A stretch of DNA of 64,000 nt from assembly GCF_024171955.1 (NCBI RefSeq), contig NZ_JAMTCS010000005.1, forward strand, positions 62,001 to 126,000. The letters run 5' to 3'. Each line of letters opens with the position of its first letter. Position 1 is the stretch's first letter. Source of the DNA: Promicromonospora thailandica. Lineage in GTDB: Bacteria > Actinomycetota > Actinomycetes > Actinomycetales > Cellulomonadaceae. A program made the translations under genes and the position numbers. The notes under the pieces are model-generated. The model did no database searches. It saw only the letters and a list, made by a program, of their open reading frames with translations, and was not told the origin of the DNA. This document shows, one piece after another, positions 1 to 64,000 of this stretch.

Positions 1-1261
1 CCGAGGCGACCTCCGGTACGACGACGAGCCGCACCCCGGGCCGGGCCAGCGCCGTCAGCGACCCGGGACCCACGTACTCGAACGGCACGCCGAGCTCGAC
101 GAGCGCCTGGTAGACGCCGGACGCGGCGTCCCGCACGGGCCGCGCGGCGGTGTGCGCGTCGGCGTCCCACACGAGGGTCTCGGCCACGGGCCGCTCGTCC
201 CCGCGGACGTCGGCCACCGCCCGGTGCAGGCCGAAGGCACGCTCGACGGCGGGGATCCAGCGCGGGTCGTGGATCCGGGCGGCGAACTTGGTGAACCAGG
301 GGAACGCCCCGTGCACGAACCCGTCGACGATCCAGCCCGTGGTCTCGACGGCGGCGTTGACCGAGTCCTTCCACCGGAAGTCGTGCGACTCCGGCCCCAC
401 CGAGGTGATGAGGCCGACGGGCTTGCCGGGGTGGAGCGCGCGGACCCGCTTGGCGTCGCGCCCGGCGGCCCACAGGGCCTCGCCGTCGCCGCGGGCCTGG
501 TGGTCCACGAGCAGGAACGGCACGGAGCGCGCGACGCGCGGCTCCAGGTCGGCCGCGGTGAACGATCCGAGGTTGGGCACGAAGCGCACGGCGGGCGCGA
601 CGTCCTGCACGGCGCGGTCCCAGTGGGCCACGAGCTCGCTGAGCCGGGACCGGCGCCACGCGCGCCAGGTCGTCCACGCCTCGCCGTCGGCGGGGTCGGC
701 CGCCCGGGGCAGCGGACGCCCGGTCGCGGCCCGGTACTCGCGGGCGGTCGCCTCGGAGTATCCGGGGCCGTGCCCCTGCCAGCGGTTGGCGAACAGCGCG
801 TCGACGTCGTAGTCCCGCGCGATCTCGCGCAGCACCTCCGTGGTGAGCTCCCAGCTGTACCCGCCGAACGCGTCGGTGAGGTAGATGCCCGGCATCGCCC
901 AGTGCTCCTGCGGCTCACCGTCCTCGGTGCGGGCCACCCAGTCGGGGCGCTGGTCCACGACGTCCTGGTGCACGGCGTGCGGGTCCACCCGGGCCATGAC
1001 GGCCATGCCGCGGGACCGGGCGAGGTCGACGACCTCACCGAGCAGGTCCCGGTCGCCCAGGTACACGCTGCGGTGGTGCAGTCCGACCTTGCTCGGGTAG
1101 TACGCCACGTAGCCGCCGGCGCTGATGCACACCGCGGTCGACGCCGTCCGCTCCATGACGTCGGCCCAGGCGTCCAGGTCGAAGTCGAGCGGGTCGTTCT
1201 CCACGAAGGTGAGCTGGGTCCAGCGGTGCTCGCCGTCCAGCCGGGTGCGGGTTGCCGTCAT
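1..1261 (-). CDS. GHL6-type putative glycoside hydrolase, 3' part cut by window edge
   Basis: The frame stays open from an ATG at 1261 to the left edge, so about 420 residues are visible and the C-terminus is missing. The translation begins MTATRTRLDG and reads as a TIM-barrel glycosidase of the hypothetical glycosyl hydrolase 6 / GH42-like group: segments such as HWAMPGIYLTD, DVDALFANRW and VRFVPNLGSF match the barrel-strand pattern of that group. The last visible part (VPFEYVGPG, VRLVVVPEVA) looks like the GH42 trimerisation, glutamine-amidotransferase-like fold. No signal peptide is seen, so it probably works in the cytosol on an imported oligosaccharide. The ATG overlaps the stop of the upstream permease (ATGA), so it is translationally coupled as the last visible gene of the operon. 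It is a distant paralogue of the protein at 5355-7433 but lacks that protein's Cys cluster in the part seen. The substrate cannot be deduced. Confidence 0.8.
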   Translation of the reverse strand, partial: MTATRTRLDGEHRWTQLTFVENDPLDFDLDAWADVMERTASTAVCISAGGYVAYYPSKVGLHHRSVYLGDRDLLGEVVDLARSRGMAVMARVDPHAVHQDVVDQRPDWVARTEDGEPQEHWAMPGIYLTDAFGGYSWELTTEVLREIARDYDVDALFANRWQGHGPGYSEATAREYRAATGRPLPRAADPADGEAWTTWRAWRRSRLSELVAHWDRAVQDVAPAVRFVPNLGSFTAADLEPRVARSVPFLLVDHQARGDGEALWAAGRDAKRVRALHPGKPVGLITSVGPESHDFRWKDSVNAAVETTGWIVDGFVHGAFPWFTKFAARIHDPRWIPAVERAFGLHRAVADVRGDERPVAETLVWDADAHTAARPVRDAASGVYQALVELGVPFEYVGPGSLTALARPGVRLVVVPEVAS

Positions 1262-2106
1262 TTGATTCCCGTCGTCGCGATGCCCTTGATGATGTAGCGC
1301 TGAGCGAAGACGAAGAACAGGACGATCGGCACCAGGGAGACCAGCGACATCGCGAACATCGTGCCGATGCCGCTCGTCGTCTCGGTGTCGACCAGCGACT
1401 TCAGCGCCACCGGGACCGTGTACAGCTCGGTCCGGGTGAGGTACAGCAGCGGGCCGAAGTAGTCGTTCCACGTCCAGATGAAGGTGAAGATGGTGGTGGT
1501 GATGAGCGCGGGCTGCATCAGCGGCAGGATCACCGACCAGAAGATGCGGAAGGGTCCGGCGCCGTCGATCATCGCCGCCTGGTCCAGCTCGCGCGGCAGC
1601 GACCGGATGAACTGCACCATGAGAAAGATGAACACCGCGTCGGTGGCCAGGAACTTGGGCAGCAGCAGCGGGATGTAGGTGTTGATCCAGCCCAGCTCGG
1701 CGAACAGGATGTACTGCGGGATCACGAGCACGTGGAACGGCAGCATGATCGTCATGAGCGTCAGCGCCAGGTAGACCTTGTTCATCCGGAAGTTGAGCCG
1801 CGCCAGGGCGTAGGCCGTGAGCGAGCACGAGAACAGGTTGCCGAGCACCGACCCCACGCCGATCAGCAGCGAGTTGCCCAGGAACAGCGTGAACGGGGAG
1901 CCGAGCGCGTCCCAGCCGTCCACGTAGTTGTCGAGCGTGATGTCGGTGGGCACGATCCCGGTCTGCGACAGGATCAGGTTGCTCGGCTTGAACGAGCTCA
2001 CGACCATCCACAGCAGCGGGTAGATCATGAGCAGCACGAACACGAGGAGCACCCCGTGCCGCACCAGCCGGCTCGCGGTCGAGGTACGAACAGTGGCTGC
2101 CATCAT
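1258..2106 (-). CDS. Carbohydrate ABC transporter permease, MalG type (CUT1)
   Basis: This is a 282-residue inner-membrane permease with about six membrane segments, the first near residues 18-39. The EAA loop that contacts the ATPase is clear around residues 175-195 (LDQAAMIDGAGPFRIFWSV). Length and layout fit MalG-type subunits of CUT1 sugar transporters. Start: ATGATG overlaps the TGA of the upstream permease; the first ATG at 2106 gives the usual ATGA coupling, while 2103 would also work. It pairs with the MalF-type subunit and the binding protein just upstream. No ATPase gene is present in the operon, which is normal for actinobacteria, where a shared MsiK-like ATPase encoded elsewhere serves many CUT1 systems; that part is inference. 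Confidence 0.93.
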   Translation of the reverse strand: MMAATVRTSTASRLVRHGVLLVFVLLMIYPLLWMVVSSFKPSNLILSQTGIVPTDITLDNYVDGWDALGSPFTLFLGNSLLIGVGSVLGNLFSCSLTAYALARLNFRMNKVYLALTLMTIMLPFHVLVIPQYILFAELGWINTYIPLLLPKFLATDAVFIFLMVQFIRSLPRELDQAAMIDGAGPFRIFWSVILPLMQPALITTTIFTFIWTWNDYFGPLLYLTRTELYTVPVALKSLVDTETTSGIGTMFAMSLVSLVPIVLFFVFAQRYIIKGIATTGIK

Positions 2107-3071
2107 TCGTCTCCGTAGTAGACCCAGCGCCGCGACACGAGGAAGTTCGCGGCGGTGGCGGCGGCGATGACCAGGAGCAGCACCCACGCCATCGCGGACG
2201 CGTACCCCATGTCGAAGTTCACGAAGCCGCGCTGGTAGATGTAGAGGGTGTAGAAGAGCGTCGAGTCGAGCGGCCCGCCGCTGCCGCCGCTGACCACGTG
2301 GGCCTGCGTGAACGCCTGGAAGGCGCTGATCATCTGCAGGATCAGGTTGAGGAAGATGATGGGCGTGAGCAGCGGGATGGTGATCGACCAGAACCGGCGC
2401 AGCCGCCCGGCGCCGTCGATCATCGACGCCTCGTACAGCTCCTCCGGGATCTGCCGCAGCCCCGCCAGGAAGATCACCATCGGGGAGCCGAACGTCCAGA
2501 CGTTGAGCACCACGAGGGTGGACAGCGCCAGCGACGGGTCCTGCAGCCACGAGCCCAGCTCCAGGCCGAACCAGCCAAGGACGTGGTTGACCAGCCCGTT
2601 CTCCCCGAAGATCTGCCGCCAGAGGATCGCGATGGCGACGCTGCCGCCCAGCAGCGACGGCAGGTAGAACGCGCTGCGGTACAGCGACAGCCCGCGCAGC
2701 CCCTTGTCGAGCACGACCGCGAGGAACAGCGCGAACCCGAGCTGCAGCGGCACCGACACCAGCACGTAGACGAGCGTCACGCGCACGGCGGCCCAGAACC
2801 GCTCGTCGCCCGCCATCCGCACGAAGTTGTCGAGGCCGATGAACTGCGGCGCGCTGAGCAGGTCGTAGTCGGTGAACGCGAGCACCGCCGACGCGACGAG
2901 CGGGCCGGCCGTCACGGCGACCATGCCGATCATCCACGGCAGCAGGAAGACGTGCGCCACCAGCCCCTGCCCCCGGCTCGGCCCGGCGGACCGGGTCGTG
3001 CGCGGGGGCGGCTTCCCCGGGCCGCCGGGCGCCTGGCGGCGCCCGGCGGTCTTCTGCGCGAGAGCCATCAT
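2103..3071 (-). CDS. Carbohydrate ABC transporter permease, MalF type (CUT1)
   Basis: A 322-residue permease with a basic, Pro/Gly-rich cytoplasmic N-terminus (about 35 residues) followed by six predicted membrane segments starting near HVFLLPWMIGMVAV. The EAA loop is seen near residue 220 (ELYEASMIDGAGRLRRFW). It forms the heterodimeric channel with the MalG-type protein encoded next. The ATG at 3071 overlaps the TGA of the solute-binding protein gene (ATGA), so all three transporter genes are coupled in the order binding protein, MalF, MalG. The specificity is unknown; the neighbours suggest an oligosaccharide that is cleaved by the GHL6-type enzymes after uptake. Confidence 0.94.
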   Translation of the reverse strand: MMALAQKTAGRRQAPGGPGKPPPRTTRSAGPSRGQGLVAHVFLLPWMIGMVAVTAGPLVASAVLAFTDYDLLSAPQFIGLDNFVRMAGDERFWAAVRVTLVYVLVSVPLQLGFALFLAVVLDKGLRGLSLYRSAFYLPSLLGGSVAIAILWRQIFGENGLVNHVLGWFGLELGSWLQDPSLALSTLVVLNVWTFGSPMVIFLAGLRQIPEELYEASMIDGAGRLRRFWSITIPLLTPIIFLNLILQMISAFQAFTQAHVVSGGSGGPLDSTLFYTLYIYQRGFVNFDMGYASAMAWVLLLVIAAATAANFLVSRRWVYYGDE

Positions 3072-4357
3072 GCGCCCGCGATCTCGCCCTCGACGGCCTC
3101 GACGAAGGCCGCCGCGGCGTCGGGCACCGACTTCTGCCCGAGCGTCACTTCCTCGAGCTCCCGGATCATGAGGTCGCGCCAGCTCCCGGACCCGGCCGGC
3201 GCCTCGTACCGCGGCCGCTGCTCCGTGCCGGCGATCTCGCGGGTGACGGTGATGACCTTCTGCTCGTCGGGCGACGCGTCGGGCTCGTACGCGTCCAGCA
3301 GGCTCGCGTTCGGCGGCGCCCCGGCGGACAGGCCGACCAGGCCGAGCAGCTCGGGCGAGTTGAGGTTGAAGCTCATGAGCGCCGCGGCCGACTCGACGCG
3401 GTCGTCCGGCACGCCGGAGTACATCGCGAACCGGCTGTAGTAGGTGAAGTGGTAGCCCGCCGCGGCGTCCTCGGCGGCGGGCACGTCACGCTGGTCGAAC
3501 GTGTAGTCGGGGAAGGCCTGGGCGTCGTCGACGATGTGGTTGGAGTTGGCGAACGTGAGCAGCACCTTGTCGCCCACCTGCGCCCAGGACGGCTCGATGC
3601 CGTCCTGCTGGCTCACGGTCGTGGTCGCGCCGGCCAGCCGCAGCTTCTCCCACCAGTCGATCCAGGCGGCGACGCCGTCCACGCTCGCGCCCAGCCTGCC
3701 GTCCTCGGTCCACAGGTCCTCGCCGCGCTGGCGCAGGAACGACTCGAACGGCATGTCGTGGTACGGCCCGTAGGTGGTGCCGACCCGCCCGCTCCCGTTC
3801 TCCTTGGTGTAGTCGACGAGCAGCTCGGCGAGGCCGTCCCAGCTGAGCTGCTCGGGCAGCGTGACGCCGTCCTCCTCGAGGAACGTGGCGTTGTAGCGCA
3901 CCACGGGGCTGAAGACCGACTTGGGCAGCGTGTTCAGCTCGCCGCCGAGCCGGAAGCTCTCGATCTGGTCGGCGCCGAACGCGCTCAGGTCGAGCCCGTC
4001 GATGCCCTCCAGGTCGCGGTACAGCCCGGCGTCGCGGTAGGTGAGCACCGCGGGCGACGGGATCCAGAAGACGTCGGGCACGTCGCGCGCCGCCATCTGG
4101 GTGGTCATGCGCTCCTGGTAGGCGTCGTAGTCGCCGAACTCCGGGGCCACCTTGATGTCGGGGTTCGCCGCGGTGAACGCGTCCAGCCCCTCCAGGTAGG
4201 CCCGCTGCCGGTCGGCGCCGCCCCACCAGGCGAACCGGACCGAGCCGTCGCGGCCGCCGGAGCCGGACGGCCCGCAGCCGGCGAGCGTCATGGCGGCGAG
4301 GGAGAGCGCCCCCACGCCGGTCCAGGTCAGGAACGACCGTCGAGTGAGATCTGCCAT
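3068..4357 (-). CDS. Extracellular sugar-binding lipoprotein of CUT1 ABC transporter
   Basis: A 429-residue family-1 solute-binding protein. The N-terminus has a twin-arginine motif (TRRSFLTW) followed by a hydrophobic stretch and a lipobox LAGC near residue 28, so it is probably exported by Tat and anchored as a lipoprotein. The body shows the periplasmic-binding-protein pattern (VRFAWWGGADRQRAYLEGL near the N-terminus, FTAANPDIKVAPEFG, DVPDVFWIPSP). The start is supported by a good ribosome site (AAGAAGGA) eight bases upstream of the ATG at 4357. It binds the substrate of the two permeases encoded immediately downstream. A 57-bp gap separates it from the dehydrogenase gene upstream. Confidence 0.94.
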   Translation of the reverse strand: MADLTRRSFLTWTGVGALSLAAMTLAGCGPSGSGGRDGSVRFAWWGGADRQRAYLEGLDAFTAANPDIKVAPEFGDYDAYQERMTTQMAARDVPDVFWIPSPAVLTYRDAGLYRDLEGIDGLDLSAFGADQIESFRLGGELNTLPKSVFSPVVRYNATFLEEDGVTLPEQLSWDGLAELLVDYTKENGSGRVGTTYGPYHDMPFESFLRQRGEDLWTEDGRLGASVDGVAAWIDWWEKLRLAGATTTVSQQDGIEPSWAQVGDKVLLTFANSNHIVDDAQAFPDYTFDQRDVPAAEDAAAGYHFTYYSRFAMYSGVPDDRVESAAALMSFNLNSPELLGLVGLSAGAPPNASLLDAYEPDASPDEQKVITVTREIAGTEQRPRYEAPAGSGSWRDLMIRELEEVTLGQKSVPDAAAAFVEAVEGEIAGA

Positions 4358-4414
4358 GGTGTCCTTCTTTCGGTACGTCGTTGTACAGGGGGTGCACGTG
4401 CGGTGGGGACCGCC

Positions 4415-5362
4415 TCAGGGCAGGCGGGCCACGTCGACGACGTTGCGCAGCGGCCGCCGCGCGAGCCATCGGTCGAGGTTGTCGAGGAAGATCGCCGTGC
4501 CGCGGTCGGCGGTCGACGGCGTCGTCGCCCCGTTGTGCGGGGTGACGATCGTGTTCGGGAGGTCCCAGAGGGGCGAGTCGGCGGGCAGCGGCTCGGTGGC
4601 GTGCGCGTCCAGCCCCGCCCCGGCGATCACGCCGTCGCGGACGGCAGTCACCAGGTCGGTCTCGCGCACGATGCCGCCGCGCGAGACGACCACGAGGTGG
4701 CCGTGCGGGCCGAGCGCGCGCAGCGTGTCCAGGTCGATCGCGCCGGTGGTCTGGTCGGTGAGCGGCGCGGCGACGACCAGGAAGTCGCTCACGGAGGCCA
4801 GCTCGTCCACGGCGTCCGGGGGCAGCATCCGGTCCACGGGGTCGTCGGGTCCCGCGGGCCGGCGGCGCAGCCCGACCACGCGCATGCCGAACGCCCGGGC
4901 CCGTACCGCGAGCTCACGGCCCACGTTCCCGTAGCCGTAGACGCCGACCGTGCGGCCGTGCAGCTCGTCGTGCGTGAACCGGTCCCAGCGGTGCTCGCGC
5001 TGCGCCTGCGCCCAGCGCGGCGCCCGCCGGCCCAGCATCATCATGAGCAGCAGCGCCTGCTCGGCCAGCGGGATCGCGCCGTTCCCGGCCGACGACGTTA
5101 CGGTCACCGCGCCCGGTTCCGTGGCCCGACGGCGCAGCGCCGGGCCCACGTCGCCCTCCACGCCCGCTGCCCACGAGTGCACCCAGGCCAGGTGCGGCAT
5201 GCGGGCGACCTCCTCGTCGGTGAGGCGCCCGGTGGCCACGGTCGCCGCGGCGAGCGCGCCGGCGTCGTCCGCCGGGGCGACGACGACGTCGGGGTGCGCC
5301 GCACGCACCGCCTCCACGACCCGGTCGGTCTGGCCGCCGCGGACCACGATCACGTCACCCAC
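4415..5362 (-). CDS. D-isomer-specific 2-hydroxyacid dehydrogenase
   Basis: This 315-residue NAD(P)-dependent oxidoreductase carries the family landmarks: nucleotide-binding GYGNVG at residues 143-148, Arg228 in VSRGG, Glu257 in HATEPLP and His276 in VTPHNG, the last three forming the substrate/catalytic triad. The family interconverts 2-keto acids and D-2-hydroxy acids (glyoxylate/hydroxypyruvate reductase, phosphoglycerate dehydrogenase and others). The start is GTG at 5362 and overlaps the upstream GHL6-type gene by 8 bp, which implies coupling. Next to a hydroxypyruvate-isomerase homologue and a tartronate-semialdehyde-reductase homologue, a role on a hydroxypyruvate-like intermediate is attractive but not proved. 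Confidence 0.92.
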   Translation of the reverse strand: MGDVIVVRGGQTDRVVEAVRAAHPDVVVAPADDAGALAAATVATGRLTDEEVARMPHLAWVHSWAAGVEGDVGPALRRRATEPGAVTVTSSAGNGAIPLAEQALLLMMMLGRRAPRWAQAQREHRWDRFTHDELHGRTVGVYGYGNVGRELAVRARAFGMRVVGLRRRPAGPDDPVDRMLPPDAVDELASVSDFLVVAAPLTDQTTGAIDLDTLRALGPHGHLVVVSRGGIVRETDLVTAVRDGVIAGAGLDAHATEPLPADSPLWDLPNTIVTPHNGATTPSTADRGTAIFLDNLDRWLARRPLRNVVDVARLP

Positions 5363-7433
5363 GTCGGCCTCCCTCGTCCTCGACCGTCCCGGTCACGCCG
5401 TCCTCGACCACCACGACCTCGAACCCGGTCACGGTAGCCAGCCGCACGAGCAGGTCGTCGCCGTCGTCCAGGACCGTGGCGGTGCCCGCGAGCGCCCGGG
5501 CCGCGCGCCCGGCCCGGCCGGCCACGCGCAACGTCACGTGGTGCACCGGGAGGGCGGGGCCGTAGCCGTTGCCGCGCTGCCCGGAGTGGTTGAGCAAATG
5601 CACGACGAGCCCGGCGGCGGAGCGGCCGACGACCACCTCGAGCTGTTCGGGGCCGTCCAGGGTGACGGCCGGCCGCCCGCCGTCCGCGAGGCGTTCGGCG
5701 ACGAGGTCCACCGCGACGTCCCGCAGCGCCGTCAGGCGCGTGTCCCGGTAGGCGGTACCGACCACCCACGGGAGCTGGACGACGGTGCCGGCGCCGTGCG
5801 CGCGCACGCCACAGACGTGCTGGTCGCCGGGCACGTGGCCGTACGCCTTCTCGGGCGGCCCGTAGGGTGCGGCCTCGACGAGGCGGTACCGCGGCTCCGT
5901 GCCGTCGCGCCAGGTCAGCCGGTGGTGGCGCCCGTGCCGGGGCACGAGCCGCGTCCCCTCGACGTGGTCGGCGTCGTCGTCGAGCTGCAGGTAGCTGGAC
6001 CTGAGCCCGGCCGGCTCGGCGTCCACGGTGGTCACCCGCTGCCCGGGGAACCAGTCGAGCACGGTGCCGTCGGGGCGCAGGCCGCTGCGCCCGGTGGCCA
6101 CCAGCGAGCCACCGGCCCGGACGAACCGGTCGAGGGCCTCGGCGGCACCCGGGGGCAGCGACGGCAGGTCGGGCAGCAAGACCACGCGGAACCGGTCGGC
6201 CGCGAGGTCCGCGAGCGCGCCGGCCGGCACGACGTCGAACGGCACGTGCCGCTCGACCAGGGCGGTGAACAGGCCCCGGTGCTCCGGCACGCCGGTACCG
6301 AACCGGCCGTCGTCGTCGAGCGGGTCGGGGCGGACCAGGGCCACCTCGGCCGCCGGGGCGAGCCCGGTGTAGACGTCCCTGTGGTCCCGGTGGAACCGGG
6401 TGACGGCGGCCGCCGCGGCGAGGCCGTCGTAGGCGATCCCGCCGGTGGGTCCCATGATGTAGGTGGACGGGTTGGCCCCGCGCGAGACGGCCTGGGTGAG
6501 GTACTGGCCGAGCATCTCGGGCTGCTCGGCGGCGTACCGGTACGGCATGTCCCAGAAGGCGACGGCGTTGACGAGCACGGGCTTGCCGGGCCGCGCGGAC
6601 CGCAGGGCGCTGACGGACTCGCCCGTGGCGTACGGCCACAGCGTGCGCCCGATCGCGTTGTTCGCCTCGTGGAAGAGCACGTCGGCGGCGGTGCCGAGGA
6701 TGAGCCCGGCGTCGGGCCGGCGCGCGGCGATGTGGGCGCGCACCCGCGCGGTCAGCGCGTCGATGGTGGCGGCGGCGTAGCCGCGCCACTCGCGGTAGTG
6801 CTCGTCGCCGGCGCGCTCGGGCAGGCGGTCCAGCCCGGTGTGCTCGCGGAACCCCTCCTGGCAGGCGGCGCAGTGGCAGACGCCGTGCACCCGCCCGGCG
6901 TAGTCGACCTCGTTGAAGCCGAACCAGTTGAAGAAGAAGCCGTCGACCTCGTACCGGTCGAGCACCTCGTCGAGCACGTCGAAGATCCGGTGCTGGTAGT
7001 AGCCGGCCCGCGGGCAGACGCTGACCAGGCCCTCGAACTCCTGGCGTGCCCCGGTGGGTGAGACGTAGAGCCACTCCGGGTGGGCGTCCGCGATCGCGGG
7101 GGCCACCTTGGAGAAGTCCATCCGGGCCAGCAGCCGCACGCCGCGGCGGCCGGCCGCGGCGAGGGCGTCGCCGACCAGGTCGCCGCCCGGCCGCCCGGCG
7201 AGGTGCGGGTTGCGGGTCTGGAAGTCCAGGTCCGTGGGGTAGTGGGAGAGGATGCCGCCCACGTTGAGCAGCCAGACGCCCGCGCCGTGCTCCTGGACGG
7301 CGTCGAGCGTGCGCTCGACGTCGAGGCCCGCGTCGATCTCGCGCAGGTTGGTCTGGAAGACGCCGAACGGCTCGTCCCACCAGCCGGGGCGCGCCTGCTG
7401 CCCGGTGGTCACGGGCGTGGTGGTCAGGCTCAT
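5355..7433 (-). CDS. GHL6/GH42-like glycosidase with trimerisation domain
   Basis: A 692-residue cytosolic protein without signal peptide. Residues about 1-345 form a TIM-barrel-like domain (GVFQTNLREIDAG, VEWLLNVGGI-like strands, DGFFFNWFGFNEVDY). A CxCxxC cluster (HGVCHCAACQEGF) resembles the zinc-binding cysteines of GH42 beta-galactosidases. Residues about 385-480 match the GH42 trimerisation domain (GLFTALVERHVPFDVVP, FVRAGGSLVATG). A beta-rich C-terminal domain follows. I place it in the hypothetical glycosyl hydrolase 6 group; no activity can be named, and the catalytic acids cannot be fixed from one sequence. The ATG at 7433 overlaps the TGA of the upstream dehydrogenase (ATGA). Its paralogue closes the visible operon at 1-1261. 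Confidence 0.85.
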   Translation of the reverse strand: MSLTTTPVTTGQQARPGWWDEPFGVFQTNLREIDAGLDVERTLDAVQEHGAGVWLLNVGGILSHYPTDLDFQTRNPHLAGRPGGDLVGDALAAAGRRGVRLLARMDFSKVAPAIADAHPEWLYVSPTGARQEFEGLVSVCPRAGYYQHRIFDVLDEVLDRYEVDGFFFNWFGFNEVDYAGRVHGVCHCAACQEGFREHTGLDRLPERAGDEHYREWRGYAAATIDALTARVRAHIAARRPDAGLILGTAADVLFHEANNAIGRTLWPYATGESVSALRSARPGKPVLVNAVAFWDMPYRYAAEQPEMLGQYLTQAVSRGANPSTYIMGPTGGIAYDGLAAAAAVTRFHRDHRDVYTGLAPAAEVALVRPDPLDDDGRFGTGVPEHRGLFTALVERHVPFDVVPAGALADLAADRFRVVLLPDLPSLPPGAAEALDRFVRAGGSLVATGRSGLRPDGTVLDWFPGQRVTTVDAEPAGLRSSYLQLDDDADHVEGTRLVPRHGRHHRLTWRDGTEPRYRLVEAAPYGPPEKAYGHVPGDQHVCGVRAHGAGTVVQLPWVVGTAYRDTRLTALRDVAVDLVAERLADGGRPAVTLDGPEQLEVVVGRSAAGLVVHLLNHSGQRGNGYGPALPVHHVTLRVAGRAGRAARALAGTATVLDDGDDLLVRLATVTGFEVVVVEDGVTGTVEDEGGRRG

Positions 7434-8338
7434 CGCGGTCCCCCGCTCTGCTCTGGTGCGGACCCCGAGCCGTTGAGCTCCCGCGCGAGCGCCACGAGCG
7501 CGGAGTGGTCGAGCCCGCCGTCGCCCCGCTGCACGAGCGCCTGGACGAGCGTGCCGACCATGCCGGTCACCGGGAGCACCGCGCCCCGCGCCCGGGCGGC
7601 GCCCTGGACGATGCCGAGGTCCTTGTGGTGCAGGTCGAGCCGGAAGCCGGGGGCGAAGTCGCCCGTCAGCACGGCGGCGGCCTTGCGGTCGATGACGGTG
7701 CTGCCGCCCAGGCCGCGCGCGATGACCGAGAGGGCGGTGGCGACGTCGGCGTCGTGCGCCTCCAGGAACACGACCGCCTCGGCGAGCGCCTGCAGGTGCG
7801 TGGCGACGACGAGCTGGTTGGCGGCCTTGACCACCTGGCCGCTGCCCGCGTCGCCGACCCGCACCACGGTGGTGCCCAGGGCGCCCAGCAGCTCCCGCCA
7901 GCGCTCGACGACGGCTTCGGGGCCGCCGACCATGACCGACAGCGTGCCTTCCCGGGCGCCGGCCTCACCGCCGGAGACGGGGGCGTCGAGCACGTCGTGG
8001 CCCGCGGCGGTGAACCGCTCGGCGACCTCCCGGGCGGCCCCCGGTTCGATGGTGCTCATGTCGATGTAGGCGGCGCCGGCGCCGAGGTGCTCCAGCACGC
8101 CGTCCGGGCCGAGCGCGACGGCCCGGACGTCGGGGGTGTCGGGCAGCATGGTGATCACGACGTCGGCGCCCCGCACCGCCTCGGCGAGCCCGCCGACGAC
8201 GGGGACCCCCAGCTCCGCGGCCCGCTCCCGGCCCGCCGCCCCGCGGCTGAACGCCCGTACCTCGTGACCGGCGCGGACGAGGTTCGCGGCCATCGGCCGC
8301 CCCATCACGCCCAGCCCGACAAAGCCCACGACTGCCAT
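7430..8338 (-). CDS. 3-hydroxyisobutyrate dehydrogenase-family oxidoreductase (GlxR/LtnD-like)
   Basis: The 302-residue protein has a Rossmann motif GLGVMG at residues 8-13, the substrate-binding DAPVSGG at 118-124 and the catalytic Lys171 in GSGQVVKAAN, all hallmarks of beta-hydroxyacid dehydrogenases. Family members include tartronate semialdehyde reductase and L-threonate dehydrogenase. Start: an ATG ten codons further upstream (8368) is open, but it lies inside an 18-bp palindrome, whereas the ATG at 8338 has an AAGGGG ribosome site about ten bases before it and begins MAVVGFVGLG as family members do. It is the first gene of the leftward operon and is divergent from the hydroxypyruvate-isomerase homologue. 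The pair resembles GlxR-Hyi of the glyoxylate pathway, but no glyoxylate carboligase or glycerate kinase is nearby. Confidence 0.9.
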   Translation of the reverse strand: MAVVGFVGLGVMGRPMAANLVRAGHEVRAFSRGAAGRERAAELGVPVVGGLAEAVRGADVVITMLPDTPDVRAVALGPDGVLEHLGAGAAYIDMSTIEPGAAREVAERFTAAGHDVLDAPVSGGEAGAREGTLSVMVGGPEAVVERWRELLGALGTTVVRVGDAGSGQVVKAANQLVVATHLQALAEAVVFLEAHDADVATALSVIARGLGGSTVIDRKAAAVLTGDFAPGFRLDLHHKDLGIVQGAARARGAVLPVTGMVGTLVQALVQRGDGGLDHSALVALARELNGSGSAPEQSGGPR

Positions 8339-8360
8339 CCGACCGAACCCCTTCGTTCGA

Positions 8361-8378
8361 TGATCCATCGATTGATCA
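8361..8378. promoter_or_regulatory. Imperfect 18-bp palindrome, candidate operator
   Basis: TGATCCATCGATTGATCA is its own reverse complement apart from one symmetric mismatched pair (positions 6 and 13). It sits 23 bp upstream of the preferred ATG of the leftward dehydrogenase gene and about 90 bp upstream of the rightward isomerase gene. Dyad symmetry of this length between divergent catabolic genes suggests a binding site for a GntR- or LacI-type repressor; no such regulator is encoded in the window. Confidence 0.5.
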
Positions 8379-8417
8379 CTGCAGCACTACCAGCGAATCA
8401 GCACTGGCATGACGAAG

Positions 8418-8433
8418 GGTATTTCGATATACC
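8418..8433. promoter_or_regulatory. Second imperfect palindrome in the same divergent gap
   Basis: GGTATTTCGATATACC is palindromic except for one symmetric mismatched pair. The GGTAT/ATACC half-sites resemble those of many GntR-family operators. It lies 33 bp before the isomerase start and 40 bp from the first palindrome, so either one regulator binds two unlike sites or two regulators act here. Confidence 0.45.
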
Positions 8434-8466
8434 TGGCCCGGTCAATGCCGAGGATCGGAGTCCGTG

Positions 8467-9246
8467 ATGCCGAAGTTCGCCGCCAACGTGTCCCTGCTGT
8501 TCAGCGACGTGCCGCTGCTCGACCGGTTCGCCGCCGCCCGCGCCGCCGGGTTCGAGGCGGTGGAGTGCTGGTGGCCGTTCGCCGGCCCCGACCCCGGCGC
8601 CGACCAGGTCACGGCCTTCGTGGCCGCCCTGGACGCCGCGGACGTGCGGCTCACCGGCCTCAACCTCTTCGCCGGGGACATGCCGGGCGGCGAGCGCGGC
8701 ATCGTGTCCCACCCGGACCGGGCCGACGAGCTGCGCCGCAACCTCTCCGTGGTGCGCACGATCGTCCAGACCACGGGGTGCGACCGCGTCAACGCGCTGT
8801 ACGGGCACCGCCTGCCGGGCGTCCCGGCACACGTGCAGGACGACGCGGCCGCGCACGCCCTGCGCCTGGCGGCGGACACGCTCGCGCCGGCGGGCGCCAC
8901 GGTGCTGGTCGAACCGCTGACCCGCGGGGAGAACGGCGACTACCCGCTGCTCACGCTCGCCGACGCCCAGGCCGTGGCGGACCGGGCCGGCGCCGGGGTC
9001 GCCGTGCTCTTCGACGCCTACCACCTGCACAACAACGGCGCCGACGTGGTGGCCGACATCGCGCGGCACGGCGCCGACGTCGGCCACGTCCAGGTCGCCG
9101 ACGCGCCCGGCCGCGGCGAGCCGGGGACGGGCACCATCGACTACCCGGCGTTCTTCCGGGCCCTGGACGCCTCCGGGTACACGGGCTGGGTCGGCTGCGA
9201 GTACCGCCCGTCGTCGCCGGACCACCTGGCCTGGCTCGCCGCCTGA
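8467..9246 (+). CDS. Hydroxypyruvate isomerase-family TIM-barrel protein
   Basis: A 259-residue cytosolic protein of the hydroxypyruvate isomerase / xylose-isomerase-like TIM-barrel family (Hyi, OtnI and relatives). The expected metal and substrate residues are visible: Glu149 in VLVEPL, Asp183 and His186 in LFDAYHL, His207/Gln209 in HVQVAD, and Glu245 in CEYRP. The length matches Hyi at about 258. A GTG at 8464 is directly followed by the ATG at 8467; the GGAG at 8457-8460 is spaced properly only for the ATG. It is transcribed away from the GlxR-like operon and ends at a 56-bp inverted repeat. Hyi interconverts hydroxypyruvate and tartronate semialdehyde, while OtnI acts on 2-oxo-tetronate; sequence alone does not separate the two. 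Confidence 0.88.
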   Translation: MPKFAANVSLLFSDVPLLDRFAAARAAGFEAVECWWPFAGPDPGADQVTAFVAALDAADVRLTGLNLFAGDMPGGERGIVSHPDRADELRRNLSVVRTIVQTTGCDRVNALYGHRLPGVPAHVQDDAAAHALRLAADTLAPAGATVLVEPLTRGENGDYPLLTLADAQAVADRAGAGVAVLFDAYHLHNNGADVVADIARHGADVGHVQVADAPGRGEPGTGTIDYPAFFRALDASGYTGWVGCEYRPSSPDHLAWLAA

Positions 9247-9258
9247 ACACACCTCGTC

Positions 9259-9314
9259 GAGTGCTGGGTATTCGCCCTCTCGAACCGGTTCGAGAGGGCG
9301 AGTACCCAGCACTC
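9259..9314. terminator. 56-bp loopless inverted repeat, bidirectional terminator
   Basis: The arms 9259-9286 and 9287-9314 are reverse complements with one mismatched pair, centred on AACCGGTT. It lies between the convergent isomerase and sigma-factor genes, and the sigma-factor stop (TGA, 9315-9313) falls in the right arm. Its arms start GAGTGCTGGG and continue TTCGCCCTCT, and so resemble the repeat at 13277-13339. Confidence 0.7.
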
Positions 9315-10638
9315 AACCGTCTGTGGCGGCCAGGGCGGCGGCCTTCGCCGTGAGGACCGCGCGCTCCCGCGTGCTGCGGCACAGCTCGGCCGCGCGCAGG
9401 TACTCGCCGCGGGCCTCCGCGGCCCGGCCGAGCCGGGCCAGCATCTCGCCGCGCACGCCCGGCAGCAGGTGCGACCCGGCGAGCTCGCCCCGGGCGACCA
9501 GGTCGTCCACGACCCGCAGCCCCAGCTCCGGCCCGCGGGCCATGGCCACGGCGACGGCCCGGTTCAGGTCCACCACGGGCGACGGCGCCACCCGGCCCAG
9601 CGCCTCGTAGAGCACCACGACGCGCTCCCAGTCCGTCTCCGGCACCGAGCGCGCCACCGCGTGGCACTCGGCGATCGCGGCCTGCAGCGCGTACGGCCCC
9701 ATGCCCGCGGGGCCGACGGCGCGGCGCAGCGCCGCCCGGCCCCGCACGATCGCGGCTCGGTCCCAGCGGCGCCGGTCCTGGTCCTCGAGCAGGATCGGCT
9801 CCCCCGACGGACCCGTGCGGGCCGGGAACCGGGCGGCGGTCAGCTCCAGCAGCGCGAGCAGCCCGAACGTCTCCGGCTCGGGGGCGAGCCGGCTGAGCAC
9901 ACGCGCCAGGCGCACCGCCTCGCGCGCCAGGTCGTGCCGGATCCACTCGTCGCCCGACGTCGCCGACGAGCCCTCCGTGAAGATCACGTACAGCACGCCG
10001 CGCACCGACGAGAGCCGGGTGGCCCGGTCGGCGCCGCCCGGCACCTCGAACGGCACCTGCGCCGCGGCGATCGTCTTCTTGGCGCGCGTGATCCGCGCCT
10101 GGACCGTGGCGACCGGCACCAGGAAGGCGCGCGCGATCTCGTCGGTCGTCAGGCCGCCCACGACGCGCAGGGTGAGCGCGATGCGCGCCTCCCGGGACAG
10201 CACGGGGTGGCAGGCGACGAACATGAGGGCGAGCACGTCGTCGTCGATCCGGTCCGGTTCGAGCAACGCCGGTTCGGAACCCGGGTCACCTGCGAGAACA
10301 CCCGGCCCGGACGCCGTCGGGCCGCCCGTGACGACCCCGCCCTCGGCGAGGCCGTGCGCGAGCGCCGCGTACCGCTCGTCGCGGCCGGCCCGGCGCCGGT
10401 AGGCGTCGATCGCCCGGCGCCTGGCCGTGGCGACGAGCCAGGCCGCCGGGTCGCGCGGCGTCCCGTCGCGCGGCCAGGCGACGAGGGCAGCGGCGAGCGC
10501 CTCCTGGGCCACGTCCTCGGCGAGCTCGAAGTCGCGGGTGTAGCGGGTCAGCGCGCCCACGATGCGCGCGGACTCGATGCGCCAGACGGCCTCCACGGCC
10601 CGCCGGGCGGCGTCGTCAGCGCTGGCCCGTGGACTCAC
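9313..10638 (-). CDS. ECF42-type RNA polymerase sigma factor with C-terminal TPR-like extension
   Basis: A 441-residue sigma factor. The sigma-2 region covers roughly residues 12-85 (YTRDFELAEDVAQEALAAA, DPAAWLVATARRRAIDAYRR). Sigma-4 lies near 145-205 (LTLRVVGGLTTDEIARAFLV, ARITRAKKTIA). About 230 further helical residues follow (VRGVLYVIFTEG, LDLNRAVAVAMARGPE-like repeats), as in the ECF42 group with its DUF6596/TPR C-terminus. The start is GTG at 10638 and overlaps the DGPF-family gene by 23 bp, so the two are one transcription unit. Linkage to a YCII/DGPF protein is diagnostic of ECF42; that group has no classical anti-sigma factor and is thought to be controlled through its own C-terminal extension. 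Confidence 0.92.
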   Translation of the reverse strand: MSPRASADDAARRAVEAVWRIESARIVGALTRYTRDFELAEDVAQEALAAALVAWPRDGTPRDPAAWLVATARRRAIDAYRRRAGRDERYAALAHGLAEGGVVTGGPTASGPGVLAGDPGSEPALLEPDRIDDDVLALMFVACHPVLSREARIALTLRVVGGLTTDEIARAFLVPVATVQARITRAKKTIAAAQVPFEVPGGADRATRLSSVRGVLYVIFTEGSSATSGDEWIRHDLAREAVRLARVLSRLAPEPETFGLLALLELTAARFPARTGPSGEPILLEDQDRRRWDRAAIVRGRAALRRAVGPAGMGPYALQAAIAECHAVARSVPETDWERVVVLYEALGRVAPSPVVDLNRAVAVAMARGPELGLRVVDDLVARGELAGSHLLPGVRGEMLARLGRAAEARGEYLRAAELCRSTRERAVLTAKAAALAATDG

Positions 10639-11038
10639 GCCACTCCCGCTCCTTCTGGATGTACTCGTTGTCCTGCGGGAACTGGTCCATCTCGGTCACC
10701 TTGCGGATCTCCGCCTTGCTGCCCGGCCCCGTGAGCGGGGCGCGCTTCGCCCACTCGACCGCCTCCTCCTTCGAGGCGACCTCCAGGATCCAGAAGCCGT
10801 TGAACAGCTCCTTGGTCTCGCCGTACGGGCCGTCGGTGACCACGGGCGTCTCGGAGGAGTAGTCGACGACGACGGAGTCCGCCGCGTCCTCGAGCCCCTC
10901 GCCCGCCACCAGCACCCCGGCCTGGATCATCTCCTGGTTGAAGCGGCCCATCTCGTTGATGATCTTCTCGAAGTCCATCTCCTGGTAGGCCGTCACGGTC
11001 TCGTCGGTCGCGCGCATGATCAGCATGTACTTCGGCAT
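10616..11038 (-). CDS. YCII-related DGPF-family protein, ECF42 partner
   Basis: A 140-residue dimeric alpha/beta ferredoxin-like protein of the YCII/DGPF family. It has the signature tetrapeptide in the form DGPY at residues 69-72, inside VVTDGPYGETKELFNGFW, and starts MPKYMLIMRA as the family does. Enzymatic function is unproved for most members. An AGGAG ribosome site lies eight bases before the ATG at 11038. A GGTCCC/GGGACC hairpin at 11067-11083 sits in the leader. It is the first gene of the pair with the ECF42 sigma factor and is the usual target of that sigma. Confidence 0.92.
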   Translation of the reverse strand: MPKYMLIMRATDETVTAYQEMDFEKIINEMGRFNQEMIQAGVLVAGEGLEDAADSVVVDYSSETPVVTDGPYGETKELFNGFWILEVASKEEAVEWAKRAPLTGPGSKAEIRKVTEMDQFPQDNEYIQKEREWRESTGQR

Positions 11039-11223
11039 GTTTCCGTCTCCTGGTCTCCTGTGCAGCGGTCCCTGGTCGGGACCCTCTCACTCACAGGTCG
11101 AACGGGAAACCGCACGATCGACACGAGCCGAAAACTCGTTCCGGGAATGCACATCGAGGGGCATCGCGCGTCACACCGGCACGGCTTGCCACACGCGCGG
11201 GGCGTGCGGAACCCTTGAGTCTC

Positions 11224-13260
11224 ATGACGCTCGAATCGATTGAGTCGCCAGGGGCCGAGGCCGACGCCCCTGCGACAACCGGCACACCCGCTCGGCGCCG
11301 GAAGACGCCGAAGCCCGCGAACCCGGGCCCGGTCAGACACACGACGAGCGACAGCGCCTCCCCGCGCACGTGGGACGGCCGCAGCAAGTTCCCGCACATC
11401 GGCGAGTACGGGTTCCTGTCGGACTGCGAGACCAACGCGCTGATCGCGCCGTCGGGCAGCGTGGAGTGGATGTGCATCCCGCGCCCCGACTCGCCGAGCA
11501 TCTTCGCCAAGATCCTGGACCGGGGAGCCGGCCACTTCCGCGTGGGTCCCCACGGCGTCAGCGTGCCCGTGGCACGTCGCTACCTGCCCGGCACGCTCAT
11601 CCTCGAGACCACGTGGCAGACCCCGACGGGCTGGCTCGTGGTGCGGGACGCCATGCTGATGGGTCCGTGGCACGACCTCGAGTCGCGTTCGGGGACGCAC
11701 CGCCGCACCCCGACCGACGACGACGCCGAGCACATCCTGATGCGCACCATCAAGTGCGTGTCGGGCACTGTGGACCTGGAGGTCGTCTGCGAGCCGCGCC
11801 CCGACTACGCGCGCCAGGACGTCGAGTGGCAGTACGAGAACAGCGGCTACTCCGCGGTGGTCGCGGACACGGGCGACTCCAACCCGGACCTGCACCTGCG
11901 CTCGAGCCTGCGGTTCGGGCTGGACGGCGGCAAGCGCGTGACCGCGCGCACCCGGATGACGGAGGGCGCCACGCACTTCGTCGCGATGTCCTGGGGCTCG
12001 CAGAGCGCGCCCACCACGTACGCGGGCGCGCTGGACGCGATGTGGCGCACGGAGCGGTTCTGGCGGGACTGGATCACGCAGGGCCAGTTCCCCGACCACC
12101 CGTGGCGGTCCTACCTGCAGCGCTCGGCGCTCACGCTCAAGGGCCTGACCTACTCCCCCACGGGCGCGCTCATCGCGGCCGCGACCACGTCGCTGCCGGA
12201 GACGCCCGGTGGCGAGCGCAACTGGGACTACCGCTACGCGTGGATACGCGACTCGACGTTCGCGCTGTGGGGCCTGTACACGCTCGGTCTGGAGCGCGAG
12301 GCGAACGACTTCTTCGCGTTCATCCAGGACGTGTGCCAGGACAACAAGCAGCTGCAGATCATGTACGGCGTGGGCGGCGAGGAGCGGCTGGAGGAGTTCG
12401 AGCTGCCGCACCTGTCCGGGTACGAGGGGGCGCAGCCCGTCCGCGTCGGCAACGCCGCCTACGACCAGAGCCAGCACGACGTCTGGGGTGCCGTGCTGGA
12501 CTCCGTGTGGCTCCACGCCAAGTCGCGTGACCAGCTCCCGGAGTCGCTGTGGCCCATCCTCAAGCGGCAGGTCGAGGAGGCCATGAAGCACTGGCACAAG
12601 CCGGACCGGGGCATCTGGGAGGTGCGCGGCGAGCCGCAGCACTTCACCAGCTCCAAGCTCATGTGCTGGGTGGCCATGGACCGCGGCGCCAAGCTCGCGC
12701 GGATCTACGACGAGCTGGACTACGCCCAGGCGTGGCAGAAGGTCGCGGACGAGATCGCCGAGGACATCTGCACCAAGGGCGTGGACGAGCGCGGCGTCTT
12801 CACGCAGCGCTACGGCGACCCGGCCCTGGACGCGTCGCTGCTGCTCGTGCCGCTGCTGCGGTTCCTGCCGCCGGACGACGAGCGGGTGCGCAACACCGTG
12901 CTCGCCATCGCGGACGAGCTGACCGAGGACGGCCTCGTGCTGCGCTACCGCACGGACGAGACCGACGACGGCCTGCGCGGCGAGGAGGGGTCGTTCACCA
13001 TCTGCTCGTTCTGGCTGGTGTCGGCCCTGGTCGAGATCGGCGAGGTCGAGCGGGCTCGCGCGCTGTGCGAGCGCCTGCTCGGCTACGCGTCCTCGCTCGA
13101 CCTGTACGCGGAGGAGATCGAGCCGGGCAGCGGCAGGCACCTGGGCAACTTCCCGCAGGCGTTCACGCACCTCGCCCTCATCAACGCGGTCATGCACGTC
13201 ATCAAGGCGGAGACGGGCGAGGCGGAGAAGGGCTACTTCGGAGCCCCCCGCCAGCCCTGA
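11224..13260 (+). CDS. Glycoside hydrolase family 15 protein (glucoamylase/trehalase type)
   Basis: About 678 residues. A disordered Pro/Thr/Arg N-terminus of about 50 residues leads into the N-terminal beta domain of GH15 (FPHIGEYGFLSDCETNALI, SVEWMCIPRPDSPSIFAKIL) and then the (alpha/alpha)6 barrel (GERNWDYRYAWIRDSTFAL). Candidate catalytic glutamates lie in PDRGIWEVRGEPQHF and in YAEEIEPGSGRHLGNFPQAF. There is no signal peptide, so it is cytosolic and probably acts on trehalose or internal alpha-glucans; mycobacterial relatives of this architecture are trehalases. The start is uncertain: TTG at 11215 is also open, and neither TTG nor the ATG at 11224 has a strong ribosome site. Confidence 0.88.
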   Translation: MTLESIESPGAEADAPATTGTPARRRKTPKPANPGPVRHTTSDSASPRTWDGRSKFPHIGEYGFLSDCETNALIAPSGSVEWMCIPRPDSPSIFAKILDRGAGHFRVGPHGVSVPVARRYLPGTLILETTWQTPTGWLVVRDAMLMGPWHDLESRSGTHRRTPTDDDAEHILMRTIKCVSGTVDLEVVCEPRPDYARQDVEWQYENSGYSAVVADTGDSNPDLHLRSSLRFGLDGGKRVTARTRMTEGATHFVAMSWGSQSAPTTYAGALDAMWRTERFWRDWITQGQFPDHPWRSYLQRSALTLKGLTYSPTGALIAAATTSLPETPGGERNWDYRYAWIRDSTFALWGLYTLGLEREANDFFAFIQDVCQDNKQLQIMYGVGGEERLEEFELPHLSGYEGAQPVRVGNAAYDQSQHDVWGAVLDSVWLHAKSRDQLPESLWPILKRQVEEAMKHWHKPDRGIWEVRGEPQHFTSSKLMCWVAMDRGAKLARIYDELDYAQAWQKVADEIAEDICTKGVDERGVFTQRYGDPALDASLLLVPLLRFLPPDDERVRNTVLAIADELTEDGLVLRYRTDETDDGLRGEEGSFTICSFWLVSALVEIGEVERARALCERLLGYASSLDLYAEEIEPGSGRHLGNFPQAFTHLALINAVMHVIKAETGEAEKGYFGAPRQP

Positions 13261-13276
13261 CGCCACCCTCCCGCCC

Positions 13277-13339
13277 CGCTGAGTGCGGGACTTTCGCCCC
13301 TCTGGCACGCAGAAGAGGGCGAAGGTCCCGCACTCAGCG
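13277..13339. terminator. 63-bp inverted repeat after the GH15 gene
   Basis: The arms 13277-13303 and 13314-13339 pair over about 26 bp with one mismatch and one bulge around a 10-base loop. The arm sequence GAGTGCGGGACTTTCGCCC is clearly related to that of the repeat at 9259-9314. It lies between two genes of the same direction, so it probably terminates GH15 transcription. Confidence 0.65.
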
Positions 13340-13384
13340 TCTGGGGGGTTGTAGGTTCTGGCTAATGGGCGTAGCTTTGTGGCT

Positions 13385-14233
13385 ATGGACAGTTACCTGC
13401 AGCGGCCCGAGGGCCGCATCGCCTATTCCGACACCGGGTCCGGGCCCCTCGTGGTCGCCGTGCCCGGCATGGGGGTCCCGCGCTCCACGTACGACGACGT
13501 GGTCCCGGCGCTGGTCGCCGCCGGGCACCGCGTCGTCGTCGCCGACCTGCGCGGTCACGGGGACTCCGACACCACCTTCCGCACCCACGGCGACGACGCC
13601 ACCGGCGCCGACCTCCTGGCGCTCGTCGAGCACCTCGACGCCGGTCCCGCCGTCATCATGGGGAACTCGATGGGCGCGTCCGCGGCGGCCTGGGCCGCGG
13701 CCGAGCGACCCGACCTGGTGCGCGGCCTGGTCCTGCTCAGCCCGCTGCTGCGCGACCCGGCGTCGCCCCTGATGCAACGCCTCATGCCGGTGCTCTTCCG
13801 CGTGCTCCTCGCGCGTCCCTGGGGCGCCGCGTTCTGGGCGTCGTACTACTCGTCCATCAGCAAGGGCCGCCGCTCCCCGCAGCACGCCGAGCACGTCGCC
13901 GCGATCCGCGACTCGATGCGCGAGCCCGGGCACCTGCGGTCCTTCCGGGACCTGGCGATCGCGCTCGACCACTCCGTCGTCGAGGAGCGGCTGCCGGCCG
14001 TGCAGGCACCGGCCCTCGTCGTGGTCGGCGCGCTCGACCCCGACTATCCCGACCCCGCCGCGGAGCTGGCCTGGATGACCGAGGCGATCGACGCCCGCGG
14101 CGTGCTGATCCCCGACGTCGGGCACTACCCGCAGCGCCAGGCGCCGGACGACGTGGTGCGCGAGGTGCTCGAGTTCCTCGCGGGGCTCCCGGCAGGCGCC
14201 GCGCCGGCCGCCGACGGCGGTCCCCGTGCCTAG
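13385..14233 (+). CDS. Alpha/beta-hydrolase fold protein
   Basis: A 282-residue soluble hydrolase. The nucleophile elbow GNSMGAS (Ser within VIMGNSMGASAAAW), the oxyanion strand VVAVPGMGVPRST, an acid residue in GALDPDYPD and the terminal His in DVGHYPQ form a complete catalytic triad. Such proteins are esterases, epoxide hydrolases or lyases; the substrate is not deducible. A GTG two codons earlier (13379) is also open, but the ATG is preferred. The promoter is probably TAGGTT near 13352. The gene overlaps the following TetR regulator gene by 8 bp, so that regulator likely controls this operon. Confidence 0.88.
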   Translation: MDSYLQRPEGRIAYSDTGSGPLVVAVPGMGVPRSTYDDVVPALVAAGHRVVVADLRGHGDSDTTFRTHGDDATGADLLALVEHLDAGPAVIMGNSMGASAAAWAAAERPDLVRGLVLLSPLLRDPASPLMQRLMPVLFRVLLARPWGAAFWASYYSSISKGRRSPQHAEHVAAIRDSMREPGHLRSFRDLAIALDHSVVEERLPAVQAPALVVVGALDPDYPDPAAELAWMTEAIDARGVLIPDVGHYPQRQAPDDVVREVLEFLAGLPAGAAPAADGGPRA

Positions 14234-14834
14234 GGCGGGGCTGTCGCACGACGCCGTGGTGCGCCTGGCGGTCGAGGTCGTGGACGAGGGCGGGGCGAGC
14301 GGGTTCGCCGACCTCACGCTCGCGAAGGTCGCGGCCAAGGCCGGGGTCGCCGCCCCGAGCCTCTACAAGCACGTGGGATCGCTCGCCGACCTGCGCCGCG
14401 ACGTCGCCGTCCTCGCCGTCCGCGACCTGACCGCCGCGGGCACCGCCGCGACGGTGGGGCGCGCGGGGGCGGACGCCCTCCGCGCCCTGGCGGAGGCCTG
14501 GCGCCGGTACGCCGTCGAGCACCCCGGCCGGTACGCCGCCACGCAGATCGGCCCCGACCCGGACGACCCGGCGGACGCCGTCGCCCGGGAGGTGGCCGCG
14601 GAGAGCGTCCAGGTGGTCGTGTCGATGCTCCGCGGGTTCGGGCTGCCGGACGACCGGGTGATCGACGCCGTGCGCGCCGTCCGCTCCAGCGTGCACGGCT
14701 TCGTGCAGCTCGAGCTGGGCGGCGGGTTCCGGATGCGGGAGGACGTCGACCGCAGCTTCGGGGTGCTGCTCGACATGGTGGTCGCGGGGGTCGCCGCGCT
14801 GGCCGAGCCCGCCGCCGCCGGGAGCCCGCGATGA
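14226..14834 (+). CDS. TetR/AcrR-family transcriptional regulator
   Basis: A 202-residue repressor with an N-terminal helix-turn-helix (FADLTLAKVAAKAGVAAPSL, YKHVGSLADLRRDVAVLA). The C-terminal ligand-binding domain is of the WHG/TetR_C type, ending in the motif VRSSVHGFVQLELGGGFRM. The start is GTG at 14226, overlapping the hydrolase stop by 8 bp, and its own TGA overlaps the ATG of the following membrane-protein gene. It probably autoregulates this three-gene operon in response to a ligand handled by the hydrolase or the membrane protein (inference). Confidence 0.92.
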   Translation: MPRAGLSHDAVVRLAVEVVDEGGASGFADLTLAKVAAKAGVAAPSLYKHVGSLADLRRDVAVLAVRDLTAAGTAATVGRAGADALRALAEAWRRYAVEHPGRYAATQIGPDPDDPADAVAREVAAESVQVVVSMLRGFGLPDDRVIDAVRAVRSSVHGFVQLELGGGFRMREDVDRSFGVLLDMVVAGVAALAEPAAAGSPR

Positions 14835-15472
14835 GCGTGACCCGCTGGACCTCCGCCGCCTTCGTCGCGGCCGGCCTGTCGTTCCTGATGTTCCCGCTGC
14901 TGCGGCCGTGGCCCGACGAGACCGTGCTCACCGCGGACCTCGCCACGGCGTTCGCCTCGGACCGCTGGGTCGTGGCCCACCTCGCCGGGATCCTGGGTCT
15001 GGGCCTGCTGGCACCGGCCCTCCTCGGCCTCCGCACCGTCCTCGCCCGGGACGCAGGTGCGCGCGGCGCACGTGCCGCGACCGGGGCCCTGGTCGCGGCC
15101 TGGGCCGGTGCCGGGTTCGCGGCCCTCTACTTCGGGGCCGAGATCTTCGGCCTGCACACCCTCGCGGAGTCGGCGCTGCGCGACGGCGACCTCGGCCCGC
15201 TCGCCGACGTCGAGGCGCTGCGCATGCAGCCGTGGGCGGTCGCCCTGTTCGCCGCCGGCCTGCTCCTGCTCGCGGCCGCGGGTGTACTCCTCGCGGTCGC
15301 GCTGTGGCAGGCGGGCCACGGCCGGCGGTGGGCGGGCGTCCCGCTCGCGCTGGGCCTGGTGCTGGTGCTCCCCCAGTTCTTCGGCGGGCCGGGCCTGCGG
15401 ATCGCGCACGGTCTCCTCGTGGCGGCCGGGTGCGTCCTGGTGGCCGCCGTCGTGCACCGCGCCCGCCGTTAG
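14831..15472 (+). CDS. Hypothetical integral membrane protein
   Basis: A 213-residue protein with about six hydrophobic segments: residues 7-24, 46-68, 82-105, 137-162, 172-190 and 192-210. There is little else besides small acidic and basic loops. The pattern resembles uncharacterised DUF4386-like or TetR-associated membrane proteins, but I cannot assign a family. It is coupled to the TetR gene (ATGA) and so probably belongs to the hydrolase-TetR operon. Confidence 0.8.
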   Translation: MSVTRWTSAAFVAAGLSFLMFPLLRPWPDETVLTADLATAFASDRWVVAHLAGILGLGLLAPALLGLRTVLARDAGARGARAATGALVAAWAGAGFAALYFGAEIFGLHTLAESALRDGDLGPLADVEALRMQPWAVALFAAGLLLLAAAGVLLAVALWQAGHGRRWAGVPLALGLVLVLPQFFGGPGLRIAHGLLVAAGCVLVAAVVHRARR

Positions 15473-15481
15473 GGTGTCCGG

Positions 15482-15919
15482 ATGGCAGCTGTCAGGCAGG
15501 TTCAGATCACGTTCGACTGCGCGGACCCGTGGCGCGTCGCCCGGTTCTGGTGCGAGGTGCTCGGCTACGTGCTCCCGCCCGCACCCGAGGGTTTCAGTAC
15601 GTGGGAGGAGTACGAGAGCTCCCTCCCGCCCGAGCGGAGAGGTGCCGACGGCGCAGCCGCCGTCGACCCCACCGGCGCCGGGCCCCGGCTCTACTTCCAG
15701 AAGGTGCCGGAGGGCAAGGTGGTCAAGAACCGGGTGCACGTCGACGTCCGGGCGGGCACCGGCCTCGTGGGCGCCGAGCGGGTCGCGGTGCTGGAGGCGG
15801 AGTGCGCCCGGCTGGTCGCCCTCGGCGGCACCCGGCTGTACCTGCAGGAGGCCGACGAGGAGAACGAGTCGTGCCTCACCATGCAGGACGTCGAGGGCAA
15901 CGAGTTCTGCCTCGACTGA
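15482..15919 (+). CDS. VOC (glyoxalase/bleomycin-resistance-like) family protein
   Basis: A 145-residue protein starting AAVRQVQITFDCADPWRVAR with the beta-alpha-beta-beta-beta repeats of vicinal-oxygen-chelate proteins (RFWCEVLGYVLPP, RLYFQKVPEGK, NRVHVDVRAG, MQDVEGNEFCLD). The WRVARFWCEVLGY and DVEGNEFCLD segments are typical of the actinobacterial glyoxalase-like subgroup of unknown substrate. It starts nine bases after the membrane-protein stop, so it may be co-transcribed. A strong hairpin follows. Confidence 0.88.
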   Translation: MAAVRQVQITFDCADPWRVARFWCEVLGYVLPPAPEGFSTWEEYESSLPPERRGADGAAAVDPTGAGPRLYFQKVPEGKVVKNRVHVDVRAGTGLVGAERVAVLEAECARLVALGGTRLYLQEADEENESCLTMQDVEGNEFCLD

Positions 15920-15943
15920 GCACCCGGTCGAACAGACCCGCGA

Positions 15944-15989
15944 ACGACGAAGGCGTGAGCCCCCACCAGGGGACTCACGCCTTCGTCGT
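15944..15989. terminator. 16-bp stem hairpin between convergent genes
   Basis: ACGACGAAGGCGTGAG (15944-15959) pairs perfectly with CTCACGCCTTCGTCGT (15974-15989) around a 14-base loop. It serves the VOC gene on the plus strand and the Bax-inhibitor gene on the minus strand. Confidence 0.85.
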
Positions 15990-16018
15990 ACCGGCCGGTC
16001 GTCACCGGCCGACCGAGA

Positions 16019-16900
16019 TCAGTCGCTGCTCTGGAAGATCGCGATCAGACGGAGGAACTCCAGGTACAGCCAGATCAGCGTCACCAGCAGACCGAAGGCC
16101 GCCGCCCACGCCATCTTCGCGGGGGCTCCCGCCTCGACCCCGCGCTTGATCGAGTCGAAGTCGACGATCAGCGAGGCCGCGGCCAGGCCGACGGCGACCA
16201 GGCCGATGATGATGCCGAGCGTGCCACCACGCATGCCCCAGCCGCTCAGCACACCGGTCCACACCAGGACCAGGTTGATCAGCGAGAACGCCGCGTAGCC
16301 GACCATCGCGATGATCAGCCAGCGCGTGAACTTGGGGGTGACCCGCACCCTGCCCGACTTGAACAGGAAGAGCGCGGCAGCGAAGGTCGCGACGGTGGCG
16401 AGCGTCGCCTGGAGCACGATGCCGTTGAACTGCGCCTCGTAGAACCGGGAGATGCCGCCGAGGAACATGCCCTGGGCGACCGTGTACAGGATGATCAGCA
16501 CGGGGCTCGGGTTGCGCTTGAACGCGTTGACCAGGCCCAGCACGAGGCCGGCGATCATGCCGAAGATCCACAGGCCCGGCGCCAGCGTCCACGTCGCCGC
16601 GCCCACCACGACCAGGAGGGCGAGCAGCCCGCCGGTCTTGATGATCACGTCGTCATAGGTGAGCCGCTTGGTGTCCGCCGTGGTGGCGGACGGCGACTGG
16701 TACATCGCGTCGAGCTGCGAGGCATCCATCGCCTGCTGCCCGGCCGCGCCGTACTGGCCGTACTGGCCGGGCTGCGGCGGGGTGCCGTATGCGGGAGTCT
16801 GGTTGGGAAAGGTGGCGGTGCCGCCACGGCGCGCACCGGGAGCACCGGTACGGCGGGGCTCACCGAAGACGTCGCTTCTCGAAAAGACGGGGTTGCTCAT
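16019..16900 (-). CDS. Bax inhibitor-1/YccA family membrane protein
   Basis: A 293-residue protein with a roughly 85-residue Pro/Gln/Gly-rich cytoplasmic N-terminus (short QPGQYGQYG-type repeats) and seven membrane segments starting near GGLLALLVVVGAATWTL. The conserved ELFRLIAIFQ-like end (YLEFLRLIAIFQSSD) and the AQFNGIVLQATLATV segment fit the actinobacterial Bax1-I branch. Members are proposed ion (calcium/pH-sensitive) channels, but the bacterial physiological role is not settled. The ATG at 16900 has an AGGAGGAG ribosome site. The gap to the divergent ABC exporter holds a GGGAAC/GTTCCC inverted pair at 16931-16960. Confidence 0.92.
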   Translation of the reverse strand: MSNPVFSRSDVFGEPRRTGAPGARRGGTATFPNQTPAYGTPPQPGQYGQYGAAGQQAMDASQLDAMYQSPSATTADTKRLTYDDVIIKTGGLLALLVVVGAATWTLAPGLWIFGMIAGLVLGLVNAFKRNPSPVLIILYTVAQGMFLGGISRFYEAQFNGIVLQATLATVATFAAALFLFKSGRVRVTPKFTRWLIIAMVGYAAFSLINLVLVWTGVLSGWGMRGGTLGIIIGLVAVGLAAASLIVDFDSIKRGVEAGAPAKMAWAAAFGLLVTLIWLYLEFLRLIAIFQSSD

Positions 16901-17122
16901 CTGCTCCTCCTGGTCTGTCTGACCATCCTAGGGAACGCTGCGCAGGCCTGAAGAGTTCCCAGGTCATACCTTCGGATGAAGAAGGTCCGTCACAGGGATG
17001 ATCGAGGCCGGAAATGGGTGCGTCGGGCCACTCCGACTCCCTAGTCTCGTAGTGACCGGTCCTGTCGCAACCGACCGGCGTTCGCACGGCCCCCGCCGCC
17101 GTGCCAGATGGAAGGGCGAGTG

Positions 17123-18073
17123 ATGATCGAGGCCACAGGCCTGACGAAGAGGTACGGCGCCAAGACCGCCGTCGACGGTGTCACCTTCACGGTGCAACCG
17201 GGGCAGGTGACCGGCTTCCTGGGCCCGAACGGCGCCGGCAAGTCGACCACCATGCGCATGATCGTGGGCCTCGACCGGCCCACCGCGGGCAAGGTGACGG
17301 TGAACGGCAAGCCGTACGCCGCGCACCGCCGTCCGCTCGCGGAGGTGGGCGCGCTGCTGGACGCGAAGGCCGTGCACACCGGCCGCACCGCGCGCAACCA
17401 CCTGCTCGCGATGGCGGCGACGCACGGCATCCCGACCACGCGCGTCGACGAGGTGATCGAGCTCACGGGCCTGCGCCCCGTCGCGACCAAGCGCGTGGGC
17501 GGCTTCTCGCTCGGCATGGGGCAGCGCCTCGGCATCGCGGCCGCCCTGCTCGGCGACCCCCGCACGCTCATCCTCGACGAGCCGGTCAACGGCCTCGACC
17601 CCGAGGGCGTGCTCTGGGTGCGCAACATCGCGAAGTACCTGGCGTCCGAGGGCCGCACGGTCTTCCTGTCCAGCCACCTCATGAGCGAGGTCGCCCTCAC
17701 GGCCGACCACGTGATCGTGATCGGCCGCGGCCGCATCCTCGCCGACGCCCCGGTCCAGGAGATCGTCGACGGCGCGGAGCGCAAGCTGGTCCGGGTCCGG
17801 TCGCCGCAGGCCACCGAGCTCGCCGAGCTGCTCACGGCGAACGACGCCCAGGTCGACGGCGTCGAACCGGGCCTGCTGGAGGTGCGCGGCAGCAGCGCGG
17901 CCGCCGTCGGCGAGCTCGCCGCGGCCTCGCGGATCGTGCTGCACGAGCTCACGCCCGTCGCGTCCACGCTCGAGGAGGCGTACATGTCCCTCACCGCGGA
18001 CTCCGTGGAGTACCACTCCGAGGACATCGCTGCCTCCGGCACGGCGTCCGACCTCGAAGGGAGCAAGGCATGA
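17123..18073 (+). CDS. ABC-2 type exporter, ATP-binding subunit
   Basis: A 316-residue ATPase with Walker A GPNGAGKST, the Q-loop region, a signature variant SLGMGQRLGIA, Walker B LILDEPVNGLD and the H-loop SSHLMSE. The roughly 90-residue C-terminal extension is typical of DrrA/CcmA-like exporters of drugs or lipids. The start was chosen at the ATG at 17123 because GAAGGG lies six bases upstream; the open ATG at 17108 precedes that site. A TAGTCT minus-10-like hexamer lies at 17042-17047. It is coupled to the permease gene by an ATGA overlap. Confidence 0.93.
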   Translation: MIEATGLTKRYGAKTAVDGVTFTVQPGQVTGFLGPNGAGKSTTMRMIVGLDRPTAGKVTVNGKPYAAHRRPLAEVGALLDAKAVHTGRTARNHLLAMAATHGIPTTRVDEVIELTGLRPVATKRVGGFSLGMGQRLGIAAALLGDPRTLILDEPVNGLDPEGVLWVRNIAKYLASEGRTVFLSSHLMSEVALTADHVIVIGRGRILADAPVQEIVDGAERKLVRVRSPQATELAELLTANDAQVDGVEPGLLEVRGSSAAAVGELAAASRIVLHELTPVASTLEEAYMSLTADSVEYHSEDIAASGTASDLEGSKA

Positions 18074-18957
18074 GCGCGACGGCCACCGCCCCGGCCGGCG
18101 GAACGACGTCCGGCCCGTCGACGGGACACACGCAGGTGCGCAACGTGACGTTCGCGCGCGTGCTGCGCTCGGAGTGGATCAAGCTGTGGACGCTGCGGTC
18201 GACCTGGTGGACGCTCGCGTCCACCGTGGTGGTCATGATCGGCTTCGCGCTGCTGCTCGCGCTCGTGGTGCAGCTCGCGGGCGACGCGATGGAGGGCGCC
18301 TCGCCCGAGGACCAGGCCGCGATGGGCGGCGTCCTCGGCGGGACCACCGTCGTGGCCGCCGGCTACGAGATGGCTGCCCTCGTGGTCGCGGTGCTCGGCG
18401 CCCTCATGATCACCGGTGAGTACTCCACCGGCATGATCCGCTCCACGTTCGCCGCCGTGCCGGGCCGGCTTCCCGCGTTCTTCGGCAAGGCGCTGGTGCT
18501 GGTCCTGGTCACCGCCGTGCTCACCGCGGTCTCGCTGGCCCTGAGCTGGCTGGTGACCTACCCGATCCTGAACGCCAACGACGCCACGGTCGACTTCGGC
18601 GACGGCGACCAGGTGCGCTCGCTGTTCGGCACCGTGCTGTACGTGTCGCTGGTGGCGCTGTTCGCGCTCGGCCTCGGCACGCTGCTGCGGCACACCGCGG
18701 GCGCGATCTTCACGGTGGTCGCGATCTTCCTCGTGATCCCGACGATCTTCCAGATCGCCACGTTCGCCGCCGCCCAGCTCGAGTGGGTCGGTACGGTGAA
18801 CAAGCTGCTCCCGAGCGTGGCGGGCGCGCAGATCACGCCCAACGCGGGCCAGTTCACGGACGTGCTCGACCCGTGGGTCGGCATCGCGGTGCTCGGCGGG
18901 TACACGGCGCTCGTGCTGATCGGCGCGGCGGCCCGGCTGAAGGCCCAGGACGCGTAG
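18070..18957 (+). CDS. ABC-2 type exporter, permease subunit
   Basis: A 295-residue membrane protein. A cytoplasmic N-terminus of about 45 residues is followed by six membrane spans (first LASTVVVMIGFALLLALV, last GIAVLGGYTALVLIGAAA). The ITGEYSTGMIRSTFAAVP segment between spans is characteristic of actinobacterial ABC-2 permeases. It forms the exporter with the ATPase encoded just before it (ATGA overlap). The transported compound is unknown. Transcription ends at an 18-bp-stem hairpin. Confidence 0.93.
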   Translation: MSATATAPAGGTTSGPSTGHTQVRNVTFARVLRSEWIKLWTLRSTWWTLASTVVVMIGFALLLALVVQLAGDAMEGASPEDQAAMGGVLGGTTVVAAGYEMAALVVAVLGALMITGEYSTGMIRSTFAAVPGRLPAFFGKALVLVLVTAVLTAVSLALSWLVTYPILNANDATVDFGDGDQVRSLFGTVLYVSLVALFALGLGTLLRHTAGAIFTVVAIFLVIPTIFQIATFAAAQLEWVGTVNKLLPSVAGAQITPNAGQFTDVLDPWVGIAVLGGYTALVLIGAAARLKAQDA

Positions 18958-18992
18958 CGGGCCACTGCCGCGGAGAGGGGTGCTCCCGGAGC

Positions 18993-19033
18993 GATGTCGC
19001 GTTGAGTAGACACGGTCTACTCAACGTGACATC
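18993..19033. terminator. 18-bp stem hairpin between convergent genes
   Basis: The arms 18993-19010 and 19016-19033 pair with one mismatch around a 5-base loop. Outer bases AGGGGTGC and GCACCCCT extend the symmetry after a short gap. It lies between the exporter permease and the convergent RND gene. Confidence 0.75.
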
Positions 19034-19077
19034 CCCGTGGGGCACCCCTCGTGCGTGCCGCCGGGTCTGCTGGTTCT

Positions 19078-19141
19078 AGTCGCGCGGGTTCCCAGTCGCG
19101 CGGGTTCTCAGTCGCGCGGGCTCTCAGTCGCGCGGGTCCAG
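19078..19141. repeat. Four tandem 16-bp repeats at the RND gene end
   Basis: Units at 19078, 19094, 19110 and 19126 follow AGTCGCGCGGGTTCTC with one to three substitutions each. The stop codon of the RND gene (19126-19124) lies at the boundary of the third and fourth copies, so the last copy encodes the terminal Pro-Arg-Asp and the rest are untranslated. It looks like recent tandem duplication of the gene tail. Confidence 0.8.
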
Positions 19142-22100
19142 CGGGTGCGGCCAGACCACCGGCTCCGGCTGCGGCCCGCGCGTCCGGCCTGGCGGCCGGC
19201 TGTCGGGCTCCCGGACCTCCGGCGGGGCCGGCCACTGCTCGGGCTGCCGCTGCCCGTGCTGGGGCTGCTCGTTCTGCCACTGCTCGTTGCGCCACTGCTC
19301 GGACTGGCGCTGCCCGTTCTGCCACTGCCCGTGCTGGGGCTGCTCAGGCTGGGGCTGCTCGGGCTGCCGCGGCGCGGACGCCGGCTCGGCCGGCCAGGCG
19401 TCCTGGCGGGGGGACTGGTCGTATCGCGCAGGGCGGTGTCGGCCCTGGTCCGGGTAGGCACCTGCCGGATAGCCGCCCTGGTCAAGGAATCCGCCTGGCT
19501 GTGGATAGGCGTTCGGCTGTGGATAAGCACTCGGCTGGGGACGTGCGCCGGGCTCCGGGAACGCCGGGGGCCGCCCGGCTCGCACGGGCGATCCCGGTGC
19601 CGGTGCCGAGCGCGCACGGACGGGCGGGGCCTGTGCCGGTGTGGGCATGCTGTGCCGTCCGGGGCCGCCTCCGGCACCGGCGTCGGCCGGAGCAGCGGCT
19701 CCCACGGGTGACGACACCGGCGTGCGCGGAGGCGGCCAAGGTGCCGGAGGCGCGGCGCCGTCCGGCCGCGCGGCCAGGCCCGGCTGGGCGACCGCGACGC
19801 CGCTCGCGCGGCGTTGCGCGGCGGCCTGCCGCCCCACCGTCTGGAATGCCCCCGTGGCGACGCTCGGGAACGCGCCGGTCAGCGGTCGGCGGGTGGTGCG
19901 GCCGGCGGCCTCGTCGGCCGCGCGGCGGCGCTCGGCCCGGCCCTCGAAGATCGTGTAGATCACCGGCACCACATACAGGGTGAGCAGCGTCGAGGAGACG
20001 AGCCCGCCGATCACGACCAGCGCCAGCGGCTGGGAGATGAACGCGCCGCCGCCCGTGACCCCCACCGCCATCGGGGTGAGCGCGAAGACCGTGGCGAGCG
20101 CGGTCATGACGATGGGGCGCAGGCGCTTGCGCGCGCCCTCCCGCACCGCCTCGTCCAGCCCCATGCCGTCCTGCCGGTACTGGTTGATGAGGTCGATGAG
20201 CACGATGGCGTTGGAGACGACGATGCCGACCAGCAGGAGCGTGCCGATGAGCGCGGGCACACCGAGCGGCGTCCCCGTGGCCACCAGGGCGATAAGGGCG
20301 CCGACCGCCGCGAACGGGACGGACACCAGCAGGATGAAGGGCTGGGCCAGGCTGCGGAACGCGGCGACCATGACGATGAACACCAGGGCGATCGCGGCCA
20401 GGAGCGCCAGACCGAGGTCGGCGAACGCCTCCGCCTGGTCGGCCGCGGCCCCACCCACCGTCACCGTGGCGCCGGCCGGCAGGTCGAAAGCGGCGATCTC
20501 GGCGTCGACGGCCTCGGTCACGGCGCCCAGGTCGTCGCCGGCCGGGGTCACGGACACCGTGGCGGACCGGTCGCCGTCGATGCGGCTGATCGAGGTCGGG
20601 GTCGTGGCCACCTGCACGGTGGCGACGTCCTTCAGACGCACGGGGCCGGTCGCCGTCGGCACGGGGATCTCGCCGATGCCCGCCATGGTGGTCGGCGCCT
20701 CGCCGGCCACGAGCGTGACCCCGACGGGCCCCTCGGCCGTGCGGAGCTCGCCCATGTCCTGCGCGCCGGCCATCGCCGCCGACGCGACGCCGGTCACCTG
20801 GGTCTCGGTGAGACCGTGCTCGGCCGCGACCTTGCGGTTCACCGTGACCTCGACGATCTCCTGCGCCGCGGACAGGTCGTTGCTCACCTCGACGACGCCG
20901 TCGAGCCCGCGCACCGCCTCCTGGAGCCCGGTGGTCGCCTCGCTCAGCGCCGCGTCGTCGCGCGCGCGGACGACGAGGTCGATCGAGGAGGTGCCCACCG
21001 AGTCGCCCGCCGACACCGACACCTCCGTGGCGGGCTTCTCGACCAGGTCCGCCACGGCCGCGCGGATGTCTGCGGCGGCGGCGGTGCCGTCCGCGGTGTC
21101 GTCGAGGGTGACGGCGAACGACGCCTTGAGGCCGGCGCTCGCACCGCCGAACGCCGCCATCGACATGTCGCCCCCGCCGCCGACGGTGGACTGCACGCTC
21201 TCGACGGCCGGCACCTCGGCCAGCGCCGCCTCGACCTTCTTCGCGGCCTCGTCCTGGCCCTGGAGCGATGTCCCGGGCGCGTAGTGCTGGGTGACCGTCA
21301 CGGTGTCCTGCCCGCTGTCCCCGAGAAAGCTGGTCTCGATCCTCGGGGCGAGCGCCACGGTGCCGGCCAGGATGGCGACCGCCAGGCCGAGCGTCACGGC
21401 CGGGCGGGCGAGGGCACCGTCGAGCGTCGGCACGTAGACGCGCTGCCAGATCCCGCGACCTTCCTTCTCCTCCGCCGCCGCGCGGACGGACGCCGACGCG
21501 CGGGCCGACCGCTTCGGCGGGCGGATGAACCAGTACGCGAGCACCGGCACGATGGTGAGCGCCACGACCAGCGAGGCCAGCATCGCGATCGACACGGTCA
21601 GCGCGAACGGCCGGAAGAGCTCGCCCACCATGCCGCCCACGAAGGCGATGGGCAGGAAGACCGCGACGGTGCAGATCGTCGAGGCCGCGATGGCGCCGCC
21701 GACCTCCCGCACCGCGGTGAGCACGGCCTCGGTCCGGTCGGTGCCGTAGGACATGTGCCGCTTGATGTTCTCGATGACGACGATCGCGTCGTCGACCACG
21801 CGGCCGATCGAGATGGTGAGCGCGCCCAGCGTCAGGATGTTCAGCGTGTAGCCGCCCGCGTTCATCGCGATGAACGTCACCGCGAGCGACAGCGGGATCG
21901 AGATCGCCGACACGAGCGTGGACCGCACCGACATCAGAAACACGAGGATGACCAGGACGGCGAACAGCAGGCCGAGACCGCCCTCGGTAGCGAGCCCGTG
22001 GATCGAGTCCTCGACGAACGGCGCCTGGTCGAACACGACCGCCGTCGTCACGCCGCGCTCGGTGAGCGTGTCGGCGACCTCGGGCGCGGCGAGCGCACCC

Positions 22101-23017
22101 TCCACGGCGTGCGACACGTCGACGGTGTTGGCCTCCGGCGTCTTGGTGACGGCCAGGCCGAGCGACGGCGCGCCGTCCAGCCGGGAGTAGGACGTCGCCT
22201 CGACCGGCTTGAGCTCGACCGTCGCCACCTCGCCGACCAGCACCGGGGCAGCCGGCTCCGCCGGGCCGGTGCCGCCGCCCGGGACGACCGGGAGCTGCTT
22301 GAGCTGGTCCACCATGTCCACCGGCGTGCCGAGCTGGACGGACCAGGCCCGGCCGCCGTCGGTGATCTCGCCCGCGGGAACGACGACGCCGTTGTCCTGG
22401 AGCACGGTCGTCAGGTCCTGGGGCGTGAGCCCGGCCGTGCCGAGCCTGGCCGGGTCGGGCCGGACGCGGACCTCGGTCTCCTGCTGTCCGGTGACGGCGA
22501 CCGCCCGGACCCCGTCGACGTCCTCCAGCGCCGGGACGACGACGTTCTCCACGGTGTCCGCGAGCGCGTTGGGGTTCTTGTCCCCCGCCACCGCCAGCTG
22601 CACCACCGGGACGTCGTCCACGGAGCCTGTCGTGACCTGGGGCGTGACGTCCTGCGGCAGCGTCGCCTGCGCGCCGGTGACGGCGGTCTGCAGGCGCTGG
22701 GTCGCGGCCTCCATGTCGGTGCCGTAGACGAACTCGACGGTGGTCAGGGAGACGCCCGTCGACGCCGTGGAGCGCACCGAGGCGACGTCGTCGACGGAGG
22801 CGATCGCCTCCTCGATCACGTCGGTGACCTGTTCCTCGACGACCTGGGGCGACGATCCCGGGTAGAGCGCGCTCACGATGCCCGTCGGGAGCTGCAACGA
22901 CGGGATGAGCTCCTGCTTCAGTCCCGTCATGCTCAGCACGCCGAAGACCGCGATCGCGATGGTCACCAGCGCTACGACGGCTCGGTTCGCGAGGGACAGC
23001 CGGGCGAGACGGAACAC
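19124..23017 (-). CDS. RND-family (AcrB/HAE-1-like) efflux transporter with long Gln/Pro-rich C-terminal tail
   Basis: 1297 residues. The first ~1040 are a complete RND pump: TM1 (VALVTIAIAVFGVLSM), two large extracytoplasmic loops, a TM2-TM6 block (VLVILVFLMSVRSTLVSAIS), the TM4 acidic motif VVDDAIVVIENI, and the matching second half (FIVMVAAFRSLAQPFILLV). The remaining ~250 residues are a cytoplasmic low-complexity tail rich in Pro, Gln, Ala, Trp and Asn, including short repeats such as QWQNGQRQSEQW. The GTG at 23017 was chosen because GGAG lies five bases before it and the first membrane segment follows at once; an open frame runs 80 codons further but is not protein-like. Without an outer membrane, such pumps in actinobacteria export drugs or lipids. 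No adaptor gene is nearby. Confidence 0.93.
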   Translation of the reverse strand: MFRLARLSLANRAVVALVTIAIAVFGVLSMTGLKQELIPSLQLPTGIVSALYPGSSPQVVEEQVTDVIEEAIASVDDVASVRSTASTGVSLTTVEFVYGTDMEAATQRLQTAVTGAQATLPQDVTPQVTTGSVDDVPVVQLAVAGDKNPNALADTVENVVVPALEDVDGVRAVAVTGQQETEVRVRPDPARLGTAGLTPQDLTTVLQDNGVVVPAGEITDGGRAWSVQLGTPVDMVDQLKQLPVVPGGGTGPAEPAAPVLVGEVATVELKPVEATSYSRLDGAPSLGLAVTKTPEANTVDVSHAVEGALAAPEVADTLTERGVTTAVVFDQAPFVEDSIHGLATEGGLGLLFAVLVILVFLMSVRSTLVSAISIPLSLAVTFIAMNAGGYTLNILTLGALTISIGRVVDDAIVVIENIKRHMSYGTDRTEAVLTAVREVGGAIAASTICTVAVFLPIAFVGGMVGELFRPFALTVSIAMLASLVVALTIVPVLAYWFIRPPKRSARASASVRAAAEEKEGRGIWQRVYVPTLDGALARPAVTLGLAVAILAGTVALAPRIETSFLGDSGQDTVTVTQHYAPGTSLQGQDEAAKKVEAALAEVPAVESVQSTVGGGGDMSMAAFGGASAGLKASFAVTLDDTADGTAAAADIRAAVADLVEKPATEVSVSAGDSVGTSSIDLVVRARDDAALSEATTGLQEAVRGLDGVVEVSNDLSAAQEIVEVTVNRKVAAEHGLTETQVTGVASAAMAGAQDMGELRTAEGPVGVTLVAGEAPTTMAGIGEIPVPTATGPVRLKDVATVQVATTPTSISRIDGDRSATVSVTPAGDDLGAVTEAVDAEIAAFDLPAGATVTVGGAAADQAEAFADLGLALLAAIALVFIVMVAAFRSLAQPFILLVSVPFAAVGALIALVATGTPLGVPALIGTLLLVGIVVSNAIVLIDLINQYRQDGMGLDEAVREGARKRLRPIVMTALATVFALTPMAVGVTGGGAFISQPLALVVIGGLVSSTLLTLYVVPVIYTIFEGRAERRRAADEAAGRTTRRPLTGAFPSVATGAFQTVGRQAAAQRRASGVAVAQPGLAARPDGAAPPAPWPPPRTPVSSPVGAAAPADAGAGGGPGRHSMPTPAQAPPVRARSAPAPGSPVRAGRPPAFPEPGARPQPSAYPQPNAYPQPGGFLDQGGYPAGAYPDQGRHRPARYDQSPRQDAWPAEPASAPRQPEQPQPEQPQHGQWQNGQRQSEQWRNEQWQNEQPQHGQRQPEQWPAPPEVREPDSRPPGRTRGPQPEPVVWPHPLDPRD

Positions 23018-23180
23018 GAGGACTCCACGGTGCGGACGAGGATCGGGCAGACGGAACGCCGCCGCCGTCGTGCCCGGGGCGGACCAACGGGGTGAAAACG
23101 ACCGAAGTCCCCAGAGTAGGGCAGCGTCCCGCACCGGCGGCAAGCCCAGGCCCGGCCCCGACCGCGGAGCCGTCCACGGC

Positions 23181-24416
23181 TCACAGCTCGGACATGGCCT
23201 CCTCGGGCGTGTGCTCGGCCTGGCGGGCACGCCGGTTCCAGCGCTGCCAGAGCACACGCTCGCCGATGGGCCTGGCCATGACGTGCGCGGTGGTCAGGAA
23301 GACGAGCACGCCCACGAGCAGCACGGCGGACGCGACCCAGAACGGGGATGCCGCGCCGATGTGCTCGGCCAGCAGGCCCGCGACGACCGGCGCCGGTGCC
23401 GCGAAGCCCCACCGGACGAGGTTGAACGCCCCGGTCGTGACACGACGGTCGGGGTCGCCGAGCGCGAGCGACAGGTCGGTGAGGTTCGCGTTCGCGATAC
23501 CCATGAAGACGCCGGCCACGATGGTGACCGCGACGGAGCCGACGGTGCCGACGCCGACAGCCAGCAGGGCGACGCACACGAGCACGCCCGCGACGGCCAC
23601 CCCGAGCGTCTGCACGAACCCGATGGCGTGCGCGAGCCGGTGGCCGACCCCGAGGATGCCGAGCGCCACGCCGATGCCCCAGGCGGTGAACACCAGGCCG
23701 AGGGGCACGACGTCCAGGCCCAGGAACACGGGGACGTAGCCGAGCACGACGAAGAAGACGAAGTTGTAGGTGGCCGTGACCACCGCGAGCGCGAGGAACC
23801 CGGGCTTGCGGAACAGCCCGAAGACCTGGCCCAGCCGCAGCGGTGCCGGCTTCTGCTCCGGGTCCTTGAGGCGGGTCACGGACACGAACAGCGCGACCAG
23901 CATGAGGAGGCCACAGACGAAGAACGGGACGCGCCAGCTGATGTGTCCGAGCAGGCCGCCGATCAGCGGGCCGACGGCGAAGCCGAGCCCCACGCAGGTC
24001 TCGAACAGGCCGACCACCCACTCGCGGTCCCGCGCGAGCGCGACCAGGAGCACCATCGCGGTGGCGAAGAACATGGCGTTGCCGAGGCCCCACACGCCGC
24101 GCAGCACGGCGAGCTGGACGATGTCGCCGCTCAGGGCCGCCAGGACGGCGGCGATCGCGACCAGCGTGACGCCGGTGGCGAGGATCTTCTTGTAGCCGAA
24201 CCGGCCCGTCGCCATGACGGCGGGGATCATACCGATGGCCATGACGGCGATGTAGGCCGTGAACAGGAGCTCGATCTCCCAGGTGGTGGCGCCGATCTCG
24301 GCGCCGATGACGGGAAGGATCGGGTCCACGACGGCGATGCCCGCGATCGCGAAGAACGCGGTCAGCGCCGTGGCGTAGATGGCCGTCCTGTTGGGTTCGT
24401 TGCGCGTGGTCGCCAC
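23181..24416 (-). CDS. MFS transporter (drug-efflux-like)
   Basis: A 411-residue transporter with 12 predicted spans. The first spans (FFAIAGIAVVDPILPVIGAE) and the loop-2/3 motif GRFGYKKILATG fit the major facilitator superfamily, DHA1-like drug:proton antiporters. The start is GTG at 24416 with an excellent GAGGAGG site four bases upstream. It is divergent from a MarR regulator across a 61-bp gap containing a perfect inverted repeat, the classical arrangement for a MarR-controlled efflux pump. The substrate is unknown. Confidence 0.92.
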   Translation of the reverse strand: MATTRNEPNRTAIYATALTAFFAIAGIAVVDPILPVIGAEIGATTWEIELLFTAYIAVMAIGMIPAVMATGRFGYKKILATGVTLVAIAAVLAALSGDIVQLAVLRGVWGLGNAMFFATAMVLLVALARDREWVVGLFETCVGLGFAVGPLIGGLLGHISWRVPFFVCGLLMLVALFVSVTRLKDPEQKPAPLRLGQVFGLFRKPGFLALAVVTATYNFVFFVVLGYVPVFLGLDVVPLGLVFTAWGIGVALGILGVGHRLAHAIGFVQTLGVAVAGVLVCVALLAVGVGTVGSVAVTIVAGVFMGIANANLTDLSLALGDPDRRVTTGAFNLVRWGFAAPAPVVAGLLAEHIGAASPFWVASAVLLVGVLVFLTTAHVMARPIGERVLWQRWNRRARQAEHTPEEAMSEL

Positions 24417-24438
24417 GCGGCCTCCTCGTGCTCGGACT

Positions 24439-24471
24439 TATCTGTATCCCACAGATATCTACCTGTAGGCT
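24439..24471 (+). promoter_or_regulatory. Inverted-repeat operator and minus-10 for the MarR gene
   Basis: TATCTGT (24439-24445) and ACAGATA (24451-24457) are perfect inverted repeats with a 5-bp spacer. TAGGCT at 24466-24471 is a good actinobacterial minus-10, placed so that transcription would start at or next to the ATG at 24478, which suggests a leaderless mRNA. The repeat would cover the minus-35 zone of the MarR promoter and the start region of the MFS transcript. Confidence 0.6.
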
Positions 24472-24477
24472 ACACCC

Positions 24478-24972
24478 ATGTCGAGGACGACGAAAGGGGC
24501 CGCGGACGCGGAGCGGCCCGGCGACGACACGCTCTCCCGCGTCGAGCTGCAGCTCGCCCTCCTGCTCCGGCGGGCCGAACGCACCGGAGCGGTCCGAGCC
24601 GGCCACACACCGGCACTCGAACGGTCCGGCTACCTGCTGCTCCTCGTGCTCGGCACCGAGGGGCCGCTCGGCATCAACGCGCTGGCGGAGCGCCAGGGGC
24701 TCGACGCCTCCACCGTGACCCGGCAGGTGGTGAGCCTCGAGAAGGCCGGCTTCGCGCGACGCGGCCGAGACCCGCAGGACGGGCGGGCGGTGCGTGTGGA
24801 GGCCACGGCCGCGGGGCGCCGGCAGCTGGAGTACGAGCGTGTTCGACGCGCCGCGCTCTACGACCAGGTCCTGGCGGACTGGTCGCCGGTCGAGCGCGCC
24901 ACGCTGGCGAGCCTGCTCGAGCGCCTCAACCAGGACCTCGACGCGTTCCGCCGGGAACCGGAGGGCCGATAA
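24478..24972 (+). CDS. MarR-family transcriptional regulator
   Basis: A 164-residue winged-helix regulator. The recognition region (LGINALAERQGLDASTVTRQ, VVSLEKAGFARRGRDPQDGR) shows the MarR wing motif DPQDGRA; long helices flank it for dimerisation. No ribosome site precedes the ATG, which agrees with a leaderless transcript. It very likely represses the divergent MFS transporter gene and itself through the inverted repeat in the intergenic gap. Confidence 0.92.
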   Translation: MSRTTKGAADAERPGDDTLSRVELQLALLLRRAERTGAVRAGHTPALERSGYLLLLVLGTEGPLGINALAERQGLDASTVTRQVVSLEKAGFARRGRDPQDGRAVRVEATAAGRRQLEYERVRRAALYDQVLADWSPVERATLASLLERLNQDLDAFRREPEGR

Positions 24973-24986
24973 ACCCAAAGAACACG

Positions 24987-25029
24987 TTGCAAAGAACTTC
25001 TTGCAAAGGACTGTTGGCATGCGTAGGGT
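24987..25029 (+). promoter_or_regulatory. Promoter with two TTGCAAAG direct repeats
   Basis: TTGCAAAG occurs at 24987-24994 and 25001-25008. The second copy forms the minus-35 (TTGCAA) of a promoter whose minus-10 is TAGGGT at 25024-25029 with a 17-bp spacer. Repeats overlapping a minus-35 are typical repressor sites; the ArsR-type regulator encoded two genes downstream is the obvious candidate. The expected start is around 25036, which gives a 45-base leader for the small gene. Confidence 0.65.
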
Positions 25030-25080
25030 GGGGCACATCGCCCCACCCGTCCGCACCGACGCCCGCACAGGAGAACCGCG

Positions 25081-25302
25081 ATGACCACCTTCACGCCAGC
25101 CGTCCGCACCGCCGTCCCGCAGTCCGCGCGTCTCGCCCGTGCCATCGAGACGCCGTCGCGCACCCGCACCCAGCCCGCTCCGGCCCGCCCGGACGATCGG
25201 GACGCACGACGCCGCGAGTACGAGCGGGCCGAGCGCCTGCGGGCGCACGAGGAGCGCGTGCGCGACAACCTCGCCGCCCGTCACCCGCTCGCCCTGCGCT
25301 GA
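25081..25302 (+). CDS. Small basic hypothetical protein
   Basis: A 73-residue protein without recognised domain. The first half is Thr/Pro/Arg-rich and probably disordered; the second half (DARRREYERAERLRAHEERV) is a charged amphipathic helix with coiled-coil character. Translation is credible because AGGAG lies seven bases before the ATG and a clear promoter precedes it. It is followed 35 bp later by the ArsR-type gene, which has its own ribosome site, so the two form an operon. Function unknown. Confidence 0.6.
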   Translation: MTTFTPAVRTAVPQSARLARAIETPSRTRTQPAPARPDDRDARRREYERAERLRAHEERVRDNLAARHPLALR

Positions 25303-25337
25303 CGGTCCGGGCCTGCCACCGCACAGGAGTGCCGCAC

Positions 25338-26051
25338 ATGGGTAACGTCGTGCCCATGGCGACAGCACGCAAGAACTCCCCCGGCCCGGCACAGGAGCCG
25401 GAGGGTGCCGCACGGGTGGGAGGGGCCGACCTCCGGGTGGCCCCCGGCACGACCGACGACGGCCGCCCGGGCGAGCTCGGCCCGGCCGCCCTGCGAGCGC
25501 TCGCCCACCCCCTCCGGATCCGCATCCTCGACCTGCTGCCGAGCCACGGTCCCCTCACGGCCAGCAAGCTCGGCGAGATCGTCGGCGAGTCCAGCGGCTC
25601 GACGAGCTACCACCTGCGGCAGCTCGCCAAGCACGGCCTGGTCCGTGAGGTCGAGGGCAAGGGGACGGCCCGTGAACGCTGGTGGGAGCGCACCCCGGGA
25701 GGCTTCAGCATCTCCAGCTCCGGCAAGGACTCCCCCGCGAGCCGCCAGACGGCCGAGGCCGTCAACGCCGAGTTCCTCCGGCTCCGCCACGAGCGGGTGA
25801 TGGCCTTCCTGCGGGCCGCCCAGCAGACCGACGAGGAGAAGCTGGAGACGCTGCTCGGCGCCACCACGTTCGTCACGGCGAACAAGTGGGCCACGCCCGA
25901 GCAGATGGTGGCGCTCGTGCAGGCCTGGGACCGGTTCTCCGCCGAGCATCTCGAGCCGCTCAGCAGCCAGGCGGGCGAGCCCGGCACGCTGCCCGTCGAG
26001 GTCCACTTCGACGTGTTCCCCACGGTCGACCCCGAGGGCAACCCGCTCTGA
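25338..26051 (+). CDS. ArsR/HTH_20-type winged-helix regulator
   Basis: A 237-residue regulator. After a disordered ~45-residue N-terminus comes the winged helix (LRALAHPLRIRILDLLPSHG, TASKLGEIVGESSGSTSYHL, RQLAKHGLVREVEGKGTARE) and then a helical C-terminal domain. The HPLRIRILDLL and STSYHLRQLAKHG elements are typical of the HTH_20 branch of ArsR-like regulators that control MFS or stress genes rather than metal genes; no metal-binding cysteines are seen. The ATG at 25338 has AGGAG eight bases upstream. Autoregulation through the TTGCAAAG repeats is likely. Confidence 0.9.
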   Translation: MGNVVPMATARKNSPGPAQEPEGAARVGGADLRVAPGTTDDGRPGELGPAALRALAHPLRIRILDLLPSHGPLTASKLGEIVGESSGSTSYHLRQLAKHGLVREVEGKGTARERWWERTPGGFSISSSGKDSPASRQTAEAVNAEFLRLRHERVMAFLRAAQQTDEEKLETLLGATTFVTANKWATPEQMVALVQAWDRFSAEHLEPLSSQAGEPGTLPVEVHFDVFPTVDPEGNPL

Positions 26052-26062
26052 CGGTGCCGCGG

Positions 26063-26092
26063 TCTGCCGTCAGCAGATCTGCGACGGGCAGA
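26063..26092. promoter_or_regulatory. Hyphenated palindrome upstream of the ClpP paralogue
   Basis: A perfect 10-bp palindrome GCAGATCTGC (26073-26082) is flanked by TGCCGTC and GACGGGCA, so symmetry extends over about 27 bp with one bulge. It lies between the ArsR-type gene and the clpP-like gene and could be an operator, or a weak terminator hairpin for the former. No T-run follows, which favours an operator. Confidence 0.4.
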
Positions 26093-26133
26093 GACCACTG
26101 TCCCGCGGATGCCCTCCGGACGATGGTGGAGGC

Positions 26134-26736
26134 ATGACCGACACCACTCACGCCCAGCCCTTCGAGGAGCACCTCGCGGCGCGCCTGCTGCACCAGCGCA
26201 TCGTGCTGATCGGCAGCGAGATCGACGACGCCGTCGCCCACCGCGTGACGTCCCAGCTGCTGCTCCTGGCCTCCGAGGACCCCGCGGCCGACATCAGCCT
26301 CTACCTCAACTCCCCCGGCGGACCGGTCGGCGCCGGCCTCGCCGTGTACGACACGCTGCGCCTCCTGCCCAACGCCGTCTCGACCGTCGCGGTCGGCTTC
26401 GCCGGGAGCACCGCGCAGCTCCTGCTCGCCGCCGGAACCCGGGGCAAGCGGTACGCGCTGCCGCACGCGCGGATCATGATGCACCAGCCGGCCGGCGGGG
26501 TCGGCGGCACCACGAGCGACGTCGTCGTCCAGGCCGAGCACGTCCGGCACGTCAAGGAGGTGGTGACCCGTCTGCAGGCCGAGCACACCGGTCAGTCTGT
26601 CGAGACGATCGCGGCCGACTCCGAGCGCGACCGCTGGTTCACCGCCGAGCAGGCGCTCGCCTACGGCATGATCGACCGGGTCGTCGACCGGGTGGACGAT
26701 GTACGGCCCGGAGGGAAGCGGCGCGCCGGCCTCTGA
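26134..26736 (+). CDS. ATP-dependent Clp protease proteolytic subunit paralogue
   Basis: A 200-residue ClpP-fold serine peptidase. The catalytic triad is complete: Ser92 in GFAGSTAQLLL, His117 in ARIMMHQPA, and Asp162 in TIAADSERDRW. The active-site motif differs from the usual GQAASMG. ISLYLNSPGG near residues 54-63 and LAYGMIDRVV near the end are standard. It is a lone gene, not a tandem clpP1P2 pair. Together with a ClgR/PopR-like regulator gene next door it resembles the Streptomyces clpP3-clpP4/popR locus. The purine-rich GGAGG ends one base before the ATG, too close for normal initiation, so the start or translation mode is odd, although the N-terminus aligns well with ClpPs. Confidence 0.9.
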   Translation: MTDTTHAQPFEEHLAARLLHQRIVLIGSEIDDAVAHRVTSQLLLLASEDPAADISLYLNSPGGPVGAGLAVYDTLRLLPNAVSTVAVGFAGSTAQLLLAAGTRGKRYALPHARIMMHQPAGGVGGTTSDVVVQAEHVRHVKEVVTRLQAEHTGQSVETIAADSERDRWFTAEQALAYGMIDRVVDRVDDVRPGGKRRAGL

Positions 26737-26743
26737 GACCGGC

Positions 26744-26765
26744 GCGGCGGCACCGGTGCCGCCGC
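26744..26765. terminator. 22-bp perfect palindrome between convergent clpP-like and clgR-like genes
   Basis: The sequence is fully self-complementary around CACCGGTG, with arms of the type GCGGCGGCACC. It lies 8 bp after the clpP-like stop and 27 bp before the end of the convergent regulator gene, so it can terminate both. Confidence 0.7.
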
Positions 26766-26791
26766 TTCGTCCCAGGCCGTGCCGGTCCGGC

Positions 26792-27277
26792 TCAGGCCGC
26801 CTGCAGCACGGCCCGACCGCGCCGGCCGACGGCGCCCGTGGAGCTGGCGCCCAGCGGGTGCCGGGACGCCGAGAACCCGGCCGAGCGCCGGGCCGCGGAC
26901 GACAGGACACGGACCCGGCGGCCCTCCTCCTGCTCGGCGTACGCGATCGCGAGGTCGGCCCACGCCCGCTCGACGAGGTCGACGAGGCGCATCCCGAGCG
27001 ACTCGCACACGGCCGCGAGCACCTCCGAGGAGGCCTCCTTGCGCCCGCGCTCGACCTCCGACAAGTAGGCCGTCGAGACCCGGGCCGCCGCGGCGACGTC
27101 GGCCAGCGTCCGGCGCTGCTCGCGTCTGGTGCGCCGCAGGATGGTGCCCACGAGGTCACGCAGCAGCGGTTCGCGCGCGTGCTCGAACGTCCCTGTCCTG
27201 GCCCCGGGCCCGCCCTCGTCGGTACCGAGTGCTGACGTACCCGCGATACCCGCAGCTCCCGCTGAGATCAGTGCCAT
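26792..27277 (-). CDS. ClgR/PopR-like XRE-family regulator
   Basis: A 161-residue protein. A flexible ~40-residue N-terminus leads to an XRE helix-turn-helix (LLRDLVGTILRRTRREQRRT, LADVAAAARVSTAYLSEVER, GRKEASSEVLAAVCESLGM) that is a close match to ClgR, the activator of clp protease genes in corynebacteria, streptomycetes and mycobacteria. ClgR and PopR are themselves unstable Clp substrates; here the last residues are VLQAA, and a C-terminal AA is a known ClpP-degron type. Start: the open frame runs to 27397, but the ATG at 27277 has GGGAG seven bases upstream and a TAGCGT minus-10 at 27311-27306. It is convergent to the clpP paralogue and divergent from the UvrA-like gene. Confidence 0.85.
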   Translation of the reverse strand: MALISAGAAGIAGTSALGTDEGGPGARTGTFEHAREPLLRDLVGTILRRTRREQRRTLADVAAAARVSTAYLSEVERGRKEASSEVLAAVCESLGMRLVDLVERAWADLAIAYAEQEEGRRVRVLSSAARRSAGFSASRHPLGASSTGAVGRRGRAVLQAA

Positions 27278-27318
27278 GTGCCCACTCCCGCCGTCGGTAC
27301 CCGTCACGCTACCCAAAC

Positions 27319-27384
27319 CCACTGACACGGCGCGCCGTTCCGCCGTCTGCTGCTGGCGTAAAGCCACGGCGTCCGTGTCAGTGG
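27319..27384. promoter_or_regulatory. Divergent 12-bp inverted operator pair
   Basis: CCACTGACACGG (27319-27330) and CCGTGTCAGTGG (27373-27384) are perfect inverted copies separated by 42 bp, one near each divergent promoter. On the clgR-like side the copy lies just upstream of the TAGCGT minus-10 and covers its minus-35 zone. The symmetry suggests that one regulator, or one sigma factor, governs both the ClgR-like and the UvrA-like genes. Confidence 0.6.
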
Positions 27385-27424
27385 CTCCTGGCACCATGGG
27401 ACCACCGACCAGGGAAGGACAGTG

Positions 27425-29662
27425 GTGTTCGGATCCATCGAGGTGCGCGGTGCGCGCGAGAACAACCTGCAGGGCGTCTCCGTCGACATCCCCAAGCGGA
27501 AGCTCACGGTGTTCACCGGGGTCTCCGGGTCGGGCAAGAGCTCGCTCGTGTTCGGCACGGTCGCCGCCGAGTCGCGGCGCCTGATCGACGAGACCTACCC
27601 GGCGTTCCTGCAGGGCTTCATGCCGTCGCGGCCCCGGCCGGACGTCGACACGCTGTCGAACCTGTCCGCCGCGATCGTGGTGGACCAGGAACCCATGGGG
27701 GCCAACGCCCGGTCCACGGTGGGCACCGCCACCGACGCCTACACCATGCTGCGCGTCATCTGGTCACGGCTCGGCACGCCGCACATCGGCGGGTCGAACC
27801 TCTTCTCGTTCAACGACCCCCAGGGCATGTGCGCGCGGTGCGAGGGCCTCGGCCGGGTGTCGACCGTCGACGTCGAGGCCCTGGTGGACCGGAACCTGTC
27901 GCTCAACGAGGGCGCCATCACCTTCCCGAACTTCGGCGTCGGCACCTGGTACTGGAAGGTCTACGCCGACTCCGGGCTGTTCGACCCGGACAAGCCGCTC
28001 AAGGACTACACCGACACCGAGTGGCACGACCTGATGCACGGCCCGGAGCGCAAGATCGTCTCGAGCGGCATCAACGTCACCTACGAGTCGCTCGTCCCCA
28101 AGATCACCCGGCTGTACCTGGTCAAGGACGTCGAGTCGATGAAGGGGGCCATGCGCGCCGCGGTCGAGCGGCTCGCCACCTTCGAGGCGTGCCCGGCGTG
28201 CGGCGGCACCCGGCTCAACGACCGGGCCCGGTCGTCGCTGGTCCGGGGTCGGCACATCGGCGAGGCCGCGGCCATGCAGCTCACCGACCTGGCCGAGCTG
28301 GTGCGCAGGCTGGAGGACCCGCACGTGCAGCCGATCCTCGACGGCCTGAGCGACCTGCTCGCCACGTTCGAGCAGATCGGGCTGGGCTACCTGTCGCTCG
28401 ACCGGGAGTCCTCGTCGCTGTCCGGCGGCGAGGCCCAGCGCACCAAGATGGTGCGGCACATGGGCTCCGCGCTGACGGACCTCACGTACGTGTTCGACGA
28501 GCCGACCATCGGCCTGCACCCGCACGACGTGCAGCAGATGAACGCCCTGCTCCAGCGCCTGCGGGACAAGGGCAACACGGTGCTCGTGGTCGAGCACAAG
28601 CCCGAGGTGATGGCGGCGGCCGACCACCTCGTCGACATGGGTCCGGGGGCGGGCACGCACGGCGGCACGGTGGTCTACGAGGGCGACCTGGAGGGTCTGC
28701 GCCGGTCCGGCACGGCCACGGGCAAGCACCTGGACCAGGCGGTCACGCTCAAGGACACCCCACGCACGCCCACCGGCAGGCTCCGGATCGAGCACGCCAC
28801 CCTGCACAACCTGCAGGACGTGTCGGTCGACGTGCCGCTCGGGGTGCTCGTCGCGGTGACCGGCGTGGCCGGGTCGGGCAAGAGCTCGCTGATCCACGGC
28901 TGCCTGCCGCGCGACGGGGTGACGTTCGTGGACCAGTCCGCGATCCGCGGCTCGCGCCGTTCCAACCCCGCGACCTACACCGGCATCCTGGAGCCCGTGC
29001 GCAAGCAGTTCGCCCGCGCGAACGGGGTCAAGCCCGCGCTGTTCAGCGCGAACTCGGAGGGTGCGTGCCCGGAGTGCAAGGGCGTGGGCCTCATCTACAC
29101 CGACCTGGCCTTCATGGCCGGCGTCGCGAGCGTGTGCGAGGCGTGCGAGGGCAGGCGGTTCACCGACGAGGTGCTCGGCTACACCCTCCGCGGCAGGAAC
29201 ATCGCCGAGGTGCTCGCCATGTCGGTCGAGGAGGCGCTCGGCTTCTTCACGGAGAAGTCGGTACTCCCGATGCTGACCCGGCTGTCGGACGTCGGGCTGC
29301 ACTACATCTCCCTGGGACAGCACCTCAACACGCTGTCCGGCGGCGAGCGGCAGCGGCTCAAGCTGGCCATCGAGATGGGCGGCGACACCCCGGCCTTCGT
29401 GCTCGACGAGCCCACGGCCGGCCTGCACATGCAGGACGTCGACAACCTGGCCGGGCTGCTGGACCGCCTCGTCGACTCCGGCCGGTCGGTCATCGTGGTC
29501 GAGCACAACCTGTCGGTCGTGGCACGGGCCGACTGGGTGATCGACATGGGCCCGGGCGGCGGGCACGACGGCGGCCGCGTCGTCTTCGAGGGCACGCCGG
29601 CCGACCTCGCCCGGAACGAGGAGTCCCTGACCGGTCGGCACCTCGCGCAGCTGATCGCCTGA
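27425..29662 (+). CDS. UvrA-like ABC ATPase (UvrA2/drug-resistance type)
   Basis: 745 residues with two ABC ATPase halves. Walker A motifs are GVSGSGKSS (near residue 38) and GVAGSGKSS (near 480). Signature motifs are SSLSGGEAQR and NTLSGGERQR, and Walker B motifs are YVFDEPTIGL and FVLDEPTAGL. UvrA zinc-finger cysteines are present (CARCEGLG, CPACGGTRLND, CPECKGVG, CEACEGRRF). It is about 200 residues shorter than housekeeping UvrA because the UvrB-binding/insertion regions are reduced, so it belongs with the UvrA paralogues linked to antibiotic self-resistance or DNA-damage tolerance rather than core repair. The start is one of two consecutive GTGs (27422 or 27425); the AAGGA spacing favours the second. 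Confidence 0.9.
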   Translation: MFGSIEVRGARENNLQGVSVDIPKRKLTVFTGVSGSGKSSLVFGTVAAESRRLIDETYPAFLQGFMPSRPRPDVDTLSNLSAAIVVDQEPMGANARSTVGTATDAYTMLRVIWSRLGTPHIGGSNLFSFNDPQGMCARCEGLGRVSTVDVEALVDRNLSLNEGAITFPNFGVGTWYWKVYADSGLFDPDKPLKDYTDTEWHDLMHGPERKIVSSGINVTYESLVPKITRLYLVKDVESMKGAMRAAVERLATFEACPACGGTRLNDRARSSLVRGRHIGEAAAMQLTDLAELVRRLEDPHVQPILDGLSDLLATFEQIGLGYLSLDRESSSLSGGEAQRTKMVRHMGSALTDLTYVFDEPTIGLHPHDVQQMNALLQRLRDKGNTVLVVEHKPEVMAAADHLVDMGPGAGTHGGTVVYEGDLEGLRRSGTATGKHLDQAVTLKDTPRTPTGRLRIEHATLHNLQDVSVDVPLGVLVAVTGVAGSGKSSLIHGCLPRDGVTFVDQSAIRGSRRSNPATYTGILEPVRKQFARANGVKPALFSANSEGACPECKGVGLIYTDLAFMAGVASVCEACEGRRFTDEVLGYTLRGRNIAEVLAMSVEEALGFFTEKSVLPMLTRLSDVGLHYISLGQHLNTLSGGERQRLKLAIEMGGDTPAFVLDEPTAGLHMQDVDNLAGLLDRLVDSGRSVIVVEHNLSVVARADWVIDMGPGGGHDGGRVVFEGTPADLARNEESLTGRHLAQLIA

Positions 29663-29670
29663 GCGGAAGG

Positions 29671-29744
29671 TGCCCCCACCCGGGTTCGAACCGGGACTGG
29701 GCCGGGTTTAAGCCGGCTGCCTCTGCCAGTTGGGCTATGGGGGC
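29671..29744 (-). tRNA. Atypical tRNA with UAA anticodon, probably tRNA-Leu
   Basis: The minus strand folds into a full cloverleaf of 74 nt. The acceptor stem is GCCCCCA/TGGGGGC, the D-arm has a 3-bp stem (GCC/GGC) and a GG in its loop, the anticodon stem is GCCGG/CCGGC with loop CTTAAAC, and the T-arm is CCCGG-TTCGAAC-CCGGG. The discriminator is A73, and CCA is not fully encoded. Positions 34-36 read UAA, which decodes the leucine codon UUA. A73 fits leucine identity, but the variable region is only five bases (CCAGT), whereas leucine tRNAs normally have a long variable arm. Leucine charging is therefore an inference. UUA is very rare in such GC-rich genomes, so this tRNA might limit a small set of genes, as bldA does in Streptomyces. 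Confidence 0.8.
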
Positions 29745-29788
29745 GCACCCCAGAGACTACCGAGCCCGCCGCCGCGGTAGACCTCTGC

Positions 29789-29938
29789 CGAGATAGAACC
29801 GTGGCGAAGTAGAACCGCAGCGAGATAGAACCGTAGCGAGGTAGAACCCGGGCGCGATGCCAGGTTCTACCTCGCTACGGTTCTACTTCGCTGCAGTTCT
29901 ACTTCGCTGCAGTTCTACTTCGCCCGGGTTCTACCTCG
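29789..29938. repeat. Modular inverted array: four forward and five reverse copies of a 16-bp unit
   Basis: Forward units (29789, 29805, 29821, 29837) follow CGAAGTAGAACCGNNG. After a short spacer, five reverse-complement units (about 29863-29938) follow CTNCNGTTCTACTTCG. The whole can fold into a giant hairpin or cruciform. It occupies the gap between the end of the NADH dehydrogenase gene and the tRNA gene. The same module builds the array at 56630-56741. Confidence 0.9.
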
Positions 29939-29950
29939 GCGGCGCGGGGG

Positions 29951-31408
29951 TCAGGCCTTGGCGCCCGACTCGGCGCGCTCGGCGGACGACTCCGCCTTCT
30001 GCTCCACCTTCTCGCCGACCGGCTTCGGCGGCACGGAAGCGTTGCGGAACTCCTGGCGCGGGTCGTGCAGCGAGCCCAGCGACACCAGCTCGCGGCCCAT
30101 GAGGAACTGCCCCATCCACCCGATCACGATGCGGACCTTGCGGTTGCCGGTCGGCATCGCCATCACGTGGTAGCCACGGTGCGCCAGCCAGGCCAGGAAG
30201 CCGCGGAGCTTGATGAAGCCGAACAGCTCGGCGACGCCCTTGTAGAGGCCCAGCGAGGCGACCACACCGAGGTTCTTGTGGTCGTAGTCGACCGCCGGCT
30301 TCTCCTTGTACAGCGCGACCATGTTGTCGGCCAGGCGCTTGGCCTCGCGGATCGCGTGCTGGGCGTTCGGCGGGCAGAACTTGCCGGGGTTGTTGACGTC
30401 GGGCACCGCGGCGCAGTCGCCGGCGGCCCAGGCGTCCGGGACGATCTCACCGGTCTCGGTGACGACCTGCAGCGTCGGGAGCACCGTGACGCGGCCCATC
30501 TTGTCGAACGGGAGGTCCGAGGCCTCCTTGATGACGGGGTTGGCCTTGACGCCCGCCGTCCAGACGATGGTCTCGGTGTCGAACTCGACGCCCGTCGAGG
30601 TGACGACGTGCCCGTCCACGCAGGACGACAGGAACGTGTTGAGGTGGAACTCGATGCCGCGCTTCTTCAGCTCGGCCAGGGCGTACTCGCCCATCGGCTC
30701 CGTGACCTCCGGCAGGATGCGGCCGGCGCCCTCGATCATGACGAAGCGCAGGTCGGACGGCTCGATCGTGTTGTACTGGCGCGTCGCGTAGCGCGCCATG
30801 TCCTCGATCTCGGCGAGCGCCTCGATACCCGCGAACCCACCGCCCACGAACGTGAACGTGAGCATGCGCTTGCGCAGGTCGGCGTCCCAGGTGGACGACG
30901 CGACGTCCAGCCGGTTGAGGACGTGGTTGCGGACCGCGATGGCCTCTTCGACGTTCTTGAAGCCGATGGCGTTCTCCGCGAGGCCCGGGATGGGCAGCGT
31001 GCGGGACACCGACCCGAGGCCCACGACCAGCTGGTCGTACGTGACCTCGTACTCCTCGCCCTCCTCGGGCTGGATCTTCACGGCCTTGCGCCCGTGCTCG
31101 ATCGTGGTGACCTTGCCCTGCAGCACGTCGATGCCCTTGAGGGCCTTGCGGTGCGGGGCGACGACGTCGCGGGCGTCGATCGAGCCCGCACCCGCCTCGG
31201 GCAGGAACGGCGCGTACGTCATGTACGGACGCGGGTCGACGACGACGATCGCCGCCTCCCGCTTCTTCAGCTTCTTACGCAGGCGACGCGCCACGTAGAG
31301 GCCGACGGACCCGCCGCCGAGCACCACGATGCGCGGCACCTTCCGCGGGCGCGGCGTGCTCGTCGCGTCGGAGGCATGGCTGACCGAGGTCAGGTCGTTC
31401 TGAGGCAT
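29951..31408 (-). CDS. ndh: Type II NADH dehydrogenase (NAD(P)/FAD-dependent oxidoreductase)
   Basis: A 485-residue single-subunit, non-proton-pumping NADH:quinone oxidoreductase that passes electrons from NADH to menaquinone at the membrane. The FAD-binding dinucleotide motif is VVLGGGSVGLYVARRL (near residue 27), and the NADH-binding motif is FVGGGFAGIEALAEI (near 190). WAAGDCAAVPD closes the FAD site. The C-terminal amphipathic region (GFLAWLAHRGYHVMAMP, RIVIGWMGQFLMGRELV) anchors it to the membrane. A charged Lys/Glu/Ala tail of about 25 residues follows. The ATG at 31408 begins MPQNDLTSVS; the longer open frame to 31522 is not protein-like. The upstream gap of 165 bp has no further gene. 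Confidence 0.9.
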   Translation of the reverse strand: MPQNDLTSVSHASDATSTPRPRKVPRIVVLGGGSVGLYVARRLRKKLKKREAAIVVVDPRPYMTYAPFLPEAGAGSIDARDVVAPHRKALKGIDVLQGKVTTIEHGRKAVKIQPEEGEEYEVTYDQLVVGLGSVSRTLPIPGLAENAIGFKNVEEAIAVRNHVLNRLDVASSTWDADLRKRMLTFTFVGGGFAGIEALAEIEDMARYATRQYNTIEPSDLRFVMIEGAGRILPEVTEPMGEYALAELKKRGIEFHLNTFLSSCVDGHVVTSTGVEFDTETIVWTAGVKANPVIKEASDLPFDKMGRVTVLPTLQVVTETGEIVPDAWAAGDCAAVPDVNNPGKFCPPNAQHAIREAKRLADNMVALYKEKPAVDYDHKNLGVVASLGLYKGVAELFGFIKLRGFLAWLAHRGYHVMAMPTGNRKVRIVIGWMGQFLMGRELVSLGSLHDPRQEFRNASVPPKPVGEKVEQKAESSAERAESGAKA

Positions 31409-31573
31409 GATTCCCAGGGTACCGCGCGCAACGCATCCGTATGGACACGACAAAGAACGGCGTGTGCGTGATGCACAGCACGCCGTCGTCGCTGACGGAA
31501 GCCTTCGCGCTCCTCCGACCACCCCAACGGCCCACCTGCGCAGGGAGTTCCCGCCGCCGGCAGACCGTCCGGA

Positions 31574-32527
31574 CTACCCTGCCATCGACAGCGCGATCCC
31601 GTCGAGGATGTCGCGTTCGCTCGTCACGACCGTCTCCAGGGAGCCGCCCGCCGCTGCGACGTCGGCCACCACGCGCCGGATCACCTCGGACCAGACGAGG
31701 GCGCCCGCCGCGATCACGTCGACCCGGCCCGGGTGCAGGAAGCCCATCGCGGTGCGCTCGGCGCGCGGCGCCGCGACCAGCGCGGCGCACGAGGCGAGCA
31801 CCGTCTCGACCGGCAGCTCCGCCTGGTCCACCCGGTCGCGGCGGTACTCCGTCAGGCCCAGCGCGTGCGCGGTCACCGTCGTGATGGACCCGGCCAGCCC
31901 CACGAGCGTCGTCGTCTTCGCGAGCGGGACCACGCGGGCCGCGTCGTCCAGGTGGGCCCGCACGTCCGCGCGGGCCGCCTCGATCTCGGCCGACGACGGC
32001 GGATCGCTGCGCAGGTGCCGCTCCGTCATCCGCACCGAGCCCACGTCCATGGAGCAGCTCGCGTCCACCGACCCCGTGCCGAGCACCAGCTCCGTGGACC
32101 CTCCGCCCAGGTCGACCACGAGGTACGGGCCCCGGTGGGCGCCCACGACCGCGCCGGTGGCGCCACGGAACGAGAGCTGCGCCTCCTCGCCGCCGCTGAT
32201 GACCTCGACCTCGGCGCCGAGCGCGGCCCGCACGCCGTCGAAGAACGCGTCCCGGTTCCGCGCGTCCCGCGTGGCCGACGTCGCCACGAAGCGCACCCGC
32301 TCCGCACCCGCCGCGTCGATCGCCGCCGCGTACCGGTGGGTCGCCGCGAGGGTGCGCTCCAGCGCCTCCGGCGCGAGCTCGCCCGTACGGTCGACGCCCT
32401 GGCCGAGCCGCACCACCTCCATGCGGCGGTCGACCTCGGTGAGGTTTCCGGCGGAGTCGACGTCCGCGACGAGCAGGCGGATCGAGTTGGTGCCGCAGTC
32501 GATCGCGGCCACGCGAGTGGAAGTCAC
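31574..32527 (-). CDS. Ppx/GppA phosphatase family protein (exopolyphosphatase)
   Basis: A 317-residue member of the ASKHA-fold Ppx/GppA family that hydrolyses polyphosphate and/or pppGpp. Motifs: VAAIDCGTNSIRLLVADV near the N-terminus (phosphate-1 loop), the catalytic Glu region EVISGGEEAQLSF, and LVVDLGGGSTELVLGTG. The length equals the short actinobacterial Ppx1/Ppx2 type. The start is GTG at 32527. It follows the DUF501 gene by 78 bp in the conserved order eno - FtsB/DivIC - DUF501 - ppx, which supports the assignment. Confidence 0.93.
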   Translation of the reverse strand: MTSTRVAAIDCGTNSIRLLVADVDSAGNLTEVDRRMEVVRLGQGVDRTGELAPEALERTLAATHRYAAAIDAAGAERVRFVATSATRDARNRDAFFDGVRAALGAEVEVISGGEEAQLSFRGATGAVVGAHRGPYLVVDLGGGSTELVLGTGSVDASCSMDVGSVRMTERHLRSDPPSSAEIEAARADVRAHLDDAARVVPLAKTTTLVGLAGSITTVTAHALGLTEYRRDRVDQAELPVETVLASCAALVAAPRAERTAMGFLHPGRVDVIAAGALVWSEVIRRVVADVAAAGGSLETVVTSERDILDGIALSMAG

Positions 32528-32605
32528 GCGAGGATTCTCCCAGGCGCGCCCGGCACGCGAAGCCGGACGTGCCGGTTCGCGAGAAACCTCACTCCGCGGT
32601 GCCGG

Positions 32606-33106
32606 TCAGCAGGTGCAGCGGTCCGGACGCCACGTGTCACGGGCCAGCGCGAGCGCCTCGTCGCCGAGCGGGTTGACGCCCGGGCCCGCAGCGAGCGCGT
32701 GCGCGAACAGGACGTGCAGGCACTTCACGCGGGTGGGCATGCCGCCGGCGGAGATGCCGTCGATCTCCTCGACGTGGCCGATCGCCTCCCGCTCGGCCAG
32801 GTAGTGCTCGTGCGCCGCCCGGTAGGCCGCCGCGAGCTCCTCGTCGGACTCGAGCCGCGCCGTCATCTCCTTCATCACGCCGTTCGCCTCGAGCGTCGAG
32901 GCAGCGGCGACCGCGCCCGGGTGCGTCAGGTAGAAGACCGTCGGGAACGGGGTGCCGTCGGGCAGGCGGGGCGCGGTGCGCGCCACGGTCGGGCGACCGC
33001 AGACGCAGCGCGCCGCGATGCCGACCACGCCGCGCGGTTCCCGGCCGAGCTGCTCGGCCAGGACGCGCAGGTCGTCGTCGGACACGGTCTCGGTCACAGG
33101 GCTCAC
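32606..33106 (-). CDS. DUF501 domain-containing protein
   Basis: A roughly 166-residue cytosolic protein of the DUF501 family. The family landmarks are a Cys-rich RCVCGRPTVARTAPRL segment, FYLTHPGAVAAASTLEANG, and CLHVLFAHALAAGPGVNPLG near the C-terminus. Function unknown; it is nearly always found between the FtsB/DivIC-like gene and ppx/gppA in actinobacteria. The start is ambiguous between GTG at 33106 and GTG at 33097; the second has GGTGAG closely upstream. Frames upstream of these are not protein-like. Confidence 0.88.
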   Translation of the reverse strand: MSPVTETVSDDDLRVLAEQLGREPRGVVGIAARCVCGRPTVARTAPRLPDGTPFPTVFYLTHPGAVAAASTLEANGVMKEMTARLESDEELAAAYRAAHEHYLAEREAIGHVEEIDGISAGGMPTRVKCLHVLFAHALAAGPGVNPLGDEALALARDTWRPDRCTC

Positions 33107-33164
33107 CGTCCCATTGTCCCTCAGGAACGTGTGCCTCAGGAATCGCCCCTCGGGACCCGGGTCG

Positions 33165-34448
33165 TCAGTCGCCGCCCGCGATGCGCACCGAGTCCCACAC
33201 GCTCGTGTACCAGGGCGTGTCGGCATCCTCGGAGGCACCGGGCGACGGCTCGACGACGCCGGGCCCGGGCTCCTCCTCCTGCACCGAGTCGGTGTCCAGG
33301 GGGCGCCACACCTTGTCGCCGGGCATGACGAACAGGTACCGCGACCTGGCCTGCTCGATGATGTAGGACCGGTCGTCCCAGCGGGACAGCTCGGTCTCCA
33401 GCTCCGCCTTCTGCTGCTGCTGCTCGTTCAGCTCGGCCTGCAGCTCGCGCAGCTCGGCCTGCTGCGTGACGACGGCGCGCACCGTCGGCAGCAGCAGCAC
33501 GACCGCGAGCAGCACCACCACCGACAGCACCATCGCGCGGACCGTCAGCACCTCCGGCAGCACGAAGCCGAAGCTGCCGCGCTTGCGGTCGGCGCGCGGC
33601 GGGCGGGTCGGGGGCGCACCGACGGCCGTCGCCGTCGACCGGCGACGCGGCTGAGCGGGCCGCTTGGCCCCGGTGCCCACCCCCGGGCGCGCGCTCCGGG
33701 CCGCCGGACGCGCGGCGGCACCCCGGGACGACGCGGCACGTGGCGCCGTGTCGCGCGGCGCGGACGCGCGGGACGTGGCAGCACGGGACGACGGCGTGCG
33801 GGAGGTCGATGCGCGGGACGTGGAGCCGCGCGGCGTCGAGTTGCGTGGCGTCGAGTTGCGTGGCGTCGAGGCGCGGGACGTGGAGCCGCCGGACGCCGTG
33901 CCCGATGCTGCCGCGCGGCGCCCCGCCGAGGGAGCGGCCGGCCGCCGGACCCCCGGCACCCCGGCGCCCGCACCAGCGGACTTCTTCGCGGAACCCGTGC
34001 CGCCGGTAGTCCTCGACGCGGCAGCCGTCGACCCAGCGCCCTTCGACCGGGCGCCCTTCGATCCTGCGGCGCGCGCCTCGCCCTTGGACCCGGCCTTCGA
34101 CCCGGCCGACTTCGACGCCTTCGAACCAGCGGCCTTCGAACCGGTCGCACCGGCAGCCCGGGCCCCGGCGCCCTTCGACGCGGCACCTTTCGACGCGGCA
34201 CCCTTCGACCCGGCACCCTGAGACCCGGCGCCCTGAGACCCAGCACCCTGAGACCCAGCACTCCGAGACCCGGCCCGCGACCCCGACGCCCCGGACTCCT
34301 TCTTCGGCGCACCCCTGCCCCGCGCCGCCGTCGACCCGGAACCCGCCGCCGCGCGGGACGCGCCCGTACCGCGCGCGTCGGACGCGGCGCGCGCGCCCGA
34401 GCCGCGCGCCGGACCCGAGGGGCGCTCGGGACGACGTGAGGAAGGCAT
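33165..34448 (-). CDS. FtsB/DivIC septum-formation-initiator protein with very long repetitive N-terminus
   Basis: 427 residues. Only the last ~140 are the conserved part: one membrane span (VLSVVVLLAVVLLLPTVRAV), a periplasmic coiled coil (QQAELRELQAELNEQQQQK) and the conserved end (RSYIIEQARSRYLFVMPGDK, VWRPLD) that joins FtsL/FtsQ in the divisome. The first ~285 residues are a cytoplasmic, Ser/Ala/Gly/Lys/Arg-rich region of short tandem repeats (AGSQG, SKGA, STPRN, STSRA), strongly basic and surely disordered. Typical family members have 20-100 residues there. It is in the standard place between eno and DUF501. The DNA repeats (15-bp units around 34200-34260) explain the expansion. Confidence 0.92.
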   Translation of the reverse strand: MPSSRRPERPSGPARGSGARAASDARGTGASRAAAGSGSTAARGRGAPKKESGASGSRAGSRSAGSQGAGSQGAGSQGAGSKGAASKGAASKGAGARAAGATGSKAAGSKASKSAGSKAGSKGEARAAGSKGARSKGAGSTAAASRTTGGTGSAKKSAGAGAGVPGVRRPAAPSAGRRAAASGTASGGSTSRASTPRNSTPRNSTPRGSTSRASTSRTPSSRAATSRASAPRDTAPRAASSRGAAARPAARSARPGVGTGAKRPAQPRRRSTATAVGAPPTRPPRADRKRGSFGFVLPEVLTVRAMVLSVVVLLAVVLLLPTVRAVVTQQAELRELQAELNEQQQQKAELETELSRWDDRSYIIEQARSRYLFVMPGDKVWRPLDTDSVQEEEPGPGVVEPSPGASEDADTPWYTSVWDSVRIAGGD

Positions 34449-34546
34449 GGGTCGATTGTGCCGATTCGCCGGGGCTTTGTACCGGCATTACCTCCGGCGC
34501 GCCGTGTGTCGGTCTGGTGGGACCCGCACGCCGTCAGACACGAACG

Positions 34547-34596
34547 CACGTGTCAGACGTCCAGGTCACCGGTGCGACCTGTGCGTCTGACACGTG
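34547..34596 (-). terminator. 21-bp stem hairpin after the enolase gene
   Basis: The arms 34547-34567 and 34576-34596 (CACGTGTCAGACG type) pair with two mismatches around an 8-base loop. The hairpin lies between the enolase stop and the FtsB/DivIC start, both leftward, so it likely ends or attenuates enolase transcription. A further partial copy of GTCAGACAC lies just upstream. Confidence 0.7.
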
Positions 34597-34619
34597 CGGG
34601 GGTGTCTGCTGGGGCGTGG

Positions 34620-35912
<1,293 letters not shown>

Positions 35913-36152
35913 TCAGGATGTTGCTCGGAGGTTACGGCCCCAGCCTAGGACGTCCCACGGCGCGGCGCGGAACCGTCCACGGCCCGGCCCGGGCGCGTTC
36001 GCCGGGCGCACGGAGCGGCCGCTTCACAGCCTCGCCACAGGTCGACGACAGGGCCACCACAGGCGTGCCGCCTAGCGTCCGGACGGTCCGCGCGGGCTGT
36101 CCGGAGAGCCCGCGCGGGCACCAGCATCCCTCCCGACCCCAGGCAGGAGCCC

Positions 36153-37679
36153 ATGTTCTTCACCTATCTGCGCAGAGAGCTGCGCAACCGGCGCAAGCAG
36201 ACCGTCGTCGTCGCGATCGGCCTCGCGGTGGCGATCGCGCTGGTCATCGTCGTCAACGCCGTCTCGACCGGTGTCAAGGACGCACAGTCCGAGGTGCTCG
36301 AGTCCGTCTACGGCGTCGGCACCGACGTCACCGTCACGCAGCCGGCCGCAGGACCCGGCGGCGGACCGGGCGAGGGCGGCGGCCCCGGCCGGTTCGACTT
36401 CGGCGAGGACGACGGCGAGGCGTCCGCCGACGGCATGCGGAGCCTCACGCAGGACCGGCTCGACCCCGTCATGGGCTCCGCCACCTTCGACTCCTCCGCC
36501 CTGGACACCATCACCGACCTGGAGCACGTGTCCGGGGTGGCGGCGACGCTCGCCCTGCAGAACATGTCGTTCTCCGGGGAGCTGCCGGACTTCGAGGCCC
36601 TGCAGGAGGGCGGCCGGGTCACGCTCCGCGCGGGTCCCGACAGCTCGGGCGAGGCCTCGACCGGGGACTCGTCGTTCGAGATCGAGCAGCTCACGGTCAC
36701 CGGGGTCGACCCGGGCGCGGCCGCCGTCGGCCCGCTCACCACCGCCGAGCTGGCCGACGGCCGGACGCTCGAGGCGGACGACGAGGACGTCGCCGTCCTG
36801 GACGCCACCTACGCCGAGCAGCAGGAGCTCGCCGTGGGCGACACGGTCACCGTCGGCGGCGAGGAGCTGGAGATCGTCGGCACCGTGACCTCCACGACCG
36901 GCGACGGCGTCGCCACCGCGGCGGACGCCTACGTCCCCCTGGCCACGGCGCAGCGCCTCGCCGACCTCGACGGCCAGGTCAGCGACGTCTACGTCCAGGT
37001 GGACTCCGCCGAGAACGTCGACGCCGTCGCGGGCGCGATCGAGGACGTGCTGCCCGACGCCTCCGTCAGCACCCAGGCCGACCTCGCCGAGAACGTCACG
37101 GGCACGCTGTCCACGGCGTCCGACCTCGTGGGCACGCTCGGCACCTGGCTCGGCGCCATCGTGCTCGCCGCGGCGTTCGGCCTCGCGATCCTGTTCACGG
37201 TCTCGGGCGTGAACCGCCGGACCCGCGAGCTGGGCACGCTCAAGGCCCTCGGCTGGAGCCGGGGCCGGGTGGTGGGCCAGGTCGCGGGCGAGTCCGTGGT
37301 GCAGGGGCTCGTGGGCGGCGTCGCGGGCGTCGCGCTCGGCGCCCTCGCCGTGTGGGCCGTCAACCTCGCCGGGATCACGCTGAGCGGGGGCGCTTCCGCG
37401 GGCGGGTTCGTGCTCGGCGGCCCCGGGGGCGGACCGCCGCCCGAGGGCGGCGCCGCGGTGCAGGACGCCGGCGCCGCGACCTTCGGCGCCGCCCGTCCCG
37501 TCGGCGTGGCCGACGCCGCGAACGACGCCGTGGACATCGTGCTCCAGGCGCCGGTCAGCCCGTGGATCGTGCTGGCGGCGGTCGGTCTGGCGGTGCTGGG
37601 CGGGCTGCTCGCGGGCGTGTTCGGCGGACGGCGTGCGGCCCGGCTCCGGCCGGTCGAGGCCCTCCGTTCCCTGGCGTGA
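36153..37679 (+). CDS. ABC transporter permease, MacB/FtsX type
   Basis: A 508-residue permease with an N-terminal span (VVVAIGLAVAIALVIVVNAV) and a ~290-residue extracytoplasmic MacB-PCD-like domain rich in Asp, Glu and Gly (a GGGPGEGGGPG stretch near residue 70). Three C-terminal spans include the FtsX motif region (FTVSGVNRRTRELGTLKALG). A second Gly/Pro-rich loop lies between the last two spans. AGGAG lies before the ATG. It forms a mechanotransmission-type ABC system with the ATPase that follows 19 bp later; export of a lipoprotein, peptide or drug, or envelope signalling, is possible. Confidence 0.92.
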   Translation: MFFTYLRRELRNRRKQTVVVAIGLAVAIALVIVVNAVSTGVKDAQSEVLESVYGVGTDVTVTQPAAGPGGGPGEGGGPGRFDFGEDDGEASADGMRSLTQDRLDPVMGSATFDSSALDTITDLEHVSGVAATLALQNMSFSGELPDFEALQEGGRVTLRAGPDSSGEASTGDSSFEIEQLTVTGVDPGAAAVGPLTTAELADGRTLEADDEDVAVLDATYAEQQELAVGDTVTVGGEELEIVGTVTSTTGDGVATAADAYVPLATAQRLADLDGQVSDVYVQVDSAENVDAVAGAIEDVLPDASVSTQADLAENVTGTLSTASDLVGTLGTWLGAIVLAAAFGLAILFTVSGVNRRTRELGTLKALGWSRGRVVGQVAGESVVQGLVGGVAGVALGALAVWAVNLAGITLSGGASAGGFVLGGPGGGPPPEGGAAVQDAGAATFGAARPVGVADAANDAVDIVLQAPVSPWIVLAAVGLAVLGGLLAGVFGGRRAARLRPVEALRSLA

Positions 37680-37698
37680 CCACCCCTGAGAGGCAGAC

Positions 37699-38376
<678 letters not shown>

Positions 38377-38393
38377 CGCGCTCCGCCGCGACC

Positions 38394-38465
38394 GTCGAGG
38401 TCGGTCCGTCGTGGCGAGGTCGGCACAGGCCTGTGCCGACCTCGCCACGAGGGACCGACCTCGAC
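38394..38465 (+). terminator. 72-bp loopless palindrome after the MacB-type operon
   Basis: The arms 38394-38429 and 38430-38465 are 36 bp each with a single mismatched pair, centred on CAGGCCTG. This is far longer than needed for termination. It stands between the ABC operon and the xylanase gene, both rightward. Confidence 0.7.
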
Positions 38466-38604
38466 GCGCGGGGGCTGGGGCCCAGGGTGGGGGCAGGTCT
38501 CGACCTGGACGTGCGTGCTCGGTAGCCTGGGCGCACGTTCGCCGTGGCACCGTCGCCCCGCGCGTTCGCCCCCGAAGAGAGACACACGCGCAAGGGAGCG
38601 CAGC

Positions 38605-41600
38605 ATGCGTCATCGAAATCGTTTCACATCCCGTCCGTCCCGAAATCGTTTCATGCAGCCGGGCGTCGCCGCGCTGGCCGTCGCGACCCTCCTGGCGGCA
38701 CCGCTCCTGGCGGCCCCGTCCGCGGCGGCCGCCGACGGCGACGTCGTCCCCGGCGGCGCGGTCGACCCCGTGCCGACCCCGGTGTACGCCGCGCAGGGCA
38801 GCGGCGACGTCGCGGCCCTGACCTTCGACGACGGCCCGAACCCCGGCACCACCCCGGCCCTGCTCGACTTCCTCGCCGAGCACGACCTCACGGCCGTCTT
38901 CTGCGTGATCGGCCAGAACATCGAGGCCGACGGCGGCGCCGAGATCCTGCGCCGGATCGTCGACGACGGCCACGTGCTGTGCAACCACTCGACGTCGTAC
39001 GCCGACATGGGGTCCTGGACCGCGGAGCAGGTGCGCGCCGACCTGGTCGAGAACCTGGGCATCATCCGCGACGCCCTCGGCGACCCCGGGTACCCGGTGC
39101 CGTTCTGGCGCGCGCCGAACGGCTCGTGGGGCATGACCCCGCAGGTGGCCGTCGAGCTGGGCATGCAGCCGCTGGCCGTGCGGAACACCATCGCGGACTG
39201 GGAGACGCAGGACGTGCCCACGCTCACGGCCAACCTGCGCGCCGCGATGGTGCCGGGCGAGCTCGTCCTGGCCCACGACGGCGGCGGCGACCGCGCGGGC
39301 ACGCTCGCCGCCGTGCGGACGGTGGTCACCGAGCGGCTGGCCGCGGGCTGGCAGTTCACGCTGCCGGTCGGCACGCCCGCGCCGTCGACGGGCGCGGTGA
39401 TCAGCACCGACTTCGAGGACGGCACGCTCGGCGGGTGGGTCCCGCGGTACGGCTCCGGATCCTCGGGCTTCAGCCTGGCGGTCACGGACGCCGACGCGCA
39501 CGAGAGCACGTACTCGGCCGCGCTCACCGGCCGGGAGACGACCGGCGACGGTATCGGGCGCGACGTCACCGGGGTGCTGCGGGCGGGCGTCACGTACGAC
39601 GTCTCGGCGTGGATCCGGTTCCCCGCGGGGCAGACGCCCGGCGACGTCTGGCTGAGCCTGGCCAGCACGGTGGGCGACGCGCAGACGTTCTCGACGCTCG
39701 CGCAGTTCACGGGCCTGACGAGCACCGGCTGGACCCGGGTCCAGGGCTCGTTCACCATGCCGGAGCACGACAGCGCCCTGCTCTACCTGGAGACCGCCTA
39801 CAACGGCGGCAACACGAGCGACCTGCTCGTCGACGACGTCGTCGTGTCCGAGCCGGAGCCGCCGCTGATCGAGGACCTGCCCCCGCTGCGGGACACCGTC
39901 GACTTCCCCGTGGGCGTCGCGATCGACAGCCGGGAGACCACGGGTGCGGCTGCTCAGCTGCTCGACCGGCACTTCGGCCGGATCACGCCCGAGAACCACA
40001 TGAAGCCCGAGGCCTGGTACGACGAGGACCGCACTTTGCGCCGGCACCCCGAGGCCACGGCGCTCATGGACTTCGCGCAGGAGAACGACCTCGGCGTCTA
40101 CGGCCACGTGCTCGTCTGGCACAGCCAGACGCCCGAGTGGTTCTTCCAGGACGACGCCGGCGAGCCGCTGACCGCCGACGAGGCGAGCCGGACGGTGCTC
40201 CGCGAGCGCCTGCGCGACCACGTCTTCGGCGTCGCGGAGAACCTGGCCGCGGACTACGGCCCGTTCGGCTCGGACACCAACCCGCTGGTGGCGTTCGACG
40301 TGGTCAACGAGGTGGTGTCCGACGGCGGGGAGAACCCGGACGGCCTGCGCCGCAGCGAGTGGTTCCGGATCCTGGGCGAGGAGTTCATCGACCTCGCGTT
40401 CGCGTACGCGGACGAGGCGTTCAACGAGACGTACGCGGCACCCGGCAGCGCGCGTCCGGTGACCCTGTTCATCAACGACTACAACACCGAGCAGGGCGGC
40501 AAGCAGGACCGGTACCGCGCGCTCGTGGAGCGCCTGCTGGAGCGTGGCGTGCCGGTGGACGGCGTGGGGCACCAGTTCCACGTGTCGCTCGCGATGCCGG
40601 TCAACGCGCTGGAGGGCGCGCTGGAGCGGTTCGCGGACCTGCCGGTGACGCAGGCGGTCACGGAGCTCGACGTCACGACGGGCACGCCGGTGACGCAGGC
40701 GCGGCTGATCGACCAGGGGTACTACTACCGGGACGCGTTCGAGGTGTTCCGCGCGCACGCCGAGGACCTGTTCAGCGTGACGGTGTGGGGTCTGACCGAC
40801 GGGCGGTCGTGGCGGGTGGACAGCGGCGCACCGCTGCTGTTCGACGACCGGTTCCAGGCCAAGCCCGCCTACTTCGGCGCGGCGGGCGCGGAGCTGCCGG
40901 CGCGGCTGCGCACGGCGAACGTGTTCGCGGGTGATGTGCCGCTGGACGGCCCGGCGACGTCGTCGCCCGTCTGGGACCGCCTGCCGCTGCACGCCTTCGC
41001 GGCGCCGGACGGCGGCGAGGCCGGTTTCCAGCTCCGCTGGGCGCCGGACCACCTCACGGCGTACGTCACGGTGGACGACGCCGCGGCGGGCGCGGGCGAC
41101 GGCGTGACGCTGGCGCTCGACGACGCGGAGCTCACCGTCGACCGCGCCGGGGGTGCCGAGGGCGCGCTGGTGACCGAGCGGGAGGGCGGCTACGACGTCG
41201 TCGCGCACCTGCCGGCCACGCTCGAGCAGGGCGCGACCGCGGACCTGGACGTCCGCGTGACGAGCGGCGGCGAGACCACGGGGTGGAACTCACCGGGCGC
41301 GCTGGGCACGCTGACGCTGGTCGAGGAGCTGTCGTACGTCGAGGTCGCGCAGGCCGGCGAGGCTCCCGTGGTCGACGGCGCGGTGGACGACGTCTGGGAG
41401 ACCGCGGGTCCGGCCGTGACGACCGAGAAGGAGGTCGAGGGCTCGGGCGGCGCTGTCGCCACGGTGCGCACGCTGTGGGCGGACGACACGCTGTACGTGC
41501 TGGCCGACGTCGCCGACCCGGTGGTCGACGTGTCCGGCTCCGACCCGTGGATCCAGGACTCCCTGGAGGTGTACGTGGACGGCGGCAACGCGAAGAACGG

Positions 41601-42231
41601 CGGCTACCGCGCCGACGACACGCAGATCCGGGTCTCGGCGCAGAACGCGGTGTCGTTCGGCACGGGCGACGAGGCGGCGCAGCGCGCCCGCGTGACGAGC
41701 GCCGCCACGCCGACGGACGGCGGGTACCGGGTCGAGCTGGCGGTGGACCTGCTGGAGTACGGCGGGCAGGGCACGTTCCACGGCCTGGACTTCCAGGTCA
41801 ACGACGCCACCGACGGCGCGCGCACCGCGGTGCGCAACTGGGCCGACCCGACGGGCGCGGGCTACCAGTCGACGGCGCGCTGGGGCGTGGGGCAGCTCGT
41901 GGGCCCGACGGCGCCGCCGGTGCCGGCGTGGTCCGCGAGCACGGTCTACACCGCGGGTGACCAGGTGAGTCACGCCGGCGCGGTGTTCAGCGCGATGTGG
42001 TGGACGCGCGGCCAGGTGCCCGGCGCCTCGCCGTGGGGTCCCTGGGCCGAGGTGGGCGCGCCGCAGGTCTGCGCGGCGGGCACGTACCCGGCGTGGACGG
42101 CGTCGGCGGTGTACGAGGGCGGCGAGACCGTGGTGCACGAGGGCCGGCGGTGGACCGCGCAGTGGTACAGCCGCAACCAGGAGCCCTCGGGCGCGCCGTG
42201 GGGTCCGTGGCGGGACCTCGGCGTCTGCTGA
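38605..42231 (+). CDS. Secreted modular xylanase: CE4 deacetylase - CBM - GH10 - CBM9 - two CBM5/12
   Basis: 1208 residues. Signal peptide about 1-43. A NodB/CE4 polysaccharide deacetylase domain (about 55-260) has the Asp motif TFDDGP (73-78) and His128, but Tyr132 where the second zinc His of HxxxH is expected; RAPNGSWG and LAHDGGG follow. A CBM22/CBM4_9-like module covers about 270-420. The GH10 endo-xylanase domain (about 430-770) has acid/base Glu569 in VVNEVV and nucleophile Glu687 in VTELDV. A loosely defined beta module and then CBM9 (VDGAVDDVWETAGP onward, about 915-1110) follow, ending in two CBM5/12-like repeats with the SPWGPWAEVG and APWGPWRDLG ends. The enzyme probably deacetylates and cleaves acetylated xylan outside the cell. 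GGGAG lies six bases before the ATG. Operator-like repeats lie within the first codons. Confidence 0.93.
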   Translation: MRHRNRFTSRPSRNRFMQPGVAALAVATLLAAPLLAAPSAAAADGDVVPGGAVDPVPTPVYAAQGSGDVAALTFDDGPNPGTTPALLDFLAEHDLTAVFCVIGQNIEADGGAEILRRIVDDGHVLCNHSTSYADMGSWTAEQVRADLVENLGIIRDALGDPGYPVPFWRAPNGSWGMTPQVAVELGMQPLAVRNTIADWETQDVPTLTANLRAAMVPGELVLAHDGGGDRAGTLAAVRTVVTERLAAGWQFTLPVGTPAPSTGAVISTDFEDGTLGGWVPRYGSGSSGFSLAVTDADAHESTYSAALTGRETTGDGIGRDVTGVLRAGVTYDVSAWIRFPAGQTPGDVWLSLASTVGDAQTFSTLAQFTGLTSTGWTRVQGSFTMPEHDSALLYLETAYNGGNTSDLLVDDVVVSEPEPPLIEDLPPLRDTVDFPVGVAIDSRETTGAAAQLLDRHFGRITPENHMKPEAWYDEDRTLRRHPEATALMDFAQENDLGVYGHVLVWHSQTPEWFFQDDAGEPLTADEASRTVLRERLRDHVFGVAENLAADYGPFGSDTNPLVAFDVVNEVVSDGGENPDGLRRSEWFRILGEEFIDLAFAYADEAFNETYAAPGSARPVTLFINDYNTEQGGKQDRYRALVERLLERGVPVDGVGHQFHVSLAMPVNALEGALERFADLPVTQAVTELDVTTGTPVTQARLIDQGYYYRDAFEVFRAHAEDLFSVTVWGLTDGRSWRVDSGAPLLFDDRFQAKPAYFGAAGAELPARLRTANVFAGDVPLDGPATSSPVWDRLPLHAFAAPDGGEAGFQLRWAPDHLTAYVTVDDAAAGAGDGVTLALDDAELTVDRAGGAEGALVTEREGGYDVVAHLPATLEQGATADLDVRVTSGGETTGWNSPGALGTLTLVEELSYVEVAQAGEAPVVDGAVDDVWETAGPAVTTEKEVEGSGGAVATVRTLWADDTLYVLADVADPVVDVSGSDPWIQDSLEVYVDGGNAKNGGYRADDTQIRVSAQNAVSFGTGDEAAQRARVTSAATPTDGGYRVELAVDLLEYGGQGTFHGLDFQVNDATDGARTAVRNWADPTGAGYQSTARWGVGQLVGPTAPPVPAWSASTVYTAGDQVSHAGAVFSAMWWTRGQVPGASPWGPWAEVGAPQVCAAGTYPAWTASAVYEGGETVVHEGRRWTAQWYSRNQEPSGAPWGPWRDLGVC
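38614..38653. promoter_or_regulatory. Two identical CGAAATCGTTTCA boxes inside the xylanase signal-peptide codons
   Basis: The 13-mer CGAAATCGTTTCA occurs at 38614-38626 and 38641-38653, 27 bp apart. GAAA-TCG-TTTC is a dyad of the kind bound by LacI-family regulators of plant-polysaccharide genes. Both copies encode Arg-Asn-Arg-Phe through CGA AAT CGT TTC, an unusual codon choice for this GC-rich genome, so the DNA sequence itself seems conserved. Confidence 0.55.
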
Positions 42232-42237
42232 CGTGAC

Positions 42238-42284
42238 GCCCCGGGTCTCCTTCCGTGCGCCGTTGCACGGAAGGAGACCGGGGC
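42238..42284 (+). terminator. 20-bp stem hairpin after the xylanase gene
   Basis: The arms 42238-42258 and 42265-42284 pair over 20 bp with one bulged G and a 6-base loop, seven bases after the xylanase stop. The following sequence CAATCGTTACAG is only mildly T-rich. Confidence 0.8.
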
Positions 42285-42391
42285 AATCGTTACAGACGGT
42301 TAACACGATTTTCCAGGCGCCCCTGCGTTCGTGGCGATATGGTCCACATCTCCCCGCCCTGAACCGGGGGAGACGACCTGGGAGGCAATCA

Positions 42392-44023
42392 GTGAGGCAG
42401 AGCCGCATCGCTACCTTCGCCGCGGGGGCGGCCGTGGTGGCCGTGACCGTGGCCGGGTGCAGCCCGAGCGACACCGACGACGACGCCGGTCCGGTCACCC
42501 TGGAGACCTGGATCAGCCAGGACATGGAGACGCTGTTCCCCGGTGACGCCGGGTCCTACGACCCCATCAGCGTGCTGGACGTGGTCTACGACGGCCTGGT
42601 CCGGTACGACCCGGAGACCACCGAGCCGTACAACTACGTGGCCGAGTCCATCGAGCCCAACGACGACAACACGGTCTGGACCATCACGATCAAGCCGGAC
42701 CTCACCTTCCAGAACGGTGAACCCGTCGACGCCGAGGCGTTCGCCCGCTCCTGGAACTACACGGCCGACGGCGACAACGGCCTGTACAGCAACTACTTCT
42801 TCAGCATCATCGAGGGCTACGACGAGATGCAGCCCGAGACCGACGACGACGGCAACATCACCACGCCGGGCGCCGCCGACGAGCTCTCCGGGGTGGAGGT
42901 CACCGACGACCTGACCCTCGAGGTCACGCTCAGCTCGCCGTTCGCCGGGTTCGCCACGATGCTCGGCTACACCGGCTTCTTCCCCATCGCCCAGGAGTGC
43001 CTGGACGACGTCGAGACGTGCTCGAAGCAGCCCATCGGCAACGGCCCCTTCCAGGTGACCGAGTGGCAGCAGAGCCAGGAGCTGACCGCCGAGAAGTGGG
43101 CCGACTACCCGCTCGAGGAGACGCCGGGCTACGACGCCATCCACTGGACCGAGTACGCGACCGGCGAGACGGCCGGGTGGGCGGACTTCAAGGCCGGCGA
43201 CCTCGACCTGTCCTTCCCGCCGACGGCGGAGGTCGAGTCCGCGAAGAACGACCCCGACCTCTCCCAGCGCTACGTGGAGGCGCCGGGCGCGGCCCTGACC
43301 TACCTCGGCTTCTCGTTCTACACGGACGGCCCGTGGCAGGACATCGAGTTCCGCAAGGCGATCTCGATGGCGATCGACCGCGAGGGCATCATCTCGTCCC
43401 TCGGCAGCGGTCAGGCCACGCCCGCGGACTCGTGGGTGGTCCCGGGCGGTGTGCCCGGCGGCGAGGCCGGCACGTGCGAGTGGTGCACGTACGACCCCGA
43501 GGCGGCCAAGGCGGCGCTGGAGAAGGCGGGCGGCTGGCCCGAGGGCGAGAAGCTGCAGATCAGCCTGGGCGACGACGAGGCCGAGGTGGAGTACTTCACC
43601 GCCATCGGCAACTCCATCGAGGAGGTGCTCGGCATCCCCTACGAGCTCAACGTCGACCCGGACTACTTCACCACGCGCGCCGAGCACGGCTACGACGGCG
43701 TGTTCCGCAACAACTGGTTCCCGGACTACCCCCTGAACGAGAACTACCTCAGCTTCTACGCCGCGGGTTCCGAGCAGGACAGCCAGTTCGGCTGGTACAG
43801 CAAGGAGTTCGAGGACAAGCTCGACGAGGCGGCCGCCGCCCCGTCGCTCGACGAGTCGGTGGCGCTCTACCAGGAGGCCGAGGCCATCCTCGCCGAGGAG
43901 TTCCCGACCATCCCGTTCCGCTGGAGCTTCAGCGCGACGTACTACAGCGAGCGCCTGACCAACGTGGTCCTCAACCCGTTCTCGGGCGCGCCGATCCTGC
44001 GCGCCGTCGAGGTCGCGGCGTAG
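42392..44023 (+). CDS. Peptide ABC transporter substrate-binding lipoprotein (family 5, OppA/DppA type)
   Basis: A 543-residue SBP_bac_5 protein. The signal sequence ends in the lipobox VAGC near residue 22. Family markers are SVLDVVYDGLVRYDPETTEP, WTITIKPDLTFQNGEPVDAE, and DIEFRKAISMAIDREGIIS. An Asp/Glu-rich surface is notable. The start is GTG at 42392 with GGGAGG seven bases before it; longer open frames upstream are not protein-like. It is the first gene of an operon with two permeases and two ATPases, and it captures oligopeptides or related compounds for import. Confidence 0.94.
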   Translation: MRQSRIATFAAGAAVVAVTVAGCSPSDTDDDAGPVTLETWISQDMETLFPGDAGSYDPISVLDVVYDGLVRYDPETTEPYNYVAESIEPNDDNTVWTITIKPDLTFQNGEPVDAEAFARSWNYTADGDNGLYSNYFFSIIEGYDEMQPETDDDGNITTPGAADELSGVEVTDDLTLEVTLSSPFAGFATMLGYTGFFPIAQECLDDVETCSKQPIGNGPFQVTEWQQSQELTAEKWADYPLEETPGYDAIHWTEYATGETAGWADFKAGDLDLSFPPTAEVESAKNDPDLSQRYVEAPGAALTYLGFSFYTDGPWQDIEFRKAISMAIDREGIISSLGSGQATPADSWVVPGGVPGGEAGTCEWCTYDPEAAKAALEKAGGWPEGEKLQISLGDDEAEVEYFTAIGNSIEEVLGIPYELNVDPDYFTTRAEHGYDGVFRNNWFPDYPLNENYLSFYAAGSEQDSQFGWYSKEFEDKLDEAAAAPSLDESVALYQEAEAILAEEFPTIPFRWSFSATYYSERLTNVVLNPFSGAPILRAVEVAA

Positions 44024-44096
44024 CACGAACCACCGCCGCCGGGCCCGTCGCACTGCGACGGGCCCGGCGGGTCCCCATACCCCCCGGAAGGACCCC

Positions 44097-45101
44097 ATGG
44101 GGCGCTACATCCTCCGCCGTGCCGTCCAGGCGGTCGGCACGCTGCTGCTCGTGATGCTCCTGCTGCACCTGCTCACGACGGTGGCCATCCAGCTCAACGG
44201 CAACCCGGCCCAGGCCTTCTTCGGCGACAAGGTCGCCACCGCCGCGCAGATCGCCGCCGTCGAGGAGCGCTTCGGCCTCGACGACCCCTGCTACGACCAG
44301 GTGGGCAACCCCTGCCTCGGGCCGTTCGTCGAACGCCTCGGCCAGTACGCCCAGGGCGACTTCGGCACCAACCTGCGCGGCCGCGAGGTCTCCGACATCG
44401 TCGCCACGGCGGCACCGAACACGCTCCGCCTGTTCTGCGTCGTCCTGGTGACGTGGCTGGCCCTCGGCATGCTGCTCGGGTCCCTCGCGGCCCGCCGGCG
44501 CGGCTCCGCGGGCGACCACGGCATCCGGCTCACGTCCGTGCTCATCGACGCGTTCCCGGTCTTCGTGCTGCTCATCGTCTACCGGTACGTGGTGGCCGTG
44601 CCCCTGCACGGCTGGGCCGAGCGCACCTTCGGCGAGGACAGCTGGCCGCCGTACTGGTTCAAGCCGTCCTTCGACGCCGACCACCCGTGGGCCACCGTGC
44701 TCGTCCCCGGCATCCTGCTCGGCCTGGCCGGCTCGGCGGCGTTCATCCGCCTGGTCCGGGCCAGCCAGCTCGAGTCCTACCAGGGCGACCACGTGCGCAC
44801 CGCGCGGTCGAAGGGCCTGGGCGAGCGGCACGTCGTCGTGCACCACGTGGTGCGCAACTCGTCCGTGCCCGTGGTGACCGCGGTCGGCCTGACGTTCGCC
44901 GAGGCCCTCGGCGGCGCGGTCATCACCGAGGGCCTGATGAACATCTACGGCATGGGCGGCGTCCTGTGGGAGGCCGTCCGCAACGACGACGTCGGCCTGG
45001 TGCTGGGCGTCGTGACCCTGCTGGCCGCGGTGACCGTCGTGGTGATGATCCTCGTCGACATCGCCTACGCCCTGCTCGACCCGAGGATCCGTTATGAGTG
45101 A
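44097..45101 (+). CDS. Peptide ABC transporter permease, DppB/OppB type
   Basis: A 334-residue permease with an N-terminal span (LLLVMLLLHLLTTVAIQL), the DppB-type extracytoplasmic segment, and five further spans. The EAA-like loop DHVRTARSKGLGERHVVVHH is near residue 235. Conserved FAEALGGAVITEGLMNIYGM follows. GGAAGGA precedes the ATG. It overlaps the next permease gene by 8 bp, so the two channel subunits are coupled. Confidence 0.95.
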   Translation: MGRYILRRAVQAVGTLLLVMLLLHLLTTVAIQLNGNPAQAFFGDKVATAAQIAAVEERFGLDDPCYDQVGNPCLGPFVERLGQYAQGDFGTNLRGREVSDIVATAAPNTLRLFCVVLVTWLALGMLLGSLAARRRGSAGDHGIRLTSVLIDAFPVFVLLIVYRYVVAVPLHGWAERTFGEDSWPPYWFKPSFDADHPWATVLVPGILLGLAGSAAFIRLVRASQLESYQGDHVRTARSKGLGERHVVVHHVVRNSSVPVVTAVGLTFAEALGGAVITEGLMNIYGMGGVLWEAVRNDDVGLVLGVVTLLAAVTVVVMILVDIAYALLDPRIRYE

Positions 45102-46020
45102 CGCAGTGAACGCCGCCCCCACCGCCCCGCGGGTCTCGGCGTCGAACCCGCTCGCCGAGGCCTGGCGCACGCTGCGCCGTCGGCCGGACACCGTGATCGC
45201 GGCCGCCGTGCTGCTGTTCTTCGCCGTCATGGCGGCCTTCCCCGGGCTGTTCACGAGCACCAGCCCGCGCACGTGCCCCATCCGGGAGGCGCGGACGACG
45301 CCCCAGGGCTGGGGCGGCGACCACCCGCTGGGCACCGACGCGCTCGGGTGCGACGTCCTGGCCACGCTCGTGCACGGGGTGCGGCCGTCGCTGCTGCTCG
45401 CCGTCGTGGTGGTCGGCGTCTCGCTGCTGATCGGCGTGACGCTCGGCCTGCTCGCCGGCTTCTACCTCGGCTGGGTCGACTACCTCGTGTCCCGCACCGT
45501 CGAGGTGTTCCTCGTGATCCCGCTGCTGCTGGCCGCGCTGCTGGTGCTCTCTCTGTTCAAGGGCGTCGACCTCGGCGCGGGCACGTTCAACGTGATCCTG
45601 CTGCCCGCAGTGGTGCTCATCCTGTTCGGCTGGATGCCGTACGCCCGCTACGTGCGGGCCAGCACGCTGGAGGCGAAGAACCTGGACTACGTCACGGCCG
45701 CACGCTCGCTGGGCGCGTCCGACCTGCGCGTCATGGTGCGGCACGTGCTGCCGAACGCCATCGGCACGGTGACCGCGCTGCTGCCCACCTCCGTGGCGGG
45801 CGTGATCAGCGCCGAGGCCGTGCTGTCCTTCCTCGGCATCGGCGTGCGGCCGCCCGCCACGAGCTGGGGCATCCAGATCGAGCAGGGCTCGCAGTGGGTG
45901 CTCGGCGGCGCGCCGCACATCCTGCTCGCGCCCCTGGCGTGCCTGGTCGCGACGGTGCTGGCGCTCGTGGTGCTCGGCGACGCGCTGCGCGACGCCCTCG
46001 ACCCCCGGCTGGCCGCATGA
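45094..46020 (+). CDS. Peptide ABC transporter permease, DppC/OppC type
   Basis: A 308-residue permease. The N-terminal span VIAAAVLLFFAVMAAFPG is followed by the OppC_N signature WGGDHPLGTDALGCDVLAT. The EAA loop is LDYVTAARSLGASDLRVMVR near residue 205. Its end, AEAVLSFLGIGVRPPATSWG, is typical. It pairs with the DppB-type protein. The stop overlaps the start of the first ATPase (ATGA). Confidence 0.95.
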   Translation: MSDAVNAAPTAPRVSASNPLAEAWRTLRRRPDTVIAAAVLLFFAVMAAFPGLFTSTSPRTCPIREARTTPQGWGGDHPLGTDALGCDVLATLVHGVRPSLLLAVVVVGVSLLIGVTLGLLAGFYLGWVDYLVSRTVEVFLVIPLLLAALLVLSLFKGVDLGAGTFNVILLPAVVLILFGWMPYARYVRASTLEAKNLDYVTAARSLGASDLRVMVRHVLPNAIGTVTALLPTSVAGVISAEAVLSFLGIGVRPPATSWGIQIEQGSQWVLGGAPHILLAPLACLVATVLALVVLGDALRDALDPRLAA

Positions 46021-47204
46021 GCGCCGCGAGCCGCATGCGGAGCGCAGCAGAGGGTGAGGGCCGAGGAACGAGGCACTCGCCCGGCGCGGAGCGCAGCGAA
46101 GGCGAGCCGAAGGCACAGCCGCTCCTGGAGGTCACCGACCTCGTGGTCGAGTTCCGCACGTCGGACGGCGTCGTTCGCGCCGTCGACGGCCTGTCCTACC
46201 GGGTCGAGGCCGGGCGCACGCTCGCGATCGTCGGCGAGTCCGGCTCCGGCAAGTCGGTGTCGTCGCTCGCCGTGATGGGTCTGCTGCCGCCGACGGCGCG
46301 TGTGACCCGGGGCAGTGCCCAGCTGGCCGGCACCGACCTGCTCGCCCTGCGGCCCCGGCAGCACCGCGCGTACCGCGGCGAGCGCGTGGCCATGGTGTTC
46401 CAGGACGCGCTGGCGGCGCTCAACCCCGTGCACACCGTGGGCTACCAGCTCACGGAGGCGCTGCGCGCGCGGCGGGGCCTCTCCCGGGCCGACGCCCGCA
46501 CCCGCGCGATCGAGCTGCTCGACCTCGTCAAGGTGCCGAACGCGAAGGCCCGCGTGAAGGAGTACCCGCACCAGTTCTCGGGTGGCATGCGGCAGCGCGT
46601 CATGATCGCCTCCGCGCTGGCCATGGACCCCGAGGTGCTGATCGCCGACGAGCCCACCACGGCCCTCGACGTCACCGTGCAGGCGCAGGTGCTCCACCTG
46701 CTCGCCGAGATCCAGGCGGAGCGGCGGATGGGCCTCGTGCTCATCACGCACGACCTCGGCGTCGTGGCCGGTGTGGCCGACGACGTGACGGTCATGTACG
46801 CCGGCAGCGCGGTCGAGCAGGCGCCCGTAGGGCCGATCTACGCGGCACCGGCCCACCCGTACACGCGGGCGCTGCTGCGCTCGATCCCGTCGACAGCCGG
46901 AGCCGACCGTGGCACACGGCGGCGCCTGCCCGTGATCCCTGGGCGCCCGCCCAGCCCCGCCGCCCGGCCGTCGGGCTGCCCGTTCCACCCGCGCTGCGAC
47001 GTGGCGCAGGACCTCTGCCGCACCGCGGTGCCGCCGCTGACCAGCCCGGCCCCGGCCCGCCTCTCGGCGTGCCACTTCGCGGCCGACGTCCTCGCGAACC
47101 GCCCGCCACGCGCCGCCGAACGTAGGGATGATCGGCCCCAGGCGGCCGAGACGCCGACGACTCCTCCGTTCGACGAGCAGGTTCCCGGAGGTGACCATGA
47201 GTGA
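46017..47204 (+). CDS. Peptide ABC transporter ATP-binding protein, DppD/OppD type
   Basis: A 395-residue ATPase with Walker [10 protein letters not shown], signature [15 protein letters not shown], Walker [17 protein letters not shown] and H-loop [10 protein letters not shown]. The OppD C-terminal domain carries [14 protein letters not shown] cysteines of the kind that hold an iron-sulfur cluster in Dpp/Opp ATPases. The first ~37 residues ([19 protein letters not shown] and [10 protein letters not shown]) precede the normal family start at [11 protein letters not shown]. They are encoded by low-complexity GGAGCGCAGCGAAGGCGAG-like DNA that looks like an intergenic repeat read through. The ATGA overlap supports the start at 46017. 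Confidence 0.94.
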
Positions 47205-48270
47205 CGCGGTGCTGCAGGTGCGGGAGCTCGTCAAGCACTACCCCGTACGGCGCGGGCTGCTGCGGCGGTCCGTCGCGGCGGTGAAGGCCGTGGACGGCGT
47301 CTCGCTCACCCTCGAGCGCGGCCGCACCCTCGGGCTGGTCGGCGAGTCGGGGTCGGGCAAGTCGACGCTGGCCCGCGTGCTCGTCGGCATCGAGACACCC
47401 ACGAGCGGGCAGGTGCTCGTCGACGGCGAGGACGTCAGCACGCTGTCCCGTGCGGGCCGCAAGCAGCTGCGGCGCGACGTGCAGATGGTGTTCCAGGACC
47501 CGTACACGTCGCTGAACCCGCGCATGTCCGTGGGCGAGATCGTGGGCGAGCCGTTCGCGATCCACGGCATCGACCCCGCGGGCGGACGCCGTGCGGCGGT
47601 GGGCGAGCTGCTGGAGCTCGTCGGCCTGGACCCCGACCACACGAGCCGGTACCCGCACCAGTTCTCGGGCGGTCAGCGGCAGCGGATCGGCATCGCCCGG
47701 GCGCTGGCGCTGCGCCCCAAGGTGCTGGTCTGCGACGAGCCCGTCTCGGCGCTCGACGTGTCCGTGCAGGGCCAGGTCATCAACCTGCTGGAGGACCTCC
47801 AGGAGGAGCTGGGCCTGTCGTACCTGTTCGTGGCGCACGACCTCGGCGTGGTGCGCCACATCGCGCACGACGTCGCCGTCATGTACCTCGGCCGGATCGT
47901 CGAGCAGGGGCCGGAGCAGCCCGTCTACGACACCGCGCGGCACCCGTACACGCAGGCGCTGCTGTCCGCGGTACCCGTGCCCGACCCCGCGGTGCGGGCG
48001 ACGGCGGGCGCCGCGGCACAGCCGGGCGGCCTCGTGCTGGAGGGCGACCCGCCCTCCCCCGTCGACCCGCCGTCCGGCTGCCCGTTCCACACGCGCTGCT
48101 GGCTCGCGCCGACGCTGCCGGAGGCCCGGTCCGACGCCCCCGGGTCGCGCCCGGTGCCCACCGTCTGCGCGACCGAGACGCCCGCGCTCGTGCCGCACGG
48201 CGACGCGGCGACCCACGTCGCGGCGTGCCACTTCGCGCGTGAGCTCGCCGCGCCGGGGGTCGAGTCATGA
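47197..48270 (+). CDS. Peptide ABC transporter ATP-binding protein, DppF/OppF type
   Basis: A 357-residue ATPase with Walker [10 protein letters not shown], signature [15 protein letters not shown], Walker [17 protein letters not shown] and H-loop [13 protein letters not shown]. The C-terminal cysteine motif [15 protein letters not shown] matches OppF. The start at ATG 47197 has a perfect GGAGGTGA site and overlaps the preceding gene by 8 bp. It completes the five-subunit importer. Its stop overlaps the amidotransferase start, so that enzyme is made with the transporter. Confidence 0.95.
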
Positions 48271-48977
48271 CGCGCGTCCTGGTGGTGCTCAACTCCCCGA
48301 CGAGCTCGATGGGCCGGCTGGAGCAGCTGCTCCCGGAGGAGGGCCTCGACCCCGTGCTGACGCCCGCGGCCGAGCTGCCCGGGACGCTCGACGGGTTCGC
48401 GGGCGTGGTGCTGCTCGGCGGCGGCTTCATGCCGGACGACGACGCCGCGCACCCGTTCCTCGCGCACGAGCGGCGGCTGACCACGCAGGCCCTGGACGAC
48501 GGCGTGCCGCTGCTCGGGCTCTGCCTCGGCGGCCAGCTCCTGGCGCACGTGACGGGCGGCGGCGTGACGGCCCGCTCGGGCGAGACCGAGCGCGGCATGT
48601 GCGCCCTCACGGTGCTGCCCGCCGCGGCAGGCGACCCGGTGTTCGGCGCTGTGGCCCGGCCGGGCAGCCCCTTGTGGATGATCGAGAACCACGAGGACTC
48701 GGTGACCGCGCTGCCGCCGTCGGCCACGCTGCTGGTCTCGAGCGACGCCTGCCGAGTCCAGGCGTTCCGCGTGGGCGAGGCGGCCTGGGGCCTGCAGTTC
48801 CACCCCGAGGCGCGCCCGGAGCGCGTGGCGACCTGGGACGAGGCCGCGCTGTCGGAGCAGGGCATCGACCGGGCGGCGCTGGCCGCCGCCGCGATGGAGC
48901 ACGCGGCCGAGAACGAGGCGCAGTCGCGCGCGCTCGTGGGCGGCTGGGCGGACGTGGTCCGCGAGGCCGCGGGCTGA
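48267..48977 (+). CDS. Class I glutamine amidotransferase-like protein
   Basis: A 236-residue protein of the GATase1 fold with the full triad: Cys86 in [10 protein letters not shown], and His179 and Glu181 in LQFHPEA. Lone GATase1 proteins of this type hydrolyse gamma-glutamyl bonds or act on unknown amides; no synthase partner is adjacent. The ATGA overlap with the OppF gene and position at the end of the peptide-importer operon suggest that it processes the imported compound, for example a gamma-glutamyl peptide (inference). Confidence 0.9.
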
Positions 48978-49016
48978 CCTCCCGGACGAGCCGACATCCC
49001 GGACAAGGAGAGCGAC

Positions 49017-49805
49017 ATGGTGTCCACAGGCACGCACAGCGACGGCATCCCGGTGGTGGCGTACCGGGTGGCCCGGGCGTCGGGCGAGGTGCTCGCCGCC
49101 CGGCAGGACGACCTCGACTTCTACGCGGCCTCGACGGTGAAGCTCGCGGTGCTGGCCGCGGCGGCCCGCGCGCTCGACGCCGGGGCGGCACGGATCGACG
49201 AGACCCTGCTCGCCACGCGCACCTTCACGTCGCAGGTCCCGGGCGCGGGCGAGTACACGATCGAGCCCGACGACGTCGACACCGGCCTGCCCCCCGACGG
49301 CACCCCGATGCCGCTGGCCGACGTCGTCGACCGGATGGTCACCGTCTCCTCGAACGAGGCGACCAACATGGTGGCCGAGCGGGTCGGCCTCGCCGCGGTC
49401 AACCAGGTGCTCGCGGACGCCGGGGCCGCCCGCTCGACGTTCGGCCGCAAGTACTCCGACCTGGCGGCGGAGCAGGCCGGGGCGTCGCACCGCACCACGG
49501 CGGCCGACCTCTGCCGGCTCATGTCGGCCGTGGTGACCGGCCGCCTCGCGAGCCCCGAGCGCACGGCGTGGATGTGCGAGCTGCTGGGCCGGCAGACCGA
49601 CCGGCAGCTCACGGCCGGGCTGCCCGCCGGCGTCCCCTTCGGGTCCAAGTCGGGCTGGGTGGACGGCATCCGGCACGACGTCGCCTTCGTGGGCGAGCCC
49701 GGCCCGGACGCCCTGGTGGTCGCGGTGTGCACCCGCGGCTACGACGAGCCGGCGGCGGAGGAGACCTTGAGAGCGCTGGGCGCTCTGGCGGTCGCGCTGG
49801 CCTGA
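49017..49805 (+). CDS. SxxK serine hydrolase, class A beta-lactamase fold, cytoplasmic
   Basis: A 262-residue protein of the beta-lactamase2/PBP-like family with all three active-site motifs: SxxK as STVK (39-42), SxN as SSN (111-113) and KTG as KSG (211-213). It has no signal peptide, so it works inside the cell, unlike ordinary beta-lactamases. AAGGAG lies six bases before the ATG, 39 bp after the amidotransferase gene, so it is the seventh gene of the peptide-importer operon. Possible activities are D-aminopeptidase, DD/LD-peptidase on muropeptides, or amide hydrolysis of the imported molecule. It lacks the Glu166 context of true class A enzymes as far as I can tell. Confidence 0.88.
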   Translation: MVSTGTHSDGIPVVAYRVARASGEVLAARQDDLDFYAASTVKLAVLAAAARALDAGAARIDETLLATRTFTSQVPGAGEYTIEPDDVDTGLPPDGTPMPLADVVDRMVTVSSNEATNMVAERVGLAAVNQVLADAGAARSTFGRKYSDLAAEQAGASHRTTAADLCRLMSAVVTGRLASPERTAWMCELLGRQTDRQLTAGLPAGVPFGSKSGWVDGIRHDVAFVGEPGPDALVVAVCTRGYDEPAAEETLRALGALAVALA

Positions 49806-49844
49806 CCGCGGCCACCGCCGTCCGCTCTTCGACCCCCTCCTCTC

Positions 49845-49906
49845 CTTCGAGACCGAGCTTGCTTCGCTTTCAAGCCCACCACAGCGAAGCAACCTCGGTC
49901 TCGAAG
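49845..49906. terminator. 24-bp-arm inverted repeat before the acyl-CoA synthetase gene
   Basis: The arms 49845-49868 and 49883-49906 (CTTCGAGACCGAG...) pair with two mismatches and a 14-base loop. It terminates the peptide-importer operon. Its core sequence recurs in the inverted repeat at 51694-51765 on the other side of the next gene. A CTATTG/CAATAG inverted pair at 49961-49982 follows nearer the synthetase start. Confidence 0.7.
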
Positions 49907-50010
49907 CGGATCGGGCTGGGGTCCGACCCGCACCCGGGGGTTGCCTCTTTCGCCCGTTTCCTATTGAATGCGACTGCAATAGCCGCGAGCCACAGGGGGC
50001 GTGCGACGTG

Positions 50011-51657
50011 ATGACCGACACCGCAAGGACGCGGGACGACGGACCGGCACAGGTCGAGCGCCGGCAGACGCTGCTCAACCAGGGCTACCACCTCGTCCGG
50101 TCGGGAGTGCTGGCCCCGGGCCCGCGCGTGCACCGGGACCTGGGCGCCATCTGGCAGCTGCTCACCTGGGGGCCTTCGATCGCGGGCGGCTACCGCGCCA
50201 GCACGGTCCGCGCGCCCGAGCAGACCGCGTTCGTCGACGAGCAGCGCAGCGCGACCTTCCGCGAGCTCGACGAGCGCACCGACCGTCTGGCCAACGCCCT
50301 GCGCGACCTCGGCGTCGGCCCGCGCACGCCCGTCGCGCTGCTGTGCCGCAACCACGGCGGCCTCGTCGAGTCCATGGTGGCGCTGGCCAAGCTCGGGGCG
50401 ACCACGCTGCTGCTCAACTCGGGCCTGTCGCCGGCGCAGGTGTCGGCGGTCGTCGCGGAGCAGCGGCCCGCCCTGCTGCTCGCCGACCAGGAGTTCCTGG
50501 ACCGCTGCCCGGACCTGCCCGAGGACCTGGAGGTCCGCAGCACCTGGGCCGACGACGGCGCCTCCGGCCTGGCCGGGCTCGTCGCCGCGGGCACCGCCGC
50601 ACGGGTGCCCGTCCCGGACCGGCCCGGCCGCACCGTCGTCATGACGTCGGGGACCACGAGCACCCCCAAGGGCGCCCGCCGCCCGCACCCGCACGGCCTG
50701 AGCGAGGCGGCCTCGCTGCTGTCGGTCATCCCGCTGCGCACCGGCGACCGGATGATGATCACCACGCCGATCTTCCACACCTGGGGGCTGGCCGCGCTGC
50801 AGCTGGGCATGGCGTTGCACGCCGAGCTCGTGCTGCCCCGCCGGTTCGACCCCGAGGAGACGCTCCGCACCATCGCCGAGCAGCGCGTGACCGCGCTGGT
50901 CGCGGTGCCGGTCATGCTGCAGCGCATCCTCGACCTGCCCGCGCACGTCAAGGCCCGGCACGACACGTCGTCGCTCCGCGTGGTCGCCTACTCCGGCTCG
51001 GCCATGCCTGCCGACCAGGTGACCCGGTTCCTCGACGAGTTCGGCCCGGTGCTGTACGGCCTGTACGGCTCCACCGAGGCCTCGTGGGCCTCCATCTCCA
51101 CGCCCGCGGACCTGGCCGCCGAGCCGACGACGGCGGGCCGCCCGCCCCTGGGCACCCGCATCGGCATCCTGGACGACGACGGCCGGCCCGTGCCGCGCGG
51201 CGCCGTCGGCCAGATCTGCGTGGGCAACGGCATGCTGTTCGAGGGGTACACCAACGGCACGGGCAAGCCGATGTTCGGCGACCTCATGGCCACCGGCGAC
51301 CGTGGCCGGCTCGACGCCGAGGGCCGCCTCTTCGTGCTGGGCCGCGCCGACGACATGATCGTCTCGGGCGGCGAGAACGTCTTCCCCCGCCCGGTCGAGG
51401 ACGCGATCGCGGCGCTGCCCGAGGTCGCCGACGTGGCGGTGCTCGGCGTGCCCGACGAGCGGTTCGGCCACCGGTTCGCGGCGTACGTGGTGCTGCACGC
51501 CGGCGCGGCCCTGACCGCCGAGGCCCTGGTCGACCGGCTCCGGGGCACCCTCCCGCGCTTCTCGCTGCCCCGCGACGTGCACTTCCTCGACGTCCTGCCC
51601 CGCAACCCGACGGGCAAGGTGGTCCGCCGCGAGCTCCCGGGCGCCGACGGCCCCTGA
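50011..51657 (+). CDS. AMP-dependent acyl-CoA synthetase/ligase
   Basis: A 548-residue ANL-superfamily enzyme that activates a carboxylic acid through an acyl-AMP to a CoA thioester. Motifs: P-loop VVMTSGTTSTPKGARRPHPH, the A5 motif GLYGSTEASW, A7-like MATGDRGRLDAEG, the hinge GRADDMIVSGGENVFP and the catalytic Lys in RNPTGKVVRREL. The ~45-residue N-terminal extension and the LVRSGVLAPGP segment are typical of actinobacterial FadD-like proteins. Start: GTG 50008 or ATG 50011; neither has a close ribosome site. It is convergent with kynureninase; activation of anthranilate is one possible role but a fatty or aryl acid is equally possible. Confidence 0.92.
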   Translation: MTDTARTRDDGPAQVERRQTLLNQGYHLVRSGVLAPGPRVHRDLGAIWQLLTWGPSIAGGYRASTVRAPEQTAFVDEQRSATFRELDERTDRLANALRDLGVGPRTPVALLCRNHGGLVESMVALAKLGATTLLLNSGLSPAQVSAVVAEQRPALLLADQEFLDRCPDLPEDLEVRSTWADDGASGLAGLVAAGTAARVPVPDRPGRTVVMTSGTTSTPKGARRPHPHGLSEAASLLSVIPLRTGDRMMITTPIFHTWGLAALQLGMALHAELVLPRRFDPEETLRTIAEQRVTALVAVPVMLQRILDLPAHVKARHDTSSLRVVAYSGSAMPADQVTRFLDEFGPVLYGLYGSTEASWASISTPADLAAEPTTAGRPPLGTRIGILDDDGRPVPRGAVGQICVGNGMLFEGYTNGTGKPMFGDLMATGDRGRLDAEGRLFVLGRADDMIVSGGENVFPRPVEDAIAALPEVADVAVLGVPDERFGHRFAAYVVLHAGAALTAEALVDRLRGTLPRFSLPRDVHFLDVLPRNPTGKVVRRELPGADGP

Positions 51658-51693
51658 CGCGACCCCGCCGGGCCCCCGGCCCACCCCGCCCGG

Positions 51694-51765
51694 ATCACCT
51701 TCGAGACCGAGGTTTCTTCGCTGTGCGGGCCTCCAGAGGCAAGCAACCTCGGTCTCGAAGGTGAT
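51694..51765. terminator. 27-bp-arm inverted repeat between convergent genes
   Basis: The arms 51694-51720 and 51739-51765 (ATCACCTTCGAGACCGAGG type) pair with two mismatches around an 18-base loop. It ends both the synthetase and the kynureninase transcripts and shares its core with the repeat at 49845-49906. Confidence 0.75.
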
Positions 51766-51777
51766 GGACGGCCGGCG

Positions 51778-53034
51778 TCAGCCCAGGAGGTCGCGGATCG
51801 TCCACAGGCCCAGCGCGACCTCCGTGAAGCTCGTGCTCAGCGGCGACAGGCCCACGCGCAGGCCCTGCGGCGGGCGGAAGTCCGGGATCACGCCCCGTTC
51901 CCACGCCTGCGCGACGACCCGCCGGAAGTCCGGGTGGTCCAGCATGACGTGACTCCCCCGGCGCTCCGGGTCGCGGGGCGAGGCCACGCGGACTCCCGGC
52001 AGGTACTCGTCCGCGACGTCCATGGCGAACCCGGTCAGGGCCAGCGACTTGGCGCGCACCGCCGGCATGCCCGCCTGCTCGATCAGCGCGAGCATGTCGC
52101 GCATCGGCAGCATCCCGACCACGGGCGGCGTGCCGCTGACGAGCTGCCGGATCCCCGGCGCCGGCTCGTACCCGGGGCCCATCGCGAACGGGTCGGCGGA
52201 CCCCATCCAGCCCTGGACCGGCTGGCGCACCTCGTGCTGCAGGCCGGCGGCCAGGTAGGCGAACGCGGGCGAGCCCGGCCCGCCGTTGAGGTACTTGTAG
52301 GTGCAGCCGACGGCGATGTCCACGCCGTCGGCGTCCAGGCTCAGCGGTACCGAGCCCGCCGAGTGGCACAGGTCCCAGAGCACGAGCGCCCCGGCGTCGT
52401 GCGCGATCCGGGTGATCGCGGGCAGGTCGGCCACGTAGCCGGACTTGTACGCGATGTGGCTGAGCAGCACGAGCGCGGTGTCCGGGCCGACGGCGGCCGC
52501 GACCTCCTGCGGCGTGACGCCCGCCTCGGGGTCGGGCGTGATCCAGCGCAGCTCCATGCCGCGCTCGGCCGCGATGCCCTCCAGGACGAAGCGGTCCGTG
52601 GGGAAGTTCTCGGTGTCGGCCACGATCACGCCCCGGCCCGGACGCGCTGCGACGGCGGCGCGGGCCAGCTTGTACAGCAGCACGGTCGTCGAGTCGGCGA
52701 CGACGGTCTGCCCCGGCGCGGCGCCCAGGACCACGCGGCCAAGGGCGTCGCCGAGCTCGGTGGGCGCGTCCATCCAGCCCTCGTCCCACGAGCGGATCAG
52801 GCGCGCGGCCCACGGTCCGTCCACGAACGACGCCAGCCGGTCGCGGCTGGCGGCCAGCGGCCGGCCCAGCGAGTTGCCGTCGAGGTAGGCGATCAGCCCC
52901 TCGCTCGGGGCGAAGAGGTCGCGGTGGTGCGCCAGCGGGTCGGCGGCGTCGAGGGCCGCGGCGCGGTCGCGCAGTGCGGCGGGCAGGTTCGCGAGAAGGT
53001 CGGCCTGGTGGGCCTGCGGGGCGGTGTCGGTCAC
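51778..53034 (-). CDS. kynU: Kynureninase
   Basis: A 418-residue PLP enzyme of tryptophan catabolism that cleaves kynurenine to anthranilate and alanine. The PLP-binding lysine is Lys247 in GCTYKYLNGGPGSP, with Asp221 and His224 in LWDLCHSAGSVPL; LDGNSLGRPL and FPTDRFVLEGIA are family motifs. The start is GTG at 53034 with AGGAG six bases upstream. The tryptophan dioxygenase gene lies 4.5 kb away on the same strand with a GH87-type gene between them. Confidence 0.97.
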   Translation of the reverse strand: MTDTAPQAHQADLLANLPAALRDRAAALDAADPLAHHRDLFAPSEGLIAYLDGNSLGRPLAASRDRLASFVDGPWAARLIRSWDEGWMDAPTELGDALGRVVLGAAPGQTVVADSTTVLLYKLARAAVAARPGRGVIVADTENFPTDRFVLEGIAAERGMELRWITPDPEAGVTPQEVAAAVGPDTALVLLSHIAYKSGYVADLPAITRIAHDAGALVLWDLCHSAGSVPLSLDADGVDIAVGCTYKYLNGGPGSPAFAYLAAGLQHEVRQPVQGWMGSADPFAMGPGYEPAPGIRQLVSGTPPVVGMLPMRDMLALIEQAGMPAVRAKSLALTGFAMDVADEYLPGVRVASPRDPERRGSHVMLDHPDFRRVVAQAWERGVIPDFRPPQGLRVGLSPLSTSFTEVALGLWTIRDLLG

Positions 53035-53099
53035 GAGAGCTCCTGGTCGTTCGGGTCGGGCCGAGCGTACGTGCTGCCCGCACGGTGCCGTCAGGACCC

Positions 53100-53128
53100 T
53101 TGACGCCCCGGGAGCCCGTCAGTAATGT
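53100..53128 (+). promoter_or_regulatory. Sigma-70-like promoter before the GH87-type gene
   Basis: TTGACG (53100-53105) and TAATGT (53123-53128) are separated by exactly 17 bp. The predicted transcription start near 53135 would give a leader of about 115 bases before the ATG at 53250. The leader stretch 53125-53200 is lower in GC than its surroundings. Confidence 0.6.
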
Positions 53129-53249
53129 CCGAGCCATCCGCACGCAAGAACTCGACAAGAGCCTGCGCGATTATCTACAACCGCACAGCAAGTAGCCCAC
53201 GCACCTGGTGACGACACCCGTCGACGACGACGGGAGATCGGGGACGACG

Positions 53250-56200
53250 ATGTTCCGCTCCGCTGCACCACACCGCGCGCACGCCCGCGTGCGCAGACCC
53301 GGACGTGCACCCGCACTCCTGTCCGTGCTCACCGCGACCGCCCTGACGGCGGCGGCCCTCGTGCCGGTGACCGCCGCCGCCGCGCCCGTCGTCCTCTCCG
53401 CGGGTGCCGCCGCGGCGGCGAGCAGCAGCAACGCGCCCTACCTGGCCGACAACCTGACCGACGGCAACCAGGCCACGTACTGGGAGTCGACCAACAACAG
53501 CCTGCCGCAGTGGGCCCAGGTCGACCTCGGCGCGGGTGCCACCGTCGAGGAGGTCGTGCTCAAGCTGCCCGCGGGGTGGGAGGCGCGCACGCAGACGCTC
53601 TCGATCCAGGCCGGAGCCGACGGGTCGTCCTTCACCACGCTGGCCGCGAGCGCCCAGCGTCGGTTCGACCCGGCGTCGGGCAACACGGTGACGATCGACG
53701 TGCCGGACACCGCAGCCCGGTACGTGCGGGTCGCGGTGACGGCGAACACGGGCTGGCCGGCCGGTCAGCTGTCCGAGCTGGAGGTGCGCGGCACGCGCGC
53801 GGGGCCCGGTCCCGAGGGGCCGGTCGAGGGCACCGACCTCGCGGCGGGTCGGCCGGCCGCGGCGTCGTCGACGGAGTGGACGTACGTCGCGGCCAACGCG
53901 ACCGACGGCGACACGGCGACCTACTGGGAGGGTGCCGGTGGGCAGTACCCGAGCACGCTGGCGGTGACGCTGGAGTCGGCGGCCGAGCTGAGCGGCGTGG
54001 TCGTGAAGGTGCCCCCCGCCGCGGCGTGGGGTCCGCGCACGCAGACCTTCGAGGTGCAGGGCCGCACGGGGTCGGGGGACGCGTGGACGACGCTGGCGCC
54101 GTCGGCCGGGCACGCCTTCTCCCCCGCGACGGGCAACACGGTGACGGTGCCGGTCTCGGGCACCGCGCGCGAGGTGCGCCTGCGATTCACGGCGAACACG
54201 GGGTCGGGCAACGGCCAGGTCGCCGAGCTGCAGGTGTTCGGCCAGGCCGCACCGAACCCGAACCTCACGGTCACGGGCGTGAGCGCGGACCCTGCGTCCC
54301 CCACGGAGTCGGACGACGTCACCCTGTCGGCGACGGTGAAGAACATCGGCACGCGGGCGTCGGCGGCGACGGACGTGTCGTTCACGCTCGACGGCGACGA
54401 GGTGGGCACGGGCCAGGTGGGCGCGCTCGCCGCGGGCGCCGAGGCGACGGTGACGGCGGACGTCGGCTCGCGGGCCGCCGGCTCGTACGAGCTCGGCGCG
54501 GTCGTGGACGCGTCGGGCGGCGTGGCCGAGCAGTCGGAGGCGGACAACGGCTACACGCGGCCGGAGCCGCTGGTGGTCACGGAGGTCGCGAGCTCCGACC
54601 TGGTGCCGACCGTGACGTGGACCCCGACCACCCCGGCCGCGGGCGAGACCGTCACCTTCTCGGCGAACATCGCCAACCGGGGCACGCTCGCCACGTCGTC
54701 GGGCTCGCACGACCTGACCGTGGTGCTCCGGAGCAGTTCCGGCGCCGTAGTGCGCACCCTGACGGGCTCCGTCTCCGGCGTCATCGCAGCGGGCGGCACC
54801 AGCCAGAGCGTGAACCTGGGCACCTGGACCGCGGCCGACGGCTCCTTCGACGTCACCGTGACGGCGGCGGCCGACCCGACGGAGGTCGCGGCCAAGCGCG
54901 CCAACAACGAGGCGACCCGGTCCCTGTTCATCGGCCGCGGGGCGAACATGCCGTTCGACACCTACGAGGCGGAGGACGGCGTCGCGGGCGGCGGGGCGAC
55001 CGCCGTCGGGCCGAACCGCGTGGTGGGCGACCTGGCGGGCGAGGCCTCCGGACGCCGGGCGGTCACGCTCGGCCAGACCGGCTCGTACGTGGAGTGGACC
55101 ACGCGCGCCGCCACGAACTCGCTGGTGGTGCGGTTCTCCATGCCGGACGCCGCGGGCGGCGGCGGCACCAGCGGCTCGCTGGGCGTCTACGTCGACGGGC
55201 AGTTCGTCAAGAACATCGACCTGACCTCGCGGTACGCCTGGCTGTACGGCAATGAGGCGAGCCCGGGCAACCAGCCCGGCCAGGGCGCCCCGCGGCACAT
55301 CTACGACGAGGCGAACGCGCTGCTCGGGCGGAACGTCCCGGCCGGGTCGACGATCCGCCTGCAGAAGACGGCGAGCAACCCGGGGCCGTACACGGTCGAC
55401 TTCGTCGACCTGGAGCAGGTGAGCGCGCAGGCCAACCCGGACCCGGCGCGGTACATCCAGCCCGCGGGCTTCACGCACCAGGACGTGCAGAACGCGCTGG
55501 ACCGGTTCCGGATGGACACGACCGGCACCCTCGCGGGCGTGTACCTGCCGGCGGGCGACTACCAGACCTCGAACAAGTTCCAGGTCTACGGCAAGGCCGT
55601 CGAGGTCGTGGGCGCCGGGCCGTGGTTCACGCGGTTCCACGCGCCGGCCGGCCAGGAGAACACCGACATCGGGTTCCGCGCGGAGTCCAGCGCCAACGGC
55701 TCGACGTTCCGCGGGTTCGCGTACTTCGGCAACTACACCTCGCGGATCGACGGCCCGGGCAAGGTGTTCGACTTCGCGAACGTCTCGGACATGACGATCG
55801 ACGACATCTGGGTCGAGCACATGATCTGCATGTTCTGGGCGGCCAACATGGACGGGTCCGAGATCAAGAACTCGCGGATCCGGAACACGTTCGCCGACGC
55901 CCTGAACATGACCAACGGCAGCGCGAACAACCACGTGCACAACAACCAGGCACGCGGCACGGGCGACGACTCGTTCGCGCTGTTCGCGGCCACCGACGCC
56001 GGGGGCAGCGGCCAGCGGGGCAACGTGTTCGAGAACCTGACCTCCACGAACACCTGGCGGGCCGCCGGCCTGGCGGTCTACGGCGGGCAGGACAACACGT
56101 TCCGCAACATCTACATCGCCGACACGCTCGTGTACTCGGGCGTGACGATCAGCTCGCTGGACTTCGGGTACCCGATGGAAGGTTTCGGCCCGGCGCCGAC

Positions 56201-56612
56201 CACCTTCGAGGGCATCTCCGTGGTGCGCTCCGGCGGGCACTTCTGGGGCGCGCAGGTGTTCCCGGCGGTGTGGCTGTTCTCGGCGTCGGAGGCGTTCCGG
56301 GCCATCCGGGTGAACGACCTCGACATCGTGGACCCGACGTACTCCGGGATCATGTTCCAGACCCAGTACGAGAACGGCGGTCCGGTGAACCCGATCCAGG
56401 ACACGGTGTTCACCGACGTCTCGATCACGGGCGCCCAGCGCAGCGGTGACGAGTACGACGCGCGGTCGGGCTACGGCATCTGGGCCAACCCGATGCCGGA
56501 GGCGGGGCAGGGTCCGGCGGTCGGCTCGGCGACCTTCAACAACCTGACCCTGAGCAACAACTACCGCGACATCGTGAACGACACGACGACGTTCACGATC
56601 ACCCGCAACTGA
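53250..56612 (+). CDS. Secreted GH87-type alpha-glucanase with discoidin, CARDB and CBM modules
   Basis: 1120 residues. Signal peptide about 1-46. Two discoidin/F5-8C-like modules follow (about 48-180 and 195-330; both contain the LADNLTDGNQATYWE / VAANATDGDTATYWE pattern), then two CARDB-like modules (about 340-560). A CBM6/35-like module (TYEAEDGVAGGGA, about 570-715) precedes a right-handed beta-helix (about 720-1120). In the helix Asp883 (FADALNM) and Asp906-Asp907 (GTGDDSF) have the spacing (23 and 24) of the catalytic aspartates of characterised GH87 alpha-1,3-glucanase. It is predicted to cut alpha-1,3-glucan or nigeran of fungal walls. The ATG at 53250 with GGGGA upstream is preferred over GTG 53208. 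Confidence 0.85.
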   Translation: MFRSAAPHRAHARVRRPGRAPALLSVLTATALTAAALVPVTAAAAPVVLSAGAAAAASSSNAPYLADNLTDGNQATYWESTNNSLPQWAQVDLGAGATVEEVVLKLPAGWEARTQTLSIQAGADGSSFTTLAASAQRRFDPASGNTVTIDVPDTAARYVRVAVTANTGWPAGQLSELEVRGTRAGPGPEGPVEGTDLAAGRPAAASSTEWTYVAANATDGDTATYWEGAGGQYPSTLAVTLESAAELSGVVVKVPPAAAWGPRTQTFEVQGRTGSGDAWTTLAPSAGHAFSPATGNTVTVPVSGTAREVRLRFTANTGSGNGQVAELQVFGQAAPNPNLTVTGVSADPASPTESDDVTLSATVKNIGTRASAATDVSFTLDGDEVGTGQVGALAAGAEATVTADVGSRAAGSYELGAVVDASGGVAEQSEADNGYTRPEPLVVTEVASSDLVPTVTWTPTTPAAGETVTFSANIANRGTLATSSGSHDLTVVLRSSSGAVVRTLTGSVSGVIAAGGTSQSVNLGTWTAADGSFDVTVTAAADPTEVAAKRANNEATRSLFIGRGANMPFDTYEAEDGVAGGGATAVGPNRVVGDLAGEASGRRAVTLGQTGSYVEWTTRAATNSLVVRFSMPDAAGGGGTSGSLGVYVDGQFVKNIDLTSRYAWLYGNEASPGNQPGQGAPRHIYDEANALLGRNVPAGSTIRLQKTASNPGPYTVDFVDLEQVSAQANPDPARYIQPAGFTHQDVQNALDRFRMDTTGTLAGVYLPAGDYQTSNKFQVYGKAVEVVGAGPWFTRFHAPAGQENTDIGFRAESSANGSTFRGFAYFGNYTSRIDGPGKVFDFANVSDMTIDDIWVEHMICMFWAANMDGSEIKNSRIRNTFADALNMTNGSANNHVHNNQARGTGDDSFALFAATDAGGSGQRGNVFENLTSTNTWRAAGLAVYGGQDNTFRNIYIADTLVYSGVTISSLDFGYPMEGFGPAPTTFEGISVVRSGGHFWGAQVFPAVWLFSASEAFRAIRVNDLDIVDPTYSGIMFQTQYENGGPVNPIQDTVFTDVSITGAQRSGDEYDARSGYGIWANPMPEAGQGPAVGSATFNNLTLSNNYRDIVNDTTTFTITRN

Positions 56613-56629
56613 CCCACCCCCCACCCCGC

Positions 56630-56741
56630 CGAGATAGAACCCTGGCGAAGTAGAACTGTGGCGAAGTAGAACTGTGGCGAAGTAGAACGCAGGCTCGCGT
56701 TCTACTTCGCTGCGGTTCTACTTCGCTGCGGTTCTACTTCG
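56630..56741. repeat. Modular inverted array: four forward and three reverse copies of the 16-bp unit
   Basis: Forward units at 56630, 56646, 56662 and 56678 follow CGAAGTAGAACTGTGG, then three reverse-complement copies (CGCTGCGGTTCTACTT type) to 56741. It is the same module as at 29789-29938. The last codons and TAG stop of the leftward amidohydrolase gene (56720-56718) lie within the reverse units, so the array forms part of that protein's C-terminus. Confidence 0.9.
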
Positions 56742-57581
56742 GCGGGATGTGCGGAGCCAGACGATCAGGTCCGCCGCCGTCTCCGGCACCGGCAGCGTCG
56801 CCGTCAGCGCCGGGGCGGACGGCGGGCCGAGCACCGTGCGCAGCAGCGGCTCCCCCGTGAGCCCCACCTCTCCGAGCAGCTCGATCTCGCGCTCATTCAC
56901 CCCGACCGGCGTCGGACCGTTACCCATGTCCGTGCCGTAGACGAGCGTGCCGCCCGCCGCGGCGAAGCGCCGGGCGTTGTCGAGCGCCCGCTCCAGCGCC
57001 ACCGGTCGGCCCGGCCCGTCGTGGATCGCCAGGGTCGAGATCCAGGTCATGTGGACCGCCCGCGCGATGACCTCGTCGGGCAGCGTCTCGGTCCACGGCA
57101 CGTGCACCAGAACGTCCGCCCCTGCGTCGATCGCGCGGGTCACCTGCCCGGGTCCCTCTGCGTGCACGAGGACCGGCAGCCCGGCCGCGTGAGCCACCGA
57201 GGCCAGAGCCCGCAGCACGTCGTCCGGCAGCAGGGCCATTCCCGCGTGCAGGGCGACCTTGACCGCGAAGCCGCCCGCCGCGACGACGTCCGCCACCGCG
57301 GCCGCGGCGTCCTGCGGCGAGGTGACGGGCCGCACCGCGGCGTCCGGCGCCCACGACCGCCCGCTCGGGTAGCCGCCCGGCGCGGTGTGGAACGGCCCGG
57401 CGTACCGCACCCGTACGCCCGACGGCGGCGTGGTCGCCCAGGCGCGCACCTCGCCCGGGTCCCAGCCCAGGTCGTGCACCTCGACGACGGGACCGTCCGC
57501 CAGTCGTGCGGCGTCGACGAGACCCAGGTGCACGTGGCGGTCGACGACGCCGGGCAGCGTCACCGGGGCGGGATCACGCAC
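56718..57581 (-). CDS. Amidohydrolase linked to tryptophan dioxygenase
   Basis: A 287-residue metal-dependent hydrolase. The binuclear-site residues of the amidohydrolase superfamily are all present: His16 and His18 in DRHVHLG, Lys108 in FAVKVALH, His140 in VLVHAEG, His160 in VLVHVPW and Asp218 in YGTDMGNG. Its GTG start overlaps the TGA of the tryptophan 2,3-dioxygenase gene by 8 bp, so it is co-translated with that enzyme. The step between dioxygenase and kynureninase, hydrolysis of N-formylkynurenine, has no other candidate in the window, so this protein may be the formamidase; that is inference. Its last ~8 residues (RRSRTAAK) are encoded by the 16-bp repeat array. Confidence 0.88.
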
Positions 57582-58434
57582 CGAGCGGGCCGTCGATCTC
57601 GGTGCGCACCGCGATGAGCTCCGGGAAGAACGTCAGGTCCAGCGCGCGCTTGAGGAAGCCGACGCCGCTGGAGCCGCCCGTGCCCGTCTTGAAGCCGATG
57701 GTGCGCTGCACGGTGCGCAGGTGGCGGAAGCGCCAGAGCTGGAACGCGTCCTCGATGTCGACCAGGTCCTCGCACGCCTCGTAGAGCTCCCAGTGAGCGT
57801 GGGGGTCCTCGTAGATCGTCTTGAAGACGACGGTCAGCTCCGGGTGCTCGGTCCAGGCCTGCGTGACGTCGCGGTCTAGGATCTCGGCCGGAACCTTGTG
57901 CCCGCGCCGGGCCAGCAGGCGCAGGAACGCGTCGTACACGGTGGGCTCGTCCAGGAGCTGGGCGAGCTGCGCGTGCACCTCGGGCTTGTCCCGGAAGACC
58001 TGCAGCATCCCGGCGTTCTTGTTGCCGAGCAGGAACTCGACGGCGCGGTACTGGTGCGACTGGAAGCCCGAGGACTGACCCAGCGAGCCGCGGAACTCCG
58101 CGTACTCGCTCGGGGTGAGCGTGGCCAGCACCGACCACTGCTCCGTGATCGTGCGCTGGATGTGCTTCACGCGGGCCAGGCCCTTCAGGGCGCGGGACAG
58201 GTCGTCGGCGTCGAGGAACCGTCGCACGGCGCGCAGCTCGTGCACGACCAGCTTGAGCCAGAGCTCGGTGGTCTGGTGCTGGATGATGAAGAGCAGCTCG
58301 TCGTGGTGGGGCGGGTCGCTCATCGGATGCTGGGCCGACAGGAGCTCGTCCAGGCCCAGGTAGGAGCCGTAGTCCATCTCGTCGCGGAAGTCCGTGCGGA
58401 TGGAGGCCTCGATGGGTCGGGTGTTGCCGCTCAT
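57574..58434 (-). CDS. kynA: Tryptophan 2,3-dioxygenase
   Basis: A 286-residue haem enzyme that opens tryptophan to N-formylkynurenine. Family motifs are clear: [14 protein letters not shown], His53 in [13 protein letters not shown] (active site), [10 protein letters not shown] with substrate-binding Arg130, and the proximal haem ligand His238 in [19 protein letters not shown]. The length is standard. The ATG at 58434 directly follows GGGAG with no spacer, so initiation may be leaderless or weak, but the N-terminus matches homologues. It is the first gene of the pair with the amidohydrolase. Confidence 0.96.
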
Positions 58435-58455
58435 CTCCCGAGCGTATCTCCGCCC

Positions 58456-59709
58456 TCAGGCCGCCTGGGCCTCGTCGCGGTTCGGGTTCTCGAAGGCCTC
58501 CGCCATCAGCGCGATCTCCTCGTCCGGGAGCGACATGTCGCGCGCGATGCGGACCCAGCCCGACGTCGCCGTCGCCACCTCGGCGAGCACCCGGCGGGCG
58601 TCGTCCTGCCGCAGCCCGTACGAGTCAGCCGTGGCCAGCAGCACCCGCACGTCGCGGTCGATGCGGGACCCACCAGGGCGCAGCGGCGTGGACTCCGCGA
58701 CGGCGAACGGGTTCGGGTTCACGTCGAACAGCGGCGACAGCGACCAGCCGTCCGGCCGGCGCAGGAACCCGTGGTTCTTCATGTGGTCGTCCACGTTCCG
58801 TACGAGCAGCGTGAACGCCACACGGCGGAACAGGTCGTGCCCGTCCGTGGCCGGCCGGCCCGAGTGGTCCGCCAGCGTCTCGGCGAGGGTCCGGTAGTCG
58901 ATGACCTCGAAGAACGCCTTCTGCGTGAGGCTGTCGGCGGACAGGAAGCCGATGCGGCCGCCGTCCGGCCGCCGGTCGAACCGGCGGGTCAACAGGATGG
59001 ACCGCGCTGGGCCCATGCGGTGCAGCCGCGCCACCGGCACCTCGATGCCGGCGTCGGAGGCCAGCCGCAGCGTCAGGTACTCCCACGCCTGCACGTCCCA
59101 CCGGTCGCCGCTCTCGGGCAGCTTGGCCATCCACAGGTCGCCCTTGTCGTCCTTCACGGTCACCTTGGGCCGGGCGCCACCCATGGAGGTCCCGGCCGCG
59201 ACCAGCAGCCGCACGTCGTGATCCGTCTCCCGGTGCTGCGCGACGGCGTCCGCGGCGTCCGTCAGCGCCGGCAGGGCCACCAGGTCGGGGACCTCAGCAC
59301 GCGGCGGTCCCATGAAGGTCTTGCCCCCGTCCAGGGAGAAGCGCAGCGCGCCCAGGCGGGTCTCGTCCTGCACGCCGAGCAGGAAGTCCACCTCGGTGAG
59401 GGTCATGAACCCGCGGCCCTCCGCGCGCGCGGCGCGCCGCTCGGCGTTGAACAGGAGGGTGCGGCCCCACTGGTCCGGCTGGCAGTCGGCGAGGACGCCG
59501 AACAGCGGCCGGTCGCTGCCCGACGGGATGTTCCCAGGGCTGAGCGGCAGCTCGGGGCACAGGGCGTAGGCGCGCGGGTCGCGCAGGTACGCGGCGTCGT
59601 AGCGGAAGGTGCATCCCACCAGGGCTCCGCCCCGGTTGAGGTGCATGTCGAGGTCACCGGCGCGAACCTGGCCCCCGCCGGGTAGTTCGACCTCGACATG
59701 TATCGACAA
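58456..59709 (-). CDS. hipA: HipA-family kinase toxin
   Basis: A 417-residue serine/threonine kinase of the HipA family, whose Escherichia coli member phosphorylates glutamyl-tRNA synthetase and induces persistence. The N-subdomain couple_hipA region is at 1-125. The loop GTSMGGARPKV (173-183) binds ATP. The catalytic motif RNVDDHMKNHGF (304-315) and the Mg-binding LSPLFDVNPNP (325-334) are intact, so the kinase should be active. The start appears to be TTG at 59709: GGAAGTGAG is about eight bases upstream and no ATG or GTG is available in frame. It follows the antitoxin gene by 14 bp. Confidence 0.92.
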   Translation of the reverse strand: MSIHVEVELPGGGQVRAGDLDMHLNRGGALVGCTFRYDAAYLRDPRAYALCPELPLSPGNIPSGSDRPLFGVLADCQPDQWGRTLLFNAERRAARAEGRGFMTLTEVDFLLGVQDETRLGALRFSLDGGKTFMGPPRAEVPDLVALPALTDAADAVAQHRETDHDVRLLVAAGTSMGGARPKVTVKDDKGDLWMAKLPESGDRWDVQAWEYLTLRLASDAGIEVPVARLHRMGPARSILLTRRFDRRPDGGRIGFLSADSLTQKAFFEVIDYRTLAETLADHSGRPATDGHDLFRRVAFTLLVRNVDDHMKNHGFLRRPDGWSLSPLFDVNPNPFAVAESTPLRPGGSRIDRDVRVLLATADSYGLRQDDARRVLAEVATATSGWVRIARDMSLPDEEIALMAEAFENPNRDEAQAA

Positions 59710-59723
59710 CGCGGCTCACTTCC

Positions 59724-60026
59724 TCAGCTCGGAACTCTTACCCGCTGCGGCAAGGCACGTTCCGCGTGGAACCTGCCCATCTCGGTCGTCAGCGGGTCGC
59801 TCGCGCCGACGACGGCGTCCGCCATGCCGAGCACTCGCAACACGGCAAACGTGTTCTCGAGGCTGACGGTTCCGGTGCCGGTCTCGATGGCGCGCAGCGT
59901 GGTGCGCGTGATGCCCGCGCGGTCGGCGACGAGCTGGGCCGTGAGGCCGTGAATCTTGCGCCAGGCGCGGACGTGGTCGCCGAGCGAGGCGAGGTCGCGC
60001 TGGGTACGGAGGGACGTTCTGGCCAT
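59724..60026 (-). CDS. hipB: HipB-family antitoxin, XRE helix-turn-helix
   Basis: A 100-residue DNA-binding antitoxin. The helix-turn-helix covers about residues 16-70 (LGDHVRAWRKIHGLTAQLVA, DRAGITRTTLRAIETGTGTV). It neutralises HipA by complex formation and represses the operon. AAAGGAG lies five bases before the ATG at 60026, and a TAGCCT minus-10-like hexamer precedes it. The HipA gene follows at once. Confidence 0.92.
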   Translation of the reverse strand: MARTSLRTQRDLASLGDHVRAWRKIHGLTAQLVADRAGITRTTLRAIETGTGTVSLENTFAVLRVLGMADAVVGASDPLTTEMGRFHAERALPQRVRVPS

Positions 60027-60066
60027 GACTGCTCCTTTCGGTTACCAGGCTAGCCGACGCACCGCG

Positions 60067-60090
60067 TAATGGTCACTAGGGTGACCGTTA
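60067..60090 (-). promoter_or_regulatory. Inverted-repeat operator of the hipBA operon
   Basis: TAATGGTCAC (60067-60076) and GTGACCGTTA (60081-60090) are inverted with one mismatch and a 4-bp spacer, about 40 bp upstream of the hipB start and just before its promoter. HipB-type antitoxins bind such dyads, so this is the likely autoregulatory site. Confidence 0.65.
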
Positions 60091-60131
60091 TTCGTCGCCC
60101 GGCTCAGAGGAACCCTGCCACCGACAGCAGA

Positions 60132-60163
60132 ACGGGCCGCCCCCACGGTGTGGGACGGCCCGT
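60132..60163 (-). terminator. Hairpin after the orphan binding-protein gene
   Basis: ACGGGCCG (60132-60139) pairs with CGGCCCGT (60156-60163), with an inner CCCAC/GTGGG stem. It is the first structure downstream of the leftward gene ending at 60185. Confidence 0.75.
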
Positions 60164-60184
60164 GTGCGTGACGTTCAGCGGGGG

Positions 60185-61102
60185 TTACTGCGGCACCTGG
60201 TTGTTGATCGTGGCCGTCTCCAGGGCGCCGGCCGAGAGGTCGTGCTCCTCCAGAATCTCGGCGTAGGTGCCGTCGTCGATCAGGCTCTGCAGTGCAGCCT
60301 GGTAGGCCCGCACCAGCTCGACGTCGCCCTTGAGGAACACGAAGCCCAGCGGCGACGGGTTGATGACCTCGGTGTTCGCCACCTCGAAGACGTCGCCGGA
60401 GCCGACCTGCCTCGCGTTGTAGGCACCCGTCGACCATTGGGTGAGCTCGGCGTCTGCCTTGCCTGCCTGGACCTGCGCGAGCGCGTCGGCGTCGGTGCCG
60501 AACTCAAGCACCTGCACCGGCTGAGCCCGGCACTCGGCTCCGTTCAGCGCAGCGAGCGCCTCCTGCTGGGTCGAGCCCGTCAGCACCGCTACGGGCCGAC
60601 CGCACAGGTCCTTGAGTGTCTTGATCCCCTCAGGATTCCCAGCCGGGACCATGATGGCGTCGCTGTCGTTGTAGTAATCCACGAAGTCGTAGTCGATCTG
60701 CCGCTCGGCCGTATCTGACATGGCGGCAGCAATCGCATCGACGTTGCTCGCGTACAGCTCTCCCAGTAGCGACTTGAACGGCATGTCGCTGAACGTGTAC
60801 TTCAGGCCCAACCGGTCCGAGGCGGCGTCGAACAGGTCGATCTCGAACCCGACGATGCGGCCGGCCTCGTTCGTGTACTCGAAGGGCGGGTAGCCCGACT
60901 CCGTACCGACCGTGATGCGCGTCGACTCCGCCCGCAGCTCACCGGGAAGCAGGGCGCGCAGGTCGTCGTGCACCTCGACCTCCTGCCCGTTGCCCTCCGC
61001 CGCTTGCGGCGATTCGAGCGAGCAGCCGGTCATCAGGGCTCCGAGCGCGGTTGCTGCCGCTACTGAGCCGATGACCGCACGCATGCAGTGTCCGAGAGCC
61101 AT
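60185..61102 (-). CDS. Amino-acid ABC transporter substrate-binding lipoprotein, orphan
   Basis: A 305-residue family-3 binding protein. The signal sequence ends in a lipobox (LMTGC near residue 27). ITVGTESGYPPFEYTNEAG, IVGFEIDLFDAASDRLGL and FDFVDYYNDSDAIMVPAG-like segments are standard for polar amino-acid binders, and LKDLCGRPVAVLTGSTQ marks the hinge. The ATG at 61102 has GGAGG eight bases upstream; a GTG five codons earlier overlaps that site. No permease or ATPase gene is adjacent, so it must serve a transporter encoded elsewhere or act as a sensor. It is less GC-rich than its leftward neighbours. Confidence 0.9.
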   Translation of the reverse strand: MALGHCMRAVIGSVAAATALGALMTGCSLESPQAAEGNGQEVEVHDDLRALLPGELRAESTRITVGTESGYPPFEYTNEAGRIVGFEIDLFDAASDRLGLKYTFSDMPFKSLLGELYASNVDAIAAAMSDTAERQIDYDFVDYYNDSDAIMVPAGNPEGIKTLKDLCGRPVAVLTGSTQQEALAALNGAECRAQPVQVLEFGTDADALAQVQAGKADAELTQWSTGAYNARQVGSGDVFEVANTEVINPSPLGFVFLKGDVELVRAYQAALQSLIDDGTYAEILEEHDLSAGALETATINNQVPQ

Positions 61103-61239
61103 GCGGGGGTCCTCCACACAAAAAAAGACATGATGAGCGAGTTACGCGGGTGGAGCCTATACGGTCCTGGCGAGTTGCTGTGAATCCGAGTTTCACCTAC
61201 GCCCACGGTGGGGGACGCGGTGAGGGTGGGCGCGTGACA

Positions 61240-61330
61240 AGGCGCTGGTGCCGACCATAGCCGCAGCCCCACATCCGCCAGAATCACCGCATCGATGAGG
61301 CCCCCACTCCAGCACCTCCACACCGTGCAC
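61240..61330 (-). pseudogene. Decayed duplicate of the mfd 3' end
   Basis: Reading leftward, short peptides of the Mfd C-terminus appear in order but in different frames: GVEVLEW, then [11 protein letters not shown], then AAAMVGT. Intact Mfd ends [20 protein letters not shown] and then GAAAKVGTG. The DNA matches 62838-62928 at about 85 % by eye with two small indels. It is in the same orientation as mfd and 1.6 kb away, so the two copies flank the low-GC island like direct repeats. Confidence 0.8.
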
Positions 61331-62080
61331 CTGCAGTCTCCGTCTGGTCCTCAGCATCGAGACTAGCCATCGAAGTCTGAATCCTGCCCAGGCTGACGCA
61401 GCAACGACTACTCCAGAAGAGGAGATCGTTGCAGTCCGCATGTTCGCGGAGGTCCCGACAGTCGCTCGGTCCTCCGTGTTCGCGAGCGGCGGCGACGCCC
61501 ACACCCGACAGAACGTGTAGCCGATCGTCGAGACGACGACCGGTGCACGAGTCGACACACAGGGCGCGCCTGACCACGTAAGCGGGTCCGGCACAGAGCG
61601 CGTCGCAGATATTCACGGAGGACGGTCGACACACCGCAACGGGCGGAGATCAGCACGTCAGGCGCCGGCGCCTCCGGCCCGCATGCAGTCCACCTCGCCG
61701 ATGCCGGTTATCGGGTGCCCGAGGCGCCAACGCAGCGCGGGGCAGAGGCCGCACCACGACGGACTCTGGACGCGGAACGAGCTGTCCGCGACGGTTGCTC
61801 TGGCCACGTGACCACTAGGCCCTTCAGATCCCGGCTCTGAAGATTCTGGCCATGGCTGCAGCGGCGCGTTCCGACGAGATCAAGCGCTACTCGCTCGCAA
61901 GAACTTCCGGTCTGACCAGTACAGATATCACCTGTCCCGATTTAAAGGTAGAAACGTCACATAAATCGAATGTTCACGAAACATGAGATCGGACGCTGGA
62001 GCAGTCGTTGCGACGACATGAACGGCGCGGAGACACCACCTCTACCATTGGGTGAGCGGAATTACCCCGTCCACCCTCTG
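61331..62080. other. Low-GC stretch without supportable gene
   Basis: About 750 bp with no frame that looks like protein in composition or start context. Several short open frames exist on both strands, but none has a ribosome site and a recognisable product. GC content falls well below the window norm and AT-rich runs occur (for example around 61940-61975). It is probably decayed foreign DNA. Confidence 0.6.
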
Positions 62081-62131
62081 AAAAACGACTACGGCGGCGC
62101 CAAGACCCGAATAGGGATACCTGGCGCCGCC
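62081..62131 (-). terminator. Rho-independent terminator after the secreted PG-binding protein gene
   Basis: On the minus strand TGGCGCCGCC-type arms (62093-62102 and 62122-62131) form a 10-bp GC stem with an inner CCC/GGG pair, followed by a T5 run (62085-62081). Of the hairpins noted here this is the only one with a clear U-tract. Confidence 0.8.
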
Positions 62132-62152
62132 ACGGAGAGACAGCGATCAAGC

Positions 62153-62656
62153 TCAGTCGAAGTAGCCCGAGCTGCCGCAACCGACACGGCCACCACCGCC
62201 GGGGTCCTCGCTCCACCTCACATGCATTGTGCTACGCGTTGTCGGACCGTACTCACCGTCCTGACTAAGACCATGGTAGGCCTGGACTTTCTTGAGAGCA
62301 TTCAATGTGTCGTCACCGAAGAAGCCATCGATGCTAAAAGTGCCGCTCCACGAGATCCAGTCCCTATCGATATAGCACAACTTAATGTGCCTCTGCAGTG
62401 CAGAAACGGCCGGATTTGAATAGCTCCGGTCATAAGCCAGCCAGCACGTGGTGGTCGTTCCGCGGGCCGGCATCCGGTAGTACGCACCGTCGGTGTACAC
62501 CTCGCGCATGGCGTTGCACTTCTCGTAGGCAGCAGGGGCTACTGTCGCCGATGCGTTTGGCACTGCGACCGCGACCATGCCAAACATAACAGCGAAAGCG
62601 AAAAAGAACGCCCCCAGCGCTGACTTCAGTGAACGAGCTCTAACTGTAGATTCCAC
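62153..62656 (-). CDS. Small secreted peptidoglycan-binding-like protein
   Basis: A 167-residue protein with a signal peptide (about 1-38: basic start, hydrophobic GAFFFAFAVMFGMVAVAVP, cleavage near ASA). The C-terminal half resembles a PG_binding_1 repeat (NPAVSALQRHIKLC, FSIDGFFGDDTLNALKKVQA, YHGLSQDGEYGPTTRS). Four cysteines in the mature part could form two disulfides. It ends in a Gly-rich tail. The start is GTG at 62656 with only a weak GGGTGG upstream. Its base composition is far lower in GC than the rest of the window (62281-62340 has 28 G/C of 60), which marks it as acquired. A terminator with U-tract follows, and repeated motifs lie upstream. Function is unknown: perhaps a wall-bound effector or inhibitor. 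Confidence 0.8.
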   Translation of the reverse strand: MESTVRARSLKSALGAFFFAFAVMFGMVAVAVPNASATVAPAAYEKCNAMREVYTDGAYYRMPARGTTTTCWLAYDRSYSNPAVSALQRHIKLCYIDRDWISWSGTFSIDGFFGDDTLNALKKVQAYHGLSQDGEYGPTTRSTMHVRWSEDPGGGGRVGCGSSGYFD

Positions 62657-62735
62657 AGACCCACCCCAGAATCACCATGCCGACTTTTTGTCGATCCGGA
62701 CCGCAAGCTTTTCCCCCGTGGAGCGGTGGGTCAAT

Positions 62736-62790
62736 ATATCCGCCCTGGCGGAAATATGACGCATATTGCGGATGTCAGATATCCGCCAGG
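62736..62790 (-). promoter_or_regulatory. Repeated GGCGGATAT motifs upstream of the secreted-protein gene
   Basis: On the minus strand GGCGGATAT followed closely by TGAC occurs twice as direct repeats. The reverse form GGCGGAAATAT on the plus strand makes an inverted pair with one copy (ATATCCGCC-CT-GGCGGAAATAT). This clustered arrangement about 80-135 bp before the gene start suggests a regulator-binding region. Confidence 0.45.
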
Positions 62791-62831
62791 GTGATTTCTG
62801 AGGTTGGGTATTGACTCGCAGGCGCACCGGG

Positions 62832-64000
62832 TCACCGAACCCCGGTACCCACCTTCGCCGCAGCCCCCACGTCCGCCAGAATCACGGCGTCGATGAGGCT
62901 CCGCGCCCACTCCAGCACCTCCGTGCCGCGCAGCGGCCGTCCGCCGATCCGCGCCGTGGTCGGGAACGGCACCAGCACTGCCCGGATCCCGGGCTTGAGG
63001 ATGGTCCCCGGGTAGAGCCGCTTGAGCCGAAGCTGTGCCGACTCCGGCAGGTTCACCGGCGCGAACCGGACGAACTTGCCCTGCGCCGTGACGTCCGTGA
63101 GCCCGGCCTTGCGCACGTGGTTGCGGAAGTCGGCGACGTGGAACAGCGCCCCCGCCACGTCGGGCAGGGCGCCGTACCGGTCGGTGAGCTCGGCGCGCAC
63201 CTCGTCGAGCGCCGCCGGGTCCTGCGCGGTCGCGATCTTCTTGTACGCCTCGAGCCGCAGCCGCTCGGTGGCGATGTACGTCTCGGGCAGGTGCGCGTCG
63301 ACGGGCAGCTCGATGGTGACCTCGGGCGCCTCCTCCTCGGCGTCCCCGCGGAACGCGGAGACCGCCTCGCCCACCATGCGCACGTAGAGGTCGAAGCCGA
63401 CGCCGGCGATGTGTCCGGACTGCTCGCCGCCGAGCAGGTTGCCCGCGCCGCGGATCTCGAGGTCCTTCATCGCGATCTGCATGCCCGCGCCGAGGTCGGT
63501 GTGGGCGGCCATGGTGGCGAGCCGGTCGTGCGCCGTCTCGGTGAGGGGCTTCTCCGGCGGGTACAGGAAGTACGCGTACGCGCGCTCCCGGCCGCGCCCC
63601 ACGCGCCCGCGGAGCTGGTGCAGCTGCGACAGGCCGAGCATGTCGGAGCGCTCCAGGATCAGGGTGTTGGCGTTGGAGATGTCCAGGCCGGTCTCGATGA
63701 TCGTGGTGCAGACCAGCACGTCCAGCTCCTTCTCCCAGAAGGCGCGGATGACCTGGTCGAGCTGGTGCTCGCTCATCTTGCCGTGGGCCACGCCGATGCG
63801 GGCCTCGGGGACCAGCTCGTTGAGCCGGGCCGCGGCGCGCTCGATGGTCTCCACCTTGTTGTGCACGTAGAAGACCTGACCCTCGCGCAGCAGCTCGCGG
63901 CGCAGCGCGGCGGCGATCTGCTTCTCCTCGTAGGCGCCCACGTAGGTGAGCACGGGGTGCCGCTCCTCGGGGGGCGTGGCCAGCGTCGACATCTCGCGGA
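62832..64000 (-). CDS. mfd: Transcription-repair coupling factor Mfd, C-terminal part (5' end beyond window)
   Basis: About 389 C-terminal residues of a protein normally near 1150-1200 long. Visible are the end of the RecG-like translocase domain ([53 protein letters not shown] as motif V, and [19 protein letters not shown] as motif VI) and the TRCF C-terminal domain ([20 protein letters not shown], then the D7 region that masks UvrA binding). Mfd removes RNA polymerase stalled at DNA damage and recruits UvrA. The frame is open to the right edge, so the methionine near 63992 is internal. Its 3' end is duplicated in decayed form at 61240-61330. Confidence 0.98.

Follow-up and report, generated by a model that had tools for sequence, protein, structure and literature searches.

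The tRNA gene at positions 29671-29744 (minus strand) of the window, the 64,000-nucleotide stretch of the Promicromonospora thailandica genome analysed here, raises the question of which amino acid is delivered by a tRNA that has the anticodon UAA and a variable region of only five nucleotides. In textbooks, every bacterial leucine tRNA has a long variable arm. The preliminary description of this DNA had envisaged either a second, non-standard UUA decoder or a tRNA charged with another amino acid. Our analysis argues, at a probability that we put at about 0.88, that this is a true leucine tRNA which decodes UUA and which has lost its long variable arm.

ARAGORN calls a tRNA-Leu(TAA) at 29669-29744 on the minus strand, a span that takes in two bases of an incomplete CCA; the tRNA proper is a class I molecule of 74 nt ending with A73, and other tRNA genes of the genome likewise lack a complete encoded CCA. 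Against the Rfam tRNA model RF00005 the same segment scores 52.8 bits (E 1.7e-8) over the entire model (1-71), above the gathering cut-off of 29, and is thus a member of that family. The acceptor stem, read off the sequence, is GCCCCCA/TGGGGGC (7 bp). The D-arm (29719-29735) reads GCC-CAACTGGCAGA-GGC; its stem GCC/GGC has 3 bp followed by a C13.A22 mismatch, and element scoring places in it A14, A15, G18, G19, A20a and the C12-G23 pair, which is a mark of class I UUR tRNAs. The anticodon loop CTTAAAC gives the anticodon UAA (positions 34-36 of the tRNA, 29708-29710 of the window by our reading of the sequence), and the T-stem is CCCGG/CCGGG. Between the two lies the variable region CCAGT (29696-29700), 5 nt long in both the sequence and the Rfam alignment, of which the final base is U48, the partner of A15.

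Comparison among relatives gives the same picture. Over 18 sequences from the family and the order, the cloverleaf pairs at 20 positions are formed in all 360 cells, and 7 of the pairs show changes on both sides, a number that none of 500 shuffles reached (mean 3.5). The single-sequence thermodynamic fold, for its part, does not contain the canonical D-arm (z = -1.38, with 20 of 200 shuffles equally stable), and we accept the cloverleaf because of the covariance model and the comparative pairs, not because of the energy fold. An improved class II fold or a different anticodon is out, as the Rfam alignment runs end to end and all the pairs are kept. The clean cloverleaf that had been described from the letters, with its UAA, A73, 3-bp D-stem and five-base variable region, is thus confirmed by ARAGORN, by the covariance score that had been suggested as a check, and by the pairs kept in the 18 sequences. 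With its 5 nt, the variable region falls below the 10 nt from which a variable arm counts as class II in the portion of PMC7609411 available to us. The same portion describes allo-tRNAs, with 12-bp acceptor branches of the 8/4 or 9/3 type, and other non-canonical bacterial tRNAs; they share with the window tRNA a cloverleaf that is unusual for its anticodon, but here the acceptor branch is a normal 7/5 and the class alone is changed.

The surroundings are those of an isolated gene. At its 3′ end the tRNA faces a gene that encodes a UvrA-like ABC protein and stops at 29662, the two being arranged tail to tail. On the other side, 10-15 nt upstream of the tRNA, the motif TAGTCT (29754-29759, minus strand) is exact in 11 of the 15 aligned sequences, the window included, and fits TANNCT in 14 of them, while the DNA farther upstream is not conserved; judging from this alignment, it is the probable -10 box of the tRNA promoter. 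Between this promoter and the point where a gene for a pyridine nucleotide-disulphide oxidoreductase (probably an NADH dehydrogenase) ends, we noticed an intergenic repeat (29767-29944) made of tandem 16-bp units such as TAGAACCGTAGCGAGG, which form two inverted arms of 85 nt with a complementarity of 84%. A second copy (56635-56736) separates two convergent ORFs, a position as for a two-way terminator. Elsewhere in the window ARAGORN also called a tRNA-Val(CAC) of 92 nt (43218-43309, minus strand), unsupported by Rfam at its cut-off and probably false, since a normal tRNA-Val(CAC) exists elsewhere in the genome.

Is this tRNA a second decoder, standing beside a canonical one? The genome assembly amounts to 5.38 Mb in 24 contigs, with an estimated completeness of 99.8%, and the search with RF00005 returned 51 matches, every one of which was fetched and typed. 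The class II leucine tRNAs among them have the anticodons CAA, CAG, GAG and UAG only, with variable arms of 13-17 nt, and no class II tRNA-Leu(UAA) was found in the set. A class II UAA pattern run against the genome gave no match either, and a class II tRNA-Leu(UAA) of another family, used as query, found the tRNA-Leu(CAA) alone. A canonical copy elsewhere in the genome was thus absent by three routes, a result to be read with the 24 contigs in mind, as a gap could hide one. Of the proposal of a second, non-standard UUA decoder, the non-standard class I shape stands and the word second does not. The extreme rarity ascribed to UUA was borne out: the codon occurs twice among the 17,164 codons of the gene-like ORFs of the window and three times among 25,705 in other, partly overlapping stretches fetched from the genome.

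The next issue is whether leucyl-tRNA synthetase (LeuRS) could recognize such a molecule. As given in the available text of PMC9976931, the essential elements of E. coli tRNA-Leu are A73, the A15-U48 pair, G18G19 and A20a; the sequence and folding of the long arm are uncorrelated with leucylation, and an E. coli tRNA-Leu truncated of its arm is still active. The human mitochondrial tRNA-Leu(UUR), again in that text, is charged without a long arm through A14 and A73. From this source we took six elements (A73, A14, A15, U48, G18G19 and A20a) and scored them in the 45 distinct tRNAs of the genome. All six occur together in five of these, the four class II leucine tRNAs and the window tRNA, and A20a is absent from all the other 40. 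In the fetched loci, 65 of the 76 distinct class I sequences with UAA and 20 of the 22 with CAA keep the full set, a count restricted to the tRNAs named Leu by ARAGORN (L249, which the program read one base off as tRNA-Phe(AAA), is left out). Among the exceptions, some come from a start site misplaced by the parser, and others are real.

One kind of exception is G73 in place of A73, present in 5 of the 76 distinct class I UAA sequences. The UAA tRNAs with G73 are found at L262, L270 and L280 (Phycicoccus), at L264/L286 and L298 (metagenome-assembled genomes), and at L078:1483-1567 in genome G054. The last one is a class II molecule in which G73 and an encoded CCA give the usual make-up of a serine tRNA; in the 289 kb of this genome that we covered, at 71% GC, no informative UUA site was found from which the meaning of the codon could be read.

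What UUA means was addressed by masking one codon at a time, aligning the proteins to homologues and counting the residue found opposite, the comparison proteins being themselves read by the standard code. UUA is too rare in P. thailandica and its family for such a count, and what it means there has to be judged from relatives in other families. Indeed, the filtered test found no UUA site with two homologues in the window and in the loci of its relatives, and the unfiltered tally around the locus was mixed: leucine came first, though it made up only part of the sites, and was followed by arginine, glycine and alanine. We attribute this mixture to antisense frames, as many of the alignments were near 33% identity.

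Two genomes were more informative. G070 belongs to another family of the order and has 54% GC. All its 49 RF00005 matches were typed, one of them being a tRNA-Ser(CGA). Among them the UAA and CAA leucine tRNAs both belong to class I, and those for CAG, GAG and UAG belong to class II; a single additional ARAGORN call, a tRNA-SeC, has no Rfam match. G292, from another order of the same class, is a single contig of 48% GC with 37 RF00005 matches, all typed; both of its UUR leucine tRNAs are 73-nt class I molecules, and no long-armed one was found among the 37. When G070 was aligned with G039, leucine stood opposite UUA at 34 of 65 sites, opposite UUG at 124 of 215, opposite CUA at 59 of 132 and opposite CUG at 166 of 306, against 33 of 245 for the control codon AUU. 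With G292 aligned to G039 and G070 the corresponding counts were 54/108 for UUA, 123/213 for UUG, 312/550 for CUU and 78/507 for AUU, and with G039 alone, of which the UAA tRNA is class II, UUA faced leucine at 43 of 86 sites. UUA and UUG are hence found opposite leucine about as often as the CUN codons in both genomes.

No dedicated synthetase seems to be needed for the short tRNA. A LeuRS was present in all 59 of the genomes surveyed, the one under study and its relatives, and 58 of them have one full LeuRS among the matches listed. Two forms of the enzyme exist, in which the match to the TIGR00396 profile is broken near position 142 or near position 569, and because both co-occur with class I tRNA we consider the form of LeuRS to be independent of the tRNA class. 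A second protein over the LeuRS cut-off was seen, among the matches listed for the 59 genomes, in the P. thailandica genome only (L110:1358-3244, contig C18). This LeuRS-like protein of 628 amino acids scores 671.9 bits, over the TIGR00396 cut-off, with profile positions 227-407 unmatched, which we take to be the region of the CP1 editing domain. It is possibly a resistance or side-pathway enzyme.

Where does the short form come from? Our tree covers 122 tRNAs of six genomes, four of them sampled partly, and is based on 69 columns with midpoint rooting; the anticodon and the variable region, except for its last base, were left out, as were tRNAs that the parser failed to place and those with a repeated name. 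The smallest clade that holds all six class I leucine tRNAs has nine tips and a support of 0.995. All nine are UUR leucine tRNAs, six of class I and three of class II, and the two classes are intermixed; the class II UAA tRNAs of G039 and G055 fall inside this clade and that of G049 falls outside. Recruitment from another isotype through an anticodon change is out, as in the tree the class I leucine tRNAs have no partners other than leucine tRNAs of the UUR kind. For the same reason, the short form most likely arose by loss of the arm within the UUR leucine tRNAs, and the mixture of classes in the clade may reflect more than one such loss, or exchange. Raw identity to the window tRNA is 0.71 for tRNA-Lys(UUU) and 0.70-0.74 for the class I UUR tRNAs of other genomes.

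The body of the molecule appears to have changed along with the arm. The class I tRNA-Leu(UUR) set is recognizable by a UAA or CAA anticodon, a variable region of 5-6 nt, C12-G23, C13.A22, A20a and G21, each of which the window tRNA has. C12-G23, C13.A22 and G21 are each present in 92 of 92 class I UUR sequences and A9 in 89 of 92 (6 of the initial 98 were left out on account of their parsing), and the class II UUR tRNAs have G12-C23 in 11 of 12 and G9 in 11 of 12. Position 9 contacts the 12-23 pair in the tRNA core, and the combined change therefore looks like a matched re-tuning of a smaller core.

The short form is not a peculiarity of this genome. Among the 59 relatives (the P. thailandica genome included), 56 have a match to the window tRNA; all 30 loci that were fetched and typed, weaker matches being left out, are class I with the anticodon UAA, and the class II UAA pattern matched in only 2 of the 59. 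When the order was sampled more widely, 221 of 248 genomes showed a match for a UAA tRNA, whichever its class, among the matches listed. In an order sample of 79 genomes, patterns detected a UUR leucine tRNA in 75. The UAA tRNA belongs to class I in 65 of these and to class II in 4; for the CAA tRNA the numbers are 26 (class I) and 40 (class II). In 19 genomes both are class I, and in 72 at least one is. None of the 75 has both classes for one anticodon, a mutual exclusion that is a statement on pattern matches (8 rows that did not resemble tRNAs were left out of the tally). Since the patterns miss D-arm variants, as they did for the UAA tRNAs of G049 and G055 and for the CAA tRNA of G292, all recovered by typing, these tallies are lower bounds. 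The reverse arrangement, a class I tRNA-Leu(CAA) with a class II tRNA-Leu(UAA), also exists, in G049 (family f14) and in G054 and G085 (family f3).

Beyond the order, 64 of 78 genomes of a class-wide sample have a match, and class I UAA or CAA tRNAs recur across many families. Family f34 keeps a class II UAA tRNA, which presumably resembles the Streptomyces bldA, and one genome of this family (G327) has a class I CAA tRNA. In a sample of the phylum, where 73 of 90 genomes have a match, class I was seen in a few further families (f54, f56, f67 and f69), and the tRNA-like matches in the other families outside the class are class II. This large bacterial class thus breaks the long-arm rule for one or both of its UUR leucine tRNAs. 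A strict single pattern run against named GTDB genomes returned 41 loci, 34 of which are Actinomycetota by title, including Mycobacterium sp. ENV421, Gordonia asplenii, Tessaracoccus antarcticus, Actinomadura rupiterrae and Janibacter terrae; the seven others come from four cyanobacteria, a Saprospiraceae, an Acidobacteria MAG and a Chloroflexi MAG. Eighteen loci were scanned for further tRNAs: the seven outsiders all lie in multi-tRNA clusters, and the 11 actinomycetotal genes are all solitary. In three cyanobacterial tRNA arrays (L261, L276 and L294) all five leucine tRNAs are short-armed, with lengths of 74-78 nt.

How does this compare with what has been described? A 2023 review confines short-armed tRNA-Leu to animal mitochondria in the text available to us. 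The organellar tRNA-Leu(UUR) resembles the window tRNA in having A73 and A14 and no long arm, and it is charged by LeuRS according to the passages of PMC9976931 at hand; unlike the window tRNA, which is chromosomal and bacterial and has conserved stems, it has a floppy anticodon branch, and we claim no special kinship. From bacteria, short-armed leucine tRNAs are only hinted at in the papers that we found, the nearest accounts, in the parts accessible to us, being PMC6582537 and PMC11541572. The former, in its accessible part, notes a short variable loop in one mycobacterial tRNA-Leu(TAG) that belongs to a cluster. Such mycobacterial and cyanobacterial arrays have class I leucine tRNAs in common with our case, but they assemble many adjacent tRNAs, with all five leucine anticodons in the three cyanobacteria, whereas the window tRNA stands by itself and no other UUA decoder was found in its genome. 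In the open-licence literature we found no paper that describes class I as the regular form of tRNA-Leu(UUR) in Actinobacteria; the available portions of PMC7609411, PMC8450103, PMC4524478, PMC4033280, PMC9569102, PMC10272220, PMC5733544 and PMC4465971 hold no relevant account, and older work on Micrococcus luteus tRNAs or on Anabaena tRNA operons may hold one. Specialists may know the short form, as gene finders name such genes tRNA-Leu without comment. With the class II bacterial tRNA-Leu(UAA), bldA included, the window tRNA shares the anticodon UAA, A73, A14, A15-U48, G18G19, A20a, usually G21, and the decoding of UUA; it differs by its 5-nt variable region and by C12-G23 with A9 instead of G12-C23 with G9.

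These observations suggest how the short tRNA would work. The housekeeping LeuRS would charge it through A73 and the corner formed by the D- and T-loops (A15-U48, G18, G19 and A20a), requiring neither the anticodon nor the variable arm, and one LeuRS most likely charges both tRNA shapes. A core re-tuned from G9 with G12-C23 to A9 with C12-G23 would accommodate the smaller body. Once charged, the tRNA would read UUA as leucine, and perhaps UUG by wobble, beside the class II CAA tRNA. It may in this way fill the functional place of the Streptomyces bldA tRNA, where we claim the decoding of UUA alone and not a part in development.

A different charging has to be weighed against this, in which the tRNA carries a non-leucine amino acid and UUA is reassigned or ambiguous in the lineage. 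The identity table of PMC9976931, as far as it is available to us, lists a large variable region among the bacterial leucine elements, G73 has replaced A73 in some relatives, and UUA is nearly unused, a state in which a codon can change its meaning. Nevertheless, the window tRNA is very probably charged with leucine, because it has all six leucylation elements, because it groups with leucine tRNAs in the tree and because UUA aligns with leucine in G070 and G292, two relatives that have only class I UUR tRNAs. The proposal of another amino acid is thus very improbable. Still less credible is a remnant or a tRNA-like RNA with no role in translation, such as a donor for lipid or peptide modification, to which one could be led by a single gene in a repeat-rich intergenic region that lacks a complete encoded CCA. 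The compensating changes preserve the helices, the probable promoter box is conserved, no other UAA tRNA was found, and the incomplete CCA is common to other tRNA genes of this genome.

Another possibility accepts the leucine tRNA but makes it a regulator of the bldA kind, UUA being reserved for genes that the abundance of the tRNA would turn on or off. The codon is used very seldom, and where gene-like ORFs of the window contain it, in two cases, it stands close to the start (codons 13 and 20). However, both codons could precede the true start and two cases prove nothing. Moreover, the broader developmental role may stop at Streptomycineae, with no early-position bias elsewhere, according to the accessible text of PMC4255298, and the class I form also decodes UUA where it is commoner, as in G292 with its 108 aligned sites. 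We regard such a regulator as rather unlikely, and retain a leucine tRNA with a lost arm as the preferred reading.

The short form is no spare copy but the sole decoder of UUA in the three genomes in which all tRNA matches were typed (G000, G070 and G292). Across the class, leucine tRNAs would be split by shape, class II for CUN and class I for one or both UUR codons, and one might speculate, as an idea that is more likely wrong than right by a wide measure, that this split shields half of leucine decoding from toxins, nucleases or phage factors that recognize the long arm, that the mobile arrays with class I leucine tRNAs throughout extend the same principle, and that UUA is drifting from its leucine identity in the lineages with G73. 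The distribution of the two shapes helps to tell which of the toxins or drugs that target tRNAs would leave the UUR set untouched. It also offers a natural experiment, in the loss of a variable arm and in one LeuRS that recognizes two tRNA shapes. Finally, the UUA tRNA of many Actinomycetes will escape any search for bldA-like genes that takes a class II shape for granted.
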